Shown: positions 1 to 34,873 of the stretch, in pieces
Layout of the letters: every line of letters begins with the position of its first letter
Numbering within the stretch: position 1 is the first letter of the stretch
Origin: Planctomyces sp.
GTDB lineage: Bacteria > Planctomycetota > Planctomycetia > Planctomycetales > Planctomycetaceae
DNA length: 34,873 bases
Assembly (NCBI GenBank): GCA_027483405.1
Contig: JAIXUU010000379.1
Location: 1 to 34,873, forward strand
Direction: 5' to 3'
Made by a program: the position numbers and the translations under genes
Notes under the pieces: generated by a model
What the model was told of the DNA's origin: nothing
Databases searched by the model: none
Seen by the model: the letters and a program-made list of their open reading frames with translations, nothing else

Positions 1-1611
<1,611 letters not shown>

Positions 1612-1664
1612 GAGAGTAACTCTTGAGTGTCAGGTATTGGATCTGGTTGAAGTTTGTGCGTGTC

Positions 1665-2615
1665 CTAGTGGCATTCGGCTGTGAGAGGGCCGGCGAGTTC
1701 GTTGAGAAAGAAGAATTTTCCGGGTTGAGTCGTCATGTAAGTCGATGGAATCCAGGGGGTGGGAGCATGGCGAAAGGTCATCCAGAGAGAAAGACCCTGC
1801 CATTGCATGCCGCGAGAAAAGATGCCATCTGCTCCGCCAATGATATGGTCGGCTCCCAGGAACAGTGCTGGGCCAATGGTATTGGCAAAGGCTGGTACCA
1901 GCGTCGTGCGACTCTTAAAACTGGTCAGAGCATTCTGTTCGATGGTGAGAGGATGCAGTCTGGCACCCAGGCGATGGGTTTGCGCTTTCCACTCGGTGTC
2001 ACTGTCATATTCGCCAGCAAAGTGAGGCTCCCAGAAAGCAATATGGCAGACTCGGCCCACGCCAAAGACCACGACATGCATGGCCCCTTGAGATTTCAAT
2101 TCGCCCAGTTTTTCGGCATAACTGGGCAGGTTCTTACGAGTCGCGAAGTTCCTTTGCTTTTTCGGAACGGTCAACTTTCCTAAAGGACCATAGAAAGCCT
2201 GCTCCATGGCAAACTGAAAAGCGCCCGGATCAGTGGCGGGTAACGTATTTCCTGAAGCATCGCTCCATTCGTCCATGTTGAAGCCATAGACGTGTTCGCA
2301 CGAGACGTGCCACTCCTTGAGGAAGTAAACTGCCCAGCGATACATGCCCATCGGGCCTACAGGCAGGATGATCGATAACTTCCGGCCCGCTTCTTTCGCA
2401 CGGCGAATCGTCTGAGCAATCTCATGGCCCATAAAAGTGTCGAAATCGCCTTGGGAAACGCACTCGATCGGCTGGAATGATTTATGCCACCACGGCTGCC
2501 GCCGGGTAATGGTCGCCGGGTCAGCATCGACACAGGCATCGATTCGAGCGAGATCCCAACCGGCAGGAAAAAAGCCTTCCAGCATCGATCCAGCCAGAGT
2601 CGTCAACAGGTTCAT
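1665..2615 (-). CDS. NagB/6-phosphogluconolactonase-fold protein (glucosamine-6-phosphate deaminase-like)
   Basis: The protein has 316 residues from the ATG at 2615, chosen because GGAAGA lies 6 nt upstream; an in-frame ATG at 2642 would add nine residues. The family is the NagB/RpiA-fold sugar-phosphate isomerases, in which NagB converts glucosamine-6-phosphate to fructose-6-phosphate and ammonia. Visible signatures are FNMDEW (residues 112-117, matching the FNMDEY region with the catalytic Asp of NagB) and [14 protein letters not shown] (about 184-197), which aligns with the NagB GVGNDGHIAFNEP block. The His (191) and Glu (196) are kept, but the Asp that normally precedes the His by two residues is Val189 and the Gly is Cys. 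The reaction may therefore differ from canonical deamination. It lies 120 bp downstream of fmt on the same strand, but no functional link is evident. Confidence 0.7.
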
Positions 2616-2735
2616 GAGTGATCTTCCGGTGTGGCTTGACAAAGAATCGCATCTTCCCCATTCGATACCATACCCGGAAGAGCAGCGATAGGTGTTGGGT
2701 TTGCGCCACGCAATAAGTCATCGACTCGGAAACAC

Positions 2736-3740
2736 TCATTCAGAAGTGATTACGGGCGAACCCAGGCAATCGCCAGGTCTGACGGGACGTCCTCGAAGAT
2801 ATTCGGCAGCCGACATGGCTCGCTTGCCTTCCGGTTGCAAAAAGAGAATTTCCAGCCGATGGTCGCCCGTTTGCACAAAAAGTCGACTCGATTCCGAACC
2901 GAGTCGACCCGGTGCTGTTTGTTCTGTTGACGACTCTGCAGACGATAAATTCATCGCGGAAGAAGAGATCACAGCGCCCTGCAGGATGGACAAGCGCAGC
3001 GGAGCTTTCCCTTCAGAAAAGAGCATCGTCTGTGGGCCGGGCCAAGGCTGCATCCCTCGAATATGTCGTTCGATGTCTATAGCGGGTTTAGACCAGTCGA
3101 TCAGGCCATGTTGTTTGGTGAGCTTGCCGACATGCGTGGCGAGAGTCTCATCCTGTAAGGTTTCCTGAGCCTCCCCCATAGCCAGTTGATCGACGACTCG
3201 CAGTGTTAATGGAACGGCCAGTTGCGCCAGACGTGCTTCGAGTGAACCTGTGGTCTCCTGTGCATCAACCTGGAGTTGATCAACACCCAGCATGGGGCCT
3301 GCGTCGAGCTTCGGGACAAGGCGAATGATGGTCACTCCCGCCACTTCATCACCGGACAGGACAGCTGCATGAATCGGTGTCGCACCGCGGTACTTGGGAA
3401 GCAGTGAGGCGTGGACATTGATGGTCCCCAGACGAGGCAGATCGAGAATCTCCCGTGACAGAATCTGGCCGTAAGCCGCCACCACAGACAGGTCGAGATC
3501 CAGTTCTTTGAGCCAGGTGGCATGCTCGGCATCACGAATGCGTGAAGGTTGGAAGACCGGGATGTTCCGCTCTTCAGCTAAACCAATGAGCGGGTTCTCG
3601 TGCTGATGATGACCACGTCCTGTTCTGGAAGGTTGCGTGATCAGTGCGACGACCTGGTGGTGTGGTGATTCGCGCAGGGCTTCAAAGACGGGTCGAGCTA
3701 ATGGCCCCGTCCCCAGAAAAGCAATTCGCAATGATCTCAT
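2736..3740 (-). CDS. fmt: Methionyl-tRNA formyltransferase
   Basis: The 334-residue protein formylates the amino group of methionyl-initiator tRNA using 10-formyltetrahydrofolate in the cytoplasm, which is needed for bacterial translation initiation. The N-terminal formyltransferase domain begins with RIAFLGTGPLARPVF. The catalytic signature NVHASLLPKYRGATPI contains N108 and H110, and D146 follows in VPKLDAGPML; these match the family catalytic triad. The C-terminal OB-fold domain (about 205-334) includes the typical IRGMQPWPGPQT segment. A serine-rich stretch near residues 255-285 looks like a variable loop. Length is normal for the family (about 310-335). A peptide deformylase gene, often adjacent to fmt, is not next to it here. 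The start at 3740 is followed directly by the conserved N-terminal strand, so the start is well placed. Confidence 0.96.
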   Translation of the reverse strand: MRSLRIAFLGTGPLARPVFEALRESPHHQVVALITQPSRTGRGHHQHENPLIGLAEERNIPVFQPSRIRDAEHATWLKELDLDLSVVAAYGQILSREILDLPRLGTINVHASLLPKYRGATPIHAAVLSGDEVAGVTIIRLVPKLDAGPMLGVDQLQVDAQETTGSLEARLAQLAVPLTLRVVDQLAMGEAQETLQDETLATHVGKLTKQHGLIDWSKPAIDIERHIRGMQPWPGPQTMLFSEGKAPLRLSILQGAVISSSAMNLSSAESSTEQTAPGRLGSESSRLFVQTGDHRLEILFLQPEGKRAMSAAEYLRGRPVRPGDCLGSPVITSE

Positions 3741-4356
3741 ACCAATTCACCAGTTCCTGGGGCCATCTCTTAAGTATCTCTAAGCAGGGTACATGAAGTT
3801 CTTACGGAATGTACCAGTCTTCAACAGCATCGCGTCAGACACTCAGCGCTGTGGCTCGCATGCTCATCTCTTTTTCAACTCCCAACTCCCAACCAAACCC
3901 GTCTGTTCAATTCGAGAAATCATGCGCAGCGAATTGAACTTCAATGAATTCTGAATGATGTGCTGCTGATTGGGCAAATCATCGGCAGAAAATGTCAGAA
4001 AAAATTGCCCTCTGGCGGAAAGTGCTGAAGCTTATGCAGGCAAAAAGTTCATGTTTTCGCTTGAAAACAGACGATTTTTAGAAGTTCGGAAGTTCTTGCC
4101 GGAACATCTTGACCTGCTTGAAGGCTTCACCTACAAACCTCCCACACACAACGCGAACGCCACTAGTCATGGATGACAACGGGAGTTCGACCACGATGTG
4201 TGACTCAATACCTGTGGTGGGTTTGCCGGCCGGAATGAATCCTGGCAGCGTGCACTCTTCTGCCTCAGGCATCTGAGGTTTTTCTTGCCTCCCCCTCGCG
4301 ACACCTGTCTCGCTTTTCCGGCACCGTTCTGTTCTTTCCTTCACAGGAAGGTACCC
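3741..4356. other. Intergenic region between divergent genes
   Basis: This 616-bp stretch separates fmt (minus) from the secreted repeat protein (plus), so promoters for both should be here. I found no convincing gene; a 68-codon frame at 3970-4176 has no family features and overlaps nothing conserved. A weak hairpin has arms GGTACAT (3788-3794) and ATGTACC (3809-3815). The AGGAAGG ribosome site of the downstream gene is at the right-hand end. Confidence 0.5.
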
Positions 4357-5616
4357 ATGCCTCGTTTTTCTATTGCCCTTTGGGCCACGCTTGCTGTTCT
4401 TGCTCCACACGCCAGTGCCCAGGCACAATGGTTTGGAGGTAACTCTGGCTGCAGTACCTGTAACACAGGTGCTTCGAGCTGGGCACCACCGCCGATGTTC
4501 CAATCGGCCAGTTGCAGTCCCTGTGCTCCTGTTTCCACTTGTGAAGTGGTGCAGCAGCCGATTATGCAAACCTGCTATCAGACAGTTCCTGTGACCGAAT
4601 TCCAGCAGGTCAAGCAGACTGTCAGACGACCAATTGTTGAAACCCGTTATGTCGAACAGCCTGTGACTGAATATGTCCCTGTGACAGAACAGAAGACATG
4701 TGAAGTCCCCACGGTTTCCTATCAGAACGTGACGGAAATGCGAACCCAGACCAAGAACATGGGTTACTGGGTGACACGTTATCAGCCCAACTGCCGACCA
4801 TCGCCTTGTGAAGTCGATAGTCGCCCAGGTATGGCTGGCTGGTGGAATCGGACCACTCATCAGATCGGTTCAGCCTTTACACCGCGCTATACAGCACAGC
4901 GTGAATATGTCGCGCGGACCTGTGTCCAGACTGTGCCAGTGACCCGCCAGGTCGCTATTCAAGGAACTCGCCAGGTTGCCTACAACGTCACCACCATGGT
5001 GGCCAAGCAATCGACTCGAAAAGTGGCTGTGAACGAAGTGCGATATGTCGATGAAGAAGTAACTGCCATGCGGCCTGTCACCGTGATGCGAACCGTGCCT
5101 ATTGGCAGTCAGATGGCCTTTGCCCCGATGGGCGGCACCGCCACTGCCTGGGGCCCGGTCTGGGGTTCACAAACAGTTCTGGCACCGACGGCTGATCCCA
5201 ACTTCTCGCGTTCTGCCACAGATATCCGCACTCGCAGTGCCACCAAAGACAATTTGGAACGAGCCAATCCCGATCGTCCCGACAATCGAACATCGAGTGG
5301 TGGTCTGCCGGCCAGTAAAATCAGTTTGCCTGTGCAGCCTCAGCCCACTTTGCTGAATGGCCCCACAGCCGAGATTCCACAGCCTCCGAAAACAGAACCT
5401 GTTTCACCCAAATCGAAGGGAGCTGTCATGACAGCGTCTCTGACGAATGTGCTGGATCAGGAAGAGCCACGAATTGTTGCTCGCCACGCTGCGGCGAAGC
5501 CTGCTGAAACACCTTCGATTGTTCGAGCCCAACGCTGGGTCGCTCGATCATCGAATTCTGAAACCCCTCCTGCGGCCGTTTCTTCGACCATCTCCATGGT
5601 TGATGCGGATCGCTAA
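4357..5616 (+). CDS. Secreted Cys- and Val/Tyr-rich repeat protein, function unknown
   Basis: The ATG at 4357 is preceded by AGGAAGG at 5-nt spacing and opens a clean signal peptide (RFSIALWATLAVLAPHASAQA, cleavage likely after AQA), giving a 419-residue exported protein; an upstream in-frame ATG at 4285 would bury that signal. The mature N-terminus is cysteine-rich (CSTC, CSPC, TCEVV). Two stretches of short beta-like repeats follow, built from TVPVTE, YVPVTEQ, RYVEQPVTE, TRQVAYNV and MRPVTVMRTVP units (about residues 65-135 and 185-265), separated by a W/P-containing segment. The last 150 residues are Pro/Ser/Thr-rich and probably disordered. It resembles planctomycete cell-surface or wall proteins rich in YTV-like motifs, but I cannot confirm family membership. 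It stands alone, with a terminator-like hairpin about 60 bp after its stop. Confidence 0.8.
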   Translation: MPRFSIALWATLAVLAPHASAQAQWFGGNSGCSTCNTGASSWAPPPMFQSASCSPCAPVSTCEVVQQPIMQTCYQTVPVTEFQQVKQTVRRPIVETRYVEQPVTEYVPVTEQKTCEVPTVSYQNVTEMRTQTKNMGYWVTRYQPNCRPSPCEVDSRPGMAGWWNRTTHQIGSAFTPRYTAQREYVARTCVQTVPVTRQVAIQGTRQVAYNVTTMVAKQSTRKVAVNEVRYVDEEVTAMRPVTVMRTVPIGSQMAFAPMGGTATAWGPVWGSQTVLAPTADPNFSRSATDIRTRSATKDNLERANPDRPDNRTSSGGLPASKISLPVQPQPTLLNGPTAEIPQPPKTEPVSPKSKGAVMTASLTNVLDQEEPRIVARHAAAKPAETPSIVRAQRWVARSSNSETPPAAVSSTISMVDADR

Positions 5617-5676
5617 CCCAGGCACCCCATGCCTGTCCCCTCTGTTCGTGTTGAAATGTCCCCCCCAAACCCCCGC

Positions 5677-5710
5677 GGCACCGGTTTCATACCGGTGCCC
5701 ATTTTCATTT
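5677..5710 (+). terminator. Rho-independent-type terminator hairpin
   Basis: Perfect 8-bp arms GGCACCGG (5677-5684) and CCGGTGCC (5692-5699) with a 7-nt loop are followed by a T-rich tail (CATTTTCATTT). It lies about 60 bp after the stop of the secreted repeat protein and is the best terminator candidate in the window. Confidence 0.75.
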
Positions 5711-6217
5711 ATACACCTCAAAAAGTCGTTGAAATGAGGCGAGAGTCCGCAGTGCCAGTGATGTGGTACATTCACTTTAACCCTTGAAGTGACCAAGGTC
5801 TTTGGGCACAAGATTGACTTTCCCCGTACCCAAAGTGATAATTTTAGACATAGACCGCGTGCGATGTGGCTACCGCAGCCGCTCGTATTCGTGGAGACCG
5901 CAGCTCAAAGTAGCTCGGATCAGCGTCGCAGAGACTGTTTTGTCGTGGGCATCGGGTCATGAGTACTGAGTTGTCAGTACTCACTCTGCTAATGCAGAGA
6001 AGTGACTCCCGCATCCGACTCCTCCGACGTATCATGACAATATGCGTGAATATTGTTCTTCAGGCAGGCTGAATTGGCTTCTCAGGTGATGAAGCCGGGA
6101 CTGAGATCTCTGCCCAGCAAGACTTTCTGCCACGCCGCCTTTCGTTACAAAGTTAGACACCTCAGAGCGTTATGAACGTTTGTTCCAAATTGCTGAGAGG
6201 TTGATCTGGAGAAAATC
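5711..6217. other. Intergenic region upstream of the tatA genes
   Basis: About 500 bp without a supported gene. A 63-codon minus-strand frame at 5844-6035 has no recognisable family feature and was not accepted. The main structure is the perfect inverted repeat at 5960-5983. The ribosome site of the first tatA (CTGGAG) lies at the right end. A promoter for the tatA genes is expected here but I cannot point to one with confidence. Confidence 0.45.
5960..5983. promoter_or_regulatory. Perfect 10-bp inverted repeat, possible operator
   Basis: Arms TGAGTACTGA (5960-5969) and TCAGTACTCA (5974-5983) with loop GTTG are perfectly complementary. There is no T-tract on either side, so it is not a typical terminator. 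It lies about 235 bp upstream of the first tatA, and a role as protein-binding site or RNA hairpin is an inference. Confidence 0.4.
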
Positions 6218-6400
6218 ATGTTTGGTCTGCCCGGTGGATGGGAATTGCTTGTTGTACTAGGAATTGTCCTGCTCCTTTTCGGAAATCGGCTTCCCAGCGT
6301 GATGCGATCACTGGGACAGAGCATCACGGAGTTCAAGAAGGGGGCCAAGGAAGCAGAACAGGAGCCCGAGAAGATTGACGATCGGGAAGCGAAAGTCTGA
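6218..6400 (+). CDS. tatA: Twin-arginine translocase subunit TatA/TatE, copy 1
   Basis: The 60-residue protein is the pore-forming small subunit of the Tat system, which moves folded proteins across the cytoplasmic membrane. It has the family layout: a short N-terminus (MFGLPGGWE), one membrane helix (about residues 9-22, LLVVLGIVLLLFG), the FG-NRLP hinge, an amphipathic helix (VMRSLGQSITEFKKGA) and a charged tail. GGAG lies 9 nt upstream of the ATG (CTGGAGAAAATC). The length is at the short end of the family. A second TatA follows 182 bp downstream. TatB and TatC are not in the window. Confidence 0.94.
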   Translation: MFGLPGGWELLVVLGIVLLLFGNRLPSVMRSLGQSITEFKKGAKEAEQEPEKIDDREAKV

Positions 6401-6582
6401 TTAGGAAGTCAACCAGCGATTTTTTTGAATGTTGACGGCCTGTTTCGCCTGAGCCCGCAGACTTGGCGGAACGCTGTTTGAATCGCCCTGGGCCTGCGCC
6501 TTTGAACAGCTTTGATCACCAGCGATTGTCGTAGATCTGGTCATTGGACAACGCACGAATATCATCAGCGAGGATTTGAATT

Positions 6583-6855
6583 ATGTTTGGTGCACCTGGT
6601 TGGCAGGAAATGATGGTCGTGGGGATTATCGCTTTATTGTTGTTCGGCAAGCGATTGCCCGAAGTCGCTCGCAGCCTGGGGAAAGGGTTGACGGAATTCA
6701 AAAAAGGGATGGCCGGTATGACGGACGATATCCAGAGTACTGTCTATACTCAGCCGGAGAGTTCGAAAACAACGCGGCCATTAGCCAAAGATGATGATGA
6801 GCCCGTCGTCTCCAGCGCTCCCAAATTTACTCCTCCCTCCGAACCACCCGCATAA
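6583..6855 (+). CDS. tatA: Twin-arginine translocase subunit TatA/TatE, copy 2
   Basis: This 90-residue paralogue of the upstream TatA shares the motifs LLLFGKRLPEVARSLGKGL and EFKKGM. The membrane helix is at about residues 9-22 and the amphipathic helix at about 26-46. The C-terminal tail is 30 residues longer than that of copy 1 and rich in Asp, Ser and Pro (DDDEPVVSS, PPSEPPA). GAGGA lies 8 nt before the ATG. Tandem TatA-type genes usually specialise, for example one acting as TatA and one as TatB, but this copy has TatA- rather than TatB-like length and motifs. The 182-bp gap suggests it may also have its own promoter. Confidence 0.93.
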   Translation: MFGAPGWQEMMVVGIIALLLFGKRLPEVARSLGKGLTEFKKGMAGMTDDIQSTVYTQPESSKTTRPLAKDDDEPVVSSAPKFTPPSEPPA

Positions 6856-6943
6856 GGGATCAGCAGTTTTGTGTGGGAATCCGGGCGGCAGATTTCAGTA
6901 AACATCCGTTAGGTGTCAAGCAATTTTGTCTGAAAGTAAGTTT

Positions 6944-7300
6944 ATGCCTTCCGAGTTTCTGGGGATTCTTGAGACGTTTCCGAATCCCTTTCCGCAGCGT
7001 GACTACTCGATTGAAACGATTTGTCCAGAGTTCACATCGCTCTGTCCAAAAACTGGCCAGCCAGATTATGGCACTTTGGTAATTACCTATGTGCCAGACG
7101 AAAAATGTTTCGAATTGAAGTCTCTCAAGCTTTATCTGCAGGCGTTCCGCAACCACGGGGCCTTTTACGAGCAGGTCACGAACATGATTCTGGATGATCT
7201 GGTGGCCGCGACTTCTCCGAGGAGTCTGGAAGTCGTTGCCCAGTTCACGCCTCGGGGTGGTATCCGCTCGAATGTCACAGTGAAATACGCCAAAAACTGA
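6944..7300 (+). CDS. queF: NADPH-dependent 7-cyano-7-deazaguanine reductase
   Basis: The protein of 118 residues (from ATG 6944) reduces preQ0 to preQ1 in queuosine biosynthesis. It is a short, unimodular QueF of the tunnelling (T) fold. [13 protein letters not shown] contains the nucleophile C34, which forms the thioimide with preQ0, and the conserved D41. The signature ELKSLKLY (57-64) is the QueF-specific motif distinguishing it from GTP cyclohydrolase [10 protein letters not shown] (69-77) follows. A TTG six codons upstream (6926) is an alternative start, and neither has a strong ribosome site. No other queuosine gene is in the window, and I do not see a preQ1 riboswitch in the 88 bp upstream. 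Confidence 0.95.
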
Positions 7301-7808
7301 GAAATATACGAGAGACTGAGGTTGCGACCCGTCTTGTGCACCCGGCAGTAACAGGTTTTCAATTGGGGTCAGCTCAATAGACTCGATCGACCGTGCGACA
7401 GTTTGCCAAAAATCTAGGCGACAGCGTGTTCAATCGCGCGTCGCCTTTTGCATTGATATGGTGTCAAGATATTTACTGATGTTCAATTGAGTAGTATTGT
7501 TTGTCGTGGGATTCAGAGGGATTGTTGTGTTTGATCAACTCAATTGATGGAATTCAATGTGAATTTTCCATTTGTATTCCGTCAAGCCGAGTTTTTGGCG
7601 TTGCGGTTCAATCTTTGCAGATAACAATGAAATCAATCAGTGACGGGAAAAAATGTTTCCTGAGACGAAATACGTTCAAGGATTTTTTGCCCGGCGATTG
7701 ATTGGGTCTTGAAACGTTGAGAGCAGCATCTTGTGATAGGATGTCTCGAAACGTGGACTGGACCTGCTTGTGATGTGCAGACCCTCCGCCCACTAATGGC
7801 CCCCGTAC
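7301..7808. other. AT-richer intergenic region between queF and the GYF gene
   Basis: About 500 bp without a supported gene; the 66-codon frame at 7501-7701 shows no family feature. It holds a terminator-like hairpin at 7416-7446 and a spaced inverted repeat, TCAATTGAGT (7483-7492) and ACTCAATTGA (7538-7547). The region is noticeably AT-richer than its surroundings and probably contains the promoter of the downstream gene. Confidence 0.45.
7416..7450 (+). terminator. Terminator-like hairpin after queF
   Basis: Arms AGGCGAC (7416-7422) and GTCGCCT (7440-7446) enclose 17 nt that can pair further through GCG/CGC, and TTTT follows. It is about 115 bp after the queF stop, so it may end that transcript. 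The T-tract is short. Confidence 0.45.
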
Positions 7809-9713
7809 ATGCCTACACTCACTGCCATGACTTGGTATTACCGTCTTTTTGGCGAAGAATTTGGCCCAGTTCCTCACGAAATGCTCGTGACGCTGCTGGA
7901 GAACGGCACGTTATCGCACACCGATGAGGTGAGAGCCGAGACTGGATCGCACTGGTTAACGCTCAAGGAGGTTCTTGACGCACCTCAAGACCAGACTCTG
8001 GAGTCCGCAGGGCGAGCGACCCTCGACGGACTTGGCGATGCACAGAGTGGCTGGTACTGCAAAGTGTTGGGTCGAGAACTGGGCCCGATGGGCTTTGATG
8101 AGATTCAATCTTTCGTGGAAGAGGGGCAACTCGGGCCAGAAGCCGAAGTCAAGCTTGGGGCAGCCGGTAAGTGGCGCGCGGTACGCTCAATTGGCCGATT
8201 GATGGCTGTGCTCCCATTTGAAAAAGGTGAGCACAAGATCCCCGAAGGCCGACTTTCTAAGGAGATGCAGGCATTTCCCGGGAATGAACCTTCATCGAGT
8301 CGTGAATCGGCGAGACCTGCTCCCAAATCCCGTATTCGAGATGAGTTTGATGACGACGAGGATGACGATGATCGATCATTCGATGCACGTCGATCCCGCC
8401 GGAAAAAGAAAAACCGCCGGGGGAGTGACTCTCAGGGATACACTGGCAACACACCACCATTCGGTATGCCCGCGTTTTATCCTGGTGGGCCAGCCGTCAA
8501 TGGCTATGCCGGGTTCCCCGCTGCACCGACACCTGCCTATGGAATGCCTGTCGCAGGGGCAGGATTTGTCCCCCAGTGGCCACAAGCTGCTGCACCTGCC
8601 CCCGTCGATCATCTCTGGTACGCCTGGATCGGTGGTCAGGAATATGGCCCTGTCGATTACTCGCAGCTGACACAATGGGCAACTGCCGGGCAGTTGGCAG
8701 CCACCGACTATGTGCGTCAAGGGCAGGCCGGCCAATATGTGCTCGCCTCGACGATCAATGGTCTGATGCCACCCCCGGCTCCGCCGGTCATCTCGGCACC
8801 TGTCGCTCCTGCCATTGCGACTCCGCAGCCAGCAGTTGCGGCCACAACTTCATCTACCGCCGCTTCATCGGCTACTGCGTCCACTACCACAGCAAAAACA
8901 TCAGCGAAGCCTGCTGACTCTGCAGCGAATGCAGTGATTCCAGCAGCCAGCGTCGAAGCGAAAGCCGCTGTTGTTAAAGAAACACCGGTTGTAAAAGCTT
9001 CTGAGCCCGAACCCGAAGTCACCAAGAAGGCCACGAGCGAAAGTTCAAACTCGAATTCAAACTCATCGAGTTATTCTTCGTCTGCAGCGGCTTCCTCTTA
9101 CAGCTCAGGGGCGTCTTACAACTCGGGAGCCAGCAGTTATTCGTCAGGTTTTGGAGGAGCAGCTCCCTCCCGGCCCATGCCAGCCCGACCTGCACCAAAG
9201 AAAAAGGTCGCGGCAGAGCGTCCCGAATGGCTGGATGATGCCATCGAAGGCCTGAAGTCTCCCAAAGCTCTTGTGGCAGTCGGGCTCTTGGCTCTCGTGG
9301 GGATTTATTTCTCTCTGGGATTTTTACCTGCCAGCACGGGCAGTGATCGGCAGTTGCAGACCAGGTTGGAAGAAGTGCTGGCAACTGTGAAGAAGTTGCG
9401 TGAAACAAAAGCGCCGGCCGGTGAGTGGGAAGCACTCGCACAGGCCACAGCTAAAGAATATCCCAAGGATTTTGTGGATAAGCTCCAGAGTTCAGCCAGT
9501 CGCAAGTACCCCTACAAGCAACTTCACTTGTGGTGTGTTCGCGACCGCTTGCAGAAGATGATCAGCAACTCGAGGACAAAGGTGTCCCACGAAGAACGGG
9601 ACTTCGAGAACAATCTCCGCGAGGCTGCCAAACTTCTCGGAATGCCCTCCACCATACCGGCAGCCCCTGCGGTCGCGGAAGCAGGCGGCAAACCACCCTC
9701 TGGTGCCCAGTGA
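7809..9713 (+). CDS. Membrane protein with three GYF_2-type domains
   Basis: The 634-residue protein begins at ATG 7809 or the in-frame ATG at 7827 (no clear ribosome site). Three GYF_2-like modules are visible from the W-Y...GPV/GPM pattern: residues about 8-65 (TWYYRLFGEEFGPVPHEML), about 80-135 (GWYCKVLGRELGPMGFDEI) and about 266-325 (HLWYAWIGGQEYGPVDYSQL). Between modules 2 and 3 are a highly charged run (DEFDDDEDDDDRSFD then RRSRRKKKNRR) and a Pro/Gly/Ala-rich stretch. After module 3 comes an Ala/Thr/Pro-rich, then Ser/Tyr-rich low-complexity region, and one membrane helix at about 485-507 (LVAVGLLALVGIYFSLGFL). The C-terminal 120 residues are soluble and helical. GYF domains bind proline-rich peptides in eukaryotes; in planctomycetes and related bacteria the GYF_2 role is unknown. 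It is probably a membrane-anchored scaffold, but that is inference. Confidence 0.85.
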   Translation: MPTLTAMTWYYRLFGEEFGPVPHEMLVTLLENGTLSHTDEVRAETGSHWLTLKEVLDAPQDQTLESAGRATLDGLGDAQSGWYCKVLGRELGPMGFDEIQSFVEEGQLGPEAEVKLGAAGKWRAVRSIGRLMAVLPFEKGEHKIPEGRLSKEMQAFPGNEPSSSRESARPAPKSRIRDEFDDDEDDDDRSFDARRSRRKKKNRRGSDSQGYTGNTPPFGMPAFYPGGPAVNGYAGFPAAPTPAYGMPVAGAGFVPQWPQAAAPAPVDHLWYAWIGGQEYGPVDYSQLTQWATAGQLAATDYVRQGQAGQYVLASTINGLMPPPAPPVISAPVAPAIATPQPAVAATTSSTAASSATASTTTAKTSAKPADSAANAVIPAASVEAKAAVVKETPVVKASEPEPEVTKKATSESSNSNSNSSSYSSSAAASSYSSGASYNSGASSYSSGFGGAAPSRPMPARPAPKKKVAAERPEWLDDAIEGLKSPKALVAVGLLALVGIYFSLGFLPASTGSDRQLQTRLEEVLATVKKLRETKAPAGEWEALAQATAKEYPKDFVDKLQSSASRKYPYKQLHLWCVRDRLQKMISNSRTKVSHEERDFENNLREAAKLLGMPSTIPAAPAVAEAGGKPPSGAQ

Positions 9714-9745
9714 TTCCGATCTCTTCTCGATTTGACTCTACTTTG

Positions 9746-9780
9746 TGTGCCATGCCTGCAGCTCGAAGCAGGCATGTCTT
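9746..9780. repeat. Palindromic dispersed repeat, copy A
   Basis: Perfect 9-bp arms CATGCCTGC (9751-9759) and GCAGGCATG (9768-9776) enclose the 8-nt loop AGCTCGAA; flanks read GTGC before and TCTT after. The same layout recurs at 23887-23924 and, split, at 16433-16453 plus 16761-16782. It lies between convergent genes and may also act as a two-way terminator. Confidence 0.7.
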
Positions 9781-9866
9781 GGCTATCTCTCGCTGCACAT
9801 TGAATGACGGGAAAACTTACCCGCAAATCTGACTTCGCTGACTGGGGTATTTCAAGAACATGCCCA

Positions 9867-10607
9867 CTATCTGTTGCTAGACTCTGCCGTACTCTCTCCT
9901 GCCGTCTGAAATTTTTCCCAGAGCAGCGGGTTCATGAAAGGCTTCCAGTCGCTGGGCAGCGGAGCGTAAATCGTGAGCGGTTGCTTCTGAACCGGGTGCT
10001 CAAAGGTCAGCGACCGGGCATGCAGGGCAATCATCTTGCCGAGCGGAGTTTTTGAACCATAGCGGAGATCGCCGAGGATAGGGGCACCTGCATAGGCCAG
10101 TTGAACACGAATCTGGTGGCTGCGCCCAGTCATCGGCTGCACTTCAACCAAAGTTCGTGTTCCCTCAGGCGTTACCAGCGTTTCGAGTTGACGATACCTG
10201 AGCTTTGCCTGCTTGGCACCGGGCGTTTGAGCGGATGTCACTCGGGTATGATTTCGCTCCTGGTCTTTGATTAACCAGTCGACGATTTCTCCCGCTGCTG
10301 GGTTTAGCTGGCCTTCCACGATTGCCAGATAGGTTTTCTCGGGTTCACGCTCGCGGAACTGTGCCGAAAGCCTTGAGGCGGCTTTCGACGTTTTTGCCAA
10401 CAGCAGCACGCCGGAAACTGGCCGATCAAGTCGATGAACGAGTCCCACATAGACGTTGCCGGGCTTCTGATGACGAATTTTCAAGTCGTCCATGGCCAAT
10501 TGCACCATGTTTTCGTCACCAGTTTCGTCACTCATCGTCAAGATACCAGCCGGTTTCTCGACGACCAGGCAATGATTGTCCTCGAAGAGAATGTGCCATC
10601 GCTTCAT
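9867..10607 (-). CDS. RluA-family RNA pseudouridine synthase
   Basis: The 246-residue protein isomerises specific uridines to pseudouridine in rRNA or tRNA. The family motif VHRLDRPVSGVLLLAK carries the catalytic Asp (D61). Other conserved segments are VVEKPAGI near the N-terminus, EKTYLAIVEG (about 90-99), TGRSHQIRVQL (about 160-170) and GDLRYGS. There is no N-terminal S4 domain, so it is the short RluA/TruC-like form rather than RluC or RluD. The exact RNA target cannot be told from sequence. The upstream SGNH gene on the same strand ends 106 bp before it, with a hairpin in the gap, so separate transcription is likely. Confidence 0.92.
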   Translation of the reverse strand: MKRWHILFEDNHCLVVEKPAGILTMSDETGDENMVQLAMDDLKIRHQKPGNVYVGLVHRLDRPVSGVLLLAKTSKAASRLSAQFREREPEKTYLAIVEGQLNPAAGEIVDWLIKDQERNHTRVTSAQTPGAKQAKLRYRQLETLVTPEGTRTLVEVQPMTGRSHQIRVQLAYAGAPILGDLRYGSKTPLGKMIALHARSLTFEHPVQKQPLTIYAPLPSDWKPFMNPLLWEKFQTAGESTAESSNR

Positions 10608-10677
10608 GCCGGTTGCTGCTTTCGCGGGAAGAATTCGATTGCGCGAGAAAGATCGACTGACGTTTCACTGATCCGGC

Positions 10678-10715
10678 AATTCACCCAAGGTGCCCTGCAA
10701 TGTAGGGCGTGAATT
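10678..10715 (-). terminator. Hairpin at the end of the SGNH hydrolase gene
   Basis: A two-part stem pairs AATTCAC (10678-10684) with GTGAATT (10709-10715) and GCCCT (10692-10696) with AGGGC (10704-10708). The outer arm overlaps the stop codon of the minus-strand SGNH gene. There is no T-tract, so termination is a weak inference. Confidence 0.35.
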
Positions 10716-12081
10716 ATCGAAGCTCAATGACCCAGTTGATGATCACCGGCAGTCTCTGGACTTCGATAACTGTCGCAAGTTGAGCGAGCTGATCAGCAAC
10801 GGCTTCCGGCGTTTCTTCGGGTTTCGGTGGTGTCTCTTTTGGGGGTGCGAAGGATCGCCGCCACGCCTGATACTCAATCTTTCGCCGGCTCGCCACTGCC
10901 TGATGCAGCTTTTCAGCACGAGCCTTCAGTGGTGGAATTCCCAGATTTGGCAGATTGATCCCATCGCGCAACTGGCCCAGCGTTCCCAGCCAGACTTCAT
11001 CATTATTGGCTGTCAGTCGAATCTGTCGATCATCGGGTTCGTCGTCGAGTTCTGAAAGATCGGCCTGCCAGGCAGGCTGGGGGAGGTGACCTTCTTCACG
11101 GTGCCAGGCGAGAAGTTTCTCATCGACATCAGGAATAAACCACGGCACGTTTTCTGTGGTGGACGCTCTGTAAATCGTCTCGGAATTGCCAGGGACAAAA
11201 ACTCGTTCGACATCGGGCTGCTGCAGGCTGAGCATCTTCGCGGCAGTCATCGCCATTAACCAGTGGCCAGTCGTATTCGGGTGGACGGCATCAGGTGCTA
11301 AATGAAACGAAACGTCGTCTTCCCGGCGCCTGGCCAGCCAATCATTCATCGAACTGTGGAGATCCCCCACATGGACATGATCACGCTCGCTGAGAGTCAG
11401 CAGCCATTGTGAGTAAGCCCCCAAAGTGTCGTCGTAATTCAGGTAAGGGAACCGATAGCCAAAATGTGTGGCCTTCTGGTCGCTGGCCTTTCGCTGATAA
11501 GGATCAAAAGGTGGCGGCGTGAGAATAATCACATCTTCCGCGAGAGCTTCTCTAAAGCTGCGATCCAGCATCGAGAGCACACCATCGCGATAAGCAAAGA
11601 ATCGGTTCCAGTCGAACGGATGGTAAATGCCATCGTTCATGCCAAAGCAACTCACAATAATCGCAGGCTTCAGCGGAGGAAGATCGCGCGTGAATCGATC
11701 CAGAGCGCATGGCCTGGGTGGTTTGTGATCAGCTTCTGTCAGGCCCGAAAGTGTTTCGCTGCTGATGCCGCGATTGTAAATGCGGCCTTTCCACTCGGGC
11801 CTTGAAGCCAACAGCCATGTTTCAACCAGATCGACATACTGGCCACCTTGAGTGATGCTGTCTCCGTAGAACACGATCACGTCGTGCTCTTCGACATCGA
11901 CCTGGGCCATCGCCGACTGTCCGATCATCCAGCTGGCCAGCAGGATGGCACACAGTCGGGAACTGATCGTCAACAGGCGGCGTGCCAACGACTGGCAGGG
12001 AGCTCGCCGGCGGCCCGATATCCGCAATGATCGCTGAGTTCTTGTTGTCTGTAGGACTGAAGAGTCAATCGCTGGGTGCAT
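10714..12081 (-). CDS. Exported SGNH/GDSL-type hydrolase
   Basis: The protein has 455 residues from the ATG at 12081, which has GAGAG 7 nt upstream; a GTG at 12114 would add 11 residues. A positively charged N-terminus is followed by a hydrophobic stretch (LCAILLASWMIGQSAMAQ) that suggests export. The SGNH fold is shown by block I, FYGDSITQGG (catalytic Ser, about residue 75), block III, FGMNDGI (Asn), and block V, APDAVHPNTTGH with the Asp-x-x-His pair. These enzymes are esterases or deacetylases, often acting on carbohydrates or lipids; the substrate is not deducible. The C-terminal third (from about residue 310) lies beyond the SGNH core, has coiled-coil-like charged stretches and a KETPPKPEETPE linker, and carries no recognised domain. 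Confidence 0.85.
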   Translation of the reverse strand: MHPAIDSSVLQTTRTQRSLRISGRRRAPCQSLARRLLTISSRLCAILLASWMIGQSAMAQVDVEEHDVIVFYGDSITQGGQYVDLVETWLLASRPEWKGRIYNRGISSETLSGLTEADHKPPRPCALDRFTRDLPPLKPAIIVSCFGMNDGIYHPFDWNRFFAYRDGVLSMLDRSFREALAEDVIILTPPPFDPYQRKASDQKATHFGYRFPYLNYDDTLGAYSQWLLTLSERDHVHVGDLHSSMNDWLARRREDDVSFHLAPDAVHPNTTGHWLMAMTAAKMLSLQQPDVERVFVPGNSETIYRASTTENVPWFIPDVDEKLLAWHREEGHLPQPAWQADLSELDDEPDDRQIRLTANNDEVWLGTLGQLRDGINLPNLGIPPLKARAEKLHQAVASRRKIEYQAWRRSFAPPKETPPKPEETPEAVADQLAQLATVIEVQRLPVIINWVIELR

Positions 12082-12307
12082 ATTCAGGCTCTCGAATCGA
12101 GGGTTGATAACCACGACATAGTCTTCTGGGGAACTCTCATTGTGCCGTGTCAGTTATGGGTGATCCAGTCTCAGATAGCCATTGAAACTCATCAGAGAAG
12201 CACAGGATTTTCCCTTAATCTTCATTGATGAGGAATACTATGTCATGTAGTGAAGGATCAGACCATCAGAAAGTCGTCGACTTCTGGTCGATGGAAAGGG
12301 ATTAGCG

Positions 12308-13474
12308 ATGTCCCATCTGGTATTCAGCCTGGCGGGTGAAGGACGTGGCCACGCAGTGCGAGTCCGCACTCTTCTTGAACGACTCAAGCACGAACATCGA
12401 ATCACCGTCTTTGCCCCCGATCAGGCGTTTGAGTTCTTATCGCCACTCTACCACAGAGCCAAAGATCGAGTGCAGATTGAGCGTATCCCTGGGCTGCGAT
12501 TTCATTATACGAATTCGCGGATGGATGTCAGTCGCTCCATCTGGGAAGGGTTGAAGTATGCAGCTGTCACCATGCCCTCTATTGTGAGAAAAATCCGTTC
12601 ATTCATTGATCGCGAGCAGCCTGATCTGGCCATCATCGATTTTGAGCCAGCACTTTCGCGTGCTGCATACAAATCGGGATTACCGACGATGATCCTCGAT
12701 CATCAGCACGTGTTGAGGGCCTGCGATTTCTCGATGTTGCCCAGGGATTTGCAATGGCACGCTTCTTCCATGAGTTGGGCTGTCTGGGCGTTCTACGCTC
12801 CAGCCGAACGCACTTTGGCTTCGTCGTTTTATACGCCGCCACTCAAGCCCGAGTTTTCCTTCGTGAAGCAGGTCGGGCCCCTTTTACGAAGGGAAGTCAC
12901 TGAGCGTCGCACTTCGCGAGAAGGTTTTGTCCTGTCGTATCTCAGGCCGCAAACACCGGCTGCCACTCTCGATGTTCTCAAAAGTTTGCCTTGCCCCGTC
13001 AAAGTCTATGGCCTCGGCGAGCAGCCTTCTCAGGATAATCTCGTCTTTTCGCCGATTCACGAGTCGCGATTTCTGGACGATCTGGCATCGTGCCGGGCAG
13101 TCATCAGTGCCGCAGGAAACCAATTGTGCGGCGAAGCTCTCTATCTCGGTAAACCCATGCTGACCTTGCCGGAGAGCCAGCATTTCGAACAGCGGATCAA
13201 CGCCTGGTTTCTGCGGGAAATGGGTGCTGGCGATACCTGTGAACTGGAATCTTTCTCAACAAAGAAACTGCTGCAGTTCTGGGAGCAGTTGCCGGAGTTT
13301 GAGCAAGCCGCAGAACGATATCGTGGTAAAAATGACGGCACACCAATCGTTCTGGCTGAGATCGATGACATGCTTCGCAAGCATGCACCCGCAGTACGCC
13401 TCCCCGATCCTCAATGGCCCAACCGCAATCTTGCGACAGCCAAAACACTCGTTAAGCCTCAGCTATCAACGTAA
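12308..13474 (+). CDS. Glycosyltransferase, GT-B fold (MGT/MurG-like)
   Basis: The 388-residue protein has the N-terminal GT-B signature FSLAGEGRGHAVRVRTLLE, typical of MurG-like and UGT-like glycosyltransferases acting at membranes. The C-terminal sugar-nucleotide domain carries SRFLDDLASCRAVISAAGN and GEALYLGKPMLTLPESQHFEQ, where the conserved Glu and Gln/Asn contact the nucleotide sugar. No transmembrane segment is visible. The length and the SLAGEGRGH start resemble an uncharacterised bacterial family (Glyco_trans_1_3-like), so donor and acceptor are unknown. GGAAAGGG lies about 7 nt before the ATG. It converges on an SDR gene only 22 bp away and has no obvious partner. Confidence 0.8.
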   Translation: MSHLVFSLAGEGRGHAVRVRTLLERLKHEHRITVFAPDQAFEFLSPLYHRAKDRVQIERIPGLRFHYTNSRMDVSRSIWEGLKYAAVTMPSIVRKIRSFIDREQPDLAIIDFEPALSRAAYKSGLPTMILDHQHVLRACDFSMLPRDLQWHASSMSWAVWAFYAPAERTLASSFYTPPLKPEFSFVKQVGPLLRREVTERRTSREGFVLSYLRPQTPAATLDVLKSLPCPVKVYGLGEQPSQDNLVFSPIHESRFLDDLASCRAVISAAGNQLCGEALYLGKPMLTLPESQHFEQRINAWFLREMGAGDTCELESFSTKKLLQFWEQLPEFEQAAERYRGKNDGTPIVLAEIDDMLRKHAPAVRLPDPQWPNRNLATAKTLVKPQLST

Positions 13475-13496
13475 ACGATCGAGATTGCACAGTTCG

Positions 13497-14264
13497 CTAA
13501 TAATCCAGTGCTGCCCCGCCATCGGCCTCTATGGCCTGTCCAGTGAGAAAGCTGGAGTCCTCTGTTGCCAGAAAGAGGGCGATTTTTCCGATTTCCTCCG
13601 AAGTGGCCATCCGTCCCAAGGGTTGTAGCCGGGCCACTCGCTCGAGAGCCGCTTCCGGATCGGGAAGAGAAGCGGCCCATGTTCTCATAAGTGGTGTATC
13701 GACGTTACTGGGAAGGATCGCATTCACCCGCACCCCATCGCGTGCCAGTTCCAGAGCCAGAGATTTGGTGAAGCTCACCTGGGCACCCTTCGAAGCCGCA
13801 TACGCGGTTGAGTTTTCCTGACCAAGGACTGCCGTCATCGATGAGATATTGATGATCGTGCCGCGAGTCTTTTTGAGTTCCTCAACGACCGCCTGACTGG
13901 CGGCGAACGTGGCAATAAAGTTGATTCGCAGCACCTGCTCGACCAGTTCCAGAGATGTTTCGGCAATCGTCAAGGCAGGAGGATGGATCCCTGCATTGTT
14001 GATCAGGCAATCCAGGCGACCAAAACGTTGGATACCAGCCTGGATCGCATTCCGCAGTTGGGGTGTATCTGCCACATCGCAGACAATCGGCCACACCTGC
14101 TCACGTTGTGCAGGAACCAGGCTTTCGAGCCATTTCTCCAGTGCAGTCTGATCGCGATCCAACGAGATGACTCTCGCTCCTTCGTCCAGAAATACCTGGG
14201 CACAGCCAGCACCAATCCCAGCCGCGCTGCCAGTGATCAAAACAACACGGTTCTGAAATCGCAT
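13497..14264 (-). CDS. Short-chain dehydrogenase/reductase (classical SDR)
   Basis: The 255-residue NAD(P)-dependent oxidoreductase has a Rossmann fold with TGSAAGIG (residues 11-18) for cofactor binding and an acidic residue after beta-2 (SLDRD) that favours NAD over NADP. NNAG is at 89-92, and the catalytic set is S141/S142, Y155 and K159 (YAASK). The C-terminus GQAIEADGGAALDY follows the classical SDR pattern with the substrate loop before it. Substrate unknown. AGGAAGA lies 6 nt before the ATG, supporting the start. It is divergent from the bestrophin gene, with 278 bp between them that contain a weak hairpin (GAAATGG 14369-14375, CCATTTC 14381-14387). Confidence 0.93.
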   Translation of the reverse strand: MRFQNRVVLITGSAAGIGAGCAQVFLDEGARVISLDRDQTALEKWLESLVPAQREQVWPIVCDVADTPQLRNAIQAGIQRFGRLDCLINNAGIHPPALTIAETSLELVEQVLRINFIATFAASQAVVEELKKTRGTIINISSMTAVLGQENSTAYAASKGAQVSFTKSLALELARDGVRVNAILPSNVDTPLMRTWAASLPDPEAALERVARLQPLGRMATSEEIGKIALFLATEDSSFLTGQAIEADGGAALDY

Positions 14265-14542
14265 GGGAATCTTCCTGATGGTCGATCAATGGGTTGTCGC
14301 TTGCCATGTCTCGAAATGACAACAGAGAAGGACTATCCCGTTCGCCATAATTTGGCTACACCTTTTCTGAAATGGATGAACCATTTCGAGTGGATGCCTG
14401 CCGGTGGTTACTTCCTTCTTGACTGTTGGCTTGAGGCTTGCTGGCGAAAACGAGCCTTATTGCTGATAAGCTCGGAGATTAATTCAAAACAAAACTCACA
14501 GCGGCATCTGAGCAACCTGAAGTCCTGGAGCAAAACTCCTTC

Positions 14543-15454
14543 ATGATCGAATACAACCGTTATAGCTGGTGGAAGACGGCATTTTCATTTCGCGGAACGG
14601 CCTTGCCCCGGGCTGGCTGGCGTGTCCTCACCTGTGTGCTCTATGCACTGCTTGTGCAGGCCACATTTGAACTGGGAAGTGATCTCCAGTTGTATGATGA
14701 ACAGCGATTTCTAGGAATCGATCCTGTGGGGCATGCAGTGGTTGGTTCGCTCCTGGGATTCCTGATTGTCTTCCGCATGAACTCATCGAATAACCGTTAT
14801 TGGGAAGGGCGGTCTCATTGGGGTCAGTTGATCAACAGTTCGCGAAATCTTGTGCGTTTTGGCTGCGAGTATGGCGAGCGAGGTTCAACCCTTTCGAGGT
14901 TAGTGGCCGGGTACGTGATCTCACTGAGGCGGTCATTGCATGGTCAACGCGATACCGAGGAAGTCGATGTTTACCTGCCAGCGGAACTTTGCGAGCAGGT
15001 TTCTCGGTTCGGAAACATTCCCACAGGGGTCACATCGGCCATCAGTCACTGGATTGGCGAGCAGTATCGGAAAGGAAAGCTCGATTCGATGCAGGTTCGC
15101 CACATGGAAGACCAGCTTTCCAAAATGGTCGATGCTCAGGGTGGGTGTGAGAAAATCCAGAAAACACCTTTGCCATTCATCTATGTGGCGATGATCAAGC
15201 AACTGATTCTCGCCTATTTGATCACCTTGCCTCTTGTCTTATGCGAACGCTGTGGCTGGTGGTCTCCTGTGTTAATGTTTGTTGTTTCGCTGGCATTGCT
15301 GGGTATGGAAGAAGCCAGCGTTGAAATTGAAGACCCCTTTGGTTCCGATGGCAATTGCCTCGATCTCGAAGCGTTGACATTGACCATCGCTCGTGATGCC
15401 GGTCAGTTGGCACTGTTCAAACCCGTCTTTGTATGTGACGATCAGCACGATTAA
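14543..15454 (+). CDS. Bestrophin-family anion channel (UPF0187)
   Basis: The 303-residue membrane protein matches bacterial bestrophins, pentameric channels for chloride, bicarbonate or other ions. The N-terminal SWWKTAFSFRGTALP and following helix (VLTCVLYALLVQATFE), the second helix around AVVGSLLGFLIVFRMNSSNNRYWEGR, and the conserved C-terminal signature EEASVEIEDPFGSDGNCLDLE are diagnostic. KTPLPFIYVAMIKQ and the hydrophobic run LILAYLITLPLVL form the second membrane pair. Its stop codon TAA overlaps by 1 nt an ATG in frame with the carbonic anhydrase gene, so the two genes are almost certainly co-transcribed. A bicarbonate or anion conductance linked to carbonic anhydrase is the likely role (inference). 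Confidence 0.88.
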   Translation: MIEYNRYSWWKTAFSFRGTALPRAGWRVLTCVLYALLVQATFELGSDLQLYDEQRFLGIDPVGHAVVGSLLGFLIVFRMNSSNNRYWEGRSHWGQLINSSRNLVRFGCEYGERGSTLSRLVAGYVISLRRSLHGQRDTEEVDVYLPAELCEQVSRFGNIPTGVTSAISHWIGEQYRKGKLDSMQVRHMEDQLSKMVDAQGGCEKIQKTPLPFIYVAMIKQLILAYLITLPLVLCERCGWWSPVLMFVVSLALLGMEEASVEIEDPFGSDGNCLDLEALTLTIARDAGQLALFKPVFVCDDQHD

Positions 15455-15495
15455 TGCAGGGATGTCATTCATCACCTCCCCGGAAAGTTTTGAAA

Positions 15496-16389
15496 ATGGA
15501 TTTGATTTATCGGTATGACCCGTATGCACCCGTGACTCCACGGCAGATTCCCACCACCGAAGCAGCTGTGAATCATCTGCTCGAAGGGAATTCACGGTTC
15601 ATACAATTTGTGCGGCAGATGCAGAAGCACACACTGGATCCTTCTCTTAAAGATCCTATTGTCATGCCCATCAGCCCTGTAGCGATGGGGCTGCCATTGT
15701 TCGAAGGAGCCGTGTTGACCCAGGCTCCTTTTGCTGTAGTACTGGGTTGTTCAGATGCCCGCGTGCCGACAGAACAGATTTTCGATCAGTCTTTCAATGA
15801 TCTGTTTGTGCTCCGTATTGCCGGGAACGTCCTGGGGTCTGAATGCCTGGGGTCTTTGCATTATGCGGTGAAAGCCCTGGGCGAAAGCCTGAAGGTGGTT
15901 GTCGTCATGGGTCATTCCAAATGCGGAGCCGTCACGGCTGCGGTCGATACGTATCTTTCACCAGAAGGGTATGCCGACATCGCGTATACGTTCCCATTAC
16001 GAACACTGGTCGATCAGATTCAGATCGCTGTCCGGGGTGCGGCTCGTGCGCTCGAGCAGTACTCACCGATCTTCCAGCACAACCCGGAACTGCATCGTTC
16101 GTTCCTTGTGGCTGTGACGTCGTACATCAACAGTTCGATTACGGCTCTTGAACTGCAGCGAGAACTCAAACTGCGAGTCAAGAATCCGCCACAGGTGAAG
16201 TTTGGCATCTACGATTTTGATTCGCTGCGTGTTCAGGCTTTGCCACTCGAATCGGGGGCAGCACCTCAGTTACGCGACGCTCCGACATCTCCCGAAGAGC
16301 TGTCTCAGTATTCGAGTGAAGTGGTCGAAGCGCTGTTCAATCTGCCGGATGAAGAGCGTGATAGCTGCCGCTTGACAATGAAGCTGTAA
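15496..16389 (+). CDS. Beta-class carbonic anhydrase
   Basis: The protein of 297 residues from ATG 15496 interconverts CO2 and bicarbonate. The zinc ligands and active site are complete: C85-S-D87-A-R89 and H140-S-K-C143 (GHSKCGA). Between them, IFDQSFNDLFVLRIAGN is the typical core strand. GGAAAG lies 8 nt before this ATG; an in-frame ATG at 15454 overlaps the bestrophin stop and would add 14 residues without a ribosome site. The family core is about 200 residues; an N-terminal segment rich in Pro/Gln/Ile and a C-terminal tail of about 70 residues are extra. No signal peptide is apparent. The pairing with the bestrophin channel suggests coupled inorganic-carbon or pH handling. Confidence 0.93.
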   Translation: MDLIYRYDPYAPVTPRQIPTTEAAVNHLLEGNSRFIQFVRQMQKHTLDPSLKDPIVMPISPVAMGLPLFEGAVLTQAPFAVVLGCSDARVPTEQIFDQSFNDLFVLRIAGNVLGSECLGSLHYAVKALGESLKVVVVMGHSKCGAVTAAVDTYLSPEGYADIAYTFPLRTLVDQIQIAVRGAARALEQYSPIFQHNPELHRSFLVAVTSYINSSITALELQRELKLRVKNPPQVKFGIYDFDSLRVQALPLESGAAPQLRDAPTSPEELSQYSSEVVEALFNLPDEERDSCRLTMKL

Positions 16390-16432
16390 TCGTTCGGGTT
16401 TCGCACATTGTCGCTTCCTGAAGTTCAGTTTC

Positions 16433-16453
16433 GTGCCATGCTTGCGGCTCTGA
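16433..16453. repeat. Left half of a split palindromic repeat (copy C)
   Basis: GTGCCATGCTTGC followed by GGCTCTGA matches the left arm and loop of copies A and B. The right arm is missing here and is found at 16771-16779. The last ten bases (GCGGCTCTGA, 16444-16453) recur exactly at 16761-16770. Confidence 0.6.
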
Positions 16454-16760
16454 ACTGTCTATTGCAAATAACTTTGCCGAAGGTTTATTTGACGCGTGGC
16501 TGGGGTCAAACGTCCTCGTTTGCCCCCAGTTCGTTGGACTCTGATCGTTATTGACGAACGGAGGCAAAAGTCGTGAATGTATGTGTTGGACGCATTTGCG
16601 CTTTAGAACTTGATTGACCAAGGGGCGGATGAAGACATCCGATCCCTGCGACCCGACAGTATGAAAACATTAAGTAGAAAAGTGTAAAGACCACGCCCTT
16701 CCGCAAAGCCTCCAGGGTCGTGCCACCCATGGGTCAGTGAAAAGATATGTGTAATAGACA
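16454..16760. mobile_element. Candidate non-autonomous insertion (MITE-like), 307 bp
   Basis: The segment is flanked by a 10-bp direct repeat GCGGCTCTGA (16444-16453 and 16761-16770). Just inside are inverted ends: TGTCTATTGCA (16456-16466) on the left and TGTAATAGACA (16750-16760) on the right, complementary at 10 of 11 positions. Removing the segment and one copy of the direct repeat restores a perfect palindrome (arms CATGCTTGC and GCAAGCATG, loop GGCTCTGA) with exactly the 9-8-9 layout of copy A at 9751-9776. The interior has no supported gene but several hairpins: 16500-16529, CGGATG/CATCCG at 16626-16641, and ACCCATGGGT at 16725-16734. No transposase is present. Two alternative explanations remain: a composite of unrelated repeats, or a recombined repeat pair. 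Confidence 0.55.
16500..16529. repeat. Hairpin core also found near 34093-34126
   Basis: CTGGGG (16500-16505) pairs with CCCCAG (16524-16529) and CAAACG (16507-16512) with CGTTTG (16517-16522), leaving one mismatch and loop TCCT. The surrounding text, GTGGCTGGGGTCAAA and CCCCCAGTTCGT, closely matches GTGGTTGGGGCCAAA and CCCCCAGTTCGT at 34093-34132, so this is a dispersed repeat. Confidence 0.6.
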
Positions 16761-16782
16761 GCGGCTCTGAGCAAGCATGCCC
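16761..16782. repeat. Right half of the split palindromic repeat (copy C)
   Basis: GCGGCTCTGA followed by GCAAGCATG (16771-16779) gives the loop and right arm missing from 16433-16453. Together with the left half it forms the complete palindrome. Confidence 0.6.
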
Positions 16783-16821
16783 GCTGATACTTTAAGCGAC
16801 ACTAAGCATTCCAACTGAATT

Positions 16822-16847
16822 GACAGTTCGATTGAATTCGAACTGTC
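16822..16847. promoter_or_regulatory. Perfect 10-bp palindrome upstream of the epimerase gene
   Basis: Arms GACAGTTCGA (16822-16831) and TCGAACTGTC (16838-16847) with a 6-nt loop TTGAAT end 36 bp before the ATG of the enolase-family gene; TTT follows. An operator for a dimeric regulator is a fair guess; a terminator of a short upstream transcript is the alternative. No regulator gene is adjacent. Confidence 0.45.
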
Positions 16848-16883
16848 TTTACCTGGATCAATAAACCTTATGAATTGTCACGC

Positions 16884-18062
16884 ATGACCATTGCCAGCCT
16901 GCATGCCTGGATTGTGCGAATTCCCCTCAAGCGGAAGATCACACACGCTTCGCATTCACGGACGGAAACGTTGTCTGTCATTGTTCGCTGCCAGTTGAAG
17001 AGTGGCGAAACCGGCTGGGGGGAAGGCCTTCCTCGAAAGTATGTGACCGGCGAGACAGTGGACGATCTGTGGCCGCTTCTGCGCGAGGCCCAGATGGAGA
17101 GGCAATTGCGAGGTGGCTGGAAAGATCTGGCCGAAGCCATGGCGCTGTGCCGGTCGCTGACGATGGGCCGCCCGGATGATGATCGCCATTGTTTCGGTAA
17201 TTCGATCCGCTGTGCGGTTGAGTTGGCCTTACTCGATGCGGCGTTCCGACAAGCGGGCGAACCACTCTGGAGAATCGCCGAGCTGGCGAAAATCGATGGC
17301 GTGCCTAAGCCTGTGATCCAGCCAGAGCGAATCCGGTACAGTGCCGTTTTCACGTCGATGAATCTTCCTAAATTGATGATTCGTTGTGCCAAACTGCGGT
17401 ACTACCAGTTTGCTGCCGGGAAACTGAAGGTTGGCATTGCGGGCCGTGATGATGTTCAGCAGGCGAGATGGGTTCGTCGATTGTTAGGAGAAAGTTTTGA
17501 TTTGCGGATCGATGCCAACGAAGCCTGGCTTCCCGACCAGTTGGAAGAACGTCTGGAGCGCTTATCCAATCTCGGGATCACGTCGTGCGAGCAACCTGTG
17601 GCTCATGAGCATGTGCAGGCGTTGAGCCATCTGAGAAGACGCATTTCAGTCCCCATTATGCTCGATGAATCGGTTTGCAGCCTCGAAGATGCCCGGCGTG
17701 CGTTGGGTGATGGAACCTGTGATCTGTTCAACCTGCGGCTTTCGAAATGCGGCGGTTTTCTGCCCTCACTCGAAATGGCAGCTTTTGCGAGCAAACATGG
17801 ACTCGGCTATCAGTTGGGTTGCCAGGTGGGTGAGACAGGGATTCTCTCCGCAGCAGGCCGGCAGTTCGCCACGGCCGTCGGAGGAATTCGGCATCATGAA
17901 GGGAGCTTTGATCGATTTCTCGTCAAAGAACCTCTGACAAAAGAAGACCTCACCTTCGGACGCGGCGGCTGGGCACCCAGACTCCATGGTCCTGGCTTGG
18001 GGATCACGGTTGATGAAACAGCCATTCGCCGGGTCTGTGTTGAAGAGGGGCAGATTCTCTAA
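16884..18062 (+). CDS. Enolase-superfamily (muconate-lactonizing-enzyme subgroup) epimerase/racemase-like protein
   Basis: The protein has 392 residues from ATG 16884; a TTG three codons upstream is an alternative. The N-terminal capping domain (about 1-130) is followed by the modified TIM barrel. The metal ligands D210 (DANEAW), E236 (CEQPV) and D261 (LDESV) are present. The catalytic bases fit the MLE subgroup: the K180-L-K182 motif on strand 2 and K288 (LSKCGG) on strand 6. Two opposed lysines allow 1,1-proton transfer, as in dipeptide epimerases, N-acylamino-acid racemase and 4-hydroxyproline-betaine epimerase, or syn-elimination as in o-succinylbenzoate synthase. It precedes a hydroxyproline-type catabolic set by 129 bp on the same strand, which favours an epimerase acting on an amino-acid derivative; the substrate is unproven. 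Confidence 0.85.
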   Translation: MTIASLHAWIVRIPLKRKITHASHSRTETLSVIVRCQLKSGETGWGEGLPRKYVTGETVDDLWPLLREAQMERQLRGGWKDLAEAMALCRSLTMGRPDDDRHCFGNSIRCAVELALLDAAFRQAGEPLWRIAELAKIDGVPKPVIQPERIRYSAVFTSMNLPKLMIRCAKLRYYQFAAGKLKVGIAGRDDVQQARWVRRLLGESFDLRIDANEAWLPDQLEERLERLSNLGITSCEQPVAHEHVQALSHLRRRISVPIMLDESVCSLEDARRALGDGTCDLFNLRLSKCGGFLPSLEMAAFASKHGLGYQLGCQVGETGILSAAGRQFATAVGGIRHHEGSFDRFLVKEPLTKEDLTFGRGGWAPRLHGPGLGITVDETAIRRVCVEEGQIL

Positions 18063-18191
18063 ACGCAGCTTCCAAAAGCTCATACCACAGATTTTGAAAA
18101 TTCCAGTTTGACAACCCTTTTCAGGATGCTTACGCTACTGAAGTTGATTTTTGCACCCAACATCAAAACATCTCCAAGGCAAGGTTTCGTT

Positions 18192-19106
18192 ATGTGGCAC
18201 GGCGTCTATCCTGCGGTGACGACTCAGTTTCATGCAGATTTCTCCATCGATATCGAAGCTACCCTCAAACATGTTGATGTGCTGATTGATGAAGGTGTGC
18301 ATGGCTTGATCATGCTGGGGAGTGTTGGGGAAAACACCGCCCTGGAGCCGCATGAAAAGCGGGAAGTGCTCAAGAGCGTCGTCGAGCATGTGGCTGGACG
18401 CGTGCCGGTTCTCAGTGGTGTGGCCGAGTACACGACAGCACTGGCTTGCCGCTACGCTGCTGATGCTGAAAAGCTGGGTGCTAACGGGTTGATGGTGCTC
18501 CCTTGTATGGTCTATAAAGCCGATGCCCGCGAAGCCATGACTCACTTCCGTGAAGTGGCTAAGGCCTCGTCTCTCCCGATCATGATTTACAATAATCCAG
18601 TGGCCTACACTGTCGATGTGACTCCTGCCATGCTGCAGGAACTGGCTGATGAACCCAAATTTGTCGCAGTCAAGGAATCTTCAGATAACGTCCGCAGGAT
18701 CACCGATATCCGCAATCTTCTGGGAAATCGCTACACGCTCCTTTCGGGTGTGGACGACCTGGCTCTCGAAAGTATTCTGCTGGGGGCTGAAGGTTGGGTT
18801 TCTGGCCTGGTCAACGCCTTTCCTGCGGAAAACCGCGCACTGTGGGAACTGGCGACGGCTGGTCGCTGGCAGGAAGCTCTCGATATCTACCGCTGGTACA
18901 CCCCACTGCTGCACCTCGATACGCACACCAAACTCGTTCAGTACATCAAGCTCTGCATGGCGGAAGTGGGGTATGGCAGCGAACTGACCCGTCCACCTCG
19001 CTTGCCGCTGGTGGGTGAAGAGCGCATACGCATTACGAAGTTGATTCGCGATGCGATTGCCAACCGCCCTCAGTTGGACGCTCTCCTTTCTTCCACTGCC
19101 AATTGA
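18192..19106 (+). CDS. DapA/N-acetylneuraminate-lyase-family protein, probable pyrroline-4-hydroxy-2-carboxylate deaminase
   Basis: The protein has 304 residues from ATG 18192 (AAGG upstream); a longer in-frame start at 18108 adds an unlikely hydrophobic leader. The class I aldolase TIM barrel has the Schiff-base lysine K161 (FVAVKESS), the proton-relay Y133 (MIYNNP) and the GSVGEN loop (43-48). In the trans-4-hydroxyproline pathway the DapA-family member converts 1-pyrroline-4-hydroxy-2-carboxylate to 2-oxoglutarate semialdehyde with release of ammonia. The gene sits 13 bp before a hydroxyproline-epimerase-type gene and in the same run as a DadA-like dehydrogenase, which supports this role over lysine synthesis. 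A general 2-keto-3-deoxy-acid aldolase remains possible. Confidence 0.85.
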   Translation: MWHGVYPAVTTQFHADFSIDIEATLKHVDVLIDEGVHGLIMLGSVGENTALEPHEKREVLKSVVEHVAGRVPVLSGVAEYTTALACRYAADAEKLGANGLMVLPCMVYKADAREAMTHFREVAKASSLPIMIYNNPVAYTVDVTPAMLQELADEPKFVAVKESSDNVRRITDIRNLLGNRYTLLSGVDDLALESILLGAEGWVSGLVNAFPAENRALWELATAGRWQEALDIYRWYTPLLHLDTHTKLVQYIKLCMAEVGYGSELTRPPRLPLVGEERIRITKLIRDAIANRPQLDALLSSTAN

Positions 19107-19119
19107 GTGAACATTCAAA

Positions 19120-20199
19120 GTGACATACATTCCCAGGCAGTGGATTCAGGTTGTCGATAGCCACACGGGTGGTGAACCTACACGGCTGATCTATGACGGT
19201 CAGCACTGGCCTTTCGCAGGCAGTCGGGAGGGCGCGCTAACCTCTCAAGAGTCGCCATCACCATCGGTGTTGAGCGGCTTGCGAAAGGCGATCGATGGTT
19301 CATCGTTAATCCTGCCGAAAACAATGTCCGAGAGACGGCAGTTTCTGGAGACGGAAGCCGACTGGCTGAGAACTGCCAGCCTGCTTGAACCGCGTGGCTC
19401 GGATGTTCTCGTCGGTGCCATTTTGACACCACCTGAGCATGCCTCGTCTCAAGCGGGTGTAGTTTTCTGCAATAACACGGGCTATCTCGGCATGTGTGGC
19501 CACGGGATGATTGGTGTCATCGTCTCACTGGGACAGATGGGGCTGATTGCTCCCGGCCCAGTGACGATTGATACACCTGTCGGGTCGATTGCAGCGACGT
19601 GGAGCGGTAGTGCTTCAGTCACTTTGACGAACGTCTGGAGCTATCGATATCGACAGGCCGTCTCGTTCTCTGTACCTGGGTTGGGGGTTGTCACGGGAGA
19701 TATTGCCTGGGGTGGCAACTGGTTCTTTCTGATAGGCGAAGAGGTTCACCAGAAGTCACTCGATCTGGGGAATCTGTCAGACTTGCTAGCCTATACATCG
19801 CAGATTCGCAGCGAACTTGGGCGACAGGGGATCGCTGGAGCCCAAGGCGCAGAAATCGACCATGTCGAATTGTTCGCCGGGTGTGATTCGAGCGTTGCCG
19901 ACAGTCAAAACTTTGTGCTCTGCCCAGGTGGTGCCTACGATCGTTCACCTTGCGGTACAGGGACCAGTGCCAAACTGGCTTGCCTCGTGGCGGATGGAAA
20001 AGTGGCCGAAGGGGGCCTCTGGCGACAGAAAAGCATTGTGGGAAGCTGTTTTCAGGCCAAAGCCCTTTCAATTCGAGAAGGCGAGAGGGGCTTGGAAGTG
20101 CTGCCACAGTTGACTGGTGAGGCTTATGTGACAGGAGTGTCCACGCTCCAGATCGATGAAGCGGATCCATTCCGCTGGGGGATATTGCCGCCCCAATAA
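19120..20199 (+). CDS. Proline-racemase-family 4-hydroxyproline 2-epimerase
   Basis: The 359-residue protein starts at GTG 19120, 13 bp after the lyase gene; no ATG lies before the conserved DSHTGGEPTR (13-22). Both catalytic bases are cysteines: C126 (GMCGHG) and C278 (SPCGTGT). This is the epimerase/racemase pattern; in trans-3-hydroxyproline dehydratases one is replaced by Thr or Ser. The enzyme would convert trans-4-hydroxy-L-proline to cis-4-hydroxy-D-proline. NEPRG-type EPRGSDVLVGA and the C-terminal DPFRWGI segment are typical. About 33 residues between FAG and TMSERR (roughly 34-67) look like an insertion relative to the usual ~310-residue family, rich in Ser/Pro. The function assignment rests on residues and context; proline racemase is the alternative. 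Confidence 0.87.
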   Translation: MTYIPRQWIQVVDSHTGGEPTRLIYDGQHWPFAGSREGALTSQESPSPSVLSGLRKAIDGSSLILPKTMSERRQFLETEADWLRTASLLEPRGSDVLVGAILTPPEHASSQAGVVFCNNTGYLGMCGHGMIGVIVSLGQMGLIAPGPVTIDTPVGSIAATWSGSASVTLTNVWSYRYRQAVSFSVPGLGVVTGDIAWGGNWFFLIGEEVHQKSLDLGNLSDLLAYTSQIRSELGRQGIAGAQGAEIDHVELFAGCDSSVADSQNFVLCPGGAYDRSPCGTGTSAKLACLVADGKVAEGGLWRQKSIVGSCFQAKALSIREGERGLEVLPQLTGEAYVTGVSTLQIDEADPFRWGILPPQ

Positions 20200-20469
20200 C
20201 TGTCACAAATCTGATGGTAGAGGTGCGTGTCAAGAATTGGTTACTGACGTACAGCAAGTCAGTTCGATTTTTTCATTCGAGTCTCTTGTCATGCTCCAGA
20301 GGTGGGCAGACTTGCTATCATTTAGCAGGATGTGTTTGTTCAAAAGAGATCGCTATCGCCCTCAATCTGGCCTCGCGCCCCGGCCTTGATGGATCTGGCG
20401 ACTTGGATGATTTCGAGAACACGAGCAATTCGTAAGTGCAGGAACAACTTCGAGATCAGGGGATACTTC

Positions 20470-21717
20470 GTGGCAGTTGATGTTGTGGTCGTTGGTGGTG
20501 GCGTTGTCGGGGCCATGTGCGCACGTTATCTCGCCAAAAAGAATCTTTCGGTAACAGTTGTCGAGCAAGGGACCATTGGGGGCTTCTGCTCCAAAGGGAA
20601 CTGCGGATATGTCAGTCCCAGCCATGTCCTTCCCCTGGCAGAGCCCGGTGTTCTACTGAAGACACTTAAGTCGATGACCACCCCCGATTCTCCATTCCAC
20701 ATCCGTCCCAGGTTTGACCTGGCCCTGCTGGGCTGGCTGACCAACTTTGCCCGCCGCTGCAATGAGAAAGACATGATGGCCGCCGGTGTGGCACTCAACA
20801 CCATCCTGCGATCCTCGTTCGACGAATACAAAACGGTCCTTGCGGAAGATGGTATCGAGTGCGAATGGCAGCACGATGGGATTCTCTTCGTCTATCGAAA
20901 AGCCTCTGAGTTTGAAGCCTTCTGCAAGACGGATGACATGCTGGCCGAAAAATTTGATCGGCCTTCTCGTCGCATTATTGGCGATGAAGCTTTGATGGAA
21001 TTTGAACCCGCTCTTAAACCGGGGAACACCGGGGCCTTCCTTTATGAATGCGATGCTCATCTGCATCCCGAGCGGCTCATGAGCCAGATTCGTTCGAACT
21101 TAATGAATCAGGGCGTTTCACTGCTCGAAGGCACCAAGGTCGAAGAGATCGTAACCGAAGCTGGACAAGTTCGTTCGGTCAAGACAAGCCAGGGGGAAAT
21201 CGAGGCAAAACATGTTGTCCTGGCCGCTGGTGCTCTCTCTCCCATGTTCCAGAAGGCGCTCAAGTGCTCGATCCCCGTTCAGCCGGGGAAGGGCTTGTCG
21301 ATTACCATGCAAAGGCCCGCCGTCTGCCCGCGCGTCCCGATGATTTTCCATGATCATCGTGTCGCCATCACACCGTTTCAAACGGGATATCGGATCGGCT
21401 CGACCATGGAATTCGCCGGTTACGACACCACCATCAATCCCCGCCGCCTCAAACTCCTGACAGAAGGAGCCAAGCTGTATCTCAAAGATCCTGTAGGCCA
21501 GCAGGAAGAAGAGCCCTGGTGGGGCTGGCGACCTATGACTTACGACAGTGTGCCAATCATCGGGCCAACCCCCAAGGTGCGCGGTGGCTGGCTTGCGACA
21601 GGACACAGCATGCTCGGAATCTCCCTCGCTTCCAGCACAGGGAAGTTGATTGCCGAGATGATTACTGGTGAGAAGCCCCACATCGATCCTAAACCCTACG
21701 CTGTCACGCGTTTTTAG
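20470..21717 (+). CDS. DadA-like FAD-dependent D-amino-acid (D-hydroxyproline) dehydrogenase
   Basis: The start is GTG 20470 with AGGGGA 6 nt upstream, giving 415 residues, the normal length; a longer frame from 20332 lacks support. The N-terminus VDVVVVGGGVVGAMCARYLA is the FAD-binding Rossmann motif (G9-x-G-x-x-G14). Next come TVVEQGTIGGFCSKGN, which matches the flavin-contacting loop of DAO/DadA enzymes, and the C-terminal PIIGPTP and GHSMLGISLASSTGKLIAEMI, the conserved second nucleotide-contact region. It would oxidise cis-4-hydroxy-D-proline to 1-pyrroline-4-hydroxy-2-carboxylate, feeding the DapA-family enzyme. There is a 270-bp gap after the epimerase gene with no supported feature. 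The expected semialdehyde dehydrogenase gene is not in the window. Confidence 0.85.
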   Translation: MAVDVVVVGGGVVGAMCARYLAKKNLSVTVVEQGTIGGFCSKGNCGYVSPSHVLPLAEPGVLLKTLKSMTTPDSPFHIRPRFDLALLGWLTNFARRCNEKDMMAAGVALNTILRSSFDEYKTVLAEDGIECEWQHDGILFVYRKASEFEAFCKTDDMLAEKFDRPSRRIIGDEALMEFEPALKPGNTGAFLYECDAHLHPERLMSQIRSNLMNQGVSLLEGTKVEEIVTEAGQVRSVKTSQGEIEAKHVVLAAGALSPMFQKALKCSIPVQPGKGLSITMQRPAVCPRVPMIFHDHRVAITPFQTGYRIGSTMEFAGYDTTINPRRLKLLTEGAKLYLKDPVGQQEEEPWWGWRPMTYDSVPIIGPTPKVRGGWLATGHSMLGISLASSTGKLIAEMITGEKPHIDPKPYAVTRF

Positions 21718-21821
21718 CGACTTGTGCCCCTCTTGAATCTTCGCGCAAATCTTCTTGGGAAAGGGCAACGTGAGGGCATTCTTGCGTGATGTTCAGCAGC
21801 CACACGGCCTCGACTCATCTC

Positions 21822-23738
21822 TTAAAGATAGTTGAGAATGCTTAACTGCAGAGTTTGAGCCGTGAGTTGCATGGAAGCTTCGTAGACTTGCCGGAGTTGG
21901 AGAAGTTGTGTCGCAGCTTCGGTCAGGTCTGTGTCAAAGATGTTTGATAACGTCTCTTTGGTCAGCAGGTTCTGGTCATCGAGTCGATTCCCCACTTCAT
22001 CGATCAACTGTTGCCTGGTACCAATTTCCGTACGGGATATGGTGATCTGGCCCGAGGCTTTCTCAAGTAGCGGCGAGAGTCTCGCCAGTTCAACATTATC
22101 ATTTGAGCGGAGTGCGTTTTCGAGAGAGATCAGCAGATCGAACACACCACCTGTTCGCTGAGGATTCACGTCATCTCCAGCCAGCACACCGGTTGCGCCT
22201 GTGTTTTCGGTTCTGTCAATCCCTAAAGCGATGGCACTCTCCGTTGCAGCGACAGTCAGCGGCCCGGCTCCAGACGAATCCGTCAAAGAAATGCCATTAC
22301 CAACAGCATTCAGGCTGGCAGTAAGTACACCCGGGTCAGCCGCATTGAAGAGATTGAGCACATCCTGAATGGTGGTGGCCGACGAGAGATTGATGTTCGT
22401 AGTCGTTCCATCCCGGCGGGTGATGCTGATTGGCGAGCCGGGTGTAAAGACGACTCCTTTGCCGAGATTGAGCTGCGAAAGCGATGTCTCGCCAGTGAAT
22501 GTTCTCAGCCCCAGGCCTGTCGCATTGGTGCCGCCATTCTCTCCGATCGAGAAATTCGCGCCACTCAGTCGAGTTCCGACAATCAGGCCGCGACCGGCTG
22601 GATCGATTTCTGCAGAGACATTCGGGTCAGCCGCTCGAATTCGCTGCAACACCTGCTGCACAGTCGTGGCACCATTGAGATCAACAATTGTCGTGGTCTC
22701 TCCATTCACAATCCGCAGGCCAGTTCCTGCGGTCGCACCAATTCCCGCGCCTCCATTGAGGGCCGCCACGCTGGTCGAAAGAGTGACGGCTGGTTCAAGA
22801 CTTCCTCCTTGAGCCACAGCGACAGGGCCTGTCGCCAATCGTAATTGTGTGGCTGTCGTGCCACTGCCGCTATTTGCGATTGCTACCGTACCATTGGAGG
22901 GTGTAATTCGGAGCCCGCCAGGACTGAGAGGATCAATGTCCACCGTCACGGTCTCGGCTTCTCCCGCAAAGGCGGCTTCGATGCGGGTCTTGAGATCGCC
23001 AATGGTGGCAGCCGTCCCTAAATCGATCGTCTTCTCAATGGGAGTACCGTTGTCGACAGTCACTGTCAGCGAAGACAGATTCACGCCGGCCCCATTTTTC
23101 AGTGCCGAGAGCGGGGTCGTCAGTTCGAGCGCTGGTGAAAGTGCAGTGGCATTCGGTTGCGAGATGCCACCAAAGGCATCAATTCCGGAAAGGGATGTCG
23201 AAACCAGTTGATTGACATCCACAAAGGCTTTGACTTCTCCCGAATTTCCACGATAAATCACCGTGTCGCCGGCACGTTCAAAGGGAGAAATTCCAGTGGC
23301 TGTACCGCTGAATAAAAATCGATCCTGATACTGCGTATTGGCCGAGTTCAGAGCACTCTGAATCAATGTGGCCACTTCGTTGGCCAGGCCGATCTTTTCT
23401 TCCGGCGTCGATGTCGAGCCAATCCCCGTCTGCAGAATCCCTTTCGCTCGCACGACGACGTCATTCACAGCACCCAGGGCATTGTCGGCTGCACTCAGAA
23501 ATCCCTGATTGTAAGTGTGCTGGCTGCGAACCCCTTGAACTCGCTCTAACAGCGATTGCAAAGACGAAGTCTGGCGTGTGGCGGTAGGATTCTCTGAAAG
23601 GAGATTGTACTTCTGCTGGGTATTGATCTGCTGCTGCAAGCGGGAGATCAAACTGGTGCCTGTTTGCAGATCGCGATTGGCATTGCTGTAGAGCAGGCTG
23701 TTCGGCATTCGACCGATACCGATGTTTCCCAGAGCCAT
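21822..23738 (-). CDS. flgL: Flagellar hook-filament junction protein FlgL, long form
   Basis: The 638-residue protein joins hook and filament (HAP3). The terminal D0/D1 helices are conserved: the N-terminal RMPNSLLYSNANRDLQTG and LLSENPTATRQTSSLQ, and the C-terminal EIGTRQQLIDEVGNRLDDQN and QVYEASMQLTAQTLQLSILNYL. E. coli FlgL has about 317 residues, so this one carries an extra ~300-residue central region. It contains about three repeats of a Flagellin_IN-like unit, recognisable by TTIQDVLNLFNAADPGV, TTVQQVLQRIRAADPNV and ATIGDLKTRIEAAFAG, each followed by a beta-rich VxxSxNGxG-like segment. GGGAG lies 7 nt before the ATG. It is the last gene of the flg run and is separated from flgK by 196 bp holding repeat copy B. 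Confidence 0.93.
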   Translation of the reverse strand: MALGNIGIGRMPNSLLYSNANRDLQTGTSLISRLQQQINTQQKYNLLSENPTATRQTSSLQSLLERVQGVRSQHTYNQGFLSAADNALGAVNDVVVRAKGILQTGIGSTSTPEEKIGLANEVATLIQSALNSANTQYQDRFLFSGTATGISPFERAGDTVIYRGNSGEVKAFVDVNQLVSTSLSGIDAFGGISQPNATALSPALELTTPLSALKNGAGVNLSSLTVTVDNGTPIEKTIDLGTAATIGDLKTRIEAAFAGEAETVTVDIDPLSPGGLRITPSNGTVAIANSGSGTTATQLRLATGPVAVAQGGSLEPAVTLSTSVAALNGGAGIGATAGTGLRIVNGETTTIVDLNGATTVQQVLQRIRAADPNVSAEIDPAGRGLIVGTRLSGANFSIGENGGTNATGLGLRTFTGETSLSQLNLGKGVVFTPGSPISITRRDGTTTNINLSSATTIQDVLNLFNAADPGVLTASLNAVGNGISLTDSSGAGPLTVAATESAIALGIDRTENTGATGVLAGDDVNPQRTGGVFDLLISLENALRSNDNVELARLSPLLEKASGQITISRTEIGTRQQLIDEVGNRLDDQNLLTKETLSNIFDTDLTEAATQLLQLRQVYEASMQLTAQTLQLSILNYL

Positions 23739-23886
23739 GCCGTTACTCCCGATAATCCTGCCAACTCAGTTTCAGATTCGATCCGTGAAATTCCGAGATG
23801 TTTTCTTGCGATCAAGTTATTGGCTGCCAGCAATTCGTCGAGCCATTATTGGAGTCATCTCTGCTGTGCTATTTCCTGCGGCTTTA

Positions 23887-23924
23887 GTGCCATGCCTCGC
23901 GGCTTTGAGCGAGTATGTCTTCTC
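23887..23924. repeat. Palindromic dispersed repeat, copy B
   Basis: GTGCCATGCCTCGC, an 8-nt loop GGCTTTGA, then GCGAGTATG and TCTTC match copies A and C; the arms pair imperfectly with one bulge. It lies 11 bp from the flgK stop, between flgK and flgL. Confidence 0.55.
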
Positions 23925-23934
23925 CAGTTGCTGC

Positions 23935-25635
23935 TTAGATATTCAGCAATGTATTAAAGAGCTCATCCACTACGGATATGATGCGTGCAGAAGCCTGATA
24001 GGTTCGCTGCAAATTGAGAATGTTCAGCGTCTCTTCATCGAGGCTGACTCCCGAGACTTGTTCTCTCTGCGTCAACAGGGAATCTCGAAAGCCGGTAAAT
24101 CCTTTCTCGACCGCTTGTTCTGCAGCTGAAGACTGGCCGACCCCCGCAATGAGATTGTCCTGAAACTGCGAAATCGAAAGTCCGTTTAACTGACTCGATG
24201 CCACCGTCAGGACCTTGGCCAGTAACGCCACATTGCTGGAATCACCCGCACCACCACCTTTCCCCGTGGCGAGCAGATTCTGGTTATTGGCCACGACCTG
24301 ATTGACCGCAATGTTCCCGGAATCCGTCCCGGTAAAGAGTGTGTTGATTCCGAGTGTGGCTAAAAATCCACTGCTATCGGCTCCGAATCGCAACTCATAA
24401 CCCGCAGCTGCATTGATCTGCAACTGGCCGTCGGCAGTCACCTGCGCACTCACCTGACCGACGGCGTTCAGGCTGGCCACCACATCATTGAGTGTCGTGT
24501 CAGTTCCTAATCCATCGAGATCGATAGAAATCGTACTTTCTGTGGTTTCACCACTGGTGAGATTGCGCACCTTGATCATAAAGCTGCCATGCTGGACAGG
24601 AAAATTCAGTCCCGCAGCACTGGTGTTCAATGCCGCATTGGCATCCGCCACTTGATAAGTTCCGGTCACTGTCGAGTAACCTGTTAACCCTTCGCCCTGG
24701 CTGTGAATACGATTCGCTTCATAGATCAGGCTACTGGCGAGTTGGTCGAGTTGTTTCGTGAAGCTTCCCAGAATGCTGTCGCGAGATTCAATGGTTCCCT
24801 GAATCTCGCCGCCACCATTGGTTACTGAAGCTTTCGTGATTGTCGTCTGCACATTCAGCACACCGAAAGTGCCATCTGTCGCAGGAGTCACTTCCAGATT
24901 CTGCGTGTAACCGTCCAGAATGATGTACTCGCTCCCCGAGTACAGATCGACCTGACCGGAAGGTCTTTCGATCGCTTTAACGGGGATCAATTCCGAAAGC
25001 CGGTTGATGGCATTCAACCGTTCCACACGCAAGGCCCCCGCATCGCTTTGGTTAAGTCCGTTCGCTTCGAGAGCACTGATCTTGGGGTTCAGATTCACAA
25101 TCTGATTAATCAAACGATTGGCTTCATCCACCTGAGATGTCAGTTGATCGTTCAGTGTTGTGCGCAGGTCATCCACTTTCCCACGTAATGACGTGATATG
25201 GCTGACCAGTGCCTGAGTTTCCTGCAGAGTGATTTGCCTCTGTCCTGCCGAATCGGGAGCACCTGTCAACGTCTGTAAAGAGGCCACAAAATCGTTGAGT
25301 GCCGTCGAGAGATCTTCATCGCCCAGTTCGCCCAGAGTGGCTTCGAGTCGTTGCCATGTGGCACTTTTGATGGTCGATGACGCAGCATCGCCATTCGCTG
25401 CATGGATACGGCTTTCGAGATAATTGTCGAGTTGCTGTCGAACTCCGACAGCCAGCACACCGCTGCCCACCAGCAGTGAACCTGTCTGATAGCTCCCCGC
25501 GGGTGTGAGGGAAACTGCATCGCGCACAAAACCTTTGGTGTTGGCGTTCGCAATATTGTTGCTGGCAACCTGTACGCTGGCCGAAAAGATTTCGAGCGAA
25601 CGCGAAGCGACGGCTAATGCACCATTGAGTGACAT
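23935..25635 (-). CDS. flgK: Flagellar hook-associated protein FlgK
   Basis: The 566-residue protein is the first hook-filament junction protein (HAP1), exported through the flagellar type III apparatus with FlgN as its chaperone. The N-terminus SLNGALAVASRSLEIFSASV, then ASNNIANANTKGFVRD, is the flagellar rod/hook family signature. YLESRIHAANGDAASS and the helical region LGELGDEDLSTALNDFVASLQ are FlgK-typical. The C-terminus VSLDEETLNILNLQRTYQASARIISVVDELFNTLLNI is the conserved D0 helix. Size is close to the family (about 550). Residues about 340-460 form a beta-rich domain with a Flagellin_IN-like stretch. TAGGAGA lies 5 nt before the ATG. The flgN gene is 9 bp upstream, so the two are probably translated from one message. 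Confidence 0.96.
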   Translation of the reverse strand: MSLNGALAVASRSLEIFSASVQVASNNIANANTKGFVRDAVSLTPAGSYQTGSLLVGSGVLAVGVRQQLDNYLESRIHAANGDAASSTIKSATWQRLEATLGELGDEDLSTALNDFVASLQTLTGAPDSAGQRQITLQETQALVSHITSLRGKVDDLRTTLNDQLTSQVDEANRLINQIVNLNPKISALEANGLNQSDAGALRVERLNAINRLSELIPVKAIERPSGQVDLYSGSEYIILDGYTQNLEVTPATDGTFGVLNVQTTITKASVTNGGGEIQGTIESRDSILGSFTKQLDQLASSLIYEANRIHSQGEGLTGYSTVTGTYQVADANAALNTSAAGLNFPVQHGSFMIKVRNLTSGETTESTISIDLDGLGTDTTLNDVVASLNAVGQVSAQVTADGQLQINAAAGYELRFGADSSGFLATLGINTLFTGTDSGNIAVNQVVANNQNLLATGKGGGAGDSSNVALLAKVLTVASSQLNGLSISQFQDNLIAGVGQSSAAEQAVEKGFTGFRDSLLTQREQVSGVSLDEETLNILNLQRTYQASARIISVVDELFNTLLNI

Positions 25636-25644
25636 GCGAGTCTC

Positions 25645-26136
25645 CTACAGGCTGACATCCAGGAGAGCACTTTGAGTCCGCATGACATTCCCGGTACCGG
25701 GTGGGCCGTCATAAGTAGGAGCCATCGCCCCACCGCGGGCCACTGCATCGACAATCAGATCCAGATGTCTGATCCCCCGTTGTGTGAGAATCCACATCGT
25801 CCACGAGAGTTTCTGGATCTCGCCTGCCTGTTGGCGAAGCTTCGCCGCGCGTTCCACGAGAGATTCTTGACCCCAGGCGCGGGCCACGTCGAGAAGTGAC
25901 AGAGAATCGATCGATGGGTGCGGAATTGACCTGAGAAATTCTTCCCGCTCCAGCGTTTTCCGCTGCAGTTGCGCCAGCAACTCTTGCTCGCGGGGAACCA
26001 GCAGTGCAGCATCCGCCGGGCGTGAAAGCACCAGTGCGTTCCATCTCTGGCTCATCACTTCGTAGAGTTTGAGCTGCAGCGATTCAAACGCATCGATCAA
26101 GCGACAGAGCCGCTGAAGACCGTCCTTGGCCTGCAT
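25645..26136 (-). CDS. flgN: FlgN-family flagellar export chaperone
   Basis: The protein of 163 residues (ATG 26136, with GGGAA about 6 nt upstream; a TTG at 26154 is also possible) is mainly helical. FlgN binds the C-terminal helices of FlgK and FlgL and keeps them unfolded for export. The sequence is poorly conserved, as is usual for this family. The leucine-heptad pattern in LQRLCRLIDAFESLQLKLYEVM and LLVPREQELLAQLQRKTLEREEFL, the length, and above all the position directly before flgK support the call. The C-terminal tail after about residue 130 (GGAMAPTYDGPPGTG) is likely flexible. Confidence 0.8.
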   Translation of the reverse strand: MQAKDGLQRLCRLIDAFESLQLKLYEVMSQRWNALVLSRPADAALLVPREQELLAQLQRKTLEREEFLRSIPHPSIDSLSLLDVARAWGQESLVERAAKLRQQAGEIQKLSWTMWILTQRGIRHLDLIVDAVARGGAMAPTYDGPPGTGNVMRTQSALLDVSL

Positions 26137-26197
26137 GGCAAATTCCCAATCCAAAGTCGATGGCTGCGCACATCCGGCGGCGCAGGAGGTTCCATCG

Positions 26198-26758
26198 TTA
26201 CTTTCGGATCATCGGGAAGAACTCTGTCGCTCCGGTTGCTCCTGATCGCGCTTCGCGAAGGGTTTGTGTCTGCCGTGACAGATCTGCCAGTTGTTCCGAG
26301 AGATTCTGTCGTTCAGATTCCGTAGACTTTGTGGCGTTGGGCAGAACGTCCACGCTCTCAGAACTGACCTCTCTGGAAAGCTTTCCGGCCTTTAACGGAT
26401 CTAACGAAGGCGATCTGGCAATTCCACCTTGAACACCCGCTTCGAAGGCAGTCTGCATCGCATCGGCAAAGTGGTTGTCACCCCGTTTCGCCATAGCCTC
26501 CACGACGACCTGATCAAACTGCGACTGAAACATTTTTTCAGCCTGACCGCCGTTCAGATACTTAGTTTCTCCCGCTGTCGAACGGAGGGCTTTCATCATT
26601 TGAGTGTAGAAGATCGTTCCAACTGTCTGCCCGAACTGTTCCTTGAGTTCAGCCGATGAAACTTCTTTCTTGCCACTCGCGCCATGCAAAGGTTTCATGT
26701 TCGCTGTTGGCGACAGTTCCAGAGGCTTCAATGCGGCGTTGGATTCGAGGTTTATCAT
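26198..26758 (-). CDS. flgJ: FlgJ-like rod-binding protein without muramidase domain
   Basis: The 186-residue protein matches the N-terminal rod-binding domain of FlgJ, which helps rod assembly in the periplasm. The signature is at about residues 40-95: LKEQFGQTVGTIFYTQMMKAL, then LNGGQAEKMFQSQFDQVV, VEAMAKRGDNHFAD. The C-terminal part is charged, coiled-coil-like and ends near FFPMIRK. The peptidoglycan hydrolase domain present in enterobacterial FlgJ is absent, as in many other phyla, so a separate lytic enzyme should cut the wall. It lies between flgI and flgN on the same strand, 47 bp and 61 bp away. Confidence 0.85.
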   Translation of the reverse strand: MINLESNAALKPLELSPTANMKPLHGASGKKEVSSAELKEQFGQTVGTIFYTQMMKALRSTAGETKYLNGGQAEKMFQSQFDQVVVEAMAKRGDNHFADAMQTAFEAGVQGGIARSPSLDPLKAGKLSREVSSESVDVLPNATKSTESERQNLSEQLADLSRQTQTLREARSGATGATEFFPMIRK

Positions 26759-26805
26759 GATTCATCTAGCTTGTTCAGCAGGGCCGAAGTCTCATCCCAG
26801 AGCCA

Positions 26806-27879
26806 TTATTTCTCGATCAGCTCCGCATGGAGTTTACCCGTCGCATGTAATTCACGAATGATGTCGATCACATCAGCCGTAGGAACTCGTAACTTGTTAA
26901 GAGCGTCGACCAGGTCTTTCAGTTGCTGAGGAGATTGCCGACCGGAATTTTCGATCAGCCCAATAAACGGGCCCGGTCCAGTCAGTAACGGATCATCAGC
27001 CCCGATCTCGACGACAAAACTTTTATGCGAGATGATCACCGGGCTGATCTCGACTTCACCTGTGACGACGACCGTGCCTGTGCGCGGATTAAGAATCACG
27101 CGTGCCTGGGTGTTGGGTGTATCGATCCCTGATTCCAGCACCTGTGCTATGAACTCCACCGGGTTCTGTCGGTACTGCTGCGGAATCTGGATCTCGACTG
27201 ACCCTGGCCCCGTAGGCTTGGCAATCGTTTTCGCGGCAGATTCAAAGGTGAATTCACTGTTAATCACGCGGGCGACTTCGCTGGCTGTCCAGAAGCTGGC
27301 ATGAGCCGGGTCGATGAGTAACGTGACCAGATCCTGCTGCTTACTCAAAAACAGTGCTGTCACATCCTGCACCAGATCCACCCCTTGCGTGATACGGGCA
27401 CTGGTTGGGCGTGCGGGGTCATCGACCACAATCGCTCCGCCAGCCACACCAATCACGAGTTGATTGCGAGCATCGGCTGTCGTCAACGGTGTGCTGAGAA
27501 GCCTTCCTCCACGAAGGCTTTTGGCCCCCATCACCGCGTTGACGAAGCAATCGATCTTCTGACCTCGCTTGAGACCTGTGCGAGGAATGGTGGCTTCGAC
27601 CATGACAATCGCCACGTTATCTGCATTACGGATTTCCGTATCCAGCACGGGTTGATTCAGCCTGGCCATCGCTGCTCGCAAGGCACGGACTGTGGGTGCA
27701 TTCTTGGCGCCATCACCAGTCCCGGGAAGTCCGACTATCATTCCCAGGCCCGTCAGACGAACTTCCTGCTGCCCCTGCACAGAGCAGATATACTCCAGCC
27801 GCACACGAGCTTCTGCCTGACTGGGCCAGATGGCACAGGCCAGGAGTAGTATTGCAACAGTGGTAGCGAGGCGTGACAT
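26806..27879 (-). CDS. flgI: Flagellar P-ring protein FlgI
   Basis: The 357-residue protein forms the ring around the rod in the peptidoglycan layer. A signal peptide is clear (TVAILLLACAIWPSQAEA, cleavage after AEA). Conserved blocks include LTGLGMIVGLPGTGDG, NADNVAIVMVEATIPRTGLK, MGAKSLRGGRLLSTPL, FIAQVLESGIDTPNTQARVILNPRTGTVVVTGEVEI (shown here in pieces) and the C-terminal LVDALNKLRVPTADVIDII. Length and order match the family. It lies 104 bp from flgH, across a strong inverted repeat. Its presence argues that the cell wall of this organism contains peptidoglycan. Confidence 0.97.
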   Translation of the reverse strand: MSRLATTVAILLLACAIWPSQAEARVRLEYICSVQGQQEVRLTGLGMIVGLPGTGDGAKNAPTVRALRAAMARLNQPVLDTEIRNADNVAIVMVEATIPRTGLKRGQKIDCFVNAVMGAKSLRGGRLLSTPLTTADARNQLVIGVAGGAIVVDDPARPTSARITQGVDLVQDVTALFLSKQQDLVTLLIDPAHASFWTASEVARVINSEFTFESAAKTIAKPTGPGSVEIQIPQQYRQNPVEFIAQVLESGIDTPNTQARVILNPRTGTVVVTGEVEISPVIISHKSFVVEIGADDPLLTGPGPFIGLIENSGRQSPQQLKDLVDALNKLRVPTADVIDIIRELHATGKLHAELIEK

Positions 27880-27906
27880 GGGATTGCCGGGAGTAGTGAG
27901 TTGTAG

Positions 27907-27974
27907 GTTGATGGTTGCGAGTTTGGAAGAAGCTGATGGCGGCTGTTACTAACGAGCAACTCACAACCATCAAC
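27907..27974. repeat. 17-bp inverted repeat in the flgH-flgI gap
   Basis: GTTGATGGTTGCGAGTT (27907-27923) pairs with AACTCACAACCATCAAC (27958-27974) with one mismatch, enclosing 34 nt. A second pair, GATGGCGG (27935-27942) and CCGCCATC (27978-27985), overlaps the flgH stop. It could reduce read-through between the ring genes or be a mobile repeat; no T-tract is present. Confidence 0.55.
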
Positions 27975-27983
27975 TCTCCGCCA

Positions 27984-28682
27984 TCAAAACGGCGAGATGA
28001 TATCCAGTATGTTAGTCCCCCAGTTGGTCTTGGTACTGTTGTAGACCTTACCCTTCTGGGTGCGTTCGATTTTCAGTTCAGCAATATCCTCAGACCTGGC
28101 TGTGCGATTGGGCAAGATCGCCAGTCGATCAATCCGCCCTGCCAGTCGATACTCAAAGAAGTCCTGGTTTGTCCGGATCGATTTACGGGCTTCCAGCACC
28201 ACTGTTCCATTCGGCAGTACATCCACGACTGTCGCCGCAATGTTATAGCTGATCCCTTCCTGATCAGTCAGTTGCCCAATCGTTTGCAATCGATTGTTGA
28301 GGGTGCCCTCAATGGCTGGTGAGTTCTGTGCAGCGGGGAGCAGATTAAAGTTATCCCCGAACCTCACAAAGTCACTTAGCTCGGCTGCATAAGCTCCATT
28401 CCGCTGGCGATTGAATCGGCTGTTGACAATCACTTCCGCCTTCTCATCGACCTGGATGGTGATAATGTCATGAACCTTGATTTCCGGTGGTAATGGAGGT
28501 GGCTCTACATAAATGAGCGAGTAGTCTTCGATGCGGGTGTCAGAAAGAGGTGTGATGATGGGAGGCCCCTGGCATAAAGCCAGTTGCTGCAGTCCCGCCG
28601 TCAAACCTAATGTCGTAATCACACGGACTGTGATCAGCCGGTATGCGAGAAAATGTTTCAAAGCTCGATGTGGCCAACTCAT
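27984..28682 (-). CDS. flgH: Flagellar L-ring protein FlgH
   Basis: The 232-residue protein forms the outer-membrane ring. The family core is visible as VHDIITIQVDEKAEVIVNSRF, GTLNNRLQTIGQLTDQEG, VVDVLPNGTVVLEARKSI and the C-terminal ARSEDIAELKIERTQKGKV. The N-terminus has a hydrophobic stretch (LAYRLITVRVITTLGLTAG) ending LALC-QG; the Cys at about residue 37 could be a lipidation site, but Leu at the preceding position is atypical of a lipobox. The ATG overlaps the flgA stop by 4 nt (ATGA at 28682-28679), so translation is probably coupled. Confidence 0.93.
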   Translation of the reverse strand: MSWPHRALKHFLAYRLITVRVITTLGLTAGLQQLALCQGPPIITPLSDTRIEDYSLIYVEPPPLPPEIKVHDIITIQVDEKAEVIVNSRFNRQRNGAYAAELSDFVRFGDNFNLLPAAQNSPAIEGTLNNRLQTIGQLTDQEGISYNIAATVVDVLPNGTVVLEARKSIRTNQDFFEYRLAGRIDRLAILPNRTARSEDIAELKIERTQKGKVYNSTKTNWGTNILDIISPF

Positions 28683-29950
28683 GGTCTTCCCCCTTGTCGG
28701 CTCGGCGTCGATCTGGTGGGTGGCTCTTCCTGAGGAGAAGTCTTCAACAATTGGACACCCCGCATTTGCGAAGTATTTGCACCTTCGCCACCTGTCGAAG
28801 TGATGGCTGCTTCGTGCCAGCCTGTCGCCACAGCCGTCACCCGTTCACGCACATCATCGAGAGAAACGAGTGTCACTGTCTCACCCCGCGCAGCCGTTGA
28901 AAGGCTTTTGTATTGCCCGCGAATCACAATCCCTTTGACTCGTAATGAGGCTGTTACGATGTCGCCATTTCGAATCAGTGGAGCCGAAGCCAGGTCTTTC
29001 AGATTCACTAACTCACCGGCTTTCGTCGCTCGCCGGCACTCCATACCGATCACTTGCCCGGGTTCAGTGCAGCATTCGGCTTGTGCAGTATCGAGCTTCC
29101 ACATCAGATCACCTTGCTGCACAATTTCGCCCTTCTGCATGGCTCGTCGAAAAGCCACCATGCGAACTTGTGGAGTCAGTTTCAGCTTCAAAGTCACGTT
29201 TTGCGGCTCTGTTCCTTGAGGCGGAATGATCTGGGCATGAATGGCCTGTTCGGGGAGATTCTCAATTTTTTCTGCCAGATATCGAATGGCTGCGCCATCT
29301 GTTACTGCCTGGAGCACAGCTGGAGGTGTGGCTTCATGGGGAGAAATCGTCACAATGGGCATGGCCGCTTCGTCACCCCAGCGAAACTGCTCGCGAAATG
29401 CACTGACCAGTAGGGCTTCCACCTTACCACGATCAACGCGAATCACTGGCTGTGGCTCGACATGCGTTACCTGTTGAATCACTTGCGGCGTGCGTTCTTC
29501 GCCGGTACTGCGAGAAACCACTGCTCGTGCTGAGCCGGAAAATTCGATCCGCGACAGATTGATCCCCATGGCCAGAAGCCGCTGATGAACCTGCAGATGG
29601 TCAAACATCACGGGGCGACCCACTCCCGGCCCTGGCCCTAAAGGGATATTTCCCAAGGTCTCTCGAAATGCATCATCGCTTGAAATGATTTCTGCCACTT
29701 CATTCAAGGTGACAAGTGCATGTGTTGTTGAAACCCGCTCTTTCAAGCTGATGACTGCCGAAGCCTGCGTAACGGTACTCTGGCCGAGCGAGTTGAGAGT
29801 GGATGGTGTCTCAACCTTTGTGACAGGTGGTTCTGCAATGCACGAATTCTGCCAGCTTCCAGCAAGACAGGCACAAATCATCCCAAATGCGATGAATTTC
29901 GCCTGGAGTTGAAAGTGTAGTCGAATTCTTACCGGTATGCAGAGAACCAT
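28679..29950 (-). CDS. flgA: Flagellar P-ring assembly chaperone FlgA
   Basis: The 423-residue periplasmic protein helps FlgI assemble. GGAG is 7 nt before the ATG, and an export signal (FIAFGMICACLAGS) follows. The SAF-type and C-terminal domain is clear: FRRAMQKGEIVQQGDLMWK, VIGMECRRATKAGELVN, and IRNGDIVTASLRVKGIVIRGQYK. Enterobacterial FlgA has about 220 residues; this one is nearly twice as long. Residues about 60-240 form an N-terminal extension of unknown role, and the last 40 residues are Ser/Pro/Thr-rich. It precedes flgH with a 4-nt overlap and follows flgG across a 163-bp repeat-containing gap. Confidence 0.9.
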   Translation of the reverse strand: MVLCIPVRIRLHFQLQAKFIAFGMICACLAGSWQNSCIAEPPVTKVETPSTLNSLGQSTVTQASAVISLKERVSTTHALVTLNEVAEIISSDDAFRETLGNIPLGPGPGVGRPVMFDHLQVHQRLLAMGINLSRIEFSGSARAVVSRSTGEERTPQVIQQVTHVEPQPVIRVDRGKVEALLVSAFREQFRWGDEAAMPIVTISPHEATPPAVLQAVTDGAAIRYLAEKIENLPEQAIHAQIIPPQGTEPQNVTLKLKLTPQVRMVAFRRAMQKGEIVQQGDLMWKLDTAQAECCTEPGQVIGMECRRATKAGELVNLKDLASAPLIRNGDIVTASLRVKGIVIRGQYKSLSTAARGETVTLVSLDDVRERVTAVATGWHEAAITSTGGEGANTSQMRGVQLLKTSPQEEPPTRSTPSRQGGRP

Positions 29951-29974
29951 CCGCGGTCTCCGTGTTGATCTTTA

Positions 29975-30067
29975 ACGTAGGGTGCATGCGAATGCACCAA
30001 TGTATGTTTAGTAAATTGGTTTGAGAGTCTTAAATGGTGCATTCCGTCAGAACTTCATGCACCCTAC
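29975..30067. repeat. Interrupted long inverted repeat between flgG and flgA
   Basis: The left arm starts ACGTAGGGTGCATGCGAATG and ends CACCA (29975-29999). The right arm is TGGTGCATTC (30035-30044), an 11-nt interruption, then CATGCACCCTAC (30056-30067). A shorter related hairpin follows at 30075-30098. No gene lies inside. Confidence 0.55.
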
Positions 30068-30074
30068 CGAATTC

Positions 30075-30098
30075 ACGTAGGGCAGGCTCCTGCCTGCC
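30075..30098. repeat. Short hairpin sharing the ACGTAGGG start
   Basis: ACGTAGGGCAGG begins like the neighbouring repeat at 29975. GGCAGG (30081-30086) pairs with CCTGCC (30093-30098) around loop CTCCTG. It lies 16 bp after the flgG stop and could act as a terminator or mobile repeat. Confidence 0.5.
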
Positions 30099-30113
30099 AA
30101 TTCACTTCATAAG

Positions 30114-30914
30114 TTAGTATCGTCTCAAGTTCGTAATGAGTTGCAGTAACTGATCCGATGCCTGAATCACCTGGCTGTTTAACTCCACGTTACGTTGGGT
30201 TTTAATCAGATCCACCAGTTCGTTGGCAGGTTCCACATTCGAGATTTCCAGAAATCCCTGTCGAATCAAACCCAGTCCCTGATCGCCCGGGTTGCTGATC
30301 AAAGGTTGCCCGGAGGCATCAGTGACCGCATACAAACTCTCGCCTGCCTGATACAAACCTTCGGGATTGATAAATCTTGCGAGTTGAATTTGCCCAACTT
30401 GATTCTGAACTGTCGAACCAGCCTGAATGACTGAGACGATCCCTTCGGCCGAGATGCCAATATCAACCGTGTCAGGCGGGATGTTAATGGGTGGGTCAAT
30501 CAATCGCCCAATGTCGGCTGAGGCGAGGACAACATCACCGTTCGAGTTCACAGTGAATTCGCCGCGCCTTGTATAAAAAAGCTGGTTGTTGCCGCGCACC
30601 ATAAAGAAGCCATCACCCGTGATGGCCATATCCAGTTGTCGCCCCGTCTCCAGCAGTGCTCCCTGAGAGAAGTCGATCTGAGTCCCCGCCACACGCACGC
30701 CCAGACCGGCGGCTGTACCAATGGGTGTGTAATTGCCCAGAGTATCCTGTGTGCCGGGTAGCTTATAGTACTGGTAGTACAGATCTTCAAAATCGGTACG
30801 GGAGCGTTTGAAGCCGTTCGTCCCCGCGTTCGCCAGGTTGTTGGCAATCGTGTCGAGGTTGAACATGTAGGCCTGCATGCCCGAAGCCGCCGTATACATC
30901 GCGCGGTATAGCAT
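30114..30914 (-). CDS. flgG: Flagellar distal rod protein FlgG
   Basis: The 266-residue protein forms the distal rod of the flagellar axle. The N-terminal ANNLANAGTNGFKRSRTDFED carries the flagellar basal-body signature; QGALLETGRQLDMAITGDGFFMV and the C-terminal QGFLEISNVEPANELVDLI with TQRNVELNSQVIQASDQLLQ are typical. Length fits E. coli FlgG (260). AAGGAGG lies 5 nt before the ATG, the strongest ribosome site in the window. flgF ends 82 bp upstream. A repeat-filled gap separates it from flgA downstream. Confidence 0.97.
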   Translation of the reverse strand: MLYRAMYTAASGMQAYMFNLDTIANNLANAGTNGFKRSRTDFEDLYYQYYKLPGTQDTLGNYTPIGTAAGLGVRVAGTQIDFSQGALLETGRQLDMAITGDGFFMVRGNNQLFYTRRGEFTVNSNGDVVLASADIGRLIDPPINIPPDTVDIGISAEGIVSVIQAGSTVQNQVGQIQLARFINPEGLYQAGESLYAVTDASGQPLISNPGDQGLGLIRQGFLEISNVEPANELVDLIKTQRNVELNSQVIQASDQLLQLITNLRRY

Positions 30915-30996
30915 GAGGAACCTCCTTCAGTAAAAATCACTCAGATGATCTGACTACGGACAATTGTCGTTTGTGTTGGCGAACTTTGCGATCGCA

Positions 30997-31767
30997 CTAT
31001 CTACGGGGAATGGCCTGTAGCAATCGCCCCAGCATCTCATCCTGCATACGCATCATGTTTACGTTTGATTCAAACCCACGCGAGACCTCGATCAGTTCGA
31101 GTGTCCCCTGCATCGGGTCGGCATTGGAGGCTTCGACGAATCCTTGCCGAACTCTGGTCTCCGGTGGTGCTTCGGCAACAGGAAGCTTTGTCGAGTACAT
31201 CCCATCACCTCGCTTCTGCAGTTCGGTCAATCGAGTGGGAACCACCACAGCCAACTGACTGATTGGCAAAACGATGCCATTGGGCCCCACTCCCGAAATC
31301 TGGCCATCATCGCCAATCTGCAGGTCAATCATTTCCGGTGGAATGACAATCTCACTGCCATCGGGATCAAGCACTGGAGCACCGGTTCCTGCATGGACCA
31401 GTTGTCCATCGGCATCGAGTTCAAACGAACCGTCTCGGGTTAAAAGTGTTTCGTTCCCCATTTTGAGCTGGTAAAAGCCGTCGCCCAGCAAGGCGGCATC
31501 GGTCGACTTTCCTGTCGGCTTGAGTGATCCTTGCGAAAAGTCGGTAATTGTTCCTTCGAGTGCGACGCCACCAGTTTCCAGATCAATCGTATCAGGGGCT
31601 CTTTGGGGTTCCTGATGTGCGACGTCGTAAGGAAAGTAAGAGCGAAAAACGGCGATATCCGGCTTGAAGGCATTGGTGCCGACGTTGGCCAGATTGTTCG
31701 CCAGCACACCTTGTCGCATAGCCTGCGATTCTGCACCTTGAGCAGAGAGATAGAGGCCGTACAACAT
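30997..31767 (-). CDS. flgF: Flagellar proximal rod protein FlgF
   Basis: The protein of 256 residues from ATG 31767 (AGGT 7 nt upstream) is a rod component paralogous to FlgG. A frame start at 31824 would add 19 residues with no signal and overlaps a hairpin. The N-terminus YGLYLSAQGAESQAMRQGVLANNLANVGTNAFK (given in part: VLANNLANVGTNAFKPD) is the basal-body signature; STDAALLGDGFYQLKMG and the C-terminal RQGFVEASNADPMQGTLELI plus RMQDEMLGRLLQAIPRR complete it. It is the first flagellar gene of this run, so the promoter should lie in the 349 bp before the divergent gene at 32117. Confidence 0.93.
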   Translation of the reverse strand: MLYGLYLSAQGAESQAMRQGVLANNLANVGTNAFKPDIAVFRSYFPYDVAHQEPQRAPDTIDLETGGVALEGTITDFSQGSLKPTGKSTDAALLGDGFYQLKMGNETLLTRDGSFELDADGQLVHAGTGAPVLDPDGSEIVIPPEMIDLQIGDDGQISGVGPNGIVLPISQLAVVVPTRLTELQKRGDGMYSTKLPVAEAPPETRVRQGFVEASNADPMQGTLELIEVSRGFESNVNMMRMQDEMLGRLLQAIPRR

Positions 31768-31801
31768 GGTCTGACCTGCAGATTTCGCCGGAATTTGACC
31801 G

Positions 31802-31820
31802 CTCTCCAACCTTTGGAGAG
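31802..31820 (-). promoter_or_regulatory. Hairpin in the presumed 5' leader of flgF
   Basis: CTCTCCAA (31802-31809) and TTGGAGAG (31813-31820) pair perfectly around CCT. It lies 35-53 nt upstream of the flgF ATG, so it would fold in the leader of the flagellar message if transcription starts upstream. Function unproven. Confidence 0.4.
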
Positions 31821-31931
31821 GCACTTATCTGCAAACATCGACGGTTCCGAGGCGTTAACTTGAGTATAACCGCTACAGATTAACAGCCTCTTTTCGCGAG
31901 CCAGCTGGATTTGAAAATGGCACTCAAACCA

Positions 31932-31963
31932 CAAGTGGTCAAGAAAAGAGCCTTGACCACTTG
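31932..31963. promoter_or_regulatory. Perfect 12-bp inverted repeat between divergent genes
   Basis: CAAGTGGTCAAG (31932-31943) and CTTGACCACTTG (31952-31963) with an 8-nt loop AAAAGAGC. It lies midway between flgF (minus) and the 32117 gene (plus). It lacks a T-tract, so an operator acting on one or both promoters is the preferred reading. Confidence 0.5.
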
Positions 31964-32116
31964 AAAACAGAGCTCTTGCAAACTCAACTGGCGTAACTGG
32001 TGAGAATTTTCCGGTTGATTCCGCCGTTGCAGACGTCAAAAGTTTGCCAGCTTGCCAGTGTGCCTGCTGAACTTGCCTGGTTTTGTGTGTATCCACCTGT
32101 GGAATGTCAGAGTCTC

Positions 32117-34021
32117 ATGAATCTACCTTCGCGACCTTCACGAGCTATCAAAGCGGCCCCCTCGGTGGCTCGCCAGAAACCACTGGTAACAGTTCCATTG
32201 CCGCACGCGACGGTTCTTGAAAACCTGGCGAAGGCTCTTCCCTGGCAGGCGGCGTGGGGGGAAGAAATCTCACAGGCAGTTCGCTCCTCAGCTCTCCCGG
32301 CATGGTTCGAGAAGCAGCGCCAGAAAATGTCTGCTCGTCCTTCTTTCTCCGGCAGGCCGGTATTGAATGAGCCACTCACTGGCTGGACATGGGAAACATT
32401 GGGAGGTTCCACTTCTCATGACGAACTGAGTCGCATGATGGTTGCTTCACCCAAAGCCAAATCCTCACTGCGATCCATTACTCGCATCGGGAAAGTCAAT
32501 CAACCTGCCGCACTGCTGGCGAGCATTGCTGCTACTCGCGCGTTCACTCTGCCGGAATCGCTGGTGGCTCTGGAAACACTCTTCAAGTTCTCAAATGAGA
32601 TTGCTCCCGACGACTTTTCCATCCTCTTTGCGCGGAGTTTTGAATCGTCTCCTCTTGTCATCGATCCACGGCCGGATGTGGTGGCAGCTCAATTCGAAGC
32701 TCACCTTCTGCGCTCTCTGGTCTATGCCGAGACCATAGAAGGGACGGCTGACATGGAGTCAGCCGCCAAGGATCTTGCCAGCGATCTCAAGAGTCATACC
32801 GATACGGATGGCACGCCTCATGCCGAGTTGTTGCCAGTCCTGTCTTCGTGGTTGGCCGTGCATGTCCGGGCTGCCGCGTATGTCAACGCGAAAGCCAGTC
32901 GTCCTGGTAAATGGTCTGGTCGCGTCCGTAATCTCACATCCGGTGCTCATCTCGAATTGCTGGCGGCGGTTCTCGAAGAATCAGCCCGATTGATCCGTCA
33001 AGATGGCCAGATGGCCCACTCGATTCACAAGTTTTCTGCGATTCGACATGTTTATCAGGTTGCCAGCCAGTTCCTGGCATTTCCACCCAAAAGTGCTGCA
33101 CAGGCACTGGCGAAACAGCATACGACAGCCAGTAAAGGGCGATTAGCAGTTGAGACCCGCAGCTCCAGTAGTGAGTTCGCATCCAGCCAGTCCGATTGGG
33201 CACATACAGCGGTACTCAAGGCTGGTTGGGAAGCGACTCAGGCAGCCTGCACCATCGCCTATCATAAGCCGTGGCCCGATGTGGATCTTTCGACGGGAAC
33301 TACAACGCTGATTCGAGGCTCCTGCGGTATCGAAGCCTCGACACCAGCAGGCCAGCTCGAACTCGCCGATGGCTGGTCGTGTGTCTGCTGGAATGCCGAC
33401 GAAGATGGCGATTACGCAGAACTCCAGATGATCGGCCCGGAGCGACTCTTTCTCGAACGACAGAACTATCTGTCTCGCTCTCAAGGTTTCGCCCTCTTCG
33501 GTGAGATTCTGCGTGGCAAATCGACAGGAGAGTATACGCTCAAATCATCACTTCCCATCAGCCCGGAGCTGACAGTTGAAAGTGATCGACTCACTCGCGA
33601 GTGGCAGCTCAAAAAGCAGGGCAAGCTGGTAGGAAGAGTCTTTCCACTGGAACTGCCACAGCAAAAAATCTATTCCACTCCGCATACCGTCGAGCCACAT
33701 GATGGGAACCTGGTGTTCCAATACAAAGCCCAGGGTAAAGCCGTCTATGCTGTTTGCGTTGTTGTCTGGGATGCAAAACTTCTCAAGCGGCCAGCCATCT
33801 GGCGTAAGCTTACTGTCACGGAAGATTCGCGCATTGTCCGCGACGATGAAGGAGTCGGCTATCGACTGCAACTGGGGAGTTTTCAACTCGTCATTTATCG
33901 CAGCTTGAAACCTACTGAGTATCCGCGTGCTGTTCTGGGGCACCATACGGCCAAAGAAACACTGATCGGCAACCTCGATACCAAAACCGGCGATGTTACT
34001 CCACTCCTGCTAGTGGAATAA
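32117..34021 (+). CDS. Large protein of unknown function (possibly heparinase-like architecture)
   Basis: The start at ATG 32117 (634 residues, weak ribosome site GGAATG) is chosen over a GTG at 32000, which would add an unconvincing leader. I do not recognise a family. The first half (to about residue 350) is alpha-helical, with paired helices such as LLASIAATRAFTLPESLVAL and AELLPVLSSWLAVHVRAAAY. The second half (about 385-634) is beta-rich with WSCVCWNADEDGDYAELQM, TREWQLKKQGKLVGRVFPLE and YRLQLGSFQLVIYRSLKP. An alpha-toroid followed by a beta-sandwich is seen in heparinase II/III-type lyases, but no catalytic motif could be confirmed. No signal peptide is obvious. It is divergent from the flagellar run and followed by the 149-bp palindromic element. 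Confidence 0.7.
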   Translation: MNLPSRPSRAIKAAPSVARQKPLVTVPLPHATVLENLAKALPWQAAWGEEISQAVRSSALPAWFEKQRQKMSARPSFSGRPVLNEPLTGWTWETLGGSTSHDELSRMMVASPKAKSSLRSITRIGKVNQPAALLASIAATRAFTLPESLVALETLFKFSNEIAPDDFSILFARSFESSPLVIDPRPDVVAAQFEAHLLRSLVYAETIEGTADMESAAKDLASDLKSHTDTDGTPHAELLPVLSSWLAVHVRAAAYVNAKASRPGKWSGRVRNLTSGAHLELLAAVLEESARLIRQDGQMAHSIHKFSAIRHVYQVASQFLAFPPKSAAQALAKQHTTASKGRLAVETRSSSSEFASSQSDWAHTAVLKAGWEATQAACTIAYHKPWPDVDLSTGTTTLIRGSCGIEASTPAGQLELADGWSCVCWNADEDGDYAELQMIGPERLFLERQNYLSRSQGFALFGEILRGKSTGEYTLKSSLPISPELTVESDRLTREWQLKKQGKLVGRVFPLELPQQKIYSTPHTVEPHDGNLVFQYKAQGKAVYAVCVVVWDAKLLKRPAIWRKLTVTEDSRIVRDDEGVGYRLQLGSFQLVIYRSLKPTEYPRAVLGHHTAKETLIGNLDTKTGDVTPLLLVE

Positions 34022-34053
34022 CGGACGAGGTCCAAACACGTCGATCAAATCTC

Positions 34054-34202
34054 ATACGGATTCCAGTATTCGACTGCGCTCCTTGGTATGGTGTGGTTGG
34101 GGCCAAAAGCCTTCGCGAACCCCCAGTTCGTGCGGAAAAACGCTGGGGGTTCGAAGACTCAACCCCAGCCACCCGCCCGCAGCTGTCTATTGGAATCCGT
34201 AT
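34054..34202. mobile_element. 149-bp palindromic element with 12-bp terminal inverted repeats
   Basis: Ends ATACGGATTCCA (34054-34065) and TGGAATCCGTAT (34191-34202) are perfectly complementary. Inside, GTGGTTGGGG (34093-34102) pairs with CCCCAGCCAC (34163-34172), and CTTCG..AACCCCCAG (34111-34126) with CTGGGGGTTCGAAG (34143-34156), so the centre can fold as one long hairpin. If the end is taken as TACGGATTCCA, the flanks show TCA on both sides (34052-34054 and 34202-34204), a possible 3-bp target duplication. It contains no gene. Its core resembles the repeat at 16492-16529. A MITE is the preferred reading; a large terminator serving both convergent genes is the alternative. Confidence 0.5.
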
Positions 34203-34873
34203 CAGATATCGGCCGTTGATTTCTCTGTTTCCCCGGCAACGGGTGCCAACACGGGGAACAAGCGGCTCACTAAGCCGGGCTTCACCACCTGCCTCTTGAA
34301 CAACACCAGGCTGCGCCCCTGCAATGGATACAACTGCCCGGGCCACACCTTTTTGGGAAGGATCTGGTCGTCGAAAGTCGTATCGACCAGAGGCTTCCAG
34401 AACATTCGTCGGGTAGGGGGCGTCACCTGAATTTCAGCAGACTCGCTCTCCTCTTTGGTTGCGACTGGTGTCGCATCCCGCTCACTCGCAACCTCGACCT
34501 GATTCTCAACGACCGGCATCGATGGTTCAGGGGCGGGAACCTTGTTGACCATCGCGGTTGGTCTTGTGATCTGTTCGGCAGCGATCAGTCGAGACTCGGT
34601 CTTGACGATCCCACTGCCGGCAGGCATCGAAACATCCGTCGCTGGAGTCTCCTCATCAATTACGACTGACGAATTCACTGCTGCAGGTTTCTTGTCTGGT
34701 GCAGATTTCCGTTGCTCAGACGAGATTTCACTCAGGTCGCCGAATCCATACTCAGGCAAGCGAAAGGAAATCTCTTCGTGGTGGGCATTGATCAGTAAGA
34801 ACAGCGTGTCACCTTCAATCCGCTCGCCCCGTTCGTTCATTTCGGTAATCTGACTGCCATCGAGAATCACTCC
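34202..34873 (-). CDS. glgX: GlgX-type glycogen debranching enzyme, C-terminal fragment
   Basis: The frame is open to the window edge (ahead of Met the codons read Gly-Val-Ile-Leu-Asp), so only the last 223 residues are visible; the GTG at 34870 is not a real start. The segment GDTLFLLINAHHEEISFRLP matches the C-terminal beta-domain of glycogen debranching enzymes (isoamylase-type, GH13), which cut alpha-1,6 branches; FWKPLVDTTFDDQ and YPLQGRSLVLFKRQ continue it. Between FRLPEYG and FWKPLVD lies a Ser/Ala/Pro/Glu/Val-rich segment of about 110 residues not expected in that domain. The catalytic domain is outside the window. The TGA stop (34202-34204) coincides with the edge of the palindromic element. 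Confidence 0.75.
   Translation of the reverse strand, partial: GVILDGSQITEMNERGERIEGDTLFLLINAHHEEISFRLPEYGFGDLSEISSEQRKSAPDKKPAAVNSSVVIDEETPATDVSMPAGSGIVKTESRLIAAEQITRPTAMVNKVPAPEPSMPVVENQVEVASERDATPVATKEESESAEIQVTPPTRRMFWKPLVDTTFDDQILPKKVWPGQLYPLQGRSLVLFKRQVVKPGLVSRLFPVLAPVAGETEKSTADI

Follow-up and report, generated by a model that had tools for sequence, protein, structure and literature searches.

A putative Tn5/IS50-type MITE family in the dyad of a REP-like palindrome of a planctomycete genus

Introduction

MITEs are common. Insertion into REP palindromes has been described for members of the IS3, IS110, IS4, IS256 and IS5 families (Tobes and Pareja, PMC1525189). One of these, the IS4-family element ISRm22 of Sinorhizobium meliloti, has all of its copies in REP palindromes, inserted at the palindrome axis (PMC1525189). 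Tn5, likewise, tends to insert into palindromic targets whose duplicated stretch is bounded by G:C pairs (Tobes and Pareja, PMC1525189). As for the palindromes themselves, a GTAG or CGTC tag defines two described REP superfamilies (PMC3733652).

Here, we describe a 307-bp insert that splits a REP-like palindrome, together with the family to which it belongs. The genome that carries it and the congeners with which we compared it belong to a genus that we take to be Planctopirus. Like ISRm22, the element lies at the axis of a palindrome, here a REP-like one; unlike ISRm22, which is autonomous and has 6-bp repeats, it is a MITE without a transposase, has a 10-bp duplication and was found only in Planctopirus. 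The insertion of ISs into REPs, including that of an IS4-family member at the axis, is thus already known, and what sets this element apart is that it lacks a transposase, targets the dyad exactly and has a REPIN-like core.

Results

The window, by which we mean the whole stretch of DNA analysed (34,873 nt), is contig C450 of the carrier genome (G000; 5.36 Mb, a draft in 487 contigs). The insert is intergenic, with a carbonic anhydrase gene (PF00484, 15454-16389) on one side and an enolase-superfamily gene (PF13378, from 16875) on the other. The parts of the split palindrome and of the insert are as follows, with the strand where one was assigned.

16437-16444: left arm of the split palindrome, CATGCTTG, preceded by GTGC; the same arm is present in 102 intact copies and at the orthologous empty site of G002
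16445-16454: target duplication, left 10-bp copy, CGGCTCTGAA; last base unlike the right copy
16455-16761: MITE, 307 bp, without a transposase gene; missing at the orthologous place in G001 and G002
16455-16475, plus strand: left terminal inverted repeat, CTGTCTATTGCAAATAACTTT; 21 nt, 86% complementary to the right end
16741-16761, minus strand: right terminal inverted repeat, CTGTCTATTACACATATCTTT (read on the minus strand)
16762-16771: target duplication, right 10-bp copy, CGGCTCTGAG
16772-16779: right arm of the split palindrome, CAAGCATG

A sequence-only reading of this DNA had proposed a 307-bp insertion with a 10-bp target duplication, and both lengths were borne out. The 10-mer on which it was based, GCGGCTCTGA, is indeed present at 16444-16453 and 16761-16770, TGTCTATTGCA does start at 16456 and TGTAATAGACA does end at 16760. 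Comparison with other copies, however, sets the limits of the element at C16455 and G16761, one base further right than proposed, and the inverted ends are longer (21 nt) than had been noted. The two copies of the duplication differ at a single position: the left copy ends in an A that is shared neither by the right copy nor by the G002 empty site, and that most other copies lack as well; most simply, this A is a later change. The element contains no ORF of 80 aa or more and has no coding capacity. Rejoining the flanks gives CATGCTTGC-GGCTCTGA-GCAAGCATG, as that reading held, so that the restored window site is CATGCTTGCGGCTCTGAGCAAGCATG.

The duplicated 10 bp are the exact central 10 bp of the palindrome, which at the window site reads CATGCTTG, CGGCTCTGAG, CAAGCATG and in general form GTGC-CATGCTTG-CRGCTCNGRG-CAAGCATG, with CRGCTCNGRG as the duplicated part. 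This implies a staggered cut symmetrical about the dyad. An intact copy that had already been picked out from the letters was confirmed elsewhere in the window.

9751-9776, plus strand: intact palindrome of the same family, CATGCCTGCAGCTCGAAGCAGGCATG

We counted 102 occurrences of the pattern CATGCYTGCNNCTCNGNGCARGCATG in the carrier genome against 0 for the reversed control; with its GTGC tag, the palindrome has 143 copies in the complete congener G001 (a 5,423,075-bp chromosome), 152 in G002, 33 in G003 and 24 in G005. The controls for these counts were 0 in the carrier genome, G001 and G002, and the tagged palindrome was found in none of the remaining genomes (40 searched), the carrier genome apart. 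GTGC stands directly upstream in 20 of 20 aligned intact copies, and many copies are embedded in an imperfect inverted repeat about 100 bp long. With 26 bp and 102 to 152 copies in three genomes, the palindrome has the length (20 to 40 bp) and the high copy number of a REP, and its tag is GTGC rather than GTAG or CGTC. Given this copy number, the constant tag and the frequent setting in a ca. 100-bp inverted repeat, the palindrome is REP-like and lies outside the GTAG and CGTC superfamilies. Both G003 and G005, the latter from another genus of the family, carry the palindrome and have no MITE end within 1 mismatch; on the sequences compared, the palindrome would be older or more widespread than the MITE. 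Near the end of the window (34049-34207), two 30-nt inverted arms (80% complementary) are separated by 99 nt, and one of them contains CTGTCTATTGGA and GGAATCCGTAT, like the outer arms of the ca. 100-bp palindrome-bearing unit.

A BLAST search with the element returned 54 stretches in the carrier genome and 43 in G001. From 43 ends we derived the family consensus CTGTCTATTACACACAACTTT, which can also be written CTGTCT(A)TTACACACA(A/T)CTTT. Scanning for this end pattern yielded 30 ends in G001, 6 in G002 and 7 in the carrier genome, with 0 in G003 and 0 in the other 146 genomes of a 150-genome family sample (within 1 mismatch). Outside the genus, the pattern was found neither in the 150 family genomes nor in named genome and viral contigs, a collection that may lack near relatives. 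Both ends are present in about a dozen copies, at a spacing of 190 to 414 bp, and dozens of related elements lie at the palindrome dyad in both orientations. The halves of broken palindromes flank the copies at a constant position: an arm is found at one fixed offset before 25 of the 31 ends that match the consensus at 17 or more of 19 positions, versus 0.5% of random positions. A few elements, L078 for example, lie outside palindromes.

Sequences of orthologous sites, together with BLAST coordinates, allowed the window site to be compared with its congeners. In G002, the orthologous place reads CGTGCCATGCTTGCGGCTCTGAGCAAGCATGCCCGCTG, without the element, and its intact palindrome is CATGCTTGCGGCTCTGAGCAAGCATG. 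The orthologous place in G001 (L119, around 1440; window 16444) also lacks the element and has a surplus CGG in the palindrome, CATGCTTGCGGCGGCTCTGAGCAAGCATG, which reflects either triplet slippage or an excision footprint. Extending the comparison to 17 loci across three genomes (G000, G001 and G002), we found an intact palindrome in at least one relative at 11 of them (the window site, L043, L083, L095, L053, L012, L048, L079, L071, L065 and L031), and palindrome coordinates that adjoin the orthologous flank in G002 indicate that L037 is a twelfth. These flanks differ by about 4 to 6% between the carrier genome and G001, and either genome has insertions that are missing from the other, which places transposition on that time scale. 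The checks that the sequence-only reading had proposed, namely second copies of the segment, empty sites in relatives and orthologous loci, thus came out in favour of insertion, and its picture of an element that lacks a transposase, is bounded by terminal inverted repeats and has duplicated its target within a REP-like palindrome is supported.

Could the family have spread instead by homologous recombination or gene conversion between palindrome units, the half palindromes being carried along, with no transposition at each site? The ca. 100-bp repeat in which the palindrome often sits would supply homology for recombination, and some copies are suggestive in this respect: L048, L079, L081 and L065 have an extra palindrome unit beside a truncated element, and at L093 the right half is inverted. 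Against this, the left and right 10-mers at a given site resemble each other. Target-duplication mismatches number 0 to 4 at nine other sites with direct copies and 9 at L093; summed within sites, there are 15 mismatches versus 24.9 expected when right copies are reshuffled (10 sites, L093 left out; permutation p 0.005), or 24 versus 34.0 with L093 included (p 0.008). The site-specific variants also agree with the empty sites (CGGCTCGGAG at L043 and CAGCTCTGGG at L083). Because the 10-mers match both each other and the empty-site variant, these comparisons favour independent transposition events over spread by gene conversion. Moreover, the elements are found in both orientations, and the unique sequence flanking the empty sites shows no other change. 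We therefore consider recombination an improbable source of the family as a whole.

Several copies are aberrant. In G001, L048, L079, L081 and L065 have no right end; they stop at or after the REPIN-like unit described below, and beyond them lies another, complete palindrome unit similar to the left flank. At L006 1388-1851 in the carrier genome, the left end is truncated or missing and there is a 26-bp flank repeat; in its orthologs L213 and L175, the palindrome is interrupted by about 18 bp beginning CTGTCTT, perhaps a remnant of the element. L093 443-703 (G001) and L007 (carrier genome) represent an insertion common to two species, and at L093 the right half palindrome has an inverted loop, so that the two flanks are repeated in inverted and not in direct orientation. 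Recombination between palindrome units, one-ended aberrant transposition or faulty repair could each account for such copies.

Even less plausible is the converse arrangement, in which the element moves together with the palindrome halves and leaves intact palindromes behind as excision scars. A palindrome arm does precede almost all good ends, and the extra CGG at the G001 site is possibly a footprint. However, palindromes far outnumber complete elements, and the 33 palindromes of G003 and 24 of G005, where no ends were found within 1 mismatch, suggest lineages that never carried the element. The more distant G002, furthermore, has a clean palindrome where only one of the sister genomes is occupied, and elements such as L078 lie outside palindromes altogether.

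The interior of the element is itself composed of repeats.

about 16494-16654: internal REPIN-like unit of two inverted hairpins with (G)GGTGGC heads; solo copies occur in many other places without element ends
16500-16529: hairpin 1, CTGGGGTCAAACGTCCTCGTTTGCCCCCAG
16620-16649: hairpin 2, AAGGGGCGGATGAAGACATCCGATCCCTGC
16688-16729, minus strand: repeat block beginning GGGTGGCACGACCC; also dispersed alone, and in other genera (G003, G004, G019 and G027)

The core thus consists of two REP hairpins in inverted arrangement that are dispersed as a unit, as in a REPIN, and no RAYT gene was found beside the element's internal REP. Folded as a single strand, the whole element is far more stable than its shuffles (z -5.25), as expected of DNA built of inverted repeats, and no RNA family in Rfam matches it. 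The one RAYT locus with flanking REPs, L159 (G002:C1:4336991-4340323), has a RAYT-type (Y1_Tnp) gene with pairs of GGGTGGCCCG repeats on both sides; it is likely a REP/RAYT unit of the genus, and its GGGTGGC-headed REP differs from that of the element. That a RAYT or IS200-type tyrosine transposase mobilises the element through its internal hairpins, the inverted ends being incidental, is highly implausible: the REPIN-like double hairpin of the interior does spread by itself and RAYT genes are present in all four genomes (one of them the gene flanked by GGGTGGCCCG), but in the empty-site comparisons the insert is limited by the CTGTCT ends with a 10-bp duplication and not by the REPIN ends, which contradicts the case for the whole element, and these ends match those of Tn5-type ISs. 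For the REPIN alone, mobilisation by a RAYT may apply.

As to what moved the element, its end consensus matches the artificial Tn5 mosaic end, CTGTCTCTTATACACATCT (sequence from PMC4248319), at 16 of 19 positions. Of 99 relatives, 23 have the Tn5-type DNA-binding domain PF14706, and we scanned the MITE end across the DNA around twelve genes with this domain. At several loci, the best matches formed an inverted pair about 1.5 kb apart that bracketed the transposase. Four ISs of related genera, each with both ends identified beside a PF14706 transposase, have ends that agree with the MITE consensus at 15 to 17 of 21 positions (CTTTCAATTACCCACAAvTT in L234, L239 and L243; CTCACCATTACCCACAAGTTG in L235). 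The proteins of L234 and L243 match IS4/Tn5-family models, and that of L243 matches the solved Tn5 transposase (E 1.7e-29). L239 and L243 are flanked by clean 9-bp duplications; L235 (1435-2881) is flanked by a 14-bp direct repeat rather than a 9-bp one. The interior of the element has no similarity to these Tn5-type ISs of related genera. Since the relatives' ISs have a terminal C, the element is taken to start at C16455, which gives a duplication of 10 bp; this is the length by the most natural boundaries, and 8 or 9 bp might also fit, with the palindrome supplying the edge C and G.

The sequence-only reading could not assign the element. By the similarity of its ends to Tn5-type ISs of related genera and to the mosaic end, it can now be classed as a Tn5/IS50-type (IS4-family) element, and, as it encodes no DDE transposase, as a MITE rather than an IS. 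The same reading's suggestion that a relative elsewhere in the genome moves the element found no support: a search for PF14706 gave no match in the four congeneric genomes (the 487-contig draft included), none of the PF01609 loci of these genomes has MITE-type ends, and neither the draft carrier genome nor three congeners yielded a longer element with these ends. A MITE usually, though not by strict definition, has an autonomous IS with matching ends in its genome, and the carrier assembly is a draft. With no such partner found in the genus, the mover may be lost, unassembled or elsewhere.

Discussion

In the current study, we compared a split palindrome with its counterparts in related genomes, and these comparisons establish the ends of the insert, its duplication, its family, its palindrome target, the empty sites of relatives and its likeness to Tn5-type IS ends. 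Taken as a whole, it is very probable that the element is a Tn5/IS50-type (IS4-family) MITE which was transposed in trans into a REP-like palindrome, with duplication of 10 bp centred on the dyad. On this account, a Tn5-like DDE transposase, supplied in trans, would bind the 21-bp CTGTCTNTTACACACANCTTT ends, excise the 307-bp element and insert it into a REP-like palindrome; a staggered cut spanning 10 bp centred on the dyad would then lead to duplication of these 10 bp, leaving one arm on each side. We infer that a Tn5-type transposase not only moved the element but also chose the palindrome, and that this mover has since been lost or lies outside the genomes examined. Two findings speak against the Tn5-type assignment, namely the 10-bp duplication (versus 9 bp in Tn5 and two planctomycete relatives) and the lack of a transposase with these ends in the four congeneric genomes. 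The aberrant copies (L048, L079, L081, L065, L093 and L006) likewise count against the simplest form of the model.

The MITE shares with Tn5/IS50 and its planctomycete relatives (L234, L239, L243 and L235) the terminal sequence (15 to 17 of 21 positions), the terminal C and the G:C edges of the duplication; it differs from them in its missing transposase, its 10-bp rather than 9-bp duplication, its tight palindrome target and its REPIN-like core. With other bacterial MITEs, such as MITEAba12 (PMC6382973), it has in common a short length without a transposase, inverted ends, a target duplication and many copies, whereas it is distinguished by a target of one palindrome at one position, by the lack of any partner IS found in the genome and by an inner repeat family. 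As in REP and REPIN systems (PMC3733652, PMC3116915), a conserved unpaired 5′ tag accompanies the short, repeated palindrome of the target, and the core is an inverted pair of hairpins; however, the tag is GTGC rather than GTAG or CGTC, and no RAYT was linked to the target.

One speculative scenario, which we consider rather unlikely in its entirety, is that a Tn5-type transposase, normally loosely selective, became specialised to cut symmetrically at the dyad of one repeated palindrome, recognising its shape (perhaps that of an extruded cruciform). What we now see would then be an orphan MITE whose safe-site strategy has let it outlast its transposase, and which would still be mobilisable by laboratory Tn5 transposase, given ends almost identical to the mosaic end.

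Planctopirus limnophila is a model planctomycete, and the element accounts for a prominent class of intergenic repeats in Planctopirus. Three repeat families are nested here, the MITE having gone into the palindrome and the REPIN-like unit lying inside the MITE. For a Tn5-type element whose target is unusually narrow, the occupied and empty sites provide natural before-and-after pairs. Finally, the MITE ends are close to the Tn5 mosaic end, such that laboratory Tn5 transposase might bind or mobilise native copies.
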